58,017 nt of DNA from the NCBI GenBank assembly GCA_012839815.1, contig DUMQ01000060.1:1-58017 (forward strand), written 5' to 3'. The position numbers were made by a program, and so were the translations under genes. The notes under the pieces are model-generated. The model saw only the letters and a list, made by a program, of their open reading frames with translations. It was not told the origin of the DNA and did not search any database. The DNA comes from Bacillota bacterium (GTDB lineage Bacteria > Bacillota > SHA-98 > Ch115 > JABLXJ01). Positions 1 through 58,017 of this stretch are shown piece after piece; the first letter of the stretch is position 1; every line of letters begins with the position of its first letter.

Positions 1-156
1 CCCAGGACTTACGGTGTTGCGTTCCGGGGACGGCGCGCTTGCGGCGCGCCTCCGTTGAAATTTGGCGCGAGGGCCTTGCCAAATTTCAAAAGGCCCCGTC
101 ACGCAAGCACCGTAAGTCCTGGAAAAAGGGCGATAATCTTCGAACTTACACTTAGC
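1..156 (-). repeat. Branched palindromic repeat, copy 1 (cut by window start)
   Basis: The arms at 2-21 and 102-122 are inverted repeats of about 21 bp; the left arm lacks one base. Inside are two smaller hairpins: an inner stem built from GAAATTTGGC and GCCAAATTTC, and a GC-rich arm around GGCGCGC/GCGCGCC. The predicted fold is an outer stem carrying two side hairpins. Bases 123-156 are a flank ending in GAACTTACACTTAGC, which matches (reverse complement) the outer end of copy 2 near 27491. The copy is in the opposite orientation to the one at 27.5 kb. No transposase is seen, so it resembles a miniature non-autonomous element; mobility is inferred. Confidence 0.85.
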
Positions 157-189
157 CGCCTCCGCCTGGCGGAGAGATACGGGATACCC

Positions 190-258
190 CGGCCACTGTG
201 CGGCACTGGTAGCTGTCACCTGCGAAAGGTCCGGGTATTTTTGCGCACCAACTTAGTA
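190..258 (+). repeat. Dispersed ~70 bp repeat, copy a
   Basis: This stretch matches 30636-30702 with only a few differences. Shared blocks include GCGGCACTGGTAGCTGT, TGCGAAAGGTCCGGGTAT and a GCGCAC-AACTT tail. No reading frame or promoter is evident. It sits 33 bp from branched repeat copy 1. A shorter relative of the tail occurs at 38402. Its function is unknown. Confidence 0.75.
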
Positions 259-274
259 ATTATTAGGATAGCCT

Positions 275-1426
275 TTAGGGGGCGGTGGCTTTTATATAGG
301 CATTGCCAGGTAATGCCCTCACCGACCCGTCAACCTCGAGCGCGATAAGCGACGCGCTCACGAGGGAAGCATCGATGCCTGCCCTTTGAGCTATCTCATC
401 TACCACAAGAGGCTCATCCCCCAGGACTTGAAATACCCGACTTGCGACCGGCCCAAGCCTTCCCGGGGAAGCCTCCACCCCGTCAACCCCTGACGACACC
501 GTAACCCGACCGCTTGCCGGCAGGTCAAATAAGGTAACCGGCTCAAGGTTGAGGCCGAGCTCGCTCAAGATATCACCCACCTCCTCTACCAGGGCGGCTC
601 CCTCCTTCAGGAGCCTGTGCGGGCCCTTCGAGGTCTCCCTCCGTATATCCCCCGGCACCGCGAAAACCTGGCGCCCCTGCTCAAGGGCAAAATCAGCCGT
701 TATTAGGGCCCCACTCCTGAGCCCGGCTTCCACCACCACCGTCCCCAGGGAAAGCCCGCTTATAACCCTGTTCCGGGCGGGAAAGTTAACCGCAAGAGGT
801 CTCATTCCGAATGGAAACTCGCTTACGACCGCGCCCGAACCTACTATGTCGCACATTAGCTTGATGTTCTCCTGAGGGTAACAAATGTCCACCCCGCACC
901 CGAGCACAGCTATCGTCCGCCCCCCGGCCTTCAGCGCACCCCTGTGAGCGGCGGAATCGATCCCGCGAGCCATGCCGCTCACGACCGTTATTCCCCGCCG
1001 CGCAAGCTCATAGCCGAGCCGTTCGGCAACGCATACCCCGTACGGTGTGGGCCTCCGGCACCCGACCACCGCAACCGCCAGGCTGTCCTGCGGTGCGAGA
1101 GAACCCCTTATATACAAAACAGGCGGAGGGTCATATATCTGCGTGAGGAGCTTTGGATAGGCTTCTTCCCCGAGTGTAAGGATGCTAACACCGAGCGCAG
1201 CGGCCCTATCAAGCTCTCCTTCAATATCTACCTTGCCGCGACGTTCAATGATCTGGGAGGCGACCCCATCCCCGATATTGGGGACCCGTCTCAACTCCTC
1301 AAAGGAGGCATACCACGCAGCCTCGGCCGAGCCAAAGTAAGTTACCAGCGCATGAAGCCGGGCGCTTCCTATCCCTTGAACCATATTCCATGCAATCCAG
1401 TACTTACGGTCACGGGCATCTTCCAA
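275..1426 (-). CDS. dprA: DNA-protecting protein DprA/Smf
   Basis: This is the DprA/Smf family, which loads RecA on incoming single-stranded DNA during natural transformation. The protein has an N-terminal helix-hairpin-helix segment (MVQGIG...VPNIGDG). A Rossmann-like DprA core follows, with VVGCRRPTPYG, SGMARGIDSAAHRG and FPARNRVISGLS. A short C-terminal winged-helix-like tail contains VVDEIAQRAGIDASLV. I chose a TTG start at 1426 because a GGGGGG ribosome-binding site precedes it by 7 nt and the product (383 aa) then begins near the usual family N-terminus. An in-frame ATG at 1492 would add 22 unconserved residues. It is followed only by repeats, so it appears to end its transcription unit. 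Confidence 0.93.
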   Translation of the reverse strand: MEDARDRKYWIAWNMVQGIGSARLHALVTYFGSAEAAWYASFEELRRVPNIGDGVASQIIERRGKVDIEGELDRAAALGVSILTLGEEAYPKLLTQIYDPPPVLYIRGSLAPQDSLAVAVVGCRRPTPYGVCVAERLGYELARRGITVVSGMARGIDSAAHRGALKAGGRTIAVLGCGVDICYPQENIKLMCDIVGSGAVVSEFPFGMRPLAVNFPARNRVISGLSLGTVVVEAGLRSGALITADFALEQGRQVFAVPGDIRRETSKGPHRLLKEGAALVEEVGDILSELGLNLEPVTLFDLPASGRVTVSSGVDGVEASPGRLGPVASRVFQVLGDEPLVVDEIAQRAGIDASLVSASLIALEVDGSVRALPGNAYIKATAP

Positions 1427-1671
1427 GATCCATCCCCCCAACCATAGTCCCCGCGCGGTTCTGTAGATCTCTCTACTATCTGGTCGGCCCATCCAGTCGG
1501 CCCGGCAACGTTTAGTTGGTCCGTGTTATACTTCAACATCCAACCTGTGTATCCTTCCGATTCATTGAATTTCATCTTACCTTTATTACATTTAATTCAT
1601 TTGATGGAAGGATATTACATAAAAACATAGAATATTCCACAGGTGAATTATGGAAACGGAGACCGAAAGCT

Positions 1672-2052
1672 ATGACAGCATCTTCAAAAAACCTCGGCGC
1701 GCAAGGCGAGGAGCTTGCAGCGCGTTATCTTTCAGCATGCGGCTACGTGATCCTGGAACGCAACTACCGTTCGCCGGGCGGGGAGATCGACATTATAGCA
1801 CAGGACGGGGCTGCGACTTGTTTTATTGAGGTAAAGACCAGGAGAAGCCTTGCTTACGGACAACCGGGGGAGCATATAACCCGGGAGAAGCGCCGGAGGA
1901 TTATACGATCGGCGATATCATATTTATCAAAGCGCGGGGCAGCCGCGGCAACCCGTGCGTGCAGGTTCGACGTGGTATACGTGATTTTCGACGGGGCAAC
2001 GCCGGGGGATGAGCCGCGTATCGAGCTGGTCCGCAACGCTTTTACCCTATGA
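1672..2052 (+). CDS. yraN: YraN/UPF0102 family nuclease-like protein
   Basis: This 126-residue protein matches the UPF0102 (YraN) family with a restriction-endonuclease-like fold. Visible landmarks are GAQGEELAARYL, then GGEIDIIAQD and FIEVKTRR, which hold the D-E-K residues typical of this nuclease fold. The biochemical role is not settled in the family. The ATG at 1672 is preceded by GGAG; extending to an upstream ATG would add 52 unconserved residues. In many Bacillota yraN lies next to rnhB, comM and dprA on one strand. Here yraN and comM point the opposite way to both neighbours, suggesting a local inversion. Confidence 0.88.
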   Translation: MTASSKNLGAQGEELAARYLSACGYVILERNYRSPGGEIDIIAQDGAATCFIEVKTRRSLAYGQPGEHITREKRRRIIRSAISYLSKRGAAAATRACRFDVVYVIFDGATPGDEPRIELVRNAFTL

Positions 2053-2076
2053 CGGCTATATGCTAACACGATGGTA

Positions 2077-2198
2077 GGTCGGCGCGCCTCTCTTCCCCGG
2101 CTGACGCGGCTATAGGTGGGGGACCGCTCCGTAACCTCCGGCCGAGGGCTATCGGCCGGGGATTAGAGGCCGCATGGCGAAAAGAGGGTGCACCGACC
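2077..2198 (+). ncRNA. Candidate structured RNA / leader element ahead of comM
   Basis: The ends 2077-2094 and 2182-2198 can form a long closing helix: 15 Watson-Crick pairs, one G-U, one mismatch and one bulge. Inside, GCGGC at 2106-2110 can pair with GCCGC at 2169-2173, AGGT at 2114-2117 with ACCT at 2134-2137, and CCGGCCGA at 2138-2145 with TCGGCCGG at 2152-2159. Together this is a closed multi-branch fold. It lies between yraN and the likely start of comM. I do not recognise it as a known riboswitch, and a DNA-level palindrome is an alternative. The strand is assumed from comM. Confidence 0.4.
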
Positions 2199-2291
2199 TT
2201 GCGCGTGACTATCCGTAACACGAGCATCGCACTATCACGTAACAGAGCCCCGGGCAGGAACTCCAGGATGCTGGAAGGGAGAGAGTATAAA

Positions 2292-3851
2292 TTGCTGGCG
2301 AAGACCTTTAGCGGCGCCGTCCTCGGGATAGAGGGCTACGTAGTCAGGATCGAAGTCGATATCGCCCAGGGGTTGCCCTGCTTCGAAATCGTCGGCCTGC
2401 CCGACACCGTAACCCGCGAATCCAAGGAACGCGTCAGGGCAGCCCTCAAGAATTCCGGGCAAGAATTTCCAATAAAGCGCATAACAGTTAACCTCGCGCC
2501 CGCGACAATCAGGAAAGAAGGCACCTGCTTCGACCTGCCAATCGCCATCGGGATCGTGGCGGCGTGCGGCGGCCTGCCTGAGGATGCCGTGTCAAGATAC
2601 CTCATCGTTGGCGAGCTCTCTCTCGACGGGGAGCTTCGCGAAACAACGGGCATCCTCCCCATAGCCGAAATGGCGAGACGCGAGGGGTGGCGCGGGATCA
2701 TCGTGCCCACCGGAAACGCGCGAGAAGCCGCAGTGATAGAGGGTATAGAGGTATATCCCTTCAGGCGCCTCGATGAAGTCCTGCGTTTCCTGGCAGGTGA
2801 TCTGAGCGTGCCGGCCTTCCCCTCGATTCCTGGCCTGATCCGGGGCAGCACCGCGTCGAATACCCCGGACATCGACTCCGACGTGGACTTCAGCGATGTA
2901 AAGGGCCACCAGCACGCCAAGCGGGCCCTCGAAGTGGCCGTGGCAGGCGGGCATAACGTCCTCATGATAGGCCCCCCGGGATCGGGCAAAACCATGCTCG
3001 CAAGGCGCATACCAACCATTCTTCCCCCTCTTGAGAGGGATGAGGCGATCCAGGTCACCAAGATCTACAGCATAGCGGGCCTCATATCGCCCGACAGCGG
3101 GCTGGTTACAGCGAGACCATTCAGGGCGCCCCATCATACCGCATCCGATACGGGAATGATCGGCGGGGGCAAAGTCCCGCGGCCGGGAGAGATAAGCCTC
3201 GCCCACAGGGGGGTCCTCTTTCTGGATGAGCTCCCCGAATTTCGCAGGAACGTCCTGGAGTCCCTGCGCCAGCCCCTGGAAGACGGGGTGATAACCATAT
3301 CGAGGGCCTCGGGATCCGTATGCTACCCGGCCCGTTTTACCCTTATCGCCACGTCCAACCCATGCCAATGCGGGTTCTTCGGGGATCCATCGAGACCCTG
3401 CACATGCAGCCCCCAGTCTGTGCGGCGTTACATGAGCAGGGTATCCGGCCCCCTGCTCGACAGGATCGATATGCACATCGAGGTGCCGCGTCTCACCCAG
3501 GAGGAGCTTATAAGCATGGGGCCGTGCGAGCCGTCGGCCTCTATTCGCGAGCGAGTAATGCAGGCGCGGTCCATCCAGGCTAAGCGATTCAGGAGGTCCG
3601 GGCCCGGGTCCCCGGTATGCAATGCCGAGATGGGAACCCACGACATAAAGGAATTTTGCATGATCACGAGGGACGGGGAGCTCCTCCTGGAGAATGCCAT
3701 GACCAGGCTGAGGCTCAGCGGAAGGGCGTATTTCAGGATCCTGAAAGTAGCCCGAACGATAGCCGATCTTGCAGCATCTGACGTTATAAGGGTGGAGCAT
3801 GTAGCGGAAGCTATACAATATCGTGCACTAGATCGAAAATGGTGGGATTAG
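2292..3851 (+). CDS. comM: YifB/ComM family Mg-chelatase-like AAA+ ATPase
   Basis: ComM is a hexameric AAA+ helicase linked to branch migration during natural transformation. The order is an N-terminal ChlI-like domain (IVGLPDTVTRESKERVRAAL, then a PATIRKEG-type segment), the ATPase with Walker A GPPGSGKTM and a FLDELPEF Walker B, and a C-terminal Mg-chelatase domain (LSGRAYFRILKVARTIADL). A TTG at 2292, 8 nt after GGAAGGGAGAG, gives 519 residues, the usual family size. ATG 2268 and a start at 2199 are also in frame. The 3' end overlaps the convergent rnhB by 41 bp. With dprA and yraN it suggests DNA-uptake functions, but no uptake machinery is in the window. Confidence 0.93.
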   Translation: MLAKTFSGAVLGIEGYVVRIEVDIAQGLPCFEIVGLPDTVTRESKERVRAALKNSGQEFPIKRITVNLAPATIRKEGTCFDLPIAIGIVAACGGLPEDAVSRYLIVGELSLDGELRETTGILPIAEMARREGWRGIIVPTGNAREAAVIEGIEVYPFRRLDEVLRFLAGDLSVPAFPSIPGLIRGSTASNTPDIDSDVDFSDVKGHQHAKRALEVAVAGGHNVLMIGPPGSGKTMLARRIPTILPPLERDEAIQVTKIYSIAGLISPDSGLVTARPFRAPHHTASDTGMIGGGKVPRPGEISLAHRGVLFLDELPEFRRNVLESLRQPLEDGVITISRASGSVCYPARFTLIATSNPCQCGFFGDPSRPCTCSPQSVRRYMSRVSGPLLDRIDMHIEVPRLTQEELISMGPCEPSASIRERVMQARSIQAKRFRRSGPGSPVCNAEMGTHDIKEFCMITRDGELLLENAMTRLRLSGRAYFRILKVARTIADLAASDVIRVEHVAEAIQYRALDRKWWD

Positions 3852-4527
3852 AATATTTATGAACGAGGGAAAAGGACATCCGGTGGAAAGGGCACGGCCC
3901 GTAAGCTCTTAACGCATCTATATGCTCTTTTGTGCCATAACCCTTGTGTCTTGCAAAGCCGTATTGAGGGTAGCGCTTATCCAGGTCGATCATGATCCTG
4001 TCCCTGGTCACCTTTGCAATAATTGAGGCCGCTGCAATACAAGAACACCGGCCGTCGCCGCCAACAATCCCCTTCTGCGGCAGGGTGCACCCCGGTATAT
4101 CGCGCCCGTCCACCAGGATATAATCAGGCCTTACACTCAGCTTTCTTATGGCTTCCCGCATAGCGAGAAAGGTGGCCTGGAGGATGTTGATTCTGTCTAT
4201 GATATCGTGGGATACTATGCCCACACCCACGGCGACAGCAGACCCCTCTATTATCTCGTAGAGCGCTTCGCGCCTTTTCGGGGAAAGCTTTTTAGAATCA
4301 TTGAGATACGGGATCTCAATCCCCCGGGGAAGGATCACCGCGGCAGCCACGACTGGCCCGGCAAGCGGACCCCGGCCGGCTTCATCCACGCCTGCTACGT
4401 TGACATAGCCACCCTGAAAGAGCTCCTCCTCGAGCTCACCCATATGTTGAAGCCTCTCTAATTCGTCACGTTCAAGATGCTCCCTGGCTTCATCCGGCGT
4501 CATGGCCTTGAGACGAAGGAGATTCAA
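3811..4527 (-). CDS. rnhB: Ribonuclease HII
   Basis: RNase HII cleaves RNA in RNA:DNA hybrids and starts ribonucleotide excision from DNA. The acidic site residues are visible in GVDEAGRGPLAGPV (D, E), ILVDG (D) and AAASIIAKVTRD (D), with NDSKKLS between them. The usual KGD motif reads GGDGRCSC here, a modest variation. A TTG start at 4527, 6 nt after GGGAGGG, gives 238 residues; the ATG at 4503 is the alternative. The start overlaps the end of rbgA, indicating translational coupling. The 3' end overlaps convergent comM. Confidence 0.92.
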   Translation of the reverse strand: MNLLRLKAMTPDEAREHLERDELERLQHMGELEEELFQGGYVNVAGVDEAGRGPLAGPVVAAAVILPRGIEIPYLNDSKKLSPKRREALYEIIEGSAVAVGVGIVSHDIIDRINILQATFLAMREAIRKLSVRPDYILVDGRDIPGCTLPQKGIVGGDGRCSCIAAASIIAKVTRDRIMIDLDKRYPQYGFARHKGYGTKEHIDALRAYGPCPFHRMSFSLVHKYSNPTIFDLVHDIV

Positions 4528-5314
4528 GGGTAACCCTCCCGAGCCTGCCTTCGCGGAAGTCACGGATGACAAGGCGGGCGGCCCTGCTAATATCGGGGAT
4601 GCCACCCGGGCCCAGGCAACCTCGCGCCCTGGCGATATCATGGAGCCCATCGATCCGGGTCCCGTAGCGGGATTCCAGAGTCCCGGGGGCGGACGCACCG
4701 AGCAAGGACAGGAGCTTCGAAGCGACTGGCTCGGGATCGAACCTCTCGTCGGGTACACACCCTATTGCACAAAGCCACGGCCAGGCCTGACCCCCTATAT
4801 CGACGCCCTCTATCTCCATTATGCCCGGGGTGTCGAGGAGTTCCAGGCCCCTTCCCGCCACAACCCACTGGTGTCCCCGGGTGATCCCGGGCCTGTTCCC
4901 TGTACGTGCCCTTTTGCGCCCCGCTATCCGGTTCACCAGGGAAGACTTGCCTACATTTGGGAAACCAATCACAACCGCCCGGATGGCCCTTCGCCTCCGA
5001 TGCCGTGCCTCCAGCTCATGAGCGATGCCTGACGCCACGACCTCGGCACGCCTGATGAGATCCGGTACCCCCAGGCCCGTCCGGGCATTTAGAGGGACGC
5101 ATACAGCCCCCTTTTCCTCAAAAAAGCCCTTCCACACCCCGGTCTTTACAGGATCTGCTAGATCGATCTTGTTCAAAGCCAATATGAACTCCTTACCCCT
5201 GGCCACCTCTGCAATCCTGGGGTTGCTGGTACTCAACGGGGCCCTGGCATCGAGAACCTCTATGACCATATCGATTTCCCGGAGGACCCTCCGGATGCAT
5301 TCAACGCCGGACAT
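4490..5314 (-). CDS. rbgA: Ribosome biogenesis GTPase RbgA/YlqF
   Basis: This is a circularly permuted GTPase needed for late 50S assembly in Bacillus. The G4 motif NKIDLAD precedes G1 GFPNVGKSSLVNR and G3 DTPGIM, the permuted order of the YlqF family. PGITRGHQWV follows G1. The open frame continues upstream into lepB. I chose the ATG at 5314, one base after the lepB stop; GTG 5323 is possible. From this start the WFPGHM-type N-terminal signature of RbgA is not seen; only a weak WFAG appears further upstream in the lepB overlap. The N-terminus is therefore atypical or the start is wrong. It sits between lepB and rnhB as in many relatives. Confidence 0.87.
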   Translation of the reverse strand: MSGVECIRRVLREIDMVIEVLDARAPLSTSNPRIAEVARGKEFILALNKIDLADPVKTGVWKGFFEEKGAVCVPLNARTGLGVPDLIRRAEVVASGIAHELEARHRRRRAIRAVVIGFPNVGKSSLVNRIAGRKRARTGNRPGITRGHQWVVAGRGLELLDTPGIMEIEGVDIGGQAWPWLCAIGCVPDERFDPEPVASKLLSLLGASAPGTLESRYGTRIDGLHDIARARGCLGPGGIPDISRAARLVIRDFREGRLGRVTLESPSSQGHDAG

Positions 5315-5315
5315 T

Positions 5316-5966
5316 TCAGCCACCCGGTTGAGTCGCGGCACCCGCTTGAATCGCAGCCCGGCGAACCAGCCCGATCCTGTTAAGCGGCCAGTAGATAACG
5401 AAAGCATGGCCGACCACATTGCTCAAAGGCACGAAACCAACATCGGCAAACCTCGAATCCTCGCTGTTATTCCGATTGTCCCCCAGGACGAATATGCGAC
5501 CCTCCGGGACGACCTCGGGCCCATAGGCTCCATAAGTACGATCAAGGGTATAGGGTTCATCGAGCCTCGAACCATTCAAGAAAACCGCGCCGTCACGTAT
5601 CTCGACCCTATCCCCTGGCACCCCGATAACCCTCTTGATGAACTTGCGTCGCGGGTCAAATGGATACCTGAAGACAACAATCTCGCCCCTGGCAGGCTCC
5701 CTGAAGCGATAGATGAACTTATTTACCAGGAGCCGCTCCCCGTTATGCAGCGTCGGTTCCATCGAGCTGCCCTGGACCACAAAGGACTGGGCGATAAATG
5801 TAATTATGAACGCTGCCAGGACGACCGCTATCACAAACGCCTGGAGGTACTCCATAATTTCGGCCCTAACCTTGGCTGAGACCGCCGGAGCCCCGGAAGG
5901 TGAAGGCGGGTCGTCACGTCTCCCCTTCGTCGCAGGTCCCTCGTCCTTATGGGTTAATTCGGCCAT
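5316..5966 (-). CDS. lepB: Type I signal peptidase
   Basis: A membrane-bound serine protease that removes signal peptides from exported proteins. One N-terminal transmembrane segment (AFVIAVVLAAFIITFIA) follows a charged, proline-rich cytoplasmic tail. The catalytic serine lies in GSSMEPTL and the lysine in RKFIKRVIGVPGD. The GDNRNNSEDSR box is present. Start ATG 5966 follows AAGGGGGAACGAGA. The C-terminus extends about 15 residues beyond the usual WPLNRIGL ending. It is in the rplS-lepB-rbgA-rnhB order typical of Bacillota. Confidence 0.94.
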   Translation of the reverse strand: MAELTHKDEGPATKGRRDDPPSPSGAPAVSAKVRAEIMEYLQAFVIAVVLAAFIITFIAQSFVVQGSSMEPTLHNGERLLVNKFIYRFREPARGEIVVFRYPFDPRRKFIKRVIGVPGDRVEIRDGAVFLNGSRLDEPYTLDRTYGAYGPEVVPEGRIFVLGDNRNNSEDSRFADVGFVPLSNVVGHAFVIYWPLNRIGLVRRAAIQAGAATQPGG

Positions 5967-6037
5967 TCTCGTTCCCCCTTGCCTGTGCGAGCCTGTGAAT
6001 GAAGCCTGACCCACCCTTTTCTCCTACGGCCGGCCAA

Positions 6038-6385
6038 CTAACCGCGACGCTCTTGCTTTACGCGGGCCGCCTTGCCAAGGCGACTTCTCAGGTAATAAAG
6101 CTTGGCGCGCCTGACGCGCCCCTCCCTTACAACCTCGATCTTATCGATCTTTGGTGAATGAAGGGGGAAGCACCTCTCGACGCCGATACCTTGCGAGACT
6201 TTCCTGACGGTGAACGTCTCGCCCAGGCCTCCACCCCGCCGGCTTATGACCGTGCCCTCAAATACCTGGATGCGCTCGCGGCCGCCTTCAACTACCTTTA
6301 CATAAACCCGCACCACGTCGCCAGGCTTAAATGATGGGATATCCTGTTTCATATATTCCTGTTCCAGAGCATTGATAATATTCAT
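6038..6385 (-). CDS. rplS: 50S ribosomal protein L19
   Basis: L19 sits at the 30S-50S interface. The 115-residue protein has the conserved [28 protein letters not shown] and [12 protein letters not shown] segments over its full length. A GGGAGGAGATC ribosome-binding site precedes the ATG. It follows trmD by 27 bp, in the conserved rpsP-rimM-trmD-rplS order. Confidence 0.97.
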
Positions 6386-6412
6386 CGAATGATCTCCTCC
6401 CGATAAGCGAGA

Positions 6413-7183
6413 TTATATCATATCGGAGGGCTTTACACAATTCTCCTCCTCGATCTCCTTGAGCAGCCTAAGATCTGTGGAGTCGAGATTGGCCTTGCGC
6501 AGGAGATCGGGCCGCCTTAAAAGGGTGCGGCGCAAAGCCTCTTTTCGCCTCCACAGGCGAACCTTCTCATGATCACCGCTCAAGAGCACTTCCGGCACCT
6601 TCATGCCCCTGAAATCCCGCGGCCGTGTATACTGGGGAAAGTCCAGGAGATAGTTGTAGAAGGAATCCTCTACGGCGGATTCTTCCTCCTTGAGAACCCC
6701 CGGGATCATGCGAGCAACGGCATCGATGACGACCATGGCGGGCAATTCCCCGCCCGTAAGGACATAATCACCTATCGATATCTCATCATCTACGAGATGC
6801 TCCCGGACCCGCTCATCAACACCCTCATAGTGGCCACAGATAAAGAGCAAGGCCGGCCTGGCAGCGAGCTCCCTGGCCAGGTCCTGATTAAACGTCCGGC
6901 CCTGGGGGCACATGAGGATAACGTAAGGTTCCTCGAACCCGAGGGCGGATAGCTCATCCTTGACGTGTTCCACCCCTTTAAATATGGGCTCTGGCTTCAT
7001 CAACATGCCAACGCCGCCCCCGAAGGGATAATCATCTGTGACCTTATGTTTATCCTCTGCAAAATCCCTTATATTGTGCAGGTGTATTGCGATGATACCC
7101 CTCTCCTGCGCCCGCTTTAGCATGCTCTCTGAGAGGGGCCCTTTAAACATCTCGGGGAAAATAGTCAAGATATCGATCCTCAT
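6413..7183 (-). CDS. trmD: tRNA (guanine-N1-)-methyltransferase TrmD
   Basis: TrmD makes m1G37 in tRNAs, preventing +1 frameshifting, using S-adenosylmethionine bound in a trefoil knot. The knot region reads [15 protein letters not shown]. The [13 protein letters not shown] segment and the [14 protein letters not shown] motif follow. ATG 7183 ([13 protein letters not shown]) matches the family N-terminus; an ATG at 7204 would add seven residues. The gene lies between rimM and rplS. Confidence 0.96.
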
Positions 7184-7223
7184 CGCATCGCGTCCTTGCA
7201 TCATGCTCCCGGTCCATGTGCGC

Positions 7224-7757
7224 TTATATAAGCCCCTTACGGGGCTCTATAACCATCCTCTTTCCCGCGATGTCAATATCCTTTACGATGTCCCGCGTGG
7301 CAGGGACCAGGATCTCACGCCCGCGCCCGGCTTCCTCATCTGCCCGCACAATATATACGTCGTTGGCTTCCCCCGTCATTACCTCTGCAACCCGGCCGAT
7401 ACGCTCCCCCGTGGTAAGGAGTACATCAAGGCCGATGATATCATGGATGAAATAACGGCCGGGCGGGAGCCGGACGGCCTGCTCATGAGGGACATATATA
7501 GCCAGGCCGCGAAGGCGGCCAGCCTCATCAATACTTGATATCCCCGCAAATTTGACCAGGATGAACCGCTTGTGTAGCCTTGTGCTCTCGATCTCAAGCT
7601 CCCGTGTGCTTTCCGGGTCCGGCCCAACCCAGACGCGCTCCAGACCTATAAAACGCTCCGGGAAGTCGGTGAAGGGCATGACGCGCACCTCACCTTTGAT
7701 CCCCTGAGGGGCCGTGATCCGGCCGATCTGTATAAACCGGTCAACCACCTTCCCCAT
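7224..7757 (-). CDS. rimM: 16S rRNA processing protein RimM
   Basis: RimM binds S19 and helps maturation of the 30S head. The N-terminal RimM domain starts [15 protein letters not shown] and ends around [15 protein letters not shown]. The PRC-barrel-like C-terminal half has [15 protein letters not shown] and [15 protein letters not shown]. The start overlaps the end of ylqD by 17 bp, implying coupled translation. Length 177 aa is normal. Confidence 0.95.
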
Positions 7758-8184
7758 CAGCCTCCGGGATATTGCCTTCGCGAATCTCAGCCACTATCCC
7801 GTCCTTCACAATGATCTCCGTGGCCATGATCTTTCTTAGATCATCGCCGATACCGATATCCACAAGGCCCTCAACGACCCCCTGAGTTACCTCCTGGCCG
7901 ATTTCCCACTTTGCAACCTCTTGGGCCTCAGCTAGCAGCCGCTCACGGGCTTCCCGCCGTTTTTCCCTCTCGCTCTCGATCTGGCTTCTTGCCGATATGA
8001 CCTGTTGCGGGCTCTGCTTTTCGAGATCGGCGAGGAAGCGTTTAGCTTGAAATTCCATCTGTTTCAATTGCAGGTCGATCTCGTTTATGGATTCCTCAAG
8101 GCTAGCGAGCATGGCAGCTTTGAACGTCTCCGTCACGATCACCTTGACCGTGACAGGCCGCTTTATCGTGACACGAGCCACCAA
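7741..8184 (-). CDS. ylqD: YlqD family protein
   Basis: This 147-residue protein matches the YlqD family, found in the rpsP-rimM operon of many Bacillota. Its function is unknown. The middle (about residues 30-90) is highly charged and coiled-coil-like. An acidic beta-rich tail follows (IGDDLRKIMATEIIVKDGIVAEI). The TTG at 8184 or GTG at 8181 follows GGGGAGG. A role in ribosome maturation is suggested only by context. Confidence 0.82.
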   Translation of the reverse strand: MVARVTIKRPVTVKVIVTETFKAAMLASLEESINEIDLQLKQMEFQAKRFLADLEKQSPQQVISARSQIESEREKRREARERLLAEAQEVAKWEIGQEVTQGVVEGLVDIGIGDDLRKIMATEIIVKDGIVAEIREGNIPEADGEGG

Positions 8185-8208
8185 CTTCGCCTCCCCGGGG
8201 TAAACACG

Positions 8209-8436
8209 TCAGACAATCTCTACCGTCACCCGTTTCCCTTCTCTGGTTGCAGCTGCCTTTACCAAAGTACGGATAGCCTTGGCGGTCCTGCCCTGCTTCC
8301 CGATGACCTTGCCCATGTCGGCAGGAGCTACCCGCAACTCCAGGACGGTACCTTTTTCGTCGTCCACCTCGTCGACCCTAACCTGGGAAGGATCATCCAC
8401 AAGCGCTCTGGCAATGAACTCGACTAATTCCTTCAC
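8209..8436 (-). CDS. khpA: KH-domain RNA-binding protein KhpA/YlqC
   Basis: A small single-KH protein that in other Gram-positives pairs with KhpB/EloR and binds RNAs linked to cell elongation. The RNA-binding loop [15 protein letters not shown] is the KH GxxG motif. The GTG start at 8436 follows GGGGGG and yields 75 residues, the family size; an upstream ATG would add about 47 unrelated residues. Its position between rpsP and ylqD is the conserved one. Confidence 0.93.
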
Positions 8437-8480
8437 GATAGCACCCCCCGTGCTCGAAACAGCACAGGCCTTTTCCTTCT

Positions 8481-8750
8481 TCACTTCCCTGCGCTCGCCT
8501 TGAACTTCTCCATCACACCCGCCTTTGTAAGCAGGTATTTCACCGTATCGGAGGGTTGAGCGCCCTGCCTGAGCCATTTCAGTGCCTTTTCCTCATTGAT
8601 CTTTAGCTCTACGGGCTCCCGGGTGGGATTGTAGTATCCTATGATTTCAATATGGCGCCCGTCCCTGGGGTACCTGGAATCCGCCACTACAACCCTATAT
8701 GATGGCTGCTTCTTCGCCCCGGTCCTGGTTAACCTGATCGTGGTTGCCAC
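8481..8750 (-). CDS. rpsP: 30S ribosomal protein S16
   Basis: S16 stabilises the 30S body. The protein opens with [20 protein letters not shown] and contains the [13 protein letters not shown] segment. The GTG start at 8750 is fixed by a near-perfect AAAGGAGGTGA Shine-Dalgarno. This gives 89 residues. An in-frame upstream ATG would add 35 unrelated residues. It heads the ribosome-maturation gene group after ffh. Confidence 0.96.
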
Positions 8751-8773
8751 AGCGTCACCTCCTTTCGCATGAC

Positions 8774-8794
8774 CCCGCCGCAGACGGCGGCGGG
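8774..8794 (-). promoter_or_regulatory. GC-rich hairpin between ffh and rpsP
   Basis: An 8-bp perfect stem CCCGCCGC/GCGGCGGG with a 5-nt loop sits 12 bp after the ffh stop and about 10 bp before the rpsP Shine-Dalgarno. No U-tract follows, so it is not a classic terminator. It may mark mRNA processing or differential expression of the signal-recognition and ribosomal parts of the operon. Confidence 0.5.
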
Positions 8795-8805
8795 TTTCCA
8801 ATAAC

Positions 8806-10146
8806 CTACCTGAAGAACGGCAACGATAAACCACCCCGTCTGGCGCCCCTCTCAATGGCTCCTGCCTGCTTCATTAATTTCCTCACCTGTTCAAATTGCT
8901 TGAGGAGCGCATTCACGTCCTGGATCTTCGTGCCACTTCCCTTTGCGATTCGCCGCCTCCGGCTACCGTCTATGATGGATGGATTCCGCCGCTCCGCAGG
9001 CGTCATCGAGTTTATGATAGCTTCGATGCGGCTGAATTCCTTCTCATCAACCTTCAAGCCCTTCAGCGCCTTCGAGCTCCCGAGGCCCGGTATCATGGAT
9101 ATGAGCTCATCAAGCGGCCCCATCTTACGCACCTGGCGTAGCTGCACGATGAAGTCCTCAAAATTGAAATCCGAGGCTCCAAGCCGCTCCTGGAGCTTCT
9201 TTGCCTCGCGCACATCCATCGCCGCCTCGGCCTTCTCGATAAGGCTGAGGATATCCCCCATGCCGAGGATCCGCGAAGCCATCCGGTCGGGGTGGAACGG
9301 TTCTAAAGCAGAAGCCTTTTCCCCGACCCCCACAAACTTGATGGGCTTCCCCGTTACCGCCTTGACCGAGAGGGCCGCGCCACCGCGCGCATCGCCATCG
9401 AGCTTTGTGAGGATAATGCCGTCAAGACCAAGTCGCTCATTGAAGCTCGAGGCAACATTAACAGCGTCCTGGCCAGTCATGGCATCAACGACAAGTAATA
9501 TCTCGTGGGGGTTTACGGCTGCCTTTATATCGGCAAGCTCAGCCATGAGCTCTTCATCGATGTGGAGGCGCCCCGCTGTATCTATTATTACAACATCGCA
9601 CCCCCGGGATGAGGCGCCCGATACGGCTGCCCTGGCTATCTTGACCGGGGATTCCCTCTCACCCATGGCGAATACCGGGACACCGACGCCCTCGCCCAGG
9701 ACCTGGAGCTGCTTGACCGCGGCCGGCCTTTGAGTATCTGCCGCCACGAGGAGAGGCTTCCGGCCCTGGCCCTTGAGGTAGTTGGCCAGCTTCGACGCGG
9801 TGGTTGTCTTCCCTGAACCCTGGAGCCCGACGAGCATTATTACGGTAGGAGGATGAGGGGCGAAGTTGACCTTTGCCTGGCTTCCGCCCATAAGGTTAAT
9901 AAGCTCATTGTGAACGATTTTGATCACAAGCTGTCCGGGCGTAAGGCTGGATAAGACCTCTTGCCCTATGGCCTTATCCTTGACGCTTGTTATAAAACTC
10001 TTCACGACTTTAAAATTGACATCTGCCTCGAGAAGCGCCAGCCTGACCTCGCGGAGCGCTTCGTCGACATCCTTTTCGGTAAGCTTCCCCTTGCCCCTGA
10101 GCCTCTTGAAGGTTTCCTGGAGCTTGTAAGTCAGGCTCTCAAACAT
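8806..10146 (-). CDS. ffh: Signal recognition particle GTPase Ffh
   Basis: Ffh binds the signal sequence and SRP RNA and pairs with FtsY for co-translational membrane targeting. The N-domain helix bundle ([22 protein letters not shown]) precedes the G domain with G1 [24 protein letters not shown] and [13 protein letters not shown]. The methionine-rich M domain begins after [15 protein letters not shown] 10146 gives 446 residues, the normal size. The ylxM regulator that often precedes ffh is absent. A good sigma-A promoter lies upstream. Confidence 0.96.
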
Positions 10147-10201
10147 TCCATCCTCACCCCACTTTCCTCCAAACACTCACTTTCCTCTCTCAAACATCGC
10201 T

Positions 10202-10231
10202 AGTATACAACGATTGGCGGCATCATGTCAA
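10202..10231 (-). promoter_or_regulatory. Sigma-A promoter of ffh
   Basis: On the minus strand the -35 box TTGACA (10226-10231) and the -10 box TATACT (10202-10207) are separated by 18 bp, about 56 bp before the ffh start. One mismatch to consensus in total. It would uncouple ffh and downstream genes from ftsY. Confidence 0.75.
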
Positions 10232-10246
10232 TCCTGGCCTTGGCCC

Positions 10247-11191
10247 TCACCCTTCACCCATCCCGGCGAAAAGAGCCTCAACGAACTCTCGCGGGGCGAA
10301 ATCTCGCAGGTCATCAAGGCCCTCGCCTATCCCTATGAGCTTAACAGGGACACCGAGCTCGTCCCTGATGGAGATGATAACACCGCCCTTGGCGGTCCCG
10401 TCGAGCTTCGTTAAGGCGATACCGGTTACGCCAACGGCGTCCGTAAATATCCTGGCCTGCGCGATAGCGTTCTGGCCGGCTGTGGCATCGAGGGTCAAAA
10501 GCACCTCATGTGGCGCTCCCGGGATCTCCCTGTTTATGACCCTCCGGACCTTTTTGAGTTCCTCCATGAGATTGGATTTCGTGTGGAGCCTTCCCGCCGT
10601 GTCTATTATCAAGACATCGGCCCCACGGGATTTCGCCGCCTGGATAGCATCATATGCGACTGCAGCAGGATCGGAACCCTCCTGGTGCCTGATCACCTCA
10701 GCGCCTGCACGATTTCCCCATATCTCAAGCTGCTCTATTGCGGCCGCCCTGAAGGTATCAGCGGCTCCGAGGATAACGCGCTTCCCCTCCTGCCTGAGCT
10801 TATAGGCGAGCTTGCCCGCCGTAGTGGTCTTGCCCGTCCCGTTTACCCCGACCACCATTATCACGGTAGTTGTCCCTGGAGCGAGGGTCAGGCCCCCGGG
10901 CTCCTCCTGGCCGAGTTCTGCGGCAAGCTCACTCTTGAGGAGCTCAATCAGGGCGTCCGGTGAGACTATCCTCATCTCGCGGGCGTTTTCGCGTAGCCTC
11001 TCAAGAATCCTTTCTGTTGTTTTAACCCCGACATCTGCCTCGATTAATACCTCTTCGATCTCGGAAATCAAGGCATCATCTACCTTATCTTTTCCTCTCA
11101 CTATGATCTGTATTCGACCGACCAGCCCGTCGCGCGTCTTCGCTAAACCCTGTTTTAAACGGGAAAAGAGATTCAAGTTTAAACCCTTCAA
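10247..11191 (-). CDS. ftsY: Signal recognition particle receptor FtsY
   Basis: FtsY is the membrane-associated SRP receptor GTPase. The short N-terminal A/N region (about 100 residues) ends before G1 GVNGTGKTTTAGKLA. DTFRAAAIEQLEIW, DTAGRLHTKSNLM and TKLDGTAKGG are all present. A TTG start overlaps the smc stop (TTGA), with GGAGGATAAGG upstream inside smc, so the two are coupled. No acidic extension is present, giving a compact 314-residue protein. Confidence 0.95.
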   Translation of the reverse strand: MKGLNLNLFSRLKQGLAKTRDGLVGRIQIIVRGKDKVDDALISEIEEVLIEADVGVKTTERILERLRENAREMRIVSPDALIELLKSELAAELGQEEPGGLTLAPGTTTVIMVVGVNGTGKTTTAGKLAYKLRQEGKRVILGAADTFRAAAIEQLEIWGNRAGAEVIRHQEGSDPAAVAYDAIQAAKSRGADVLIIDTAGRLHTKSNLMEELKKVRRVINREIPGAPHEVLLTLDATAGQNAIAQARIFTDAVGVTGIALTKLDGTAKGGVIISIRDELGVPVKLIGIGEGLDDLRDFAPREFVEALFAGMGEG

Positions 11192-14100
11192 CTTGCCTTA
11201 TCCTCCAGACTGAGCGATATAAGCTTGGAGATTCCTGATTTCTCCATCGTAACCCCGTATAAAATATTGGCAGCCTCCATGGTCCCTCTCCTGTGCGTTA
11301 CCACGATAAATTGACAATCCCTTGCAAATTTGCGGAGCAACTCAACAAACCTACCGATATTAACCTCATCGAGGGCCGCATCGATCTCGTCCAGGACGCA
11401 AAATGGGCTCGGCCTGACCTTGAGGATTGCGAAGATAACCGCTATGGCCGTGAGCGCCTTCTCCCCGCCCGACAGGAGGGATATGCTCTGGAGCCGCTTG
11501 CCGGGCGGCTGGGCGACCACGTCTATGCCTGTCTCCAGTGGATTACCGGCGTCCTGCATAACGAGATCGGCATATCCCCCTCCGAATAATTCCGAGAAGA
11601 TCCTGGCAAATTCATCCTTTATCGCCCCAAAGACCTTCAAGAACTGCCGCCCCGCTGCATCCTCCACCATCCCCATAAGCTTGTCCACGCTATCCAGGGC
11701 CGAAACAAGATCATCATATTGCGCCCGGAGGGACTCATACCTCGAACTCACCGAGGCATATTCCTCTATAGCATCGAGGCTCACAGGGCCCAACCCTTCT
11801 ATAGCGCCCCTGAGGTGGCGGAGCCGCTCCAGGATGGCATCCCGTTCCCCTGGATCAAGCCTTATCACAGGGATAGCGTCTCCAACAAGGCCGTAATCGA
11901 TGCGCAATCTCTCCCCGAGCTGCTCCATCGCCACTGATAACCTTGCCTCATCGACCTCGACCTTATGAAGCTCCTCCATGACCTGGGCCAGCCTGTCTTG
12001 AAGGGATTGCATCCCGGCCTGGAGGCTGCTCACCTCCGAGGCCATCTCGCGCCGCTCGCGCTTCAAGTCATCCAGGGCCTTCCCGAGCTCATCCCGCCTG
12101 GCCTCAAGCTCCCTGATGGCATCGGTGTTTTTCCTGAGGATATCCTTAAGCCCTTCCTCCCTGGCTCGAAGGCGCGAAACCTCTTGAGTCTTCGCGCTGA
12201 TAACCTCGGCCAAATCAGATGCGTCATGTTCGAGCCTGGAACGTGATTCCAGGAGCGAACTCTCCTCCTGCCGGAGGGCGGCCAACTCAACCTTGATATC
12301 CGTTATCTCCGCTGATAATGCCTCGCGCCGGGCCTCAAGCCTGCGCTGTTGCTCACTCATCTCCGAGACTGCGCGCTCGAGGTCCCGGTTCTCTTCGGCC
12401 AGCCGGCTGAGCCGCGCCTCGAGTTCAGCCCTCTGACCAGCGTGATCGCTCATCGTTGCCTCGAGCTCGCGCTCATCAGCCAGGATGGCCTCAAGTTGTC
12501 GCTCGATCTTTAGCTTATCCCCTGTAAGCTGGCGCAGCTCGGCTTCACCGGCCGAAAGCTCCACCTCCCTACGTTTAAGCTCCGCCTCCAGCCCGGCCAG
12601 CTCCCTGTTCAAAGAATCATAACCCCTGCGCACCTGATCGAGGGCATCATCGACGCGGCTTAGCTCAAGCTTTATGTCCTCCACCTCGCGGCGCGCGGCC
12701 TCTATCTCAGTACGCCTTGCCACCAGGCCGGGCAGAGCCTTTTCGACCTGGCTCCCCCCTGTTATGGCCCCCCCAGGGTGGATCATATCCCCATCCAGAG
12801 TCACGATCCTGATAGCAGAGGCCATAGCTCGTGACAAGCGTATCCCGGCCTCGAGGTTCGTCGTAACCACAATCCTGCCTAGCAGGTACTCGATGGCCTT
12901 CCTGTAAACCGGATCATAGCTTATGAGATCGGATGCCAGACCGAGCACCCCATCGGCCCCGAGGAGATCGCGCCGGATGTCGTTCAAATTTGGCGGCCTT
13001 AACATATCAAGCGGCAGGAAGGTCGCCCTGCCTGATCCGGTCCTCTTCAAAAATTCAACCGCTGCCTCAGCGTCCTTATGGGATCGCGTTACGATATTCT
13101 CGGCTCCCCGGCCCAACGCGACCTCTATAGCTGTGACGTATCGCCCGGGAACATCTATGATGGATGCAACGACGCCGAGCACCCCGGCGATGAGTCCCTT
13201 GCCGGCGGCATCCAGGACGGCCCTGGCGCCCCTGCTGTAGCCGGCATGCGCATTCTCCAGATCGGACAAGGCCTTGATGTGGGAATTCTTTGTATGTAAC
13301 AGCTCAACAAGCTTATCGCGCTTCTGAGCCAGTTGCCGCATCTTCCCGGAAGACTGCTCGAGACCTGTTTTCAAAGCAGCAATCGCCTGCGATATTGACG
13401 CTATCCTGGCACGGCGCTCGGCAACCAGGGCCCCCCTGGCCTCGATATCGCCCACCACCCTTTTTAGCTCGCCCCCAAGCTGTTCCGCCTCAAGCCTCAA
13501 ACGAGCCAAACGCCTCGAATTCGCCTCATCCAGCGATGCCATCGCGGCAAGACGGTTCTTCGTATCCGCGATGCTGCTCAGGAGCTCAATTACATCAGCT
13601 TTCGCCCGCTCCTCAGCCTCTCTGTCTCCCCGAACCTTCTCCCTTATCTCCTCATCCTCTTCCTCTTTTTCCGAAAGCATGCGCGTGAGTTCATCCCTGC
13701 GTTGCCTCAAAGTTTCGAGCCTCTTCTGTATCTTTAAGAGCTCATCGTGAAGGCTATCCAGCCGCCTGCGATCAGTTTCAATCGAAACCGATATCTGATC
13801 AGCCTGTTCCCGGCCGCTCTCCAGTCGCTGGCGGGCCAGGTCAGCCTCGGACTTACATCTTTCGATGCGGCTCAAGGTCTCCGAAAGAGATTCTTCATGA
13901 ATATCCCTTCTTAGATTGCACTCGGCAAGCCCCGCGTTGAGCTTATCCAGCTTGCAAGCCAGCTCCTGCCTTTGTGCCCGGAGTTTCTCACTCTCCAGGG
14001 CGCGCTCTTCCCTGAGGGACCTCAACCTGTCCAGCTCATCCCGGTTCAGGATGAAGTCGCTGGAATAGAGCTTGACCTCCAAGTCCCTCAACTCTGAAGC

Positions 14101-14754
14101 ATAAACCCTGTATCGCTCCGCGTTCCGAGCTTTTTCAGCGAGGGGCCCAAGCTGGCGATAGAGTTCATTAAGGATGTCCTGGACCCGCAGGAGGTTTCCC
14201 TTTACGCTCTCAAGCCGCTTCAAAGCCTCCTGCTTGCGGAGTTTGTACTTGCTTATCCCTGAGGCTTCCTCGAAAATAGCGCGTCTATCCTCAGCTTTCA
14301 GGCTGAGGATAGAGTCGATGCGACCCTGCTCTATAATGGAATAACCTTCCCTGCCCACGCCGGTCCCGGCGAACAGTTCAACGATATCTTTCAGGCGGCA
14401 TGGAACCTTATTGATGAAATACTCTCCTTCCCCGGACCGGAATACGCGCCGCGAGATAGCCAGCTCATGAAAGTCAAAAGGAAGGGCCCCGTCGGAGTTG
14501 TCGAGCGTAAGCGTAACCTCCGCCATCCCGAGGGGCCGCCTCCCGTCGCTCCCGACAAATATGACGTCCTCCATCCTGGAGCCGCGGAGCAGCTTGGCGC
14601 TCTGTTCGCCGAGAACCCATCGGATCGCATCGGATATGTTGCTCTTACCGCTACCGTTGGGACCCACTATCGCGGTGATGCCGGGTCCGAATTCAAGCTC
14701 CACTCTGTCGGCGAATGATTTAAATCCCGAGAGCTCTATCCGTTTAAGGTACAA
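11188..14754 (-). CDS. smc: Chromosome segregation ATPase SMC
   Basis: SMC is the condensin ATPase that compacts and segregates chromosomes with ScpAB. The head begins IELSGFKSFADRVELEF with Walker A GPNGSGKSN. Long coiled coils (roughly residues 170-500 and 670-1010) flank a hinge near residues 510-660. The C-terminal head has the signature LLSGGEKALTAIA and the Walker B VLDEIDAALDE. Full length at 1188 residues. Translationally coupled to ftsY. A structured untranslated stretch lies between this gene and the sigma factor upstream. Confidence 0.97.
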   Translation of the reverse strand: MYLKRIELSGFKSFADRVELEFGPGITAIVGPNGSGKSNISDAIRWVLGEQSAKLLRGSRMEDVIFVGSDGRRPLGMAEVTLTLDNSDGALPFDFHELAISRRVFRSGEGEYFINKVPCRLKDIVELFAGTGVGREGYSIIEQGRIDSILSLKAEDRRAIFEEASGISKYKLRKQEALKRLESVKGNLLRVQDILNELYRQLGPLAEKARNAERYRVYASELRDLEVKLYSSDFILNRDELDRLRSLREERALESEKLRAQRQELACKLDKLNAGLAECNLRRDIHEESLSETLSRIERCKSEADLARQRLESGREQADQISVSIETDRRRLDSLHDELLKIQKRLETLRQRRDELTRMLSEKEEEDEEIREKVRGDREAEERAKADVIELLSSIADTKNRLAAMASLDEANSRRLARLRLEAEQLGGELKRVVGDIEARGALVAERRARIASISQAIAALKTGLEQSSGKMRQLAQKRDKLVELLHTKNSHIKALSDLENAHAGYSRGARAVLDAAGKGLIAGVLGVVASIIDVPGRYVTAIEVALGRGAENIVTRSHKDAEAAVEFLKRTGSGRATFLPLDMLRPPNLNDIRRDLLGADGVLGLASDLISYDPVYRKAIEYLLGRIVVTTNLEAGIRLSRAMASAIRIVTLDGDMIHPGGAITGGSQVEKALPGLVARRTEIEAARREVEDIKLELSRVDDALDQVRRGYDSLNRELAGLEAELKRREVELSAGEAELRQLTGDKLKIERQLEAILADERELEATMSDHAGQRAELEARLSRLAEENRDLERAVSEMSEQQRRLEARREALSAEITDIKVELAALRQEESSLLESRSRLEHDASDLAEVISAKTQEVSRLRAREEGLKDILRKNTDAIRELEARRDELGKALDDLKRERREMASEVSSLQAGMQSLQDRLAQVMEELHKVEVDEARLSVAMEQLGERLRIDYGLVGDAIPVIRLDPGERDAILERLRHLRGAIEGLGPVSLDAIEEYASVSSRYESLRAQYDDLVSALDSVDKLMGMVEDAAGRQFLKVFGAIKDEFARIFSELFGGGYADLVMQDAGNPLETGIDVVAQPPGKRLQSISLLSGGEKALTAIAVIFAILKVRPSPFCVLDEIDAALDEVNIGRFVELLRKFARDCQFIVVTHRRGTMEAANILYGVTMEKSGISKLISLSLEDKAS

Positions 14755-14854
14755 TTGCCAACCTCCCCGGCCCCCATCCTCGTTATACCTCCGGTAGTCA
14801 TGTTACCTTTTTTCGACGCACCGCCGTAAAAATCCTTCTCCTTCTCTTACTTTA

Positions 14855-14952
14855 CCGATTTGCACGTCTGCTCGCTCAAGCTACATGTCCACCTCCCCCA
14901 GCAGGATGCTCTTGCCATGTCATAAATCGGCCCGGGTCACCTGAGCGAGCAG
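14855..14952 (-). other. Pseudoknot-capable leader between sigma gene and smc
   Basis: Reading the minus strand just after the sigma stop, CTGCTCGCTCA (14952-14942) is perfectly complementary to TGAGCGAGCAG (14878-14868). CCGATTT (14930-14924) is complementary to AAATCGG (14861-14855). The order a-b-a'-b' means the 11-bp and 7-bp helices interlock as a pseudoknot. The 11-bp match is well above chance; the 7-bp one alone is not. It may be a cis-regulatory leader of smc. No known class recognised. Confidence 0.4.
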
Positions 14953-14953
14953 G

Positions 14954-15661
14954 CTACTTACCCACGACCCCCGCGCCCCCCACATTTACCTCGAGGTAAA
15001 GGTCCCTGCGCTTGCGCACCTTTTGTGGTATCGATGGGTCAACCAGCGAGCCGTATTGCCTCAATATGCGCCCCAGCTTAAACCGGACCCGCGTCCTCGC
15101 GTTATCTACCGACTTCGCATCCACCCCTATCTTTCTCTCGATCTCGCCAAGCGTATAACCCTTCACGAGGAGCACGACAACAGCGTACTCCAAAAGCGAA
15201 AGGTGGTTCTTAAGCACTCGAAGCAGCTGCTCTCGCACCCACTGTTCTTCAACTACATCCTCGGGGTTGATCGACCCGCTTGATATAATATCAAGAATTG
15301 TCCTGGTCTCATCCTGGTCGATATACGAATGAAGGGAAATGGACCCCAGGAGGGGCTTGTGTTTGCTGTTGTTCTGGCGCCTTATCCAGTTATATATCTT
15401 CCGGATTATACATATATAAGCAAAGGAGCTAAACTTCACGCCGCGCTGGTTGACGTCATATTCCCTGATTGCGTCCAGGAGGCCTATCATCCCCTCCTGG
15501 ACCATATCTTCTTGATCTTCGATATTATAGGGATAGAGGGTTCGCACTATGTGTCTTACCATGGGTATATATTTCCTGACAAGATCCTCCGTCGCTGCCT
15601 CATCCCCGGATCGTGCGCAGTTCAACAGGTACAAATCCTGCTCCTGATTGCCTGAAGCCAT
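14954..15661 (-). CDS. SigH-like sigma-70 family factor
   Basis: A sigma factor with region 2 (MVRHIVRTLYPYNIEDQEDM, then MVQEGMIGLLDAIREYD and the RQNNSKHKPL segment) and region 4 (SLLEYAVVVLLVKGYTLGEI followed by GVDAKSVDNARTRVRFKL). Spacing and motifs (SSFAYICIIRKI, ILDIIS, KSVDNA) resemble SigH, the early-sporulation factor. It diverges from textbook SigH and carries about 30 extra C-terminal residues, so a SigH paralogue or another general sigma factor remains possible. It lies between spoVS and smc. spoVS has a sigma-H-type promoter, making a regulatory link plausible. Confidence 0.8.
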   Translation of the reverse strand: MASGNQEQDLYLLNCARSGDEAATEDLVRKYIPMVRHIVRTLYPYNIEDQEDMVQEGMIGLLDAIREYDVNQRGVKFSSFAYICIIRKIYNWIRRQNNSKHKPLLGSISLHSYIDQDETRTILDIISSGSINPEDVVEEQWVREQLLRVLKNHLSLLEYAVVVLLVKGYTLGEIERKIGVDAKSVDNARTRVRFKLGRILRQYGSLVDPSIPQKVRKRRDLYLEVNVGGAGVVGK

Positions 15662-15800
15662 AACCCGTCACCCTCCCTGAGGCCCCATAGGTGTCCAAGC
15701 TGATCGTTCGATAAATGTATATTGCAACTTAGTAGAGAATATTCTTATCAATAGGTTACAGCTTGTTCGAAACTGGCCAGGCTCGACGGGTGTAAGCAAC

Positions 15801-15836
15801 AAAAAACCTGTCCGTCCAGGCCCCCGGAAGAACAGG
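15801..15836 (-). terminator. Rho-independent terminator downstream of spoVS
   Basis: On the minus strand CCTGT and ACAGG close a stem whose inner part pairs TTCCGG with CCTGGA imperfectly, followed by TTTTTTG. It lies 93 bp after the spoVS stop and before the sigma gene, so spoVS is probably monocistronic. Confidence 0.7.
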
Positions 15837-15928
15837 CAGTGCGATAGAGCCAGATATCAAAATCGGACTAACCGGTCAACCAGTTATTCATTAATAATAG
15901 TCGATTCACAGGATCAAATGTCCGGCGA

Positions 15929-16189
15929 TCACCTCGGTTCAACGATAAACTTTATCGCTGTTCTCTCTTCACCATCGATTTGGATCTCGGCAAACGCTGG
16001 GATTGCGATCAAATCGATACCGTTAGGGGCTACAAATCCTCTCGTAATTGCAATCGCCTTTACTGCCTGGTTCACAGCTCCCGCCCCCACCGCCTGCACT
16101 TCGGCCGATCCCTTCTCCCTGAGCACGGCAGCAAGAGCGCCCGCCACCGACTTGGGTTTTGATTGTGCTGATACTTTTAGGACCTCCAC
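15929..16189 (-). CDS. spoVS: Stage V sporulation protein S
   Basis: SpoVS is a small Alba-like dimeric protein required for late sporulation (coat and septation phenotypes in Bacillus). The 86 residues match the family end to end: EVLKVSAQSKPKSVAGALAA, GAGAVNQAVKAIAI and the closing EIQIDGEERTAIKFIVEP. GGGGAGG precedes the ATG. The upstream sequence holds a sigma-H-type promoter and a terminator follows. It sits in what is usually the rnc-smc junction. Confidence 0.96.
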   Translation of the reverse strand: MEVLKVSAQSKPKSVAGALAAVLREKGSAEVQAVGAGAVNQAVKAIAITRGFVAPNGIDLIAIPAFAEIQIDGEERTAIKFIVEPR

Positions 16190-16274
16190 GCATGGATTCC
16201 TCCCCTTGACGATCTAAAAGGCAGCTAAAACTGGAAATAATAGCAGAGCGGAACGCGTTCTTGCAAATAAGTAT

Positions 16275-16301
16275 ATTCAACACTTTGCCAAAAAATCCTT
16301 C
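16275..16301 (-). promoter_or_regulatory. Sigma-H-type promoter of spoVS
   Basis: On the minus strand GAAGGATTT (16293-16301) fits the sigma-H -35 pattern RnAGGAwWW, and GTTGAAT (16275-16281) fits the -10 pattern RnnGAAT, with an 11-bp spacer. The boxes lie about 85 bp before the spoVS ATG. In Bacillus spoVS is known to depend on sigma-H. Here the match is by eye; no scan was run. Confidence 0.7.
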
Positions 16302-16364
16302 ACTATACAGAATTTCTCGTTATTTCGATCAATCTTCCCCGGCTCCTTTGATGGCTATCCTGTG

Positions 16365-17054
16365 TCAGGCTGAGTTCTTAAACATCGCTATTCTCCTATT
16401 TATGGAATCCATGGTAGCCCTGGCTATCGCCTCTGATTCGGCCGCATCTACCAGGGCGCTCCCTACCAGGACCTCCTCACCGACGGGAGAGAGGGCGGAA
16501 ACTGATACGATGACGACCTTCCGGCCTGAGATCGTGGTGACAATGAGTTCATCTAAAACGAGAGAAATCTTCGAACGCAAAAACGCTTCCACTGCCCCGA
16601 GGGTCGCCATCGCCACGAGCCTGCGGTTATTGCCGGATGAAGCCCCACCTGCCGCTCTCCCGAGATAGACCTTGTCTTCCAGCTCAAGCTCAACCTCGGC
16701 CTCGGAGGTCAACCCCGTCACCGAAAGATCGACCTTTTTGATCTTGAGCCTCCTCTCAAACGAGGCTTGCCGTTCCTGTTCGGGTTCGTCCCGAACCTGA
16801 GCGATGCCTATCTTCTTGTGATCTACACGGATCCCCCAGCCAGCCATCAAAGAGCTTTCTATATCCCTGATGATCTGTTTTGGGGGCCTTGAGGGGTTTG
16901 CCAGTCCATGGATCTCTGTTATCCGCCTGTCGGCATCGACAACGATACGGACTGACTCTACGCCGGGAAGCTGAGAAAGTACGCCCTCAATCTCGTGAAT
17001 ATCTATATTCCCGGGAACAAAACCTACACCACCGGGTGTTGCCTTCGCCGGCAC
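16365..17054 (-). CDS. Conserved-looking protein of unknown function between rnc and spoVS
   Basis: I do not recognise a named family. The first 80 residues look like a small alpha/beta domain (EIEGVLSQLPGVESVRIVVD, then ITEIHGLA, PPKQIIRDIESSL and IDHKKIGIAQV by pattern). A charged linker follows (residues 85-100). The second half alternates strands and helices, with LGRAAGGASSGNNRRLVAMA and a C-terminal EAIARATMDSINRRIAMF. No signal peptide, membrane segment or metal-binding cysteines. It starts 6 bp after the rnc stop, so it is co-transcribed with the fab-rnc operon and is probably cytoplasmic. Confidence 0.8.
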   Translation of the reverse strand: MPAKATPGGVGFVPGNIDIHEIEGVLSQLPGVESVRIVVDADRRITEIHGLANPSRPPKQIIRDIESSLMAGWGIRVDHKKIGIAQVRDEPEQERQASFERRLKIKKVDLSVTGLTSEAEVELELEDKVYLGRAAGGASSGNNRRLVAMATLGAVEAFLRSKISLVLDELIVTTISGRKVVIVSVSALSPVGEEVLVGSALVDAAESEAIARATMDSINRRIAMFKNSA

Positions 17055-17060
17055 CGCACT

Positions 17061-17774
17061 TCACCCCTTCCTTCCTGTGAACCTTCCCTCCGGGCTGACC
17101 ACACGTAACGCAGCCCTGGCAGCCGACCTTTGAGCCTCCTTCTTCGTCTTCCCCTCGCCAACTCCCAGGACCTGACCGTCGAAAACAACGGCAACACGGA
17201 ATGTCTTATCATGAGCCGGACCAGACTCACTCACTACCTCATAGGTAGGTACACCCCTCGCCCGGCTCTGGAGTAACTCCTGGAGAACCACCTTATAATT
17301 CCCTTGACCACGATCTGCCATCGCCCTTTTGATCTCGACTCTTAGGTGCTTCAATGCCCATGCCCTCGCCGCTACAAACCCCTTATCAAGAAAGATCGCC
17401 CCCAGCACCGCCTCAAAGGCGTCGGCCAGGACTGAGCTTCGTCCTCTCCCCCCAATAGTCTCAAGGCTTTTCCCGATTCGGAGGAACCTCCCGATATCCA
17501 GTCTCGACGCAGCCGAGGCCAGGGACTCCCTGCTCACTATCTCGCCTGCAAGCGCCGACAGCTCCCCCTCGGCAAGCCCTGGTTGGCTTTTATAAAGCCA
17601 GGATGCGATAGCCAGCTTCAAGACAGCATCGCCGAGAAACTCCAGGCGCTCGTTTCCGCGGCCCGCATCTCCTTCGAATGAACTATGGGTAAACGCCTCG
17701 AGCAAGAGTTCTTTTCGCCTGAAGTTCACATGCAGGGTCTTCTCCGCATCACCAATATCATCCATGTTGCCCAT
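17061..17774 (-). CDS. rnc: Ribonuclease III
   Basis: RNase III cleaves double-stranded RNA, including rRNA precursors. The catalytic signature NERLEFLGDAVLKL and the second acidic motif LADAFEAVLGAIFLDKG are intact. The C-terminal double-stranded RNA-binding domain runs from NYKVVLQELLQ to KEAQRSAARAAL. The length of 237 is normal. It follows fabF in the acpP-fabF-rnc order common in Bacillota. smc, its usual next gene, is displaced by three genes. Confidence 0.96.
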   Translation of the reverse strand: MGNMDDIGDAEKTLHVNFRRKELLLEAFTHSSFEGDAGRGNERLEFLGDAVLKLAIASWLYKSQPGLAEGELSALAGEIVSRESLASAASRLDIGRFLRIGKSLETIGGRGRSSVLADAFEAVLGAIFLDKGFVAARAWALKHLRVEIKRAMADRGQGNYKVVLQELLQSRARGVPTYEVVSESGPAHDKTFRVAVVFDGQVLGVGEGKTKKEAQRSAARAALRVVSPEGRFTGRKG

Positions 17775-17859
17775 GCTATTCCATGCTATCCCTCAAAATC
17801 ATCCTCCGGATGCTCATTGTCAGGGATCGTTCCCCAATCAAGTATCAGGGGATCAAAGG

Positions 17860-19110
17860 TTATTCCTCAAACCTCTTGAAAACTATAACGGCATTGTGCC
17901 CCCCGAATCCAAAGGAATTGGACAGGGCCGCGCGTACCTCTCGTCTGCGAGGGGTGTTTGGAACATAGTCCAGATCGCATTCGGGATCCGGCGTCGTATA
18001 ATTTATGGTCGGTGGGACGATGCCCTCCGTTATGGCAAAAATGCAGGCTATAGCCTCAACCCCCCCTGCAGCACCAAGGAGGTGGCCTGTCATCGACTTC
18101 GTCGAGCTGACCAGGAGGGAACGGGCATGATCCCCAAAGACGCTCCGGATCGCCGCTGTCTCATACTTGTCGTTGAGGATAGTGGAAGTGCCGTGCGCAT
18201 TGATATAATCAATATCCTCCGGCTGAAGACCGGCATCCCTTAATGCCATCGACATGGCGTATGCAGCCCCGTCCCCGCCGGGGGCGGGCTCAACTATGTG
18301 ATAGGCGTCCGCGCTCAGGCCATAACCTGCCAGTTCAGCATATATGTGTGCCCCCCGGTCCAGCGCGTGCTCCAAGGTTTCGAGGATTATTACCCCGCTC
18401 CCCTCGCCCATCACGAATCCGTCCCTGTCCTTATCGAATGGCCTCATTGCGGATTTAGGATCATCGTTGCGCCTGGACATCGCCCTGAGGGCGCAGAACC
18501 CTGCAAACGACATCGGCGTAACAGCGGCCTCTGTGCCGCCCGCAATCATGACGTCGGCGTCGCCACAACGGAGCGTCCTGAGCGCCTCGCCGATAGCATG
18601 GGTAGCGGCGGCACAGGCCGTAGTGAGGGTAGCGTTTGGCCCTTTCGCGCCCGTAGCGATGGAAATCTGACCGGAAGCCATGTTTGCGATCATCATGGGG
18701 ACGAAGAAGGGGCTCACTCTTCTCGGGCCCTCTTGAAGCATAACGCGGACTTGGTCCTCGAAGGTCCTCATGCCGCCGATGCCGCAACCCATCATGACGC
18801 CAACCCTTGTAGAATTCGCATCATTTATCTCCAGCCCGGCATCTGCAAGAGCCATCCTGGCCGCCGCCACCCCGAACTGGGCGAATCGATCCATACGATA
18901 CGCCTCCCGGGGCGACATAAACTGCTCCGGGTCAAACTCCCTTACCTCGCCCGCCATCTGGGTCCTGAATTGAGATACATCGAAGCTGGAAACCCTATCT
19001 ATCCCGTTCTTCCCGGACCTGAGCCCATCAAAGAAACCGTCCTTACCATTTCCTATTGGAGTAATAGCTCCGATGCCTGTAACTACAACGCGATGGGCCA
19101 ACATCCTCAC
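17860..19110 (-). CDS. fabF: Beta-ketoacyl-ACP synthase II
   Basis: FabF condenses malonyl-ACP with growing acyl-ACP. The catalytic cysteine is in TTACAAATHAIGEAL, the histidines in NAHGTST and STKSMTGHLLGAAGG. The C-terminal NSFGFGGHNA motif is present. 416 residues. The exact start (19110 GTG or 19104 ATG) is unclear. It follows acpP and precedes rnc. Confidence 0.96.
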   Translation of the reverse strand: MRMLAHRVVVTGIGAITPIGNGKDGFFDGLRSGKNGIDRVSSFDVSQFRTQMAGEVREFDPEQFMSPREAYRMDRFAQFGVAAARMALADAGLEINDANSTRVGVMMGCGIGGMRTFEDQVRVMLQEGPRRVSPFFVPMMIANMASGQISIATGAKGPNATLTTACAAATHAIGEALRTLRCGDADVMIAGGTEAAVTPMSFAGFCALRAMSRRNDDPKSAMRPFDKDRDGFVMGEGSGVIILETLEHALDRGAHIYAELAGYGLSADAYHIVEPAPGGDGAAYAMSMALRDAGLQPEDIDYINAHGTSTILNDKYETAAIRSVFGDHARSLLVSSTKSMTGHLLGAAGGVEAIACIFAITEGIVPPTINYTTPDPECDLDYVPNTPRRREVRAALSNSFGFGGHNAVIVFKRFEE

Positions 19111-19201
19111 CCCATTACCGTGTTTCGCTGAACCGTTTCGCTAGACCCCTCTTCCCACTGCACTCGGATATTTCCTCGTGCGGGTCAAGGTCTAAAAAGG
19201 C

Positions 19202-19465
19202 CTATTCATCAATATGGTCAAGGATAAACTCGACTATATCGCCTACTGTCGTATCTTCAGCGAGGTCGACATCGAGGGTTCCGAGATCGAACTCCCTGTC
19301 AAGTTCGTCTGCAATGCTCATCCTGGTGGCCGAGTCAGCGTAAAGATCGTTCATCGTGGCGTCGAGCGTCACGAGAGACTCATCGACCTTGGCCTCTCTT
19401 ACAATAATATTTTTGACCTTTTCAAAGATCTCCTCACTTCTGGCATCCATTTCCTCAATATTCAT
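19202..19465 (-). CDS. acpP: Acyl carrier protein with divergent DSA motif
   Basis: Position and fold indicate the fatty-acid acyl carrier protein: 87 residues, acidic, four-helix pattern, ending TTVGDIVEFILDHIDE. The phosphopantetheine attachment serine is Ser45 within ADSATRMSI. Typical ACPs have DSL followed by a hydrophobic helix; here it is D-S-A-T-R. The N-terminus carries about nine extra residues. The protein could still be modified, since the serine is present, but its recognition surface differs. It lies between fabG and fabF, which supports the role. A dedicated ACP elsewhere in the genome cannot be excluded. Confidence 0.82.
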   Translation of the reverse strand: MNIEEMDARSEEIFEKVKNIIVREAKVDESLVTLDATMNDLYADSATRMSIADELDREFDLGTLDVDLAEDTTVGDIVEFILDHIDE

Positions 19466-19516
19466 CCCCTGTACACCCCCAAAAAATTAATCTCATTCCC
19501 TCGTTAAACATCGCTA

Positions 19517-20260
19517 TTACATCGCCATACCGCCATCGACCCGCAGGACCACGCCGGTTATGTAGGAGGCATCATCCGACGCCAGGAACGTCACCGCCTT
19601 TGCCACGTCCTCGGGCTTACCCATCCGGCCGAGTGGAATAGCCTTCAAGAGGGCATCGCGTGCGTTCTCAGGTATCGCATCGGTCATCCTGGTTTCGATG
19701 AAGCCGGGCGCGACGGCGTTTACTGTAATCCCTCGCATCGCAAGCTCCCTTGCGGCGGTCTTGGTCAGACCGATGAGGCCCGCCTTTGAGCTGGAATAAT
19801 TGGCTTGTCCCGGGTTTCCAGTAAGCCCGACTACTGATGTGATATTAATTATTCTACCTGATCTCTGGCGAAACATAACCTTGCCCACGGCACGTATACA
19901 GTTGAACGCCCCGCGCAGGTTTACGTCGATAACCTCCTCCCATTCCTCATCCTTCATCCTGATGAGGAAGTTATCCCGGGTAATGCCGGCATTATTAACC
20001 AGTATATCGATGGATCCAAACCTTTTCAAGACCACCTCCACCATATTCTCCACATCAGATAGGTCCGTCACGTCGGTCTTGAGCGCGAAAGATTCCCCCC
20101 CCTGCCGCACGATCTCATCTGCGACCGCCTCTGCGCCCGAAAGATCAGTATTGCCGAGGACCACAACCCTGGCTCCCTTTGCGGCGAGAGCGAGGCAGAT
20201 AGCCCTCCCTATGCCTTTTGACCCCCCGGTAACTACGGCAACCCTTCCCGCTAACTCCAT
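19517..20260 (-). CDS. fabG: 3-oxoacyl-ACP reductase
   Basis: FabG is an NADPH-dependent short-chain dehydrogenase. The nucleotide motif is VVTGGSKGIGRAI, the NNAGI strand follows, and the catalytic Ser-Tyr-Lys set sits in NITSVVGLTGNPGQANYSSS with the following lysine. The ATG at 20260 overlaps the fabD stop region (TAATATG), and GGAGGGGG lies upstream; an ATG 27 bp upstream is less likely. 247 residues. Confidence 0.95.
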   Translation of the reverse strand: MELAGRVAVVTGGSKGIGRAICLALAAKGARVVVLGNTDLSGAEAVADEIVRQGGESFALKTDVTDLSDVENMVEVVLKRFGSIDILVNNAGITRDNFLIRMKDEEWEEVIDVNLRGAFNCIRAVGKVMFRQRSGRIINITSVVGLTGNPGQANYSSSKAGLIGLTKTAARELAMRGITVNAVAPGFIETRMTDAIPENARDALLKAIPLGRMGKPEDVAKAVTFLASDDASYITGVVLRVDGGMAM

Positions 20261-20261
20261 A

Positions 20262-21233
20262 TTATAGAACCCCCTCCAGGAATTCAAGCGCTTTTTGCAG
20301 GGGCTTACCCGGCTCTATGCTGATTATTTCCGCCTCAGGTTCGATCTTTTTTATAAGCCCGCTCAAGACTTGGCCGGGTCCGATCTCTATAAACCTTCTT
20401 ATCCCGACGCGCTCCCATAACATGGAGATCGACTCCTGCCATCGAACCGGGCTCGAAACCTGCCTCCTGAGCAAGTCTCTTATCTGATCGGGATCAGAGG
20501 CGAAATCCGCTGTCACGTTGGCTACAAATGGGATGCCGGGACGCTTGATATCAACTGCCTCAAGGTGAGAAGCCAGCCTGTCGCCCGCGGCCTTCATCAA
20601 GCTCGAGTGAAAAGGACCGCTCACTGTGAGGAACACGGCCCGTTTCGCGCCCTTGGACAACGCCACCTCCGCGGCCTTCTCGACGGCCTCCCTTGCCCCG
20701 GAGATGACAACCTGGCCCGGGCAATTGAAGTTTGCAGGTTCAACCACCCCACACCCCTCCCCGCTACACTCCTCGCACGCCGCAACGACCTGGGATGCAT
20801 CAAGCCCCAGGATTGCAGCCATGGACCCGGCTCCGGAGGGAAACGCATCCTCCATGATCAGACCGCGCTTGCGGACGAGCTCAACGGCCTCGCGAAATTC
20901 AATGGCACCTGCTGCCACGAGCGCGGAATACTCCCCGAGGCTGTGGCCGCAAACCGCATCCACCCTCATATCCGGCATATGGGCCCGGAGGCACTTGTAC
21001 AATGCGTAAGTCACCGTGAGGATGGCCGGCTGGGTATTGGGGGTGAAATTCAATCGATCAGCGGGGCCATCGAAACACAGCGCGGCCACGTCGAATCCCA
21101 GCACAGAGCTGGCATCCTCAAACACTCGCATAGCCTCGGGGCACTCGCCCACAAGATTTTTCCCCATTCCCACATATTGGGACCCCTGGCCGGGAAAGAC
21201 CAGGGCGGTCTTTTTGACCCCCTCATTAATCAT
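20262..21233 (-). CDS. fabD: Malonyl-CoA:ACP transacylase
   Basis: FabD moves malonyl from CoA to ACP. The protein opens ALVFPGQGSQYVGMGKNL, has the nucleophile elbow GHSLGEYSALV and the catalytic histidine in SGPFHSSLMKAAGD. 323 residues is slightly long but normal. It lies between fabH and fabG and ends at the fabG start. Confidence 0.96.
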   Translation of the reverse strand: MINEGVKKTALVFPGQGSQYVGMGKNLVGECPEAMRVFEDASSVLGFDVAALCFDGPADRLNFTPNTQPAILTVTYALYKCLRAHMPDMRVDAVCGHSLGEYSALVAAGAIEFREAVELVRKRGLIMEDAFPSGAGSMAAILGLDASQVVAACEECSGEGCGVVEPANFNCPGQVVISGAREAVEKAAEVALSKGAKRAVFLTVSGPFHSSLMKAAGDRLASHLEAVDIKRPGIPFVANVTADFASDPDQIRDLLRRQVSSPVRWQESISMLWERVGIRRFIEIGPGQVLSGLIKKIEPEAEIISIEPGKPLQKALEFLEGVL

Positions 21234-21278
21234 CCTCGCTATCCCTCATTTATCATTTACAATCTTCTCTGTAATCCC

Positions 21279-22352
21279 TCATAGGCCCCGGGGCTCCCTG
21301 GCCTTGTCGCTTTCTGCCGTTGAACGTCCCGCAGACTGCGCGCGGAAATATCCCCTACACCAGCGTATAATGCTCGCACCCCATGTAAGCCCGGCTCCGA
21401 ACCCGACCAGCATAATGAGGTCCCCATCCGATATCTTCCCCGACCGGACGGCTTCGTCCAGGGCAATCGGGATGGACGCTGCCGAGGTGTTGCCGTATTT
21501 CTCGACGTTAGAATAGAACCTGTCAGCGACCCCCAAGCGCTCCGCGGCGATATCGATCAATCTCCGGTTAGCCTGGTGCGGGATGAAATAGTCGATGTCG
21601 CTCTCCGAGAGCCCGGCAGCATCGAGGGTCCATTTGCACGCATCAACGAGGATATTAACGGCAAACCTGTATACCTTGTTCCCTTCCATGCGAATATAAT
21701 GCAGCCTTTGATCTACGGTCTCGTGCGATGCCGGAAGCCGCGACCCTCCTGCCGGGATCATCAGCAGGTCGCCGCGACTCCCGTCGGCTCCAAGGAGCGT
21801 CTTGATTATACCCTCACCATGCTCCATCGCCTTCAAAACGCATGCGCCCGCTCCATCGCCAAAGAGAACGCATGTATTCCTGTTTGTAAAGTCGGTTATC
21901 CTCGACAGGGTCTCGGCCCCGATGACGAGAACCGCATCATATGTGCCGTTGGCGACAAACTGGGCACCTGTCCACAAGCCGTAAATGAAGCCGGAACACC
22001 CGGCCGAGATATCAAACGCAGCCGCCCGCGTAGCCCCCAGCTTGGCCTGAACGAGGCACGATGTCGATGGGAAGATCATATCGGGAGTCACGGTCGCCAC
22101 GATGATCAGGTCAACCTCGCCGGGGCTGATCCCTGCGTCCTCCAGCGCGCGACTTGCAGCGAGCGCTGCGAAATCCGAGGTAGCCTCATTAGGTCCGGCG
22201 ATTCGCCGTTCGCGTATGCCGGTCCGCTCCACTATCCATTCGTTGCTCGTGTCGACCATCTTCTCCAAATCGAAGTTGCTCAAGACCCGTTCCGGCACGG
22301 CCCTGCCAGTGCCCGCTATACCTACTCCTCTTTTTGTTGCTTCACCTGACAT
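21279..22352 (-). CDS. fabH: Beta-ketoacyl-ACP synthase III
   Basis: FabH starts fatty-acid synthesis by condensing acyl-CoA with malonyl-ACP. The Cys-His-Asn triad is visible in DISAGCSGFIYGL, FIPHQANRRLI and KYGNTSAASIP. The N-terminal TSNEWIVERTGIRERRI is typical. The C-terminus extends about 25 polar residues past the usual GFGAGLTWG-containing end (GYFRAQSAGRSTAESD), an odd but harmless-looking tail. Confidence 0.95.
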   Translation of the reverse strand: MSGEATKRGVGIAGTGRAVPERVLSNFDLEKMVDTSNEWIVERTGIRERRIAGPNEATSDFAALAASRALEDAGISPGEVDLIIVATVTPDMIFPSTSCLVQAKLGATRAAAFDISAGCSGFIYGLWTGAQFVANGTYDAVLVIGAETLSRITDFTNRNTCVLFGDGAGACVLKAMEHGEGIIKTLLGADGSRGDLLMIPAGGSRLPASHETVDQRLHYIRMEGNKVYRFAVNILVDACKWTLDAAGLSESDIDYFIPHQANRRLIDIAAERLGVADRFYSNVEKYGNTSAASIPIALDEAVRSGKISDGDLIMLVGFGAGLTWGASIIRWCRGYFRAQSAGRSTAESDKAREPRGL

Positions 22353-22369
22353 TCCTTCACCTTCTATGA

Positions 22370-23395
22370 TTAGCGGCAGCCATCCGCATGGGTATGCCTG
22401 GCAAGCCCGTGGCGGATGGCCCCCACGATGTCGTTCGCCACGGCGTCATGCGCAGCCTTAATGGAGTTCCTGATCGCCTTCGCGTCTGATCTCCCGTGGG
22501 CGATTATTGATACCCCGTTTACACCAAGCAAGGGCGCCCCGCCGTATTCGGCATAATCCATCCTCTTTTTCATGAGGGACAGCACCGGCCGCATCAAGAG
22601 GGCGCCGATTTTCGCCGCAAGATTCGTCTCCACCCCGGCCTTAAACATGGAAAATATAGCCTGGCCGAGACCCTCCGAGAGCTTCAGTACTACATTCCCG
22701 GCGAAGCCGTCGGTCACTACCACGTCTGCGACCCCGAATGGAATATCCTTACCTTCGATGTTGCCCACGAAGTTTACGTTACCCTCTTTTAAGAGCTGAT
22801 GGGCGGCAAAAACCAGTTCGTTCCCCTTTCCCTCCTCCTCGCCGATGCTCAAAAGCGCGACTCTCGGGTTTCTTACCCCCAGTACCCTTTCGGCGTAAGC
22901 GCTGCCCATCACGGCAAAACACAAGAGATGATGAGGCCTGCAATCGACGTTAGCCCCGGCATCTATCAGGAAGGTATTTCCAGATACCGTTGGATAGACT
23001 GTACCTATGGCGGGACGCTCCACACCTTCTATCCTCTTCAGCCGCAAAAGCGCGGCCGCCATGGCCGCCCCTGTGTTTCCGGCCGAAACCACCGCATCTG
23101 CCTCTCCCTTTGCTACCAGCTCGGTGGCGACAACCACAGATGAATCGCGGTATTTGCGAAGAGCATCGGCCGGCCTATGCTCATCCATGGGGACGACCTG
23201 GGACGCGTGGACCACACTCAAGCCGGGCGGAAGGCGTTTCTTCTCCTCTTTGGCCCTCTCCAGTTCGCGCCCCACCTTTTCCTCATCACCTACCAGCGCC
23301 ACTTCTACACCAAACGCCTCGACCGCTTCAATGGCTCCATTGACGGTCACGACAGGGGCGTAATCCCCGCCCATAGCATCCAGCGCTATTTTCAC
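22370..23395 (-). CDS. plsX: Phosphate acyltransferase PlsX
   Basis: PlsX turns acyl-ACP into acyl-phosphate for phospholipid synthesis. The N-terminus KIALDAMGGDYAPV and the STGNTGAAMA-type loop (here SAGNTGAAMAAAL) are characteristic, as is NIEGKDIPFGVADVVVTDGF. A GTG start overlaps the fapR stop as GTGA, so the two are translationally coupled, as in Bacillus. Confidence 0.96.
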   Translation of the reverse strand: MKIALDAMGGDYAPVVTVNGAIEAVEAFGVEVALVGDEEKVGRELERAKEEKKRLPPGLSVVHASQVVPMDEHRPADALRKYRDSSVVVATELVAKGEADAVVSAGNTGAAMAAALLRLKRIEGVERPAIGTVYPTVSGNTFLIDAGANVDCRPHHLLCFAVMGSAYAERVLGVRNPRVALLSIGEEEGKGNELVFAAHQLLKEGNVNFVGNIEGKDIPFGVADVVVTDGFAGNVVLKLSEGLGQAIFSMFKAGVETNLAAKIGALLMRPVLSLMKKRMDYAEYGGAPLLGVNGVSIIAHGRSDAKAIRNSIKAAHDAVANDIVGAIRHGLARHTHADGCR

Positions 23396-23970
23396 TCCAT
23401 GGTCCCCCCATCCTCCGGGATTGCATGAACCACGAACTTACCGGAAAAAACCTCGTCGTCCCCAACGCGGGTGGACACCACGACTTCGTGGCGAGCCCCG
23501 AAGCTCCCCGCAACCCTGGCCTTGGCTATGAGCCTCTGACCCGCATACACAGGCCTCCGGAATTTAACGTTAGCGCTTCCTGTCAGCGCCACCGAGGCAT
23601 CGATAATTGCCACGGCAAGGGAATTGGCTTGCGCAAAGATATGATGCCCCCTAACAATCCTCGTTTTCTTAAAAGCCATATCCGGAGTCGTTTCGAGAAT
23701 GGAAATGCCCGCCTCACCCAGAGAGATATCAACCAGTTCGCCGATTATCTCACCTGCAAGGATCGACTTGACCTTAGCATAAGCCTGCTCGGCCACACGC
23801 CTCGTCCGCTCGCGCACCTCGGGGATACCAAGTTTGAGCCTGTCCAGTCTTATTGTCTGAACACTCACCCCAAATTCCCTGGCGAGCTCTTTATCGGTGA
23901 TGAAGGGATCTTCCTCGATCCTTTCGCGGATAAGCTCCTGCCGTCTTATGCTCAAAGGGTTCCTTCCCAC
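23392..23970 (-). CDS. fapR: Fatty-acid biosynthesis repressor FapR
   Basis: FapR represses lipid genes and is released by malonyl-CoA or malonyl-ACP. The N-terminal DeoR-like helix-turn-helix reads FITDKELAREFGVSVQTIRL. The hot-dog ligand domain follows (VRGHHIFAQANSLAVAIIDA, then ALTGSANVKFRRPVYAGQR). Length 192 is standard. A GTG start is used. It is first in the plsX-fab operon, with its own operator and promoter upstream, implying autoregulation. recG, its usual upstream neighbour in Bacillus, is absent. Confidence 0.95.
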   Translation of the reverse strand: MGRNPLSIRRQELIRERIEEDPFITDKELAREFGVSVQTIRLDRLKLGIPEVRERTRRVAEQAYAKVKSILAGEIIGELVDISLGEAGISILETTPDMAFKKTRIVRGHHIFAQANSLAVAIIDASVALTGSANVKFRRPVYAGQRLIAKARVAGSFGARHEVVVSTRVGDDEVFSGKFVVHAIPEDGGTME

Positions 23971-24047
23971 CCCGAACCCCCCTCAACCCTGCTCGTGCAG
24001 TAGCCCCGCTTGCGCAGCGGTCCATATCTTATGGTTTAATTACTGAT

Positions 24048-24064
24048 TTATTACCTGGTGATAA
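24048..24064. promoter_or_regulatory. FapR operator
   Basis: The 17-bp near-palindrome TTATTACCTGGTGATAA matches the FapR-box pattern TTAxTACCTGGTxxTAA, with one asymmetric half-site position. It falls about 11-27 bp downstream of the predicted transcription start of fapR, where bound FapR would block elongation or initiation. Confidence 0.8.
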
Positions 24065-24081
24065 CAGTAGCTACTAAGAAA

Positions 24082-24110
24082 AGTATAAACAAAACAGCTT
24101 GCACTTGCAA
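24082..24110 (-). promoter_or_regulatory. Sigma-A promoter of the fapR-plsX-fab operon
   Basis: On the minus strand, -35 TTGCAA (24105-24110) and -10 TATACT (24082-24087) are spaced by 17 bp. The -35 lies within a perfect dyad GCTTGC-N4-GCAAGC (24097-24112), possibly a second binding site. The FapR operator lies just downstream. Confidence 0.72.
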
Positions 24111-24229
24111 GCAGAGCAAGGGGCAAGTTCAAAACGCCCCTCTTCTCGTGACGAAGGCGCCGGTCTTGCCCCGGTGCAGAACACTACCTGACAAGTTAAC
24201 CGCGCTTGACACACCCGACAGGTTACCCG

Positions 24230-24415
24230 CTACTTGGCCTCAGCCTTTTTGATGACCTCTCGGCCGTCGTAATACCCACATTCAAGACATACCCGGTGGG
24301 GCAACTTGGGGGCGTGGCACTGGGGGCACTCCCCGAGCCCCGGCGCGGTTATCTTCCAGTTAGCCCGCCTTTTCCTGGTTCTCGATTTCCCGAATTTACC
24401 TTTAGGGTTAGCCAC
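24230..24415 (-). CDS. rpmF: 50S ribosomal protein L32, zinc-binding form
   Basis: The 61-residue protein opens ANPKGKFGKSRTRKRRANWK. It carries two Cys pairs, CPQC and CLEC, so it is the zinc-containing form. The GTG start at 24415 follows GGAAGGAG; an upstream ATG would add 36 unrelated residues. It lies 2 bp after yceD, the near-universal arrangement. Confidence 0.95.
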   Translation of the reverse strand: MANPKGKFGKSRTRKRRANWKITAPGLGECPQCHAPKLPHRVCLECGYYDGREVIKKAEAK

Positions 24416-24417
24416 TT

Positions 24418-24954
24418 CTATTTCTCCTTCCTCAAAAGCTCCGCCAAAGGTGCCAACCTGAAGTCGGGCTCCTTTTCGCACCTGCAGGGTCCCAAATTCA
24501 AGTTGTGGCCACACTTCGGACACAAGCCTCTACAATCTTCGCTGCATAATACCTTTATCGGCATGGTGAGCGAGATGCTCTCCTCAACGGCGGGGCGAAG
24601 ATTTATAACATCTCCATGGTAGGTCTCCGGCGCATCCCCTTCGGCTCCCGGAGTGCCGTTACCTGGCCTGGCCTGGGCGGCCTGACGATATTCCCTCTCG
24701 AATGAGGTTGAGATCTCAAAGATAAACGGCTCCATGCACCGATTACAGGTGAGTTCTACGGAGGTAAAGATATCGCCCGAAACCAGTATCCGCGAGCCGG
24801 TGTTCGTCGCCATGACGCGGAGCCTGACGGGCTTGTCGATATTCACCTTTTCGCCACCCGCGACGACGGGCCCCACCCTACCTGAAAGCTCCGCCTCAAC
24901 GCTCGCACCCTTCGTATCGCGAATCCCTGAAATATCTAACTCCAGGCCATTCAC
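24418..24954 (-). CDS. yceD: YceD/DUF177 family protein
   Basis: DUF177 proteins are encoded upstream of rpmF in most bacteria and are linked to 23S rRNA accumulation or ribosome assembly. The TCNRCMEPF motif (CxxC) in the middle and the SEDCRGLCPKCGHNLNLGPC segment near the C-terminus are the family's zinc-binding-like cysteines. 178 residues. It is the first gene of a two-gene operon with a consensus promoter. Confidence 0.92.
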   Translation of the reverse strand: MNGLELDISGIRDTKGASVEAELSGRVGPVVAGGEKVNIDKPVRLRVMATNTGSRILVSGDIFTSVELTCNRCMEPFIFEISTSFEREYRQAAQARPGNGTPGAEGDAPETYHGDVINLRPAVEESISLTMPIKVLCSEDCRGLCPKCGHNLNLGPCRCEKEPDFRLAPLAELLRKEK

Positions 24955-24988
24955 CGTATCCGTCCCACCTTAGACGCTCACGAGGTTG

Positions 24989-25018
24989 ATTATACAGAAC
25001 AGCTTAAGGCGTTGTCAA
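24989..25018 (-). promoter_or_regulatory. Consensus sigma-A promoter of yceD-rpmF
   Basis: On the minus strand TTGACA (25013-25018) and TATAAT (24989-24994) both match consensus exactly with an 18-bp spacer, 35 bp before the yceD ATG. Consistent with high ribosomal-protein expression. Confidence 0.88.
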
Positions 25019-25070
25019 TATCCCGCGCCTCTATTCCAGTAATCCCGTCCTTATCCGTCCTCATACATCC

Positions 25071-25976
25071 TCATTGACCCGCAGCAAATCTAATCGCCGC
25101 CTGGTGCTGGGGATCAACCCTATCCGAGCCATGGGTCCTGCTGCCCAGGAAGTGGATGCAAAAATGGCCATCGAAATCATTGCCCCTGATAACATCCCCC
25201 CCATGTGGCATGCCGTTCATGGAGGCCGCGAGCCTCCTGCCCCTGACCTCCAGGATTATCGGGCGCCTCTCCCAGCTCCACCTGCCGCCATAAATCCTTT
25301 TCATAATGGTCGTATCCTCCCTCGTCAGCGGTTCAGAATCGGCATGGTTATAACCCCCCCGCCTTCTTACCCTGAAAGAGAGGCCTGTCCTCACATCGAC
25401 GACAGTGGCCGTGGAGGTGTAAATCTCCCGGGCGATGCTCCATGGCAAGAGTTCAACCCCGTCGCCGCCCCTCGATAAGGAACCCTGGCCGGGGATTCTC
25501 AGGGTCCGGCCAACCTCGAGGCGCGCCGGGTCGGATATCCCATTGAACTGGGCAAGATATGAAACGCTCACTTTGAACCTGCGGGCCAGCCCAAACAGGG
25601 TGTCACCCGGCTTCACCACATAGGTCTTTGAGTTCCGCTTGGACAGCGCTGCCTGCAACAATGTCCAGGTCTTCTGCCCTGCTATGCCATCGACCACAAG
25701 CCCGTGCACTCGCTGGAAGGCCTTTACAGCCTGCTCCGTCCTGGGCCCGAAGCACCCGTCCGCCCTCTCATTGGTTAAGCCGAGAGCTCTTAACATCTCT
25801 TGAAGCCTGGCTACGTTATTACCTCTAGACCCCCTCCTGAGCACCCCCCGGAGATTCCCGGAGGATGCCGGGCCCCCTGCGGCCGAACTCCTGCACGCAA
25901 AGGTCATGACTAAAGCTACCAGCACCAGTCCAAAAGACAAATTCCGGGCCAGGGCGAATCGGCCCTTACAACCCAA
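25071..25976 (-). CDS. Exported LysM and peptidoglycan-binding protein with unclassified C-terminal domain
   Basis: A hydrophobic N-terminal stretch (LSFGLVLVALVMTFAC) indicates export, and the C could be a lipobox cysteine. Next comes a PG_binding_1 domain (GSRGNNVARLQEMLRALGL to DGIAGQKTWTLLQ) and one LysM (YVVKPGDTLFGLARRFKVS). The last 130 residues form a distinct domain ending NDFDGHFCIHFLGSRTHGSD, with a His-x-Cys-x-His cluster that recalls but does not match L,D-transpeptidases. A cell-wall enzyme or spore-envelope role is inferred. It probably starts at TTG 25976. It stands alone between yceD and sepM. Confidence 0.82.
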   Translation of the reverse strand: MGCKGRFALARNLSFGLVLVALVMTFACRSSAAGGPASSGNLRGVLRRGSRGNNVARLQEMLRALGLTNERADGCFGPRTEQAVKAFQRVHGLVVDGIAGQKTWTLLQAALSKRNSKTYVVKPGDTLFGLARRFKVSVSYLAQFNGISDPARLEVGRTLRIPGQGSLSRGGDGVELLPWSIAREIYTSTATVVDVRTGLSFRVRRRGGYNHADSEPLTREDTTIMKRIYGGRWSWERRPIILEVRGRRLAASMNGMPHGGDVIRGNDFDGHFCIHFLGSRTHGSDRVDPQHQAAIRFAAGQ

Positions 25977-26100
25977 ACCTCACACCCCCTCTCTCCTATA
26001 GACTCGTAGCCGCTTCCCCAAATTCGGATTTGTAATTCCAAACCTGCCACCTGACCTGCCAGTAAACAAGTAGATCTCCAAGGTTATATTCGCCAAGAAT

Positions 26101-27105
26101 TCAACTTTCCCTCCGGGGTAGGGCCCCGATATACCTGAGAACCTCGTCTATGTTTTTAACCGCAACCACTCTGACCGACCTCGCGGCCTTCCTTGCGGCA
26201 TCCGCATTCTCCTCGGGCGCAAAGAATATCTCGGCACCCTCCCGCTCCGCTGCAACCACCTTCTGTTCCACGCCCGCGATAGGCCCTATGTTTCCATCTA
26301 TGCTTATTGTTCCCGTTCCAGCTATTATATACCCGCGTGTAAGGTCCTCCTTTTTCATCTGGTCGAGAATCTCTAGTACAAACATGGCTCCCGCGGACGA
26401 GCCCTTTATCTCCCCTGCCTTGATATCGATCTTTATTGGAAACCTGTAATCGACGTAGGGAGCGATAATCACGCCTATCGCGGCCTTCTGCTTATTTTCC
26501 TGGTGCCTTATCGTAGGAACGGTCAGGTCGAACTCGCGACCATCCCTGTAGACCGTGAGCGTTACAGGCTCGCCGACCTTTCTCTCCTGTATCATCTCTA
26601 TGGTCTCCTGGGCCGTCCTTATGGGCTTGTGGTCAACGGCAACGATCCGGTCCCCTATCCTGATCTTCCCCCGGGTCGGGCTTTCCCTGAGAACCTCCTC
26701 AACCTTGACATCCGTCTTAACGTCAAAATCGTATCCCATATGCTTCAATGCTACAGCCTTCGCGATCATCTGGCTCTCAAGCATCATGCTCTCCATGATG
26801 CGGAGGTACTTTTGCATATCAATGCCCCGGGGTATCTCCTGCTCGATGGGGACGATGTCGATATACGGCCTTACAAGCGCCTCCAGGGGGGTCAGGAGGT
26901 TGGCCTTCCTGCTCGACACGGCGGTAAGGAGAAATGCCCCTTTCGAATCCTTGTGCCCCCCATTCACGGTTACCATGTATCTCAAGTTCTCAGCGATACC
27001 GGGGCTTATTGTAATGTAATTACGGGAGATGTATAACTGGGCTGCGCCAATAACAATCGCGGCCAGCACCAGAAACGAGAAGAGCTTCCTCCTCGAAGAG
27101 CTCAC
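26101..27105 (-). CDS. PDZ-Lon serine protease, YlbL/SepM type
   Basis: A membrane-anchored protease with one N-terminal helix (FSFLVLAAIVIGAAQLYI). A PDZ domain spans about residues 115-200 (DRIVAVDHKPIRTAQETIEM). A C-terminal Lon-type protease domain follows. The Ser-Lys dyad is read in IKGSSAGAMFVLEIL and VEQKVVAAEREGAEIFFAP. GTG start after GAGGAGGGG. In Bacillus the homologue ylbL follows ylbK; here a ylbK fragment lies 69 bp upstream. SepM processes a competence peptide in streptococci; the substrate here is unknown. Confidence 0.92.
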   Translation of the reverse strand: MSSSRRKLFSFLVLAAIVIGAAQLYISRNYITISPGIAENLRYMVTVNGGHKDSKGAFLLTAVSSRKANLLTPLEALVRPYIDIVPIEQEIPRGIDMQKYLRIMESMMLESQMIAKAVALKHMGYDFDVKTDVKVEEVLRESPTRGKIRIGDRIVAVDHKPIRTAQETIEMIQERKVGEPVTLTVYRDGREFDLTVPTIRHQENKQKAAIGVIIAPYVDYRFPIKIDIKAGEIKGSSAGAMFVLEILDQMKKEDLTRGYIIAGTGTISIDGNIGPIAGVEQKVVAAEREGAEIFFAPEENADAARKAARSVRVVAVKNIDEVLRYIGALPRRES

Positions 27106-27173
27106 CTTACCTTACCCCTCCTCTACAACTATCCTCTTAAGCCGTCCGGTCCGTTCGATCATTGCCACTCTCC

Positions 27174-27366
27174 TCACCCGAGCTTTTCAAGACAACCCTT
27201 GATGGCCGGTAAGGCGGCGCGCACAGCCTCCTCGCCCCGGATGATAATATTCCGGCTCTATCCAGCCTGGTCGGTCCTATATCTGCGAGATTTGGTTCGA
27301 TTACCACATCGGCACCGATGAGCATGGAGCCCAGGATGTCCCGGTTGTACGCTAATATGCCCGCCT
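27174..27366 (-). pseudogene. 3' remnant of a YlbK/RssA-type patatin phospholipase
   Basis: Minus-strand translation gives AYNRDILGSMLIGADVVIEP, then NLADIGPTRLDRAG. After a frame change it continues IIIRGEEAVRAALPAIKG and ends with TGA at 27176-27174. This is the typical C-terminus of YlbK/RssA patatins (ADVVI-P, DIG, GE-A-RAALP). The N-terminal two thirds, including the GXSXG nucleophile, are missing and the frame is broken. Its place directly upstream of sepM/ylbL matches ylbK in Bacillus. Confidence 0.7.
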
Positions 27367-27490
27367 TTCATAAAAATCACTGGAGCCCGCCGAAATGTCG
27401 GCTCAAAAATTATCGTATTGTAATCTGCCACCAAGTATACCTGGATTCAAACTTTTATAGATTTAACGGGGATGCTGCCATGTCGCCATG

Positions 27491-27690
27491 CTAAGTGTAG
27501 GTTCGAAGATTACTGACGTTTTTCCAGGACTTACGGTGCTTGCGTGACGGGGCCTTTTGAAATTTGGCAGGGCCCTCGCGCCAAATTTCAACGGAGGCGC
27601 GCCGCAAGCGCGCCGTCCCCGGAACGCAAGCACCGTAAGTCCTGGGACGTGCTGGTAAACTGGCACAAATCAAGGAACCTATACTTAGGC
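27491..27690 (+). repeat. Branched palindromic repeat, copy 2 (complete)
   Basis: The only complete copy. The core 27524-27645 has perfect 21-bp inverted arms (CCAGGACTTACGGTGCTTGCG at 27524-27544 minus the last base written, and its complement at 27625-27645). The core contains a hairpin of GAAATTTGGC/GCCAAATTTC around AGGGCCCT and a GGCGCGC/GCGCGCC hairpin. Flanks extend to similar ends: CTAAGTGTAGGTTC on the left and, in reverse complement, CCTAAGTATAGGTTCC on the right. The whole is about 200 bp with terminal inverted repeats. No coding capacity; short open frames across it are by-products. Confidence 0.88.
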
Positions 27691-27794
27691 TCAAGCAGCC
27701 AAAGCCTTGCAAATTTCATAAAATCGTATATCATGGAGATAACCGAAACGAGAGCCCTGCCTGCATGCCAGCGCGTGCCAGCGGGCCGCAATTT

Positions 27795-27848
27795 GCATAC
27801 AATTCACATACAATCAATTCACATATAATTCGCCTACAATTCGCGTAT
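27795..27848 (+). repeat. Short imperfect tandem repeats ahead of the flavin reductase gene
   Basis: About five imperfect units related to CATACAATTCAC follow one another, AT-rich against the GC-rich surroundings. They include a TATAAT (27824-27829) with a weak TTCACA 15 bp upstream. This could be the gene's promoter or an operator array. Too short and irregular for CRISPR. Confidence 0.5.
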
Positions 27849-27863
27849 GAGGAGGTAGTGTTC

Positions 27864-28442
27864 ATGCCCAAACAGCTCTGGAAGCCCTCCACTTTACTCT
27901 ACCCCGTTCCTGCGGTACTGGTAAGCAGTAAGGGCAAGGAGGGACCGCCCAACGTGCTTACAGTGGCCTGGACAGGCACAGTATGCTCCGAACCGCCCAT
28001 GCTCTCGATATCTGTCAGGCCTGAGCGCTACTCCCATGCCTTAATCACCCAGAGCGGCGAATTTGTAGTTAACCTCCCCACCAAGAAGCTGATTCGCGCC
28101 GTGGACCTTTGCGGCGTGAAATCAGGCAAGGATATGGATAAATTTGCGGCCGCAGGCCTGACGCCTGCCCCTTCCTCCGTCGTAAAGGCGCCCATCATCG
28201 AGGAATGCCCCGTCAACATCGAATGCCGGGTAACGCAGGCTATCCCGCTGGGCTCCCACGATATGTTCATCGGCGAGATCGTTACCGTCCACGTCGAGGG
28301 GGAATTGATGGATAAGAAGGGTCACCTCGATCTCGCCAGGGCCAACCTCATCGCGTGGGTACATGGACATTACGCCGAAATCGGAAAGATGATGGGATAC
28401 TTCGGGTTTTCAGTGAGAAAGCGAGGGCGGCGCAAGGCATAG
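27864..28442 (+). CDS. Flavin reductase-like (flavoredoxin family) protein
   Basis: An FMN-binding split-barrel protein of the flavin reductase-like/flavoredoxin family. Visible landmarks are LYPVPAVLVSS, VLTVAWTGTVCSEPPMLSIS and GEFVVNLPTKKLIRAVDLCG. The pattern fits FMN-containing electron-transfer proteins of anaerobes. ATG 27864 follows GAGGAGGTAGTGTTC, giving 192 residues; upstream in-frame sequence is repeats. It is monocistronic, convergent with psiE 6 bp away. The partner is unknown. Confidence 0.88.
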   Translation: MPKQLWKPSTLLYPVPAVLVSSKGKEGPPNVLTVAWTGTVCSEPPMLSISVRPERYSHALITQSGEFVVNLPTKKLIRAVDLCGVKSGKDMDKFAAAGLTPAPSSVVKAPIIEECPVNIECRVTQAIPLGSHDMFIGEIVTVHVEGELMDKKGHLDLARANLIAWVHGHYAEIGKMMGYFGFSVRKRGRRKA

Positions 28443-28448
28443 GCACGC

Positions 28449-28892
28449 TTAATCCAGGGCTTTCATCTCATTGTCTTTGACATCGTTGCTGGCATCGCCG
28501 ACAAACAGGAACTTCCGTATCGCAAAAAGACCCGCTATCGCCGCGACTCCCAGAATGAAATCCTGGCCTGAAGTAGCTGAGACAAGAAGCTTCCGGGCGA
28601 CGACATAAAGCAGCACTTCTATTATACTGTTCAGAGTGTGTCGGATCAGCATGATCGCCAGTTCAAGTCCAACGACCAAGAGCAGGACATGGCCAATCAG
28701 GGCCTGAAAAGTCCCATAGGCAGCATCAGGAGGCGGGGTATGCACCATGCGCAGGTAGAATACCAGGTTAAAGCTCCCTATGATCACGCTTGCCAACACA
28801 AACACCGCGAGCAACGTCTCCCAGACATGTATCCCCGCCTGGATGCTCAACCGCACCCTGTATACAAACATGCGCATCTTCTCGTTCAACAC
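28449..28892 (-). CDS. PsiE-like membrane protein
   Basis: A 147-residue protein with about four hydrophobic segments (TLLAVFVLASVIIGSFNLVF, FQALIGHVLLLVVGLELAIM, EVLLYVVARKLLV and FILGVAAIAGLFAIRKFLF). The arrangement ELAIMLIRH followed by ARKLLV and an IRKF end resembles PsiE-family phosphate-starvation-inducible proteins of unknown function. The GTG start abuts the murJ stop with GGAGAGGTGA just upstream, so it is translated with murJ. Confidence 0.72.
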   Translation of the reverse strand: MLNEKMRMFVYRVRLSIQAGIHVWETLLAVFVLASVIIGSFNLVFYLRMVHTPPPDAAYGTFQALIGHVLLLVVGLELAIMLIRHTLNSIIEVLLYVVARKLLVSATSGQDFILGVAAIAGLFAIRKFLFVGDASNDVKDNEMKALD

Positions 28893-28893
28893 A

Positions 28894-30600
28894 TTAAATC
28901 ACCTCTCCGTCTCCGCCAGGCCGCCTTGATCTCCGCCCAATGCTACGCGCGCGCAGGGATGCGCGACACGCCACCTCGGTGAGCAGCTTGAGATCCTCGA
29001 TCCCGAGAACGAGGGCTGCTACCAGGTATGTTGCCGCGCCCAGCCCGGCATCAGCGAGAAACCACGCAGCCACGCCAACTGTTCCACCTGAATTCACCCT
29101 GGGCACCGCGACCTGCTGCCAGAACACCGCGACGGTCGCGGCCATCGCAGCGGTGGCTGCCGCGCTCTTACCAACCTCGCGCCAGAAGGCCCGGTCAAGC
29201 ACCCGGGCTGCACGCGCGCCCGCCTGTTGCACCGGCTGTTGCACCAGCGGTGCCTGCGATGCCCGGAGCGGTAGTGCCTGAGTGCCATCCCGGTCGGCCC
29301 GCGCCAGCTTGCCCTCTAAAAGCCACGCCAATGACAGAGCCCCGATCCAGCTGGCAATAGCCGTGGCGAGGGCGAGACCCCTCGATCCCAGGACACCCAC
29401 CAGTGCGAGGTTGAGCCCTATGTTCACGGCTACAGCCAGCACACCGGTCCACAGGGGAGTCAGGGTATCATGCAGCGCATAAAACGCGCGCCCTATTATA
29501 TCGCGCCAGCTTATCGCCACTACTCCCAGGCTGTACATGGACATGACTCCGGCCGTGAGGTTTGTCGCCTGCGGATCGAACGCGCCACGCTCATAAACGA
29601 GCTTGGTAATGGGCTCGCTCAAGACTATCAATCCCGCGCTCATCGGCAACAGCCCAAAGGCAGCCAGCCTCAGGCCACGGCGGATGCTTTCGGCGATCCT
29701 ATCCCAATCGCTGACTGCGGCAAACTCGGTCATAGTGGGATACAGGGCCGTGCCGAGAGCCGTGCCCCAAAGGACCATCGGGAGCGTGTAGATTCGCGTG
29801 GCATAATTCATCGCCGCGACGTTCCCTTCGGGGAGACCCGAAGCGAGCATCCTGTCGACAAGCGCGTTGATGGTCCCTATGCCCGTGCCGACTAGCACGG
29901 GTATGGTCAAGAGCCATATCTCGCGAAGCTCTGGCATGCGCCAGTCTATGCGCAGGCCCGGGTGAAAGCCGTGGCGCGCGAGCACGGGCCAGATCATGAA
30001 AAGCTGCGCACCCATACCCAAGAGCGTGCCTGCGGCCAGGCCCTTGATGCCGAACATGCGCCCCAGGGTCAACACTGTAGTGATTATAATGATGTTTTGA
30101 ACCGGATCCGCAAGGGCTGGCACAGTGAAGTGCTGGAGGGAGTTGAGCATCCCCCGGGCGAGGAGGCCGACACCCGTGAAAAAGGCCGCCGGCATCAAGA
30201 TCCGGCCGAGGAGGATCGTCTCATCGAAGACTGCCCCCCTGAAGCCGGGAGCAACCAGGCGCACGAGCCAGGGCATGGCAATCTCCCCAAACACGATGAC
30301 GACGAGCGCGCCGAGTGCCACCGCATTCCAAATGGTGCCGGCCATGCGGAACGCGCGATCCTTCCCCTCCTTGATCCGTTTTGCCGTGAACAGCGGAATC
30401 ACCACTGTCCCGAGCGCTCCCCCGATAGCCGCAAACAAGAGGCCCGGGAGACCCTGGGCGATGACGTAGGCGTCGACGTGGGATGTTGCCCCGAACCTTG
30501 AAGCTATGACCATCTCCCTTACAAATCCGAGAACCTTGCTAAGAATCGCCCCGACGCTGATCGCGAGGGACGCCTTTATAAGAAGCGTTTTTCTAGTCAC
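28894..30600 (-). CDS. murJ: Lipid II flippase MurJ/MviN family
   Basis: A polytopic protein (about 14 segments) of the MOP/MviN family that moves lipid II across the membrane. The N-terminus has the family pattern SVGAILSKVLGFVREMVIAS followed by RFGATSHVDAYVIAQ. Internal arginines and GVVAISWRDIIGRAFYALHD are typical. The C-terminal region after helix 12 carries an unusual Ala/Gln-rich loop (LRASQAPLVQQPVQQAGARA). 568 residues. It may be an extra copy, since it sits in an accessory block rather than a cell-wall cluster. Confidence 0.88.
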   Translation of the reverse strand: MTRKTLLIKASLAISVGAILSKVLGFVREMVIASRFGATSHVDAYVIAQGLPGLLFAAIGGALGTVVIPLFTAKRIKEGKDRAFRMAGTIWNAVALGALVVIVFGEIAMPWLVRLVAPGFRGAVFDETILLGRILMPAAFFTGVGLLARGMLNSLQHFTVPALADPVQNIIIITTVLTLGRMFGIKGLAAGTLLGMGAQLFMIWPVLARHGFHPGLRIDWRMPELREIWLLTIPVLVGTGIGTINALVDRMLASGLPEGNVAAMNYATRIYTLPMVLWGTALGTALYPTMTEFAAVSDWDRIAESIRRGLRLAAFGLLPMSAGLIVLSEPITKLVYERGAFDPQATNLTAGVMSMYSLGVVAISWRDIIGRAFYALHDTLTPLWTGVLAVAVNIGLNLALVGVLGSRGLALATAIASWIGALSLAWLLEGKLARADRDGTQALPLRASQAPLVQQPVQQAGARAARVLDRAFWREVGKSAAATAAMAATVAVFWQQVAVPRVNSGGTVGVAAWFLADAGLGAATYLVAALVLGIEDLKLLTEVACRASLRARSIGRRSRRPGGDGEVI

Positions 30601-30635
30601 GTGAGGCTAAACCTCCAACCGGCTATTTACCCGTT

Positions 30636-30702
30636 CGGCCACTTTGCGGCACTGGTAGCTGTTACTGCGAAAGGTCCGGGTATCCTTGCGCACTAACTTG
30701 GT
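30636..30702 (+). repeat. Dispersed ~70 bp repeat, copy b
   Basis: Near-identical to 190-258, in the same orientation. It lies 36 bp outside the murJ start codon on the opposite side from the gene body, between murJ and the nadE promoter. The final TGCGCACTAACTTGG recurs alone at 38402-38416. Origin and function unknown. Confidence 0.75.
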
Positions 30703-30860
30703 CTTGATATCCGTATCATAGACAGTTAGGTGTATATGTTGGCCAATGCAAAAGCTATTCTCTGTCTAGGGTTCAAATACCTGCATGCCACGGGAAATTC
30801 CTCTTACCTGGACCAATGCACCCCGCCGGTCACACCTGCCGGTCAGCCGGTCACCCCGGT

Positions 30861-30889
30861 TTGACATATACGAAATATTGTGATATGGT
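30861..30889 (+). promoter_or_regulatory. Sigma-A promoter of nadE
   Basis: TTGACA (30861-30866) and TATGGT (30884-30889) are spaced by 17 bp, about 90 bp before the ATG. A hairpin CCAGGG-N6-CCCTGG (30898-30915) lies in the untranslated leader. Confidence 0.72.
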
Positions 30890-30979
30890 AACCAGTAACC
30901 AGGGGCCTCTCCCTGGCAAAGGATGAAACTAAGGAATATCAAGGGATTACAAGAAAAAGGCACACAGGAGGGACCTTCT

Positions 30980-31768
30980 ATGCAAAACTCACGAGCCTAT
31001 TACCAAAATCTGCGCCGCGAACTCACCAACTTCATTGCGAAGGCAATTAAACGAACGCCCTATAACAAGGCGGTAATAGGCCTATCCGGGGGCATAGACT
31101 CTACCGTCGTTGCCTATCTCGCCGTCGAGGCCCTGGGCAAAGACAGGGTGCTCGGCGTATCGCTTCCGAGCGGCACAGCCAGCCCCGATCTCGTCCGGGA
31201 TGCACACGCCGTCGCAAGGGACCTCGAGATAAAATTTCTCGAGATCGACATCTCGCCGCTAATGCAGGTCTACAGGGGGCTTGTACCCGATAATGACCCG
31301 CGGCGGGTCGGGAGCAAGATGGTGCGCGAGCGGATGTCGATCCTGTATCATATCGCATCTATGAATAACGCCGCTGTCCTGGGCACCGGCAACAGGTCGG
31401 AATACCTCCTGGGCTATTTCTCAGTCTTCGGCGACGTGGCCTGCGACATAAACCCGCTCGCGTGGATATACAAGACAGAGGTTAAAAAGCTCGGTGAGCT
31501 TCTCGGTGTATCGCAAACCGTAATCGATCGCCCGCCGACGGCCGGCTTCTGGGTGGGCCAAACGGACGAGAAGGAATTCGGGTTCTCCTATGAAGATGCC
31601 GATCCCATACTACACCTCGCCTTTGATAAGGGCTACACGAAAGATCAAATCCTAAGAGCGGGCCTAAATGGCGATCTGGTAGAACGCGTTCTTGCGAGGG
31701 CTCGCGATACGGAATTCAAGAGGAACGTCCCCATAATACCACCGCGCCCTGCTGAGCCGGGTATATAA
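30980..31768 (+). CDS. nadE: NH3-dependent NAD+ synthetase
   Basis: NadE makes NAD+ from deamido-NAD, ATP and ammonia. The PP-loop is AVIGLSGGIDSTVVAYLA. ALGTGNRSEYLLGYFS-type (here VLGTGNRSEYLLGYF) and GFWVGQTDEKEFGFSYEDAD motifs are present. There is no N-terminal glutaminase domain, so free ammonia is the expected donor. ATG 30980 follows GGAGGGACC and gives 262 residues. The ligase gene follows 51 bp later in the same direction. Confidence 0.95.
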   Translation: MQNSRAYYQNLRRELTNFIAKAIKRTPYNKAVIGLSGGIDSTVVAYLAVEALGKDRVLGVSLPSGTASPDLVRDAHAVARDLEIKFLEIDISPLMQVYRGLVPDNDPRRVGSKMVRERMSILYHIASMNNAAVLGTGNRSEYLLGYFSVFGDVACDINPLAWIYKTEVKKLGELLGVSQTVIDRPPTAGFWVGQTDEKEFGFSYEDADPILHLAFDKGYTKDQILRAGLNGDLVERVLARARDTEFKRNVPIIPPRPAEPGI

Positions 31769-31819
31769 GAGCGGGTATATAAGCTTAAGAGATGATACCT
31801 ATTTCAAGGGGGGCCGATT

Positions 31820-32821
31820 ATGGGCTTGCGGGTCGCTATAGTCTTTAACCGCAGGATGACGGAAGCCGCGGAAACGAAGATATATAAAGACAGGCCGCAA
31901 TATAAGGGACAAACCATAGCCAGGGTGCAGGGCGCCCTCAATGGGGCAGGCCATCAAACGGCGCTCTACGATGCGACGCGGCATCTCATGGGCGCTCTTG
32001 AGGACCTGAGGCCGGATATCGTTTTCAACCTCGCTACGGGGATCGAGGGCAAGACCAGCCAGTCGTATGTTCCCGCCCTTCTCGAAGTCATGAATATACC
32101 CTATACGGGCTCAGGGCCCCTGGCCCATGGCATAGCCCTTGACAAGGGAATAACTAAGAAAATCCTCGCGCACGACGGGGTGAACACGCCCGAATTCAGG
32201 GTGGTTAAGAAAGACCCTGCTGAAGCAGTAGAACCTCCACCCTTCCAATTCCCCGTAATTGTAAAGCCTGCCCGTGAGGGCTCAAGCCGGGGCATAACAA
32301 GGGATTCCGTCGCCAATACAAAGGATGAGCTTGTCAGCCGGGTCCGCCGGATCATCGACGATTTGAAGCAACCGGCCATAGTGGAGCAGTTTATCGCCGG
32401 CCGTGAATTCACGGTGGGGGTCATGGGCAATGAAGATCCTTATACCCTTCCAATCCTGGAGATCGGCCTCGAGCTACCTCACGCCGGGCGCGGGTCCGTC
32501 TACACTTATGATGTAAAGGCCAGATTTGGCTATACCAGAGGGTGTAAATGTCCCGCTGATCTCAGCGAGGCCGAGGCATCGGCAATTCGTGATGCAGCCC
32601 TTAAAACCTATAGGGTGCTCGGCTGCAGGGATTATGCGAGGGTTGATATCATCCTCGGGACCGATGGCGTGCCCTATGTGCTCGAGCTGAACTCCCTGCC
32701 AGGGTTATTCGTGGAGTATAGCGCCTTCCCCGTTATGGCGAAGGCCGCGGGAATGGAGTTTGAGCAACTGGTGACCAAAATCCTGGATTATGCCGCTGAA
32801 AGGTACCGGCTTTACACGTGA
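31820..32821 (+). CDS. ATP-grasp ligase related to D-alanine-D-alanine ligase
   Basis: An ATP-grasp enzyme close to Ddl. The N-terminal segment is GLRVAIVFNRR. The ATP-grasp core has FPVIVKPAREGSSRGI, VEQFIAGREFTVGVMGN and DYARVDIILG. The metal site is VLELNSLPGL. Compared with Ddl the N-terminal region lacks the usual GGxSxE start and the end lacks the typical serine-rich loop. The true substrate pair could therefore be another dipeptide or depsipeptide. Neighbours nadE and thrC do not decide it. Confidence 0.85.
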   Translation: MGLRVAIVFNRRMTEAAETKIYKDRPQYKGQTIARVQGALNGAGHQTALYDATRHLMGALEDLRPDIVFNLATGIEGKTSQSYVPALLEVMNIPYTGSGPLAHGIALDKGITKKILAHDGVNTPEFRVVKKDPAEAVEPPPFQFPVIVKPAREGSSRGITRDSVANTKDELVSRVRRIIDDLKQPAIVEQFIAGREFTVGVMGNEDPYTLPILEIGLELPHAGRGSVYTYDVKARFGYTRGCKCPADLSEAEASAIRDAALKTYRVLGCRDYARVDIILGTDGVPYVLELNSLPGLFVEYSAFPVMAKAAGMEFEQLVTKILDYAAERYRLYT

Positions 32822-33175
32822 CTGTCTATGGCACGGGTATTATGCTATCGCATAGTAAAATACCCTGCGGGGAGGGGGGATACCCTGCAGGGTATCTTGT
32901 GACATGAAATACCGGGCGAAGAGGGAGTGTGCAGGCAGCCTGGTGTAAGTCCCAAAAAGGGCGAAGATTCATGCGCGTCAACTCAAGCGGGCCTATCCGC
33001 CTTAATCCAGGCTCGATTCGAGCTTGCGCGTCTTGCCCGGCCGAATGTATACTACAATGTATACTACCGGGTGCATGCACTAAATTCAGCATTTATAACT
33101 CATATAACTACCATTGCCACCAAAATATGTAATAGTAGTAGCTCGTTCGATATAAGCTCTTTCAGGGGGGTTTAC
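32822..33175. other. Intergenic stretch between ligase and thrC genes
   Basis: About 350 bp without a credible gene. It holds a perfect 18-bp palindrome GATACCCTGCAGGGTATC (32879-32896) next to a partial copy of its half. A possible relic of the branched repeat end lies near 32946-32965 (GTAAGTCC, then AAAAAGGGCGA). Two exact tandem 12-mers AATGTATACTAC (33044-33067) lie in the likely thrC promoter. Confidence 0.5.
33024..33053 (+). promoter_or_regulatory. Candidate thrC promoter with duplicated -10 region
   Basis: TTGCGC (33024-33029), 18 bp, TATACT (33048-33053). The 12-bp unit containing the -10 is exactly repeated, giving a second TATACT at 33060-33065. The leader to the thrC ATG is about 115 nt. 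Confidence 0.5.
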
Positions 33176-34684
33176 ATGCTTTACATAAGCTCGCGCAATC
33201 CAGACCTTGGCGTGACTCCGGCCGAAGCCATTAAACTCGGCATCGCCCCTGACGGCGGGCTCTTCACCCCCGAGCGCGTGCCGAGGCTCGGAACGGGTGG
33301 AACCTGCTCCCTTGACGATATGATCGGTATGACCTACCCGGAGAGGGCGAAAAATATTCTCAGGGCGTTCTTGACAGATTTTACAGATGATGAGCTCGCG
33401 GCCTGCATTGATGCCGCGTACGGGCGCGGCGCCTTCGACACCAGGGATATCGCGCCTGTTAGGCCTCTTGAGGGATCCCCGCTTTACATCCTCGAGCTCT
33501 GGCATGGTCCTACCTGCGCCTTCAAGGATATCGCGCTCCAGATACTGCCGCACCTCCTGGCCCTCGCCTCGAGGAAGACCTCTGAAGAGAGGGAAATCGT
33601 CATCCTGGTAGCCACCTCCGGGGACACGGGTAAGGCAGCCCTTGAGGGGTTTAAGGATGTCCCGGGCACGAGGATAATCGTGTTTTACCCGCTGGGGGGC
33701 GTAAGCGAGGTGCAGGAGCGCCAGATGGTAACCCAGGAGGGTCAGAACGTCGCGGCGGTGGGCATCCTGGGGAACTTCGATGAAGCCCAGAGCGGTGTAA
33801 AACGCATATTCGGCGACGCGGAGTTCAACGCGTTCCTTTCCGACAGGGGTTTCAGGCTATCTTCTGCCAACTCCATTAACTGGGGAAGGCTCGTCCCCCA
33901 GATCGTCTATTACATATCCGCCTACTGCGATCTTGTAGCCATGGGCGAGCTTGCGCCAGGTGAGGAGGTCAACATAGCCGTCCCCACGGGTAACTTCGGC
34001 AATATCCTCGCAGCCTACTACGCCAAGCGGATGGGACTGCCTGTACACAGGCTTATTTGCGCATCCAATGAAAACAACGTCCTCGTGGATTTTATAAGGA
34101 CCGGGATATATAACAGGAACCGCAAGTTCGTGCGGACCATCTCACCCTCCATGGATATCCTTGTCTCGAGCAACCTGGAGCGCCTCCTCTTTGAGTTGAC
34201 TGGCCACAACGGGGAGCTCATCAGGCAATGGATGCGAGATCTTGCGGGAGCCGGTACGTATGAGGTGGACGGTGGCGTCAAGAATGCGCTTTCGGAGCTT
34301 TTCTGGTCGGATTATGCAACTGAAGAGGAGACCCTCTCCACAATCAGGGCCGTATATGATGCACACCGTTATATCATGGACACCCATACTGCCGTCGGCA
34401 AGAATGTCTATGATAAGTATATGGCTGCCACCCGGGACAGGCGCAAAGCCATTCTTGCATCCACAGCGAGCCCGTTCAAGTTTGCGGGAAGCGTGGTCGA
34501 GGCGATAGCCGGAGAGGAATCGATCAGAGGGCGGAGCGATTTTGACCTCTTGCGGGCTCTCGCAGACATCGGCAATATGCCTATCCCAAAGGGCTTAAGG
34601 GACCTTGAATCAAAGCCTCCCAGGCATATGCTCAGATGTACACCTGCCAATATGCACGATGTAGTGATGCAGCTCCTTTTTTGA
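33176..34684 (+). CDS. thrC: Threonine synthase
   Basis: ThrC converts phosphohomoserine to threonine with pyridoxal phosphate. The cofactor lysine is in WHGPTCAFKDIALQ; VATSGDTGKAALEGF and NSINWGRLVPQIVYY are characteristic. The 502-residue length fits the longer (E. coli/fungal-like) class. ATG 33176 follows AGGGGGG; the upstream in-frame sequence is intergenic. No other threonine genes are nearby. Confidence 0.94.
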   Translation: MLYISSRNPDLGVTPAEAIKLGIAPDGGLFTPERVPRLGTGGTCSLDDMIGMTYPERAKNILRAFLTDFTDDELAACIDAAYGRGAFDTRDIAPVRPLEGSPLYILELWHGPTCAFKDIALQILPHLLALASRKTSEEREIVILVATSGDTGKAALEGFKDVPGTRIIVFYPLGGVSEVQERQMVTQEGQNVAAVGILGNFDEAQSGVKRIFGDAEFNAFLSDRGFRLSSANSINWGRLVPQIVYYISAYCDLVAMGELAPGEEVNIAVPTGNFGNILAAYYAKRMGLPVHRLICASNENNVLVDFIRTGIYNRNRKFVRTISPSMDILVSSNLERLLFELTGHNGELIRQWMRDLAGAGTYEVDGGVKNALSELFWSDYATEEETLSTIRAVYDAHRYIMDTHTAVGKNVYDKYMAATRDRRKAILASTASPFKFAGSVVEAIAGEESIRGRSDFDLLRALADIGNMPIPKGLRDLESKPPRHMLRCTPANMHDVVMQLLF

Positions 34685-34768
34685 AGAAAATCTTAAGCCT
34701 GTCTCCAAATCCCCCTTACTTTATCTGATTTTCCGCCGGCATTACCCCCCCGCACTCGTCCACGAGGT

Positions 34769-34797
34769 TTGGAAAAATGTCGCGCGTCTGTTATAGT
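34769..34797 (+). promoter_or_regulatory. Sigma-A promoter of the Spo0E-like gene
   Basis: TTGGAA (34769-34774), 17 bp, TATAGT (34792-34797), starting a leader of about 140 nt. Confidence 0.6.
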
Positions 34798-34836
34798 AAA
34801 TAAGTTGTGATAAGTGACGGTCGCCGCCGCTACTAC

Positions 34837-34888
34837 GCACGATCGCAGCGTGCCCGTAGGCAGCGCGTGCCTGTGATCCATAAGGATC
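34837..34888 (+). promoter_or_regulatory. Three consecutive small hairpins in the Spo0E-like leader
   Basis: GCACG-N7-CGTGC (34837-34853), GGCA-N5-TGCC (34859-34871) and GATCC-N4-GGATC (34875-34888) follow one another in the predicted untranslated leader, ending 54 bp before the ATG. No terminator U-tract follows. They could control stability or translation. Confidence 0.4.
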
Positions 34889-34942
34889 GGCGATATTGTT
34901 ACAACATTACATCATCCCTTCATCGCCGGAGCCGAGGTTGCC

Positions 34943-35182
34943 ATGCAACCCCTCATCGATTTTGAATCCCCGGGAGGCGTTCAGCACTCGATGAAAATCC
35001 TAAACGCAGAAATCCTTAATCTCAAGGAACGAATAGAAATTCTCAGAACCAAACTCCATAAAACCGCGGAAGAACGTGGGTTTACCCTGACGTCAGATGA
35101 GGTGCAAAGGGCGAGCCAGGAGCTGGATGAATTGATCGTTGAATTCACCCGTTTAAACCTCCCGAAAACTCTCGATAGATAA
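34943..35182 (+). CDS. Spo0E-like aspartyl-phosphate phosphatase
   Basis: Spo0E-family proteins remove phosphate from Spo0A and delay sporulation. The 79-residue protein is a two-helix hairpin. The signature SQELDELIVEFTRL holds the SxxxD motif of the family, preceded by IEILRTKLHKTAEERGFTLT. ATG 34943 is used; an internal ATG at 34991 would also retain the core. It lies upstream of ylbJ in the same direction but with its own promoter. Confidence 0.87.
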   Translation: MQPLIDFESPGGVQHSMKILNAEILNLKERIEILRTKLHKTAEERGFTLTSDEVQRASQELDELIVEFTRLNLPKTLDR

Positions 35183-35319
35183 TAGATAGATATCTACCAC
35201 CGGCAGCCAGCGATCTCCTCCCATCTTCATGAGCCCTGTCCGGTTGCCTTCTCCCTCCATTAGAATAATCTAGTCCCATCGCTAATATAGATATAGCGTA
35301 CCGGAGGGAGGAGAGACTG

Positions 35320-36582
35320 ATGAGAAAGCAGGGTGCCATAAGCAAACGCTCGGCCTATCTCATGGCTTTCATTGCACTGCTCGTAACAACTGCCGTAATC
35401 GCCTACCCCGAGGAGTCATTTAAGGCCTCCCTGGACGGGGTGCGCGTCTGGTGGGAGATAGTCTTCCCGGCGCTTCTTCCTTTTTTTATAGCTGCGGAGG
35501 TTTTGATGGGCTTGGGGGTCGTCCATTTCCTCGGGGCGCTCCTCGAACCCCTGATGAGACCCCTCTTTGATATACCAGGTGTCGGGGCATTCGCTGTCGC
35601 CATGGGCCTTGCATCTGGCTATCCAATGGGGGCGCGCATCACAGGCAGGCTCCGCAGGGAGAACCTCTGTACCCGGGTAGAGGCAGAGCGCCTCCTCGCC
35701 TTTTCGAACACTGCTGACCCTCTCTTCATGGCCGGAGCCGTCGCTGTGGGGATGTTCGAGATGCCGTCGCTCGGGCCGGTCATTGTAGCGGCCCACTATA
35801 TCTCCAGCATCCTCCTTGGATTTATAATGCGCCTCCACGGCAGGACTGAGGGTGAGAGTATCCCCGTGCTGCGCCTCCCCAAAAAGCGGGAAAGCATACT
35901 GGCAAAGGCCCTCCGGGACCTTTACAGGGCTCGCAGGAATGACGGTCGGTCCTTTGGCCAGCTTTTCGGGGATTCAGTAAAAGATTCTGTGAACTCCCTC
36001 CTCCTTATCGGCGGTGTCATAATCATGTTCTCCGTGATAATACGGGTGCTCACGATCGTTGGCGTAACGAAGTTAATAGCGGTGCCGCTAGGTTTCCTTA
36101 TGAAGTCATTCGGGATGAGTGACGCCCTCGCACCATCCTTCATCAGCGGCCTCTTCGAGATAACCATAGGGAGCGAGCTGGCGAGCAAGGCAGCATGCCC
36201 GCTTGTCCAGCGCGTGATGGCTGCAAGCGCCATAATTGCATGGAGCGGCCTGTCCGTATTCGCGCAGGTCACAAGCATGACCGAGGGCACAGACATCCGG
36301 ATGGGCCCCTATGTGGTCGCCCGCGTGATCCAGGCGGTCCTCGCGATGCTTATCACGCTGGTGCTTATGACGGGACCCGCCGGAGAGGTAATAGGTGGCG
36401 TCGTCGTCCCGACCTTCGTTACAAAGGCGGCCGCGCCCGGCGTGTCGCTGGCAACGCGCTTGTGGCTCCGCGGTGCACACACGTTGCTCATCACGGGGCT
36501 GCTGGTCGCAGCCTCGCTCATCGTCCGGATGAGCCGGTCATTCAGCATCTTTGGCTTCAAGATCGATCTCAGGAGGAAGTAA
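35320..36582 (+). CDS. ylbJ: Sporulation integral membrane protein YlbJ
   Basis: YlbJ is a polytopic membrane protein of the nucleoside-recognition (Gate) type, required for spore cortex formation in Bacillus. Hydrophobic segments alternate over 420 residues. AVAMGLASGYPMGARITGRL and AFSNTADPLFMAGAVAVGMF are family landmarks, as is GLFEITIGSELAS. A GGAGGGAGGAGAG site precedes the ATG. In Bacillus it is sigma-E dependent; only a weak GAATAAT/AATATAG pair is seen upstream. The 3' end overlaps the convergent ATPase-like gene by 14 bp. Confidence 0.93.
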   Translation: MRKQGAISKRSAYLMAFIALLVTTAVIAYPEESFKASLDGVRVWWEIVFPALLPFFIAAEVLMGLGVVHFLGALLEPLMRPLFDIPGVGAFAVAMGLASGYPMGARITGRLRRENLCTRVEAERLLAFSNTADPLFMAGAVAVGMFEMPSLGPVIVAAHYISSILLGFIMRLHGRTEGESIPVLRLPKKRESILAKALRDLYRARRNDGRSFGQLFGDSVKDSVNSLLLIGGVIIMFSVIIRVLTIVGVTKLIAVPLGFLMKSFGMSDALAPSFISGLFEITIGSELASKAACPLVQRVMAASAIIAWSGLSVFAQVTSMTEGTDIRMGPYVVARVIQAVLAMLITLVLMTGPAGEVIGGVVVPTFVTKAAAPGVSLATRLWLRGAHTLLITGLLVAASLIVRMSRSFSIFGFKIDLRRK

Positions 36583-37033
36583 GTTTCTTCCTCAACTCCT
36601 CCCTTCCCTTCCGTACAACTTTCAGTATACGCTGGAGGTTCTCCTCCAAATTGCCGAGGGTCTCGTCGACATATTCGTCCGCACCGGATTTCATGGCCTC
36701 AGCCTCGTTCCGGCTCTCGGCCAGGATCCTCTCGGCTTCCGCACGGGCCGCCCGGACGACCTCGGTATTATCCACGAGGCTGGCGATGCGATCCTGGGCG
36801 GAGCTAACCAGACGTTCAGCCTCGGCCCTGGCTTCCGAAAGCAGCCTCTCCCTGTCCCCGAGAAGCTGCTCAGCGTCTTTGATCTCCTGAGGCAGGGCGA
36901 TCCGGATCTGGTCGATGACCTCCAGAAGCTCATAGGAATCGACTATTGCCTTGCCGATGATTGGAACACGTCGAGCCGACTCGATCGCTACCTCGAGCCT
37001 GTCAAGTAGATCAATTACCTTTGTCTTGCCCAA
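36569..37033 (-). CDS. Coiled-coil V-type ATPase subunit-like protein (coaD-linked)
   Basis: A 154-residue soluble protein. The N-terminal part ([20 protein letters not shown], then [20 protein letters not shown]) matches a protein encoded after coaD in many Clostridia and often labelled an ATPase or ATP synthase B-like subunit. The rest is a long charged coiled coil ([20 protein letters not shown]). No nucleotide-binding motif is present, so a scaffold or DivIVA-like role is more plausible than catalysis. A TTG start at 37033 after GGAGGG overlaps the coaD 3' end by 23 bp. Confidence 0.75.
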
Positions 37034-37526
37034 ACTTGTTCCCTCCAGTTTCCCGAAACTTCCCGCGAAGCCTCTTCTCAACCTCGCCAGGGACCAGGCC
37101 CTGAATACACCCTCCAAGGCTTGCCACCTCTTTGACCACGCTGGAACTCAAGAAGGCATACTCATTGCTGGTCATCATGAAAAGAGTTTCTATTGTAGGG
37201 TCGAGCTTTCTATTAACCGATGCCATCTGGAATTCATACTCAAAATCCGACACCGCCCTGAGCCCTTTGATGATCGCGGTAGCCCCCTGCCGCCTTGCGT
37301 AATCCACGAGCAACCCGCCAAAGTGATCAACGCGGACATTACTCAGGTGGCAGACTGCGGATTGAAGCATATCAACCCGCTCTTCTACAGTAAACAGTGG
37401 CTTCTTGCTGGGATTTCTCAGAACGGCAACGATTACAAGGTCAAACATCCTGCTTGCTCGCTCTATGATATCCAGGTGGCCACAGGTTACTGGGTCAAAG
37501 CTCCCCGGGTAAACTGCTATCGCCAC
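37011..37526 (-). CDS. coaD: Phosphopantetheine adenylyltransferase
   Basis: CoaD makes dephospho-CoA. [18 protein letters not shown] holds the HxGH-like motif [26 protein letters not shown] and the [17 protein letters not shown] segment with ISSS-like serines are typical. The start is ATG 37535 or GTG 37526; GGGAGG fits the GTG better. It overlaps the rsmD 3' end. The C-terminus has about 12 extra polar residues. Confidence 0.95.
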
Positions 37527-38085
37527 CGCCTGCATCCTCCCTTTTATAGAATGAAATCATGGTATCACCAAACCTCTCGGTTCTTATTATCTTCAGCCCC
37601 GAAATTTCTATGGGGACTTTTTCATACCGGCTGTGCTCAAGGACGGCAGTCCCGCAAATCGCCAGGAGCCCAAGACGCCCAACCTCGCCGATTACTTCGC
37701 CTCCCACTCTCATAGCATAAGGCGGGTCAATAAAGATGATATCAAACTTGCACGCGCGACGGCCTAATATCTTGAGGGCCCTTAGAGCATCATTCTTATA
37801 CACTTCGGCCCTGTCCTGAAAGCCTACGAGCTCAAGGTTAGCCCTGATAACCGCAATGGCCTGCGGGCTATCATCAACAAACGCAGCTCGCCTTGCCCCC
37901 CGGCTCAATGCCTCTATACCGACGCTGCCGGTCCCCGCATAGAGGTCAAGAAACGAGGCGTCGATCACTCGAGGGCCCAGAATTCCAAATAGAGACTCCT
38001 TGACACGGTCAGCGGTGGGGCGGGTGGCAAGCCCTCGCAACGCTTTGAGCCTGCGTCCTTTGGCGATACCGGCGATAACACGCAT
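37495..38085 (-). CDS. rsmD: 16S rRNA (guanine966-N2)-methyltransferase RsmD
   Basis: RsmD methylates G966 of 16S rRNA. Motifs are [30 protein letters not shown], the SAM-binding [16 protein letters not shown] and the catalytic FIDPPY. Followed directly by coaD, as in most Bacillota. Confidence 0.95.
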
Positions 38086-38177
38086 CGGCTGGCCGACCCT
38101 TCCTCCATATTATTACATTGAAACCTCAAATTTCTAATGAGATACTTGAATAAATCCTCTTTATCACTTACAGACTA

Positions 38178-38368
38178 TATATCGAGAGAATCGAAGAGGA
38201 GGTGTAGTCCTGGACGGGACGTAAGCCCGGTCCCGTCAAGGGGGATTAACTAATCCAAGCGTCGGACACGAGGCAAGATTAGATTTAGGGTTTGATAACC
38301 CTCCCCCATAAGCTCTTCCTCCGGTTTCTCCTCTCCCACGAGATGACGGCCTTCCGGCCGTCATCTTA
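38178..38368 (+). ncRNA. Structured non-coding stretch between rsmD and fakA
   Basis: About 190 nt with several stable hairpins: GACGGGAC-N9-GTCCCGTC near 38213, GGATTA-N2-TAATCC near 38242, AGGGTT-N4-AACCCT near 38287, and AGATGACGGCC-N4-GGCCGTCATCT (38341-38366). AGAGGAG near 38194 can pair with CTCCTCT near 38328 to close the fold. The last hairpin is followed by TTAAATTCT, weak for a terminator. Length and rod-like outline recall 6S RNA, but I cannot match its conserved bases. The strand is uncertain because the parts are palindromic. Confidence 0.35.
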
Positions 38369-38436
38369 AATTCTAACCACCCGGCCCGACTGGGTTAGAG
38401 CTGCGCACTAACTTGGCCGGTCTCAACTGGCCGGTA

Positions 38437-40143
38437 TTACTCGACAGAGATTATATAGTAGTAGATCGGCTGCCCGCCATACTGGAGCTCGACCTCGGCG
38501 TAAGGGTACTGCTCCTGAACCCGGTCGGCCAGCACTCTGGCCTCGCTTAACGGCACTCCCTCGCCATAATAAATCGTAATAAGCTCAGTAGTCTCGGACA
38601 CCATCTCCGCAATCAAGTTGCTTGCAGTTTCCTCGCGCCCCTTGCCCGCGACCTTGAGTTCCCCATCTACAATCCCGATGAAATCCTTCTCACCTATTTC
38701 CACACCGTTATATTTCGAGTTTCGAACGGCATAGGTGACTTCCCCTGTTCGCACCCTATCCTTCGCCTCATTCATGAGCCTGACATTCAGATCAAAGTCC
38801 GAGCCAGGCTTCATGGCGATGAGAGCCGCCAGGCCCTGGGGAACGCTGCTCGTCGGGATAACAGCAACCTCACGGTCGAGAAGTTTTCTGGCTTGCTCGG
38901 CTGTAAGGATCACATTCGAATTATTGGGAAGTATAATGATTTTGGGCGTATCCAGGGATTCAGCGGCCTTAACTATGTCTTCGATGCTGGGGTTCATTGT
39001 CTGCCCGCCCTGGACTATGACATCCGCCCCCAGGCTGTGGAGGATCTCCTCAAGTCCCTCGCCGGTGGCCACCGCGACGACGCCAACCTCCTTACCCTTC
39101 TGCACGGTTGGCTCCTTTCTCCCACCATCGCTCCCGTTCCTGTCACCAGCCTGGCCCTGAGCCTGCGCCTGGTTTTGGGCTACGAACTCTTCATGCTGCA
39201 AAGCCATATTGTTGATCTGAATCTCGCTGAGATCACCCAGGACCACACAATATTCAAGGATAAAGCCAGGGTTATTGGTGTGAATGTGGACCTTTGCCAC
39301 ATCAGGCGTCCCAACCACCAACAGGCAGTCCCCATAGCTCGCTAGCTCCTCTCTCATCTTATCCAACGGAAGCCCGGAGCCCTTGAGCAGGAACTCCGTG
39401 CAATATTTATATCTCAACGCTTCGCTGCGGGTGCCAGCCCCGGGCTCCTTGACGCCCTCAGACTGCGCTACAGGAACCAGCATGGGTTCCTTCCTGCGCT
39501 TTACCTGCTCGCCCCGGAGAGCCGCAAGCGCGCCTCTCATAAAGAATACCAGCCCCTTGCCGCCGGCATCCACAACCCCTGCCTCCTTGAGCGCAGGGAG
39601 CATCTCCGGAGTCCGCTCCAGGGTCTCCTCAGCCGCCTGGAGCGCAGCGGCTAACACATCCAGCACATTTTTGTGGTTCCTTGCGGCGGCAACGGCTGCC
39701 CTTGCCGCTTCCCTGGCCACAGTAAGCATCGTGCCCTCTACAGCCTTCATAACAGCCTTATAAGCTACGTTGACGGCCTCCTGGAGGGCATATGCGAGCC
39801 CCGGCCCGTCAAGCATCGCCTTATTTTCCAGGCCACGCGCGAACCCCCTGAAAAGTTGGGAAAATATTACACCAGAATTCCCACGGGCACCCATTAGCGA
39901 GCCCATCGCAGCCGCTTCGGCCACCTCGGCAATTGGCGCATCCTTAAGCTTTTCCACCTCACGCAGGGCTGCACTCAGAGTTAGAAACATGTTAGTCCCT
40001 GTATCACCGTCGGGGACAGGGAAAACATTCAGGGAATCAACGACGCTTTTATTCTCCTCAAGCAACTGGGTGCCGCCTGCTATGGCCCTCTTGAGGGCGG
40101 AGCCATCCAGATAATCGAGTCTCAAAACCAGTACCTCTCCCAT
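38437..40143 (-). CDS. fakA: DAK-domain fatty-acid kinase subunit FakA/YloV
   Basis: FakA is the ATP-binding kinase that, with a FakB carrier, phosphorylates fatty acids for phospholipid synthesis. The DakL domain has VFPVPDGDTGTNMFLTLSAA and MGARGNSGVIFSQLFRGFA. A middle linker and a C-terminal DegV-like/DAK-phosphatase region (VIVQGGQTMNPSIEDIVKA, LPNNSNVILTAEQA) follow. 568 residues. It follows asp23, divergent from rpmB. recG or serine-dehydratase genes that often follow are absent. Confidence 0.93.
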   Translation of the reverse strand: MGEVLVLRLDYLDGSALKRAIAGGTQLLEENKSVVDSLNVFPVPDGDTGTNMFLTLSAALREVEKLKDAPIAEVAEAAAMGSLMGARGNSGVIFSQLFRGFARGLENKAMLDGPGLAYALQEAVNVAYKAVMKAVEGTMLTVAREAARAAVAAARNHKNVLDVLAAALQAAEETLERTPEMLPALKEAGVVDAGGKGLVFFMRGALAALRGEQVKRRKEPMLVPVAQSEGVKEPGAGTRSEALRYKYCTEFLLKGSGLPLDKMREELASYGDCLLVVGTPDVAKVHIHTNNPGFILEYCVVLGDLSEIQINNMALQHEEFVAQNQAQAQGQAGDRNGSDGGRKEPTVQKGKEVGVVAVATGEGLEEILHSLGADVIVQGGQTMNPSIEDIVKAAESLDTPKIIILPNNSNVILTAEQARKLLDREVAVIPTSSVPQGLAALIAMKPGSDFDLNVRLMNEAKDRVRTGEVTYAVRNSKYNGVEIGEKDFIGIVDGELKVAGKGREETASNLIAEMVSETTELITIYYGEGVPLSEARVLADRVQEQYPYAEVELQYGGQPIYYYIISVE

Positions 40144-40158
40144 TTTAAATCTCTATCC

Positions 40159-40557
40159 TTACTCTCCCCTGCTCTTTTTTGCGACCTGACCAACCCTGAC
40201 TCCCTGGACCACAACGTTAACGCTCGCCACCTTCAACCCTGTCATCGTCTCTACTACATACCGGACCTTTTCCATGGCGTTATGGGCCACCTCGGTTATC
40301 TTCGTGCCGTATTCGACGATGATGTAGAGGTCGATCACCACCTCTTCGCCCGAAAGCCTGACCTCCACGCCACGGCTCAAGTTATCCCTTCCCAGGAGCT
40401 CGGCGATCCCATCCTGAATGGTCCTGGACGCCATACCAACAACACCGTAGCACTCGGTCGCCGCAGTCCCGGCTATAACCGCGATGACCTCGTCGGCGAT
40501 ATTTATCTGTCCGAGCTCCGTGCTCATATCCCTGCCCACGACGCACATCCCCTCCAA
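40159..40557 (-). CDS. Asp23/Gls24 family envelope stress protein (YloU)
   Basis: A 120-130-residue Asp23 (DUF322) protein encoded before fakA in most Bacillota. It has INIADEVIAVIAGTAATECY, VEVRLSGEEVVIDLYIIVEY and the closing VASVNVVVQGVRV. Related proteins bind membrane partners; the role here may be coupled to lipid metabolism. Start sites 40557, 40548, 40539 (GTG) and 40527 are all in frame; the ribosome-binding site GGAGGGG best suits the GTG at 40539. Confidence 0.92.
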   Translation of the reverse strand: MEGMCVVGRDMSTELGQINIADEVIAVIAGTAATECYGVVGMASRTIQDGIAELLGRDNLSRGVEVRLSGEEVVIDLYIIVEYGTKITEVAHNAMEKVRYVVETMTGLKVASVNVVVQGVRVGQVAKKSRGE

Positions 40558-40720
40558 CCCTGTCGCTCTTGACCACAGGTGGCATCTCGTTTTTCTTAGC
40601 TTACTTCGCCGTATCCCCGAAAATTCCTCTATGATTCATCTTTATTCCTCTTACCTCCGCCCGTATTCGACAAGATGCACGACCGGAGCGATCATGCTCA
40701 AAATATGCCCCTGCTTGCCC

Positions 40721-40749
40721 TTGCGGTGAACATATCTTTATGATAGTAT
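40721..40749 (+). promoter_or_regulatory. Candidate rpmB promoter
   Basis: TTGCGG (40721-40726), 17 bp, TAGTAT (40744-40749); AT-rich around the -10 and about 50 bp before the ATG. Moderate match. Confidence 0.5.
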
Positions 40750-40800
40750 TATAGCAGTGTGTATGACAAGGGCTTCGCCATCCGGGAGGTGATCTTCATC

Positions 40801-40992
40801 ATGGCAAATGAGTGCGAGATTTGCGGGAAGCGCAGTCATGTCGGCAATCTCGTAAGTCACTCTAATATCAAAACCAAGAAACGATGGTTCCCCAACGTGC
40901 AAAGGGTAAAAGCCATCGTCGACGGCGCGCCCAGGCGCATAAAGGTTTGTACCAAGTGCCTCAAGGCAGGAAAGGTAAAAAGAGCCATATAG
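40801..40992 (+). CDS. rpmB: 50S ribosomal protein L28
   Basis: 63 residues: ANECEICGKRSHVGNLVSHS through the VCTKCLKAGKV end. Two CxxC pairs (CEIC, CTKC) mark the zinc-binding form. ATG 40801 follows GGGAGGTGATC. Divergent from asp23-fakA, the usual arrangement. Confidence 0.96.
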   Translation: MANECEICGKRSHVGNLVSHSNIKTKKRWFPNVQRVKAIVDGAPRRIKVCTKCLKAGKVKRAI

Positions 40993-41003
40993 GCTCTTTT
41001 TTA
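40978..41003 (+). terminator. Terminator of rpmB
   Basis: AAAGAGCC-N5-GGCTCTTTTTT overlaps the rpmB stop codon: an eight-pair stem followed by a T-run. The reverse strand also reads as a stem with a short T-run, so it may serve darA as well. Confidence 0.85.
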
Positions 41004-41066
41004 TGCCCTCACACGTGGCTTCCCGTCATATCGACTCCGTATCCGGGTGGTACCCTGCAGGGGGCG

Positions 41067-41399
41067 CTAAATATGGACGAACCGCTCCACCGGGGCGACA
41101 AACACGATCGCCCCGCCGGTCTCCACACCCAGGGGCACGGACGGTGGCACCATCTGAAGCTGGTCGGGGATAAACTGCGGCGCTGCCTTTGCCCTTCGGG
41201 GGCAGGTTTCCTCCACCAGACGGATTACCTCATCAACCCTATCATCCTCGACACCGATCAGGAGAGTGGTATTCCCTTCCCTCAGGAACCCACCTGTCGA
41301 AGCGAGCCTCGTCGCCCCGATCCGCCGTTCGGCAAGCGCATCGAGCAGGGAAAGGCTGTCGCTATCCTTCACAATGGTTATTATAAGCTTCAAGTCCAC
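41067..41399 (-). CDS. darA: PII-like cyclic-di-AMP receptor DarA
   Basis: DarA (YaaQ/PstA family) is a trimeric PII-like protein that binds cyclic-di-AMP. The 110 residues include KLIITIVKDSDSLSLLDALA, the conserved loop TRLASTGGFLREGNTTLLIG and VDEVIRLVEETCPRR. It overlaps the MFS gene upstream by 10 bp, so the two are co-translated. In Bacillus it lies near tmk and holB instead; this pairing with a transporter is unusual. Confidence 0.9.
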   Translation of the reverse strand: MDLKLIITIVKDSDSLSLLDALAERRIGATRLASTGGFLREGNTTLLIGVEDDRVDEVIRLVEETCPRRAKAAPQFIPDQLQMVPPSVPLGVETGGAIVFVAPVERFVHI

Positions 41400-42724
41400 C
41401 GCCTCCTTCCCGCTAAAGGATGCCGTTCTCGTATCATAGCCGCGAGCGCCCTCACACCAGGCAGCTCCCTATCCATGATCTTCCATAAGAAAACCAGCCC
41501 GACAAGTCGGACACCAAACCCGGCATAAAAGGTCGAAACGATGCCATAGGCGCTGTACCATGCATTCCCCATGAAAGGTGCGATAAAGGTTGCCGCATTC
41601 ATCAACATATTGAAGACGGCGGCGGCATTTGCCCTTTCCTCGGGTTTCGCATAATTCAACAACAAGTTAAATACAGCAAGGTTCAAGCCGCCCATCATTA
41701 CCCCGGAGAATACCTGAGCCCCGAATAAGAATACAAGCGATCTGCTGAGCATGTACAGGGCCGGCATGGCGGCAAGCCCCGACATGCTCGTGAGCAGGAC
41801 CAGCCGCTCGCCCTTGCGAATAGCAATCCTGCCCCACGAGACGGAGCTCACAACTGTGGCCAGCCCGTTGACCACTGTAAAAAGGCCGATTATCGAATTG
41901 GAGAGGTGAAGTACCTGCACGTGGTATATCGCCCACATGGCAGCGGTGAAACCGAACCCGAGCCACAGCATGAAGCAACTTAGGGAGAAGTACCTGAACT
42001 TCCTCCCCAGGTCGCGGTCTTCAAACAGAGCTCTAAGCCTCTGCCCAAGCGACCTCCGCTCTACTGGACGCCTCCTGACCCTGATTTCGGCCATCCTGTT
42101 CATGAAGTACATCCCGACAAGCGCGAAACCGCAGGCCACAAGGAAAAGGTACATATAATTGAAAGGAAAGGCGACAAGGTCGAGGAAATAGCCGGCGGCC
42201 ATGGTGCCCATCACGCCGGTCAGGCCCACGTACATGTTTCTCAGGCCGAAGATTTCGCCCCGCCTGTTCTCGGGAAACATATCCCCGACCATAGCCGTCC
42301 AGGCGGTAACCGAGACCGCAAACGGGACCGCAGCCAGGCTTACAAGCAGCACGAGAGCCTCCGGGCGAAAGTATGGGAGAAAAGGGATGAAACCCATCGG
42401 GAGATATAGCAGCCTGTGAGCCAGTCCCCATGTAACGGCGGTCGCAAGCTTGTTCTCCGGCCGCCTCTCCGTTATATCCGCACCCAGGAGGTAGGCGAAG
42501 ACATTCGCGGCCGCGGGGAGTGCCGTAACGAGTGCGACAAGGAGACTATTGGCGCCCAGGGCGATAGCATAAACCGGGAGGAAAGGGTTTACCATCCCAA
42601 AGGCCACATTGGTTGACATCCCCTCCGCCGTGGTATAGAGGAAATTCCGGCGGATGAGCCTTTCGGGTCCCCTGCGTCTACGACGACCGGCGCCGCGTGC
42701 CGCATTAGGCCCAGTGTCCGGCAT
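41390..42724 (-). CDS. Major facilitator superfamily transporter
   Basis: A 444-residue polytopic protein with about 12 hydrophobic segments. The N-terminus is Arg-rich (GRRRRRGPERLIRR), then NVAFGMVNPFLPVYAIALGA. MVGDMFPENRRGEIFGLRNM holds an MFS-like loop. A charged loop RVRRRPVERRSLGQRLRALF separates the halves. Substrate cannot be told. It is translationally coupled to darA, so cyclic-di-AMP control of this carrier is a possibility, by inference only. Confidence 0.85.
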   Translation of the reverse strand: MPDTGPNAARGAGRRRRRGPERLIRRNFLYTTAEGMSTNVAFGMVNPFLPVYAIALGANSLLVALVTALPAAANVFAYLLGADITERRPENKLATAVTWGLAHRLLYLPMGFIPFLPYFRPEALVLLVSLAAVPFAVSVTAWTAMVGDMFPENRRGEIFGLRNMYVGLTGVMGTMAAGYFLDLVAFPFNYMYLFLVACGFALVGMYFMNRMAEIRVRRRPVERRSLGQRLRALFEDRDLGRKFRYFSLSCFMLWLGFGFTAAMWAIYHVQVLHLSNSIIGLFTVVNGLATVVSSVSWGRIAIRKGERLVLLTSMSGLAAMPALYMLSRSLVFLFGAQVFSGVMMGGLNLAVFNLLLNYAKPEERANAAAVFNMLMNAATFIAPFMGNAWYSAYGIVSTFYAGFGVRLVGLVFLWKIMDRELPGVRALAAMIRERHPLAGRRRWT

Positions 42725-42765
42725 ATCCCCTGAAACCCCCTCCCGGCGTCACGGCATCAGCTCAG

Positions 42766-43749
42766 CTACCACGCTACCCGCACGTTGTCGAATGAGGTGA
42801 GCCATCCCCAGCCGGAGCATTCAAGAACGATCTTGACGATCCGCACAGGCCTCGGGATCAAGGTCGAGAGGTTGTATGACCTTGAAGTCCACTTATTGAG
42901 CTCGACGAACTCGGCATAGCTGTCCAGCCCGCCATCGACGGGAGGGTGGTAATAGTAGGCCCGGGTGAACTCGTGTTCCTTCCCGTCCTGGCCAAGGTAC
43001 CTCACGATGAGCTTCGCAGGATACGCGTGATGTTCGGTATATACCTTATTGGTGTAGTTGCCGAGCTTCAGATCGAACGAGACGAATACAAGACCGTAAG
43101 CAGGAACGTCAACGTCGAGCTCTTGCTCAATCGATGCCCTGCCCATATCAAATGTTAGATCACGAGCTATCAAGAGGGCGTGGGGCCTCTCGCCATCCTT
43201 GACAACCTTCCAGGTAGGGACAGGCTCCCCTGGGGCCCCCTCGGATGAGAAATTCCAACCCGAGAGATCGCCCGAGGCGAAACCCCCGTTTTTGGGAAGC
43301 TCCGATGGTAGTACGGGCCTCCTTGCCGTCCTAAATGCCCACGAATATTCGGTGCCAAGCTCGTTCCCATCCCTGGCGGTTGCACCTGACCCGATGGTAA
43401 CGACGTATAGAGTATCGTATTGAAGAGCCTTGGCCGGCATAACAACCATGACGGTATCATCGTTCCACATTCTCCAGCTGCTTGGAAAGACAAGAGCCGG
43501 CGAGGGAGACATCGAGAAGGCATTCATCGTCTTCTCGCGGTCCATTGGCTTGCTAAAGATGATATGAATTCCCGTGTCCACCGGCACATCGGTCATACCG
43601 TCAGAGGGGTAAACCGCTACAATACGTGGTGGCCCGGCTTTCGACTGAGATTCCGCAGCATAGCCCGCTGACCAGGGCGCTGCTGTCAAGGCCGACAAGC
43701 ATATCAAACAGGCCAGTACCAGGGCAAAAGAAGAGAGGATCCGGTTCAT
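42766..43749 (-). CDS. Exported protein with bacterial Ig-like (Big_5) domain
   Basis: A signal peptide (ILSSFALVLACLICLSALTA, cleaved near GYAAES) precedes an Ig-like domain of the SbsA/Big_5 type (VAVYPSDGMTDVPVDTGIHI, then FSKPMDREKT, YVVTIGSGATARDGNELG). The C-terminal 170 residues resemble a carbohydrate-binding-like jelly roll (GDLSGWNFSSEG, WGWLTSFDNVRV). ATG 43749 is preferred over 43773. Likely surface-attached or secreted; no anchor motif seen. Function unknown. Confidence 0.82.
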   Translation of the reverse strand: MNRILSSFALVLACLICLSALTAAPWSAGYAAESQSKAGPPRIVAVYPSDGMTDVPVDTGIHIIFSKPMDREKTMNAFSMSPSPALVFPSSWRMWNDDTVMVVMPAKALQYDTLYVVTIGSGATARDGNELGTEYSWAFRTARRPVLPSELPKNGGFASGDLSGWNFSSEGAPGEPVPTWKVVKDGERPHALLIARDLTFDMGRASIEQELDVDVPAYGLVFVSFDLKLGNYTNKVYTEHHAYPAKLIVRYLGQDGKEHEFTRAYYYHPPVDGGLDSYAEFVELNKWTSRSYNLSTLIPRPVRIVKIVLECSGWGWLTSFDNVRVAW

Positions 43750-43866
43750 GTATTGATTTCGCACCTCCGGCATGAAAGCTGAGTAGATGGTCGCCAGCCA
43801 GGTAATCGCTAAATGATCCTAGAATATTCTTCGCCGGATCCCCTCATTTTCCTCCCCGCGGGGCGC

Positions 43867-44376
43867 CTAATATTTCTCCCGTTCCCCGGTGCTCATTTCC
43901 CCGCGTTCATGTCTATATGCTTCCATATATTGTAAAGCCTTTTTAACAAGCTCCCCATCGAAGGTGAGCCTGTCGATGGCTACCTCGTACGGGACCCAAC
44001 CTCCATCGGTGAACCCTTCCTCGCGGTTAAGCTTGAAGTCATGCCTTGAAGGCCGCATAAGATACCAGTGAACCGTCTTATCTACCGTCTCCCCCGTTAC
44101 CTCGGAGATGTAAACATACTTGGTCTCGCCGACCTTGCTCACGATGGTGGCGTCGATCCCGGTCTCCTCCCTCACTTCGCGTAGAGCCGTTTCCTCAAGG
44201 GTCTCCCCGGGCTCGACCTTGCCCTTGGGCAGGACCCATTCGAGGCGGTGATTCTTGAGTATAAACACCTTGCCATTCCACATCAACACGCCGCCCGCAC
44301 TTACCTCCCGCCGCGGGGCGTCATCCTGCCTATCCGCTGCGTGATCAGCTACGCACACCCCCGCAATCACTCCCAA
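43867..44376 (-). CDS. Nudix hydrolase
   Basis: The Nudix box is complete: GKVEPGETLEETALREVREE followed by TGI, with glutamates for Mg2+ binding. REVSAGGVLMWNGKVFILKN precedes it. The pattern is closest to MutT/diadenosine-polyphosphate hydrolases. The first 20 residues look unconserved, so the start may be internal. It lies upstream of the Ig-like gene in the same direction. Confidence 0.88.
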   Translation of the reverse strand: MGVIAGVCVADHAADRQDDAPRREVSAGGVLMWNGKVFILKNHRLEWVLPKGKVEPGETLEETALREVREETGIDATIVSKVGETKYVYISEVTGETVDKTVHWYLMRPSRHDFKLNREEGFTDGGWVPYEVAIDRLTFDGELVKKALQYMEAYRHERGEMSTGEREKY

Positions 44377-44459
44377 CCACTCCTGATCTATATTCTAAGT
44401 TAGTGGCGAAGGAATACCAGGGCTTCAGGGCTTCCGCAGGTAGCAACTACCGGCTACCA

Positions 44460-44477
44460 AGCTACCACATGGTAGCT
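44460..44477. repeat. Perfect hairpin at the ileS stop
   Basis: AGCTACCA-CA-TGGTAGCT spans the ileS stop codon, and further GGTAGC/GCTACC copies follow within 40 bp. There is no T-run on the minus strand, so it is a possible but unproven 3' end for ileS. Confidence 0.45.
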
Positions 44478-47400
44478 AATCCCGTATCACACTGATAGTT
44501 ACATCCTCGCCATTTACATTCCATCTCTTAATATAGGGGCTGCCCCCGGGGCGCTTCTCCACGTCTTCCGAGGTCGGGGCCGCTTCAAAGTGCTCCCCGC
44601 ACCAGGTCAGCTCCTTGGATAACGTCTCATCCATAAGGTAATCCCTATACGCCTCGATCACGTCGCGAATCCGCTTGCCAGCCCATACGCTCGTCTTGAT
44701 GCGGTCCTCGATATCGAAGTCAGCCTCCTTACGCATGGTCTGGATCTTGTTTACAAGCTCGCGCGCAAAGCCCTCATTTACGAGCTCGGGGGTCAAGGTT
44801 GTATTGAGCGCCACGGAATACGGTCCATCTGTGGCAACGCAATAACCCTCCCTCTCCAGAGCCTCGACAGCTATCTCCTCTTCCAGGAGCGTCACCCGTT
44901 CTTGGAGCTGCAACGTAAGGCTCCCGGTCTTCCTCAGCGCCGAGACGACCTCCCCGGGGTCCATTGCAGCCAGCGCCGAGGCTATGCCGGGCATGAGCTT
45001 ACCATACTTGGGGCCAAGCAGGTCATACCTGGGCTTCACACGGTAGGAGACGAATTCACCGATATCATCCGCGAAGGCCAGGGTCTTGACATTCAACTCG
45101 TCCTTAATGAGATCTTCGAGGCTCTTTATTTCATCCCGTTCCTTTGGGGATGCGGTAATGCAGACCAGCTCAGAGAGCGGCTGCCTGTTCTTTATATTCA
45201 CCTTGTTCCGCGCGGCACGCCCCAGGTAGACGACCTTGCGCGCAAGGTCCATTCTCTCCTCAAGCTCGCTGTCAACAAGCTCATCGTCACACACGGGATA
45301 GCTGCACAGATGGACGCTTTCAGGCACATCCTGGCGTTCCCCGCCGTGGCGGGCGATATTTTGATATATAGCCTCGCTTACAAATGGTGTAAACGGCGCC
45401 AGCAACTTGACGATGGTGACGAGCACCTCGTGCAGTGTGAGATAGGCGGAGACCTTATCCTCGTTCATTTCAGGCCCCCAGTACCGCCGCCTCGACCTGC
45501 GCACATACCAATTGCTCAGTTCATCTACGAATTCCTCGATCGCCCTGGCCCCGCTGGTCACGTCGTAACCGTCGAGCGCCTCCCGCACCTTTCGCGTAAG
45601 AGAGTTAACGCGCGAGATCACCCACCTGTCCAGGAGCGATCTCTTTCGAGGTTCGATATGCCAGGCCCGCGGGTCAAACCTGTCAACATTGGCGTAGAGC
45701 ACGTAAAAAGCGTAAACGTTCCACAGGGTCCCCAGGAACTTCCGCTGGGATTCGCTTATGGCCTCTATATAGAATCTGGTGGGGTTCCACGGCGGGTTGA
45801 CGGTATAAAGGTACCAGCGCATGGCGTCGGCGCCCTGGTTGTTGAATATTTGCCAGATGTCCACCACGTTGCCCTTGTGTTTGCTCATCTTCTCCCCCTG
45901 GGCGTCCAGGACATGCCCCAGGACCACCACATTCTTATAGGGGGTCTCATTGAAAAGCAGGGTCGATACGACGAGCAAGGTGTAAAACCAGCCTCGCGTC
46001 TGGTCGATCGCCTCGGAAATGAAATCCGCGGGGAAGTTGGCCTCAAAGACATCCTTGTTTTCAAAGGGGTAGTGCCACTGGGCGAACGGCATAGAGCCCG
46101 AATCGAACCACGTATCAATGACCTCCGGCGTGCGCCTCATATCGCTGCCGCACTTGGGGCAGGCCAGGATAGCCCTGTCGATGTAAGGCCTGTGAAGCTC
46201 AAGCCTTTCTGGCAGGGATCTCGCCATGCGCTTGAGCTCCTCTATGCTCCCCACAGAGTGCTCGTAGCCGCATTTGCCGCATATCCAGATATTGAGTGGC
46301 GTCCCCCAGTAACGCTCCCGGCTCACGGCCCAGTCGATGACGTTCTCGAGAAAGTTCCCGAAACGGCCATCCTTGATGTGACTGGGATACCAGTTTACCT
46401 TGGCGTTGTTTCTAAGGAGGGCGTCCTTGACCGCGGTGGTCTTGATAAACCACGAAGTCCTGGCGTAGTAAAGGAGCGGCGTATCACACCTCCAGCAGAA
46501 TGGGTAGCTGTGGCGATAGAGCTCCGCCCGGTAGAGCTTGCCCGTCCGCTTCATGTCCTCTATTATGAGAGGATCAGCCTCCTTGACGAACATCCCTCGC
46601 CAAGGGATTACCTCATCCGTGAACCGCCCCTGGGTGTCGACGAGCTGCACCACCGGAAGATCATGAACCACCGCCATCCTCATGTCGTCCTCGCCGAATG
46701 CCGGCGCCATGTGGACTATCCCGGTGCCCTCGGTAAGGGTCACGAAATCAGCCGCGATCACGCGGTAAGCGGGCTTCTCCTTGCCAGCTTCGACGAAATC
46801 GAAGAGCGGCTGGTATCGCTTACCTAGAATGGCCTCGCCCTTGAATTCCTCCTTCACCCTGTATTCATCCTTTACTGCGGATTCGATGAGGTCCTTGGCC
46901 AGGATGAACTTCTCGCCCGTTGAGATGATTTCAATTGTCGCGTAGGTATAATCCGGTGAGACCGCGAGCGCCACGTTTGACGGTAGGGTCCACGGGGTTG
47001 TCGTCCACACCAGGAAGAATGTATTCTCTTCGCCCTCGACCTTGAATTTCACGTAGACGGAGGGGTCCTCCACCTCCTCGTAGCCCTGTGCGACCTCATG
47101 GCTCGAGAGGGCCGTCCCGCAACGAGGACAGTAAGGCACTACCTTGTGCCCCCTGTAGAGGAGGCCTTTCTCCCAGATCGTCTTCAGGGCCCACCACACC
47201 GATTCGATGTACTCGTCGTGGTAGGTCACGTAGGGGTGCTCCAGGTCTATCCAGAAGCCGACCCGCTCTGTCATGCGTTCCCACTCGCGCCGGTACCTGA
47301 AGACGCTCTCCTTGCACTTCTCGATGAACTTTTCAACGCCATAATCCTCGATCTGGGGCTTGCCGCTGATGCCCAGTTCCTTCTCGACCTCGAGCTCAAC

Positions 47401-47673
47401 GGGGAGGCCGTGAGTATCCCATCCTCCCTTGCGGAACACATAGGAGCCAAGCATAGTCTTGTATCTCGGTATGATATCCTTCATGGCTCGCGTGAGCACA
47501 TGACCCGGGTGGGGAAGGCCGTTGGCGGTCGGCGGGCCCTCGTAGAATACGAATTTCGGGCCGCCCTTGGTCTGCTCGAGGCTCTTTTTATATATCTGGC
47601 GCTCGGACCAGAAACGCAGGATTTCCTCCTCCATGCGGGGGAAATCCGTGTTAGAGCTTACCTTCTTGAACAT
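44476..47673 (-). CDS. ileS: Isoleucyl-tRNA synthetase
   Basis: IleRS charges tRNA-Ile. The class I HIGH motif appears as GLPHPGHVLTR and the KMSKS as KMSKHKGNVVD. The editing domain has the TEGTGIVHMAPAFGEDD segment. Length 1065, and a C-terminal domain without the zinc-finger cysteines of the shorter bacterial type, fits the type 2 (eukaryote-like) IleRS. ATG 47673 follows GGGAGCGAG; an upstream ATG would add 22 residues in the leader. Expression is expected to be T-box controlled. Confidence 0.95.
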   Translation of the reverse strand: MFKKVSSNTDFPRMEEEILRFWSERQIYKKSLEQTKGGPKFVFYEGPPTANGLPHPGHVLTRAMKDIIPRYKTMLGSYVFRKGGWDTHGLPVELEVEKELGISGKPQIEDYGVEKFIEKCKESVFRYRREWERMTERVGFWIDLEHPYVTYHDEYIESVWWALKTIWEKGLLYRGHKVVPYCPRCGTALSSHEVAQGYEEVEDPSVYVKFKVEGEENTFFLVWTTTPWTLPSNVALAVSPDYTYATIEIISTGEKFILAKDLIESAVKDEYRVKEEFKGEAILGKRYQPLFDFVEAGKEKPAYRVIAADFVTLTEGTGIVHMAPAFGEDDMRMAVVHDLPVVQLVDTQGRFTDEVIPWRGMFVKEADPLIIEDMKRTGKLYRAELYRHSYPFCWRCDTPLLYYARTSWFIKTTAVKDALLRNNAKVNWYPSHIKDGRFGNFLENVIDWAVSRERYWGTPLNIWICGKCGYEHSVGSIEELKRMARSLPERLELHRPYIDRAILACPKCGSDMRRTPEVIDTWFDSGSMPFAQWHYPFENKDVFEANFPADFISEAIDQTRGWFYTLLVVSTLLFNETPYKNVVVLGHVLDAQGEKMSKHKGNVVDIWQIFNNQGADAMRWYLYTVNPPWNPTRFYIEAISESQRKFLGTLWNVYAFYVLYANVDRFDPRAWHIEPRKRSLLDRWVISRVNSLTRKVREALDGYDVTSGARAIEEFVDELSNWYVRRSRRRYWGPEMNEDKVSAYLTLHEVLVTIVKLLAPFTPFVSEAIYQNIARHGGERQDVPESVHLCSYPVCDDELVDSELEERMDLARKVVYLGRAARNKVNIKNRQPLSELVCITASPKERDEIKSLEDLIKDELNVKTLAFADDIGEFVSYRVKPRYDLLGPKYGKLMPGIASALAAMDPGEVVSALRKTGSLTLQLQERVTLLEEEIAVEALEREGYCVATDGPYSVALNTTLTPELVNEGFARELVNKIQTMRKEADFDIEDRIKTSVWAGKRIRDVIEAYRDYLMDETLSKELTWCGEHFEAAPTSEDVEKRPGGSPYIKRWNVNGEDVTISVIRD

Positions 47674-47748
47674 TGTCCCTATCTCGCTCCCTTCTCTATC
47701 TTCGACGTCCCCTGCCGGGGGGAGGTGTGTAAGTATCAACTGTCAAAT

Positions 47749-47788
47749 AAAAAGCCTTTCGCCCCGTGTAAACTAGGGACGAAAGGCA
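47749..47788 (-). terminator. T-box-controlled terminator
   Basis: GCCTTTCGTCCC and GGGGCGAAAGGC form a long stem followed by TTTTTA on the minus strand, right after the T-box antiterminator. Confidence 0.92.
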
Positions 47789-48063
47789 AATATCCCCGCG
47801 GTACCACCCTATTTGGTCGCAAACCCTGTAAGCTGCAACCCACTCAAACGGCACGGAACATGCACCCGCATTCCCATGCCTGTTCCCGGTAACGGAGGAC
47901 AACCGGCCCGGCCTACTCTCCAGGAGGATTTCGACCTGCGACTCGAAGGTGATTTTCGACACCCCTAAAGTGCCCGGCTCACACCATCCCCGGCTCGCTT
48001 GACCATCGGCGATGTCTACTCTTCCCTCTCATCGTCTTTCCAAAAGCTTATGCCGTCTATACT
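47749..48063 (-). promoter_or_regulatory. Isoleucine T-box leader of ileS
   Basis: The conserved T-box AGGGTGGTACCGCGG occurs at 47810-47796 on the minus strand. Stem I upstream contains the specifier loop around GAAAATCACCTTCGAG, with AUC (47953-47951), an isoleucine codon. The antiterminator is followed by an intrinsic terminator just before the ileS leader end. Uncharged tRNA-Ile should stabilise the antiterminator and permit transcription. Confidence 0.95.
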
Positions 48064-48069
48064 GCCATT

Positions 48070-48098
48070 AGTGTAGCACATCGTCACAATCAAGTCAA
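48070..48098 (-). promoter_or_regulatory. Promoter of the T-box-ileS transcript
   Basis: Minus strand TTGACT (48098-48093), 17 bp, TACACT (48075-48070). It lies directly before Stem I and partly within the 3' end region of the zinc-ribbon gene's downstream sequence. Confidence 0.7.
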
Positions 48099-48104
48099 CC
48101 GGGC

Positions 48105-48284
48105 TCAACCCTTCTTTGCCTGGCTTCGGTGTGGAACTATTCGCTTGATGAATGGGAGCTTAGGAGCGGAAGTCGTTGTCTTTGGCGTCTCTGACAGGGT
48201 CGGGCCGAGGGACGCCCCGCACTTCTTGCAGACCTCCGCCGAAGTCAGGTTATAAGTACCGCAATCAGGGCATTTAATAGCCAT
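48105..48284 (-). CDS. Small zinc-ribbon protein
   Basis: 59 residues with one zinc ribbon, CPDCGTYNLTSAEVCKKCG (two CxxC knuckles), then a Thr/Pro-rich linker and a basic tail (FIKRIVPHRSQAKKG). ATG 48284 follows AGGAGGTGG. No homologue by name. The basic tail suggests nucleic-acid or ribosome contact, by inference only. Confidence 0.8.
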   Translation of the reverse strand: MAIKCPDCGTYNLTSAEVCKKCGASLGPTLSETPKTTTSAPKLPFIKRIVPHRSQAKKG

Positions 48285-48298
48285 AGCCTCCACCTCCT

Positions 48299-48321
48299 AT
48301 CATGTATTCCTCTTACATGAT
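48299..48321. promoter_or_regulatory. Perfect 8-bp dyad upstream of the zinc-ribbon gene
   Basis: ATCATGTA-N7-TACATGAT sits 14 bp before the zinc-ribbon ATG, abutting its ribosome-binding site. It could be an operator or a hairpin that hides or exposes the Shine-Dalgarno. Confidence 0.5.
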
Positions 48322-48753
48322 CCCGTGACCTGGTATATGTTCCATGTGTATTCCGCCACGAAAAGGACGGATAGCATCATGACATAAAGACATACTTGGC
48401 TAAAAGACATTTGGAACCGGACAATGATATGAGGATATGATTGTAACCCCCCCACATTAATACAATATATAGATTCGATGCTAGATGGTGAAAATCCTTC
48501 CGATATTTAATTGTTTGACATTATCATAAATTATTGATGTGGTGCCGCGACAGGACATGGGGGTCTACTCAGGAATCGAGTCCCCGTCACTAAGTTTATA
48601 TTTCGGCCCCATTCTACATATGCCCCTGCCTCCCCGCCCATGCTGCAGCAGATCAATCAGAAAATTAGCAACTTTCCCTTCGTTGATTGAAGGAAAAACT
48701 AGCTGTATGTAGAATAAATTACCTGCCAGGCAGCGCAACGGACGAAGGGGGAT
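48322..48753. other. AT-rich intergenic region with hairpins
   Basis: About 430 bp with no credible gene, more AT-rich than its surroundings. A hairpin spans 48555-48588 (GACxTGGGG with TCCCCGTC; inner ACTC/GAGT). An inverted TCAATCA/TGATTGA pair overlaps a weak sigma-A-like promoter (TTGATT 48683-48688, 17 bp, TATGTA 48706-48711) for the following small gene. Confidence 0.45.
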
Positions 48754-48969
48754 ATGGGTATGAGTATAACAGAAACAAAAGGCGTTCTCCTGGTAACCCT
48801 CTCCCTAAATGACGGCGATCACCCGGGCTCCCCATCACCACCGACCATCGGCCAGATAATGGAACTGGCTCGAGAGAAGGCAGGCGAGGTCATAAACAGA
48901 GAGTACATAAAGGACGTCCTCGTTTCTGTCAATCCCAACAATACCGTCACCTTGGCAATAGTCGTCTAG
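48754..48969 (+). CDS. Small protein of unknown function
   Basis: 71 residues with GAAGGGGG upstream and two in-frame ATGs (48754, 48760). The pattern is beta (GVLLVTLSLND), a proline-rich turn (HPGSPSPPTIG), a helix (QIMELAREKAGEVINREYIK) and a final strand (VLVSVNPNNTVTLAIVV). No signal or membrane helix. I recognise no family. It converges on and overlaps the next gene by 4 bp. Confidence 0.65.
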   Translation: MGMSITETKGVLLVTLSLNDGDHPGSPSPPTIGQIMELAREKAGEVINREYIKDVLVSVNPNNTVTLAIVV

Positions 48970-49805
48970 CTTTTCTTCAAGGTAACCTGAACCATGGTTA
49001 TAGCCTTACTGTCCTGGCCCTTGCCGCTGATCGAAATCACTTCTGAGCTATCGAATCTCAAAACCTTGCCGTCCTGGATGTAAAACGAACCCTTGCTCAG
49101 GTAGGTAGAGGACCCGTCATACCGGCGGCCGCTCCGGGAGATTGTGAAATCAATGCGGAAGCTGTCCTCGCCTCCGACGTTTTCGACCCCTTTATAGATG
49201 TACTCGCGTCGCTCGAACCATGGCTTGCCATCGGCTGTGCCATACATTTCCTCGTTAACGGTCCATGAGTCTCCCGGCTTCACAGGACCGTTATCAAGCA
49301 TAACCTGAGCAAGCCAGATGGTTTCCATCAGGCGGGAATCCCAAGGACGCATGCCGTCGACCTGGAGAACCTTACCGTCACGGCGACTGGTGATGCTATA
49401 CTTGATGGGGACGAGCTGCCTCACGGCGGACCCGTCAACTGTTGCGGTGCCTGTACAATATACTGTCTGCCGTAACCTGTCGTCGCCAAGAGAGACGACC
49501 TCGACCCTCATGTCCTCGCGGTAAAGCGTCGTAGACCTCCTCCCATCAGTATAAAGTGTTTCGCTTATTAATACGGTATAGTCCAGCGTTTCGCCGGGCT
49601 TGGGCGCGAGCTTGATAACAAGGCCCGAAGACGCCTGGGCTCTACCTGCATGCAAAACACCTGAAATAACCGCAGCAGCCGGGGCCAACCGGGACGGAGA
49701 TAATCGGGGCAATTGAAATAAAAAAGACCCCGTCAATACGATTACCAGCGACAATGAGCCGCAAACAAAGGCAAAGACCGGGAACCCTGGCCGCCTCACC
49801 GCCAC
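48966..49805 (-). CDS. Exported or membrane-anchored protein of unknown function
   Basis: 279 residues. An N-terminal hydrophobic segment (FAFVCGSLSLVIVLTGSFLF) is followed by a low-complexity linker, and the rest is beta-rich. Segments such as YTVLISETLYTDGRRSTTLY, VKPGDSWTVNEEMYG and YLSKGSFYIQDGKVLRFDSS resemble secreted beta-sheet proteins of Clostridia without assigned function. Possibly a lipocalin-like or outer-layer protein. Stands alone. Confidence 0.75.
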   Translation of the reverse strand: MAVRRPGFPVFAFVCGSLSLVIVLTGSFLFQLPRLSPSRLAPAAAVISGVLHAGRAQASSGLVIKLAPKPGETLDYTVLISETLYTDGRRSTTLYREDMRVEVVSLGDDRLRQTVYCTGTATVDGSAVRQLVPIKYSITSRRDGKVLQVDGMRPWDSRLMETIWLAQVMLDNGPVKPGDSWTVNEEMYGTADGKPWFERREYIYKGVENVGGEDSFRIDFTISRSGRRYDGSSTYLSKGSFYIQDGKVLRFDSSEVISISGKGQDSKAITMVQVTLKKS

Positions 49806-49979
49806 GCCCCCCTCGAGCTTCCCACCGGGTAGTCAGTCTACAGGTATGTTTCGTCTAGATTGTAACTCTTTGAGGGGAAAAATGCAAATGCTAAGGGCGG
49901 TCCGCTCTCTGGTTTTCGCCCGCTGGCTACCAGGCAGAAATCAAGGAACGGCCCGCCCGATGCGATCGCCCAAAGCAAA

Positions 49980-51710
49980 CTAGACTACATACCTCGAGCG
50001 CGCAGTATATCGCGTGTGAAGTAGCTCGTGTGATTTGTGGCCAAGGGGCTTGCCCAGGAATTCCCTGTAAAGCTCCTGCACGACAGGGTTCTCATGAGAC
50101 TTCCGGAGCTTCATCCCGCGGTCCTCTCTGTAGATCGCGTCGATACGCCTGGCCCTGATCTCGTCATTGGTCGGTATAGGCTGGCCTCCACCGCCGATGC
50201 AGCCGCCCGGGCAGCACATGATCTCAATGAAATGGTAGGGCGCCTCACCCTTTTTGACCTTATCCAGGAGTTTGCGTGCGTTTCCAAGGCCGTGGGCCAC
50301 GGCTACCCTTACATTGAGTCCTGCCAGGTCAACAGAGGCTTCCTTGACGCCGGCGAGCCCCCTCACATCTTCAAAATCAACGTTGGTAAGCTCCTTACCG
50401 GTCACGACCTCGTAGACCGTCCTCAGCGCCGCCTCCATGACCCCGCCTGTAGCCCCAAAGATGGCGCCGGCGCCGGTGGAGATGCCGAGCGGGAGGTCAT
50501 AATCCTCGGGCTCTATCGCTCCGAGATCTATGCCGGCCTCCCTGATCATCCGCCCCAGCTCCCGGCTTGTTAGCACCGCATCCACGTCGGGATACCCGCT
50601 AGAGGTCATTTCGGGCCGCTTGGCCTCGAACTTCTTTGCCGTGCACGGCATGACCGAGACGACGAAGATATCCCGGGGATCGATGCCGCTTTTCTCGGCG
50701 TAATAGGTCTTGGCCAGCGCCCCGAACATCTGCTGCGGAGATTTGCACGTGGAGAGGTGCGGCAACAACTCAGGGTAGAAGTGCTCTATGAATTTTATCC
50801 AGCCCGGACTGCACGAGGTGATCATCGGGAGCCGGCCTCCGTGCTCGATCCGCTCTATTAACTCGTGGCCCTCCTCCATGATGGTGAGATCGGCTGCGAA
50901 ATCCGTATCAAACACCCGGTCGAACCCCAGCCTGCGAAGGGCAGCCACGAGATTCCCCGTAACAAGGGTTCCCGCCGGCAGGCCGCATTCCTCCCCGACG
51001 GTCGCCCTTACCGCCGGGGCGGTCTGGACCACAACGTGCTTCCTCGGGTCCGCCAGGGCTGCCCAGACCTCCTGTGTATGATCCCTCTCGCTCAGCGCGC
51101 CTGTTGGGCATACCAGGATGCACTGACCGCACTGTGCGCAGGCCACGTTCGAGAGATCATCGAAAAATGCCGGCGCGATCATTGAGTCAAAGCCGCGCCC
51201 ATTCGGGGCGAGCGCAAAAACCGTCTGGACCTTGGAGCAAACGCTCATGCACCTCCTGCAGAGAATGCACTTGTTGGGATCACGTACAATGGCAGGCGTG
51301 GACTCGTCACGTGGGAAGGTCGCACGCTCCCCCATATACTCTACATCCCGGATCCCAAAGCGATTAGCGAGCGCCTGGAGCTCGCAGTTGCCATTACGCA
51401 CGCAGGTCAGGCACTCAAACGGGTGGTTTGAGAGGATCAGCTCAAGGACCGTCCTTCGGGCCTCCCTAACGGCCGGCGTGTTGGTCCGCACCACCATTCC
51501 CTCGCCCACCGGCGTGACGCAGGACGCCTGCAGGGACTTGGCCCCCTCCACCTCCACAACGCACACGCGGCATGACCCGACAACATTGATATCCTTCAGG
51601 TAACAAAGGGTGGGTATATCAACCCCCGCAGCCTCTGCAGCTTCCAGAATCGTGGTGCCGCGGGGAACCTGGACTCTCTGCCCGTCAATGGTCAAGGTAA
51701 CCAAATCCAT
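49980..51710 (-). CDS. hydA: NAD-linked [FeFe]-hydrogenase catalytic subunit
   Basis: The catalytic subunit of a multimeric, probably electron-bifurcating hydrogenase. The N-terminal 2Fe-2S domain has CYLKDINVVGSCRVC. A His-Cys cluster (HPFECLTCVRNGNC) and two 4Fe-4S sites (CILCRRCMSVC, CAQCGQCILVC) follow. The H-cluster motifs are all present: TSCSPGWIKFIE, MPCTAKKFEAKR and EIMCCPGGCIGGGGQP. The usual ALA before the third motif's cysteine reads MCC. A small-subunit-like C-terminal tail is kept. 576 residues, cytoplasmic (no twin-arginine signal). Last gene of the operon. Confidence 0.95.
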   Translation of the reverse strand: MDLVTLTIDGQRVQVPRGTTILEAAEAAGVDIPTLCYLKDINVVGSCRVCVVEVEGAKSLQASCVTPVGEGMVVRTNTPAVREARRTVLELILSNHPFECLTCVRNGNCELQALANRFGIRDVEYMGERATFPRDESTPAIVRDPNKCILCRRCMSVCSKVQTVFALAPNGRGFDSMIAPAFFDDLSNVACAQCGQCILVCPTGALSERDHTQEVWAALADPRKHVVVQTAPAVRATVGEECGLPAGTLVTGNLVAALRRLGFDRVFDTDFAADLTIMEEGHELIERIEHGGRLPMITSCSPGWIKFIEHFYPELLPHLSTCKSPQQMFGALAKTYYAEKSGIDPRDIFVVSVMPCTAKKFEAKRPEMTSSGYPDVDAVLTSRELGRMIREAGIDLGAIEPEDYDLPLGISTGAGAIFGATGGVMEAALRTVYEVVTGKELTNVDFEDVRGLAGVKEASVDLAGLNVRVAVAHGLGNARKLLDKVKKGEAPYHFIEIMCCPGGCIGGGGQPIPTNDEIRARRIDAIYREDRGMKLRKSHENPVVQELYREFLGKPLGHKSHELLHTRYTARSRYVV

Positions 51711-51765
51711 TATATTTCACGCTCCCGTCCTCAAGTTCAGTTCAATATATCGAGTCAACACACCG

Positions 51766-51838
51766 AGCTGGCCAGGCTGGCTGCCAGCTTACCTCAACCT
51801 CCGCGCCAACCTGAGTTAATGCGCACTACTTAGTGCGC
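51766..51838. other. Two hairpins between the NuoF-fusion and hydA genes
   Basis: In the 134-bp gap, AGCTGGC-N10-GCCAGCT (51766-51789) and GCGCACTA-CT-TAGTGCGC (51821-51838) form stems without T-runs. They may mark mRNA processing that sets the ratio of subunits. Confidence 0.45.
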
Positions 51839-51844
51839 ACTACC

Positions 51845-54800
51845 TTAGTCCTTAGAATCACACCGCAGGCACCGGCTGGCTTCCTCGACGGCCGCCGCTT
51901 CCGTTAACCCGAGGACTACCTCATCAAAATTGCAGCACCGTTTCTCAACGGGAAGGACGCGCGGCACCCGTCTCGCCATCTCATGTTCAATAAGCTCGCC
52001 GGCGAGCTCCCTCCCGAGATCCGGGTGGGTCTCGATCACGCCGTCTCCCCCAAGGTATTTATCGATGGCCATCGCCGCCTTTCTCCCTGCCGCTATCGCC
52101 TGGATAACAGTATCCGGCCCCGTGACACAATCGCCGCCCGCGAAGATCCCGGGCGCGCCGGTCGCGAGCGTCCGTGGGTCGGTCACGATCGTCGACCACT
52201 TTGTGACCTCGACGCCACCCGAGTTCGCCAGGCCCTCCAGGAAGGATAGATCCGGCACCTGGCTCACAGCGGGTATGACGGTATCCACGTCTATCACGAA
52301 TTTTGAGCCCTCCACCGGCACCGGCTTCCGCCTGCCGCTCCTGTCAAACTCGCCGAGGGTCATGCGGATGCACTCCATACGGGCAACGCGCCCATCACTC
52401 CCGATGATCTCGGAAGGAGCGACAAGGTAATGGATCTTCACGCCCTCGCGCTCAGCCTCTTCAATCTCACCCTTTTCAGCAGGCATCTCCTCGCGCGTCC
52501 TCCTGTAGATGATATGAACCTCGCTGGCGCCCAGCCGCAAAGCCGTCCGCGCGGCATCGATTGCGGCATTGCCTCCACCTATCACTGCAACCTTATTACC
52601 GACCTCTACCTTCTGGCCGAGATTCACCTGGCGCAGGAACGTCAGGGCGTTTATTACTCCTGTGAGGTCCTCGCCCGGCACGCCGAGCTTCTGACCCTTG
52701 CTGGCACCAACCGCTACGAACACGGCGCCGTAGCCCTGCTGCCTGATCTCATCTAGGGTTATGTCCCTGCCAACTTCGACACCCGTCCTGATCTCCACCC
52801 CGAGTGCCTCTATGGCCCTGATCTCGGCGCGCAGGATGTCCCTGGGAAGTCTGTACTCAGGTATTCCAACGGCCAGCATCCCGCCTGCCACAGGCAGGGC
52901 CTCGAAGATAGTAACGCCGTAGCCGAGCTTTGCCAGGTAATATGCTGCGGACAGGCCTGCAGGCCCGGAACCTATAATTGCCACTTTGGCATCCTTCCGC
53001 TTCGCGGGAGCCTCAACCGGGAGCGGGTGCTCAAGCTCCCAATCGGCAGCGAACCGCTTGAGATCGCAAATCGCAACGGGGCTATCGAGCTGACCCCGCC
53101 TGCACTTCGACTCGCAGGGGTGGTTGCACACCCTGCCGCACACCGCGGGAAGCGGGTTCTTCTCCTTAATGAGCGCCACCGCCTCACCATATCTCCTCTG
53201 CCTGATCAGGCTGATATACCGCGGCACATCTACCTCGGCGGGGCAGGCGTTCTGGCAGGGCGATTCGAAAAGGCTCGCGCACACCGAGGCAGGGCATTTC
53301 TTGTCGCGTATGTGCGCATCGTACTCGTCCCTGAAGTAACGTATGGTGGTCAACACCGGATTCGGGGCGGTCTGACCCAGCCCGCACAGGGCCGTTTCCT
53401 TGATCCACTGGCCGAGTTTTATAAGCCGCTCAACGTCGCCTTCGCGTCCCTCCCCGCGTGTTATCCGCGTGAGGATCTCCAGCATGCGTTTGGTCCCGAT
53501 CCGGCACGGCGCGCACTTGCCGCAGGATTCGTCCTGGGTAAACTCCAGGAAGAACTTGGCCAGGTCGACCATGCACGTGTCCTCGTCCATGATGATGAGC
53601 CCACCCGACCCCATGATGGTCCCGAGCTCTTTGAGCGAATCATAATCCACCGGGACGTTCAAATATTCCTTAGGGATGCACCCGCCCGAGGGGCCGCCGG
53701 TCTGGGCTGCTTTAAATTTCTTGCCGCCGGGGATGCCGCCACCGATATCAAAGATGATTTCGCCGAGGGACATTCCCATGGGAACTTCCACGAGGCCGGT
53801 GTTGTTGATCTTCCCGGCCAGGGCAAACACCTTGGTCCCCTTGCTCTTTTCCGTCCCGATGCTGGCGAACCACTCAGCTCCCTTCAGGATTATCACCGGG
53901 ATGTTGGCGTACGTCTCGACGTTATTGATCAGGGTCGGCTTGCCCCAGAGCCCCTCATTTGCGGGGAATGGCGGCCTCGGCCTTGGCTCTCCCCTGCGTC
54001 CCTCAATCGAAGCCAAGAGCGCGGTCTCCTCGCCGCAGACGAAGGCGCCGGCGCCCACCCGGATATCCACATCAAAATCGAAGCCCTTACCGAAGATATC
54101 CTTCCCGAGGAGCCCGTAATCCCTCGCCTGCTTTATGGCGTGACTCAAGTGTTTTATTGCAAGGGGATACTCGGCCCTCACATAGATATAGCCCTGATTT
54201 GCGCCCACGGCATAACCGGCTATCGCCATGGCCTCTATAATGCTGTGCGGGTCGCCCTCAAGGACGCTCCTATCCATAAACGCGCCCGGGTCACCCTCGT
54301 CGGCGTTACACACCACGTATTTCTGGTCTGAGCGTGCCTTCGCCGTAAACTCCCACTTCAGCCCGGTCGGGAATCCCCCGCCGCCGCGGCCCCTGAGGCC
54401 CGAACGTTTTACAACGTCAATGACCTCCTGCGGCGTCATCTCCGAAACGACCTTGGCTAGCGCCGCATAGCCGTCGAGAGCTATATATTCCTCAATAACG
54501 AGGGGGTTGATCTTACCTGTGTTGCGCAGCGCTATCCTGACCTGGCGGTTGAAAAAACTCATCTCATTGTAAGTTGGCACAGCTTCACCGGTAGCCGGCT
54601 CCTCGTAGAGAAGCCTTTTAACGATGCGTCCCTTGAGCAGGTGTTCCTCAACGATCTCCCTGGCATCCCCGGGCTTGAGTTTCCGGTAAAGCACCCCCTC
54701 GGGATAGATTATCGCCAGAGGCCCAAGATCGCAAGGCCCCATACATCCTGTGCTTACGATCTTTATCTCTTTGTCGAGGCCGCATTCCTTCAATCCTTCA

Positions 54801-54886
54801 ACAAAGGCATCCTGGACCTCCTTACACCCGGACGAGAGGCATGCCGCCCCACCGCAAACAAGAACGTGTGCTCTAAAAAAATCCAT
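51845..54886 (-). CDS. NuoF/HydB-type subunit fused to a GltD/NfnB-like flavoprotein
   Basis: 1013 residues in two halves. An N-terminal thioredoxin-like 2Fe-2S segment ([25 protein letters not shown]) leads into the NuoF core with the FMN/NADH motif [28 protein letters not shown] and the 4Fe-4S motif [13 protein letters not shown]. Instead of the usual 2x[4Fe-4S] tail there is a GltD-type module: Cys-rich [16 protein letters not shown] and [19 protein letters not shown] motif [18 protein letters not shown] and a second dinucleotide motif [17 protein letters not shown], ending in CLRC. The design could let FMN and FAD sites serve NAD and NADP or ferredoxin; this is inference. Confidence 0.92.
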
Positions 54887-54920
54887 GATAAGGCTCTCCT
54901 CCTTCTATAGAAACCTTGCC

Positions 54921-55376
54921 TCAAAAAACGCTGTTTCGGACCAGCCATTCTGAAATGATGGAGCCGTTGACTATGTGCTGGACCACTATGCGACGGGCCA
55001 TATCAGGAGTCACGTAAGCATAGGTAGTCCTGGGACAGCCCGGCCGCTCGACATCAACAAAGGGTTCGCCCTCACATAACCCCGGGCACCCCGTTTTCTT
55101 CACCGATACATCCCAAATGCCCCTGCGGTAAAGCTCCTTGACTATCGCCTTCAGCACCTTGTCCGCTCCCATTGCGATACTGCACGAGCCGAGCCGGACT
55201 GTGACCCTGGTCCCGGTGCGCCCCGGCCCGGCCGTTGAAGCACCACCAGACAGCGTTCTCTGCTCCGGCCCAATCACAGATGGCCAGCCTGCCACAGCCC
55301 CCATCGATCTCCGGGCCTTTTCCCTGATGATCCTGAGCTCTTCGAGAGACTTGATACGCCGCACAGACCCTGACAT
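54921..55376 (-). CDS. Thioredoxin-like [2Fe-2S] ferredoxin (HndB-like)
   Basis: 151 residues. The N-terminus is a helical linker (IKSLEELRIIREKARRSM). The ferredoxin fold holds RLGSCSIAMGADKVLKAIV, TGCPGLCEGEPFVDV and related cysteines for a 2Fe-2S cluster. It is encoded between the NuoE- and NuoF-type subunits, as in HndABCD. Gaps of 14 and 34 bp indicate one transcript. Confidence 0.9.
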   Translation of the reverse strand: MSGSVRRIKSLEELRIIREKARRSMGAVAGWPSVIGPEQRTLSGGASTAGPGRTGTRVTVRLGSCSIAMGADKVLKAIVKELYRRGIWDVSVKKTGCPGLCEGEPFVDVERPGCPRTTYAYVTPDMARRIVVQHIVNGSIISEWLVRNSVF

Positions 55377-55390
55377 GGGTTACACCACCC

Positions 55391-55891
55391 TTAGTCGTAT
55401 TTCTTCAGAATCTCCGGCACCCTGTCAGGCTTCAACCTGGCGTAGATATCATCGTCCACCCTTATAACGGGCCCGAGGCCGCACGCCCCCATGCACCTTA
55501 CCACTTCGATAGAGAACCTCCCATCGCTCGTGGTGTCGCCCTCCGTGATGCCAAGCGTATCCTCAAGCTTCTCAAGGATCCTGTCGGCACCCCGCACATA
55601 GCATGCCGTCCCCTTGCAGACGTTTATCTGGTGGCGACCCTTCGGCTTCAGGGAGAAAAGGGCATAAAAGGTTACAACGCTATAAACCTCGCTCAAGGGG
55701 ATATCGAGACCCTCGGCCACCCGCACCTGGGCCTCCCTGGGCAGGTAACCGATGAGTTCCTGGGCTTCGTGTAATACCTGGATCAACGCCCCCGGTCTTC
55801 CCTTGTATTTTGCAATGATCTCATCGAGCTTCTCCCATTTGTCCTGTGTGATCTCTGCTGAACACCTGCACTCCTCGCACGCCATACGCAT
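55391..55891 (-). CDS. NuoE/HydC-type [2Fe-2S] subunit
   Basis: 166 residues of the 24-kDa NADH dehydrogenase family. LIQVLHEAQELIGYLPREAQ, the SVVTFYALFSLKPKG loop, and the 2Fe-2S cysteines in CKGTACYVRGAD and VRCMGACGLGPV are typical. The ATG at 55891 follows GGGAGGGTTTA. An ATG 96 bp upstream would put the start on top of the sigma-54 promoter, so it is rejected. First gene of the hydrogenase operon. Confidence 0.93.
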   Translation of the reverse strand: MRMACEECRCSAEITQDKWEKLDEIIAKYKGRPGALIQVLHEAQELIGYLPREAQVRVAEGLDIPLSEVYSVVTFYALFSLKPKGRHQINVCKGTACYVRGADRILEKLEDTLGITEGDTTSDGRFSIEVVRCMGACGLGPVIRVDDDIYARLKPDRVPEILKKYD

Positions 55892-55982
55892 TAAACCCTC
55901 CCGCATCATAAAATTACAAATCCTGCAACCAGCAAATGGCAAATCCATGAGATGGCCCCACCCGGTTTCACCCTTCCAGTAG

Positions 55983-55998
55983 TGCAAGGAACGTGCCA
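55983..55998 (-). promoter_or_regulatory. Sigma-54 promoter of the hydrogenase operon
   Basis: The minus strand reads TGGCACGTTCCTTGCA, an exact match to the -24/-12 consensus TGGCACG-N4-TTGCW. The GG and GC elements are correctly spaced. It lies about 92 bp before the NuoE-type start, giving a leader of about 80 nt. Confidence 0.92.
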
Positions 55999-56027
55999 GG
56001 CATCACGGAGGGTATCTAAGGGAAATA

Positions 56028-56070
56028 GAAAAACGCGGAGCCCTTGTGAATTCCTTCACAAGGGCTCCGC
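56028..56070 (-). terminator. Terminator of the sigma-54 activator gene
   Basis: GCGGAGCCCTTGTGAA and TTCACAAGGGCTCCGC form a perfect 16-bp stem with loop GGAA, then GTTTTT on the minus strand. It ends the activator transcript before the hydrogenase promoter. Confidence 0.93.
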
Positions 56071-56118
56071 TAGGACCTGCCCAACAACACTCAACAGCCA
56101 GCCCCATTCCTGTTTCTA

Positions 56119-56261
56119 ATGCCGGCGTGCATTATTGCTGATTGCCAGTACCAGCATGGACGAGACGGCCTCCACCAGCTCACCGCGCGGCGCGCGCATG
56201 TCCCGGACCAGCGGACCGCCACGGGCCGATGCCATAAAGCATCGGTGATGCAAAAACGCAT
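56119..56261. promoter_or_regulatory. Three ATGC-N6-GCAT dyads, likely upstream activator sites
   Basis: Dyads lie at 56119-56132, 56229-56242 (extended to CCGATGC-N6-GCATCGG, 56226-56245) and 56248-56261. The last two are 19 bp apart centre to centre. All lie about 150-285 bp upstream of the predicted hydrogenase start, the usual range for sigma-54 enhancer sites. The third overlaps the activator's stop codon. Confidence 0.65.
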
Positions 56262-57640
56262 TATGGCCTCGCATACTTCCGGATCTTGCGCACCACAGTT
56301 GACTGGTTAACGCCAAGCAGCTTCGCTATCCTGTAGGTGCTCTCATTCCGCTCCAGCGCCCTGGTGATTATCTGGCGCTCGACCTCCTCCGTGGCCTCCT
56401 TGAGTGGCACAATACCCCTGACATAAACAGCTCCCTTGCAGGGCGTGGCTCGCCCCTCTCCCCGCACCTCTTCGGGCAGGTGGCACGGGAGGATAGCCGG
56501 CGCATCGACCGTGACCACCAGCCGCTCCATGAGGTTCTCCAGCTCTCGCACGTTACCGGGCCACTCATATGCCAGCATCCGGTCCTTGGCCTCTTCCGAT
56601 ATGCTCATATCCCGGTGATACTTCTGGTTGAACCTTTCAAGGAAATGGTAAATGAGAGGTACGATATCATCCCTGCGCTCACGGAGCGGCGGGACCCTGA
56701 TGGGTACGACATTCAGCCGGTAAAACAGGTCAGCCCTGAAGGTTCCTTCGCGCACCATAGCCTGGAGGTCGCGGTTGGTGGCGGCGATGATACGGATGTC
56801 AACCTCTATGGGCCTTATGCCCCCAATTCGAACAAGCTGTCTCTCCTGGATTACCTGTAAGAGTTTGACCTGGAGGTTGAGGGGGAGCTCCGAGATCTCA
56901 TCCAGGAAAAGTGTGCCGCCGCTGGCAAGCTCGATCATGCCGGGCTTGCCCTCGCGTTTTGCCCCTGTGAACGCACCCGTTTCATAGCCAAAAAGTTCGG
57001 ATTCGAGCAGGGTTTCGGGTATGGCGCCGCAGTTAATCTTGATGAAGGGCCCTGCCTTGCGATAGCCCGTCCGATGGATATACCTCGCTACAACCTCCTT
57101 GCCAACGCCCGACTCGCCGAGCAACAGCACAGTCGAATTGACGTTGGCAACCTTGCTTGCAAGCTGGAGAACCCTGCCCATTTCCACGCTGTAGGCCACG
57201 ATTGACGCGTCAAGTGATGTCCCAACCCCGCCAGCGGCCCTCTCACCCTCCCTGCAAGTCTTAACACGGAGCATGTTCTGCCGCTCCGAAATAGCGTAAG
57301 GAAGGCAAGCATCCGGCGAACTCAGCCCCCTCAGTACGGATATAGCCTTTTCCCAGCAGGTCGCGAAGCCGCAAGCCCCGCAGTCGAGCTGGTCCTTGGC
57401 CTCGACCCGCCCCATGAGCAAGAGAGCCTTCCGTATGTCCTCGGGCTCAGGGTTGGGGAAAACCATCCTCTTCGCCTTGTTTGGGCAAGCCGTGATGCAC
57501 CTACCGCATGCCTCGCATCGCGAGTCGTCTACCACCGCTCTCTGGCCTACAAGGGCCACTGCCCCGCTCGGGCAGGCGCTCACACATGAGCCGCAAGCCT
57601 TGCACCTCTCAGGTATTGTCCTGACCGAACCCTGTCGCAC
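56261..57640 (-). CDS. Sigma-54-dependent activator with ferredoxin sensor domain
   Basis: The N-terminus carries two 4Fe-4S ferredoxin motifs ([24 protein letters not shown]) and a further cysteine motif [11 protein letters not shown] of the FeS type, giving a redox-sensing input. The AAA+ domain has Walker [16 protein letters not shown], the sigma-54 contact loop GAFTGA and Walker [15 protein letters not shown] Fis-like helix-turn-helix ends the protein ([18 protein letters not shown]). The GTG at 57640 (after GGGGGAG) suits the upstream -10 box better than a TTG at 57670. It lies next to the hydrogenase operon and its sites. Confidence 0.93.
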
Positions 57641-57669
57641 ACAAATCTCCCCCTGGCTTCTCCCTGCCA

Positions 57670-57699
57670 ATTATAACATTCCAGGCCATAATACTGCAA
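57670..57699 (-). promoter_or_regulatory. Sigma-A promoter of the activator gene
   Basis: Minus strand TTGCAG (57694-57699), 18 bp, TATAAT (57670-57675); 30 bp before the GTG start. It excludes the TTG at 57670 as a start. Confidence 0.75.
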
Positions 57700-57900
57700 C
57701 CCGCAACCGCAGTGGGGGTGCATGTAAGAATTGTGGTCTACAGGCTACTTACATCCATCGATTATAGCCCTATGGCCTGCCATAGTCCTATGACCTGTCT
57801 GATGGTGACGTTCCTGCAAGCCAACCAGCCAGCCTGCCTCTCAGCCTTCCTGCCCGGATCGCAGCCTCAGGGCGGTAAGACTCTTGCCACTCCATGCGCA

Positions 57901-58017
57901 TGAGTGTAGGTTCCTTAATTTGTGCCTGTTTACCAGCACGTCCCATGGGTTGCCGGTGCTTGCGTGACGGGGCCTTTTGAAATTTGGCAGGGCCCTCGCG
58001 CCAAATTTCAACGGAGG
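57901..58017 (+). repeat. Branched palindromic repeat, copy 3 (cut by window end)
   Basis: The left flank GAGTGTAGGTTCCTTAATTT, then GTGCCTGTTTACCAGCACGT, matches (reverse complement) the right flank of copy 2. The adjoining core is, however, in copy 2's forward orientation (GTGCTTGCGTGACGGGGCC, then the GAAATTTGGC hairpin). The core is thus inverted relative to its flanks. The outer half of the stem has diverged. The element runs off the window. Confidence 0.85.

Follow-up and report, generated by a model that had tools for sequence, protein, structure and literature searches.

A family of MITEs with a conserved branched core in an uncultured class of Bacillota

The 198-bp palindrome at positions 27491-27688 of the window (the whole stretch of DNA analysed here, 58,017 nucleotides long) is a complete copy of a MITE family, here called family A, whose branched interior is unusually well conserved. 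We put at roughly 83% the probability that the family is mobilised in trans and duplicates the TA of CTAG-like sites, as Tc1/mariner/IS630 elements do. Its copies have precise ends and a duplicated TA, are numerous, stand at sites that are empty elsewhere, are dispersed in two species, are nested within another repeat, and share a covarying core. These properties bear out the original prediction, made from the letters of the window, that the palindromes could be miniature mobile elements. We found no description of family A in the open-access literature, and it appears to be a large, undescribed MITE family of an uncultured Bacillota class.

Architecture and copies of the element

The element, read directly from the sequence, contains no gene. 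Terminal inverted repeats bound it, followed inwards by outer arms and then by a core with a three-way junction, in which a 29-bp stem carries two side hairpins (Table 1). Being short, non-coding and bounded by inverted repeats of 14 bp, its 198 bp have the structure of a MITE. The matching outer ends that had been predicted proved to be these 14-bp repeats, CTAAGTGTAGGTTC...GAACCTATACTTAG. The two side hairpins said to lie within an outer stem are also present, but the stem, which is the longest inverted repeat of the middle copy and encloses them both, measures 29 bp at 93% complementarity and not 21 bp. Folded as RNA of the + strand, the element reaches -120.4 kcal/mol (z = -13.2), a value that none of 200 shuffles equalled.

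Table 1. Coordinates of family A, its parts and associated repeats in the window
Feature	Position	Strand	Basis
Complete family-A element with target bases, C-TA [AGTGTAGG...CTATACT] TA-G	27491..27688	+	sequence; empty site in sister species G001:C1
Left terminal inverted repeat, CTAAGTGTAGGTTC, 14 bp	27491..27504	+	sequence, end matches
Right terminal inverted repeat, 14 bp; CTAAGTATAGGTTC on - strand, GAACCTATACTTAG as the element's closing end	27675..27688	-	sequence, end matches
Duplicated TA, left copy (target CTAG-like)	27492..27493	.	empty-site comparison
Duplicated TA, right copy	27686..27687	.	empty-site comparison
Core stem P1, left arm, with tandem G.A internal loop (GTGAC / GGAAC)	27524..27552	+	fold, repeat analysis
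Core stem P1, right arm	27617..27645	+	fold, repeat analysis
Class-wide shared core (query positions 44-145)	27534..27635	+	class comparison; alignment A1 and covariation
Side hairpin P2, TGAAATTTGGC...GCCAAATTTCA; limits approximate	27557..27591	+	fold, covariation
Side hairpin P3, GGCGCGC-CGCAA-GCGCGCC; limits approximate	27595..27615	+	fold, covariation
Family-A copy, reverse orientation, cut off by contig start	1..155	-	sequence, genome search
Family-A copy, cut off by contig end; core inverted with respect to the outer arm	57900..58017	+	sequence
Family-B half-element, end CTAAGTTGGTGCGCAAAAAT, host of the nested copy at 1-155	156..256	.	sequence comparison
Family-B fragment, truncated, with terminal repeat	30632..30701	-	sequence comparison

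The window is the entire contig C43 of a source genome (G000) of 2.80 Mb in 163 contigs. All three predicted copies are real, with slightly shifted limits (155 for 156, 27688 for 27690 and 57900 for 57901). Those at the two contig ends are truncated, which is probably explained by assembly breaks inside repeats, and family A would account for contig breaks in this assembly. The prediction had proposed looking for more than ten copies in the genome and its relatives. A search of the source genome gave 171 candidate places, 40 of which were scored, and the 14-bp end, with up to two mismatches allowed, matched 189 times as against 10 for a reversed control pattern. The sister genome of the same genus (G001), the only other genome searched from this taxonomic family, has 46 candidate places. 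Copy number is thus high and dispersed, as expected of MITEs and, with copies abundant throughout the genome and in the sister species, the core is not confined to its three places in the window. An exact-pattern scan with the genus-1 core found no match in a set of named genomes that may omit the source genome and those near it.

Copies appear to exchange sequence. Orthologous copies at one site (L006 in G000, L063 in G001) differ in concert in the two arms of the stem, in surroundings of about 400 bp that are nearly identical. Mixed arms or a flipped core are seen in some other copies. Such stem swaps and core inversions are explained if the numerous copies recombine or undergo gene conversion with one another. 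One further insertion common to both species (L093 in G001:C10, L160 in G000:C50) has lost its core by a different deletion in each.

Many family-A copies of the source genome are nested in family B, a second MITE whose ends, CTAAGTTRGTGCGCAAAAAT, are related to those of family A and which in many copies holds family A in its central CTAG. The resulting composite of 382-392 bp is found at several unrelated sites, and positions 1-256 of the window are part of one. Other repeats were seen in passing. Locus L007 (1026-1166, G000:C27) is a third short element of about 141 bp with ends CTAAGTTAGTGCGCAAGAGACTGTTG, and L118, L224 and L243-L248, in G014 and its relatives, are MITEs of about 140 bp whose ends are CTAAGTAGATCGCCATAAGTAATCG and whose hairpin interior differs. 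The flank GGTAAGACTCTTGCCACTCCATGC, shared by L022, L023 and window positions 57860-57899, adjoins several family-A copies and suggests a further repeat. The window also contains a T-box leader (47772-48041, - strand) that scores above the Rfam gathering score.

Target site and mobilising enzyme

Both ends read CTA...TAG in 27 of 34 complete copies from the window element's genus and in 43 of 62 copies from another; no longer direct repeat consistently flanked the copies of either set. Empty sites were sought by searching for the joined flanks of copies in the other of the two species. The site of the window's complete copy is unoccupied in the sister species (L133, G001:C1), where it reads ...CATG-CTAAG-CTCAAG.... 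An insertion in the sister species (L067) has an uninterrupted counterpart in the source genome (L158), and the flanks, joined via one CTAG, align without a gap. The pair L064/L159 agrees with a CTAG-like target and a doubled TA, and L059/L162 agrees likewise, but with five extra bases (AGCTA). Within the source genome, the CTAG of family B is intact in L088, and family A sits there in L014, L028 and L051. Once unclean cases (L061, L057, L003, L017 and L013) are left out, there are four cross-species empty sites and one paralogous one. Empty alleles have one CTAG-like site, in some instances with source-genome bases that have drifted from CTAG, and occupied alleles have the TA doubled.

Target-site duplications and empty sites, which the original prediction had proposed as checks, are what one expects of MITEs, and duplication of TA is what one expects of an element derived from the IS630/Tc1-mariner group. 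The simplest reading of these alleles is insertion at CTAG-like sites with TA duplication, as in that group; the transposase of ISY100, of the IS630 family, inserts almost only at TA and duplicates it (PMC2170065). In the mechanism we propose, a transposase acting in trans would bind the terminal repeats, excise the element and insert it at the TA of a CTAG-like site, duplicating the TA. The branched core may aid mobility, for example by folding as a single strand or cruciform that brings the two ends together.

An autonomous carrier would be expected to have ends of the form AGTGTAGG or AGTATGGCGCC. A scan of 10 proteins encoded in the window showed no transposase, as had been noted from the sequence. 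Transposases of the IS630 type (PF13358, DDE_3) occur in 6 of 17 class genomes (G001-G003 and G011-G013), on elements none of which has ends matching family A, and the domain has no match in G000, G014 or G016. Those of IS4/IS5-like type (PF01609) occur in most class genomes, including the source genome; among those examined, none has matching ends. The stretches between pairs of terminal repeats that we read in G013, G014 and G011 contained only MITEs and unrelated open reading frames. These three routes did not yield a related autonomous element, which is common for MITEs but not strictly required, nor the transposase with matching ends that had been suggested. From the target site we infer a mobiliser of the IS630/Tc1-mariner type, whose matching element may have been lost from these genomes or missed.

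Movement by another DDE transposase, of the IS4/IS5-like type, is unlikely. The wide distribution of PF01609 in the class, source genome included, speaks for it, but the mismatched ends and a TA duplication typical of IS630 speak against it. The hairpin shape, high copy number and dispersal would also suit REP-type elements moved by a Y1 (RAYT) transposase, the partner that had been suggested by name. The copy-rich genomes G000, G001, G013, G014 and G016 gave no match to Y1_Tnp (PF01797), a search that a divergent Y1 enzyme could escape, and terminal repeats with a duplicated TA do not fit REPs, so we consider this explanation very improbable. We give practically no credence to replication hairpins or viral-type hairpin termini, to which the original prediction had likened the fold. 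The likeness ends at a T-shaped outline, we found nothing to indicate a viral or replicative function, and the copies are insertions dispersed over many unrelated sites with empty alleles; those at the window's ends probably reflect assembly breaks at repeats and not replicon ends.

A core conserved across the class

Matches to the element occur in 14 of the 17 class genomes; beyond the genus they are mostly confined to positions 44-145, at about 75-85% identity. Relatives that bear a name are MAGs of uncultured Bacillota, among them Yes71-24, MAG-64 and UBA4981. A consensus search of 399 Bacillota genomes with the core alone (about 100 bp) matched 13 genomes, all of this class, and none of the approximately 380 outside it. 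Complete elements of genus g5 are mostly 211-213 bp long and likewise have the ends CTAAGT...ACTTAG, which other MITEs of that genus share around different interiors. Across genera the interior is better conserved than the arms or the ends. Most MITEs show the opposite, so this counts against the reading that we favour, and it makes the family suited to asking if mobility of non-autonomous elements is aided by a folded interior.

We aligned 53 diverse cores and scored their three-helix structure. Pairing was retained in 91.5% of cells, and 17 of 38 pairs had changes on both sides. Double-changed cells numbered 86 against 27.7 in shuffles, a test inflated by kinship among the copies, and pairing fell to about 33-42% when partners were slid out of register. 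A conserved fold with compensatory changes is a property expected of structured RNA. Because the shuffle tests are inflated and template switching can homogenise the arms of a palindrome, covariation alone is no proof of function.

It is tempting to speculate that the core is a class-specific three-way-junction module with tandem G.A pairs, its fold under selection and common to several MITE families that carry or use it, with a function of its own as a structured RNA, a reading that the original prediction had also listed, or as folded single-stranded DNA that promotes transposition. We hold this as a tentative minority view. In its favour, compensatory changes keep the fold, and one strand retains a tandem G.A/A.G loop (in most copies with a readable loop), as the core mostly does a one-base bulge, where adjacent pairs have changed, which is not what simple palindrome repair would favour, since such repair would erase both. 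A GCAA/GCGA-like loop points the same way, as do low-copy g4 genomes, in which several copies have differing outer stems that are still largely complementary. Against it, Rfam has no credible match to the element, there is no clear orientation bias toward neighbouring genes (15 sense and 10 antisense, by crude ORF calls), and copies of the core usually lie within elements with CTAAGT-type ends. Template switching or gene conversion could also change both palindrome arms together.

Relation to known repeats

The trans-mobilised MITE that we favour resembles ISY100 and the IS630 family (Tc1/mariner) in its TA target, duplicated on insertion (PMC2170065). Those are autonomous insertion sequences with a transposase, and the likeness is one of target duplication and not of ends compared base by base. 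Closer in kind is RUP of Streptococcus pneumoniae, a MITE of 107 bp and about 100 copies, with TA at its ends and target, thought to be moved by IS630-Spn1 (PMC2229807). Both are small and geneless, with terminal inverted repeats and TA at the ends and in the target; RUP has a related insertion sequence in its genome, whereas family A, at 198 bp, has a branched conserved core, a preference for CTAG and no matching insertion sequence found. The CIR repeats of Caulobacter and Brucella contain a conserved two-arm structure (PMC2229807), but lack clear terminal inverted repeats or a known duplication, and family A is set apart from them by that description and not by sequence. The Correia/NEMIS elements of Neisseria are MITEs of 100-200 bp that have terminal inverted repeats, end in TA and fold stably as transcripts (PMC2229807). 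They are described as stem-loops formed by end-to-end pairing, whereas family A has a three-way core common to its class.
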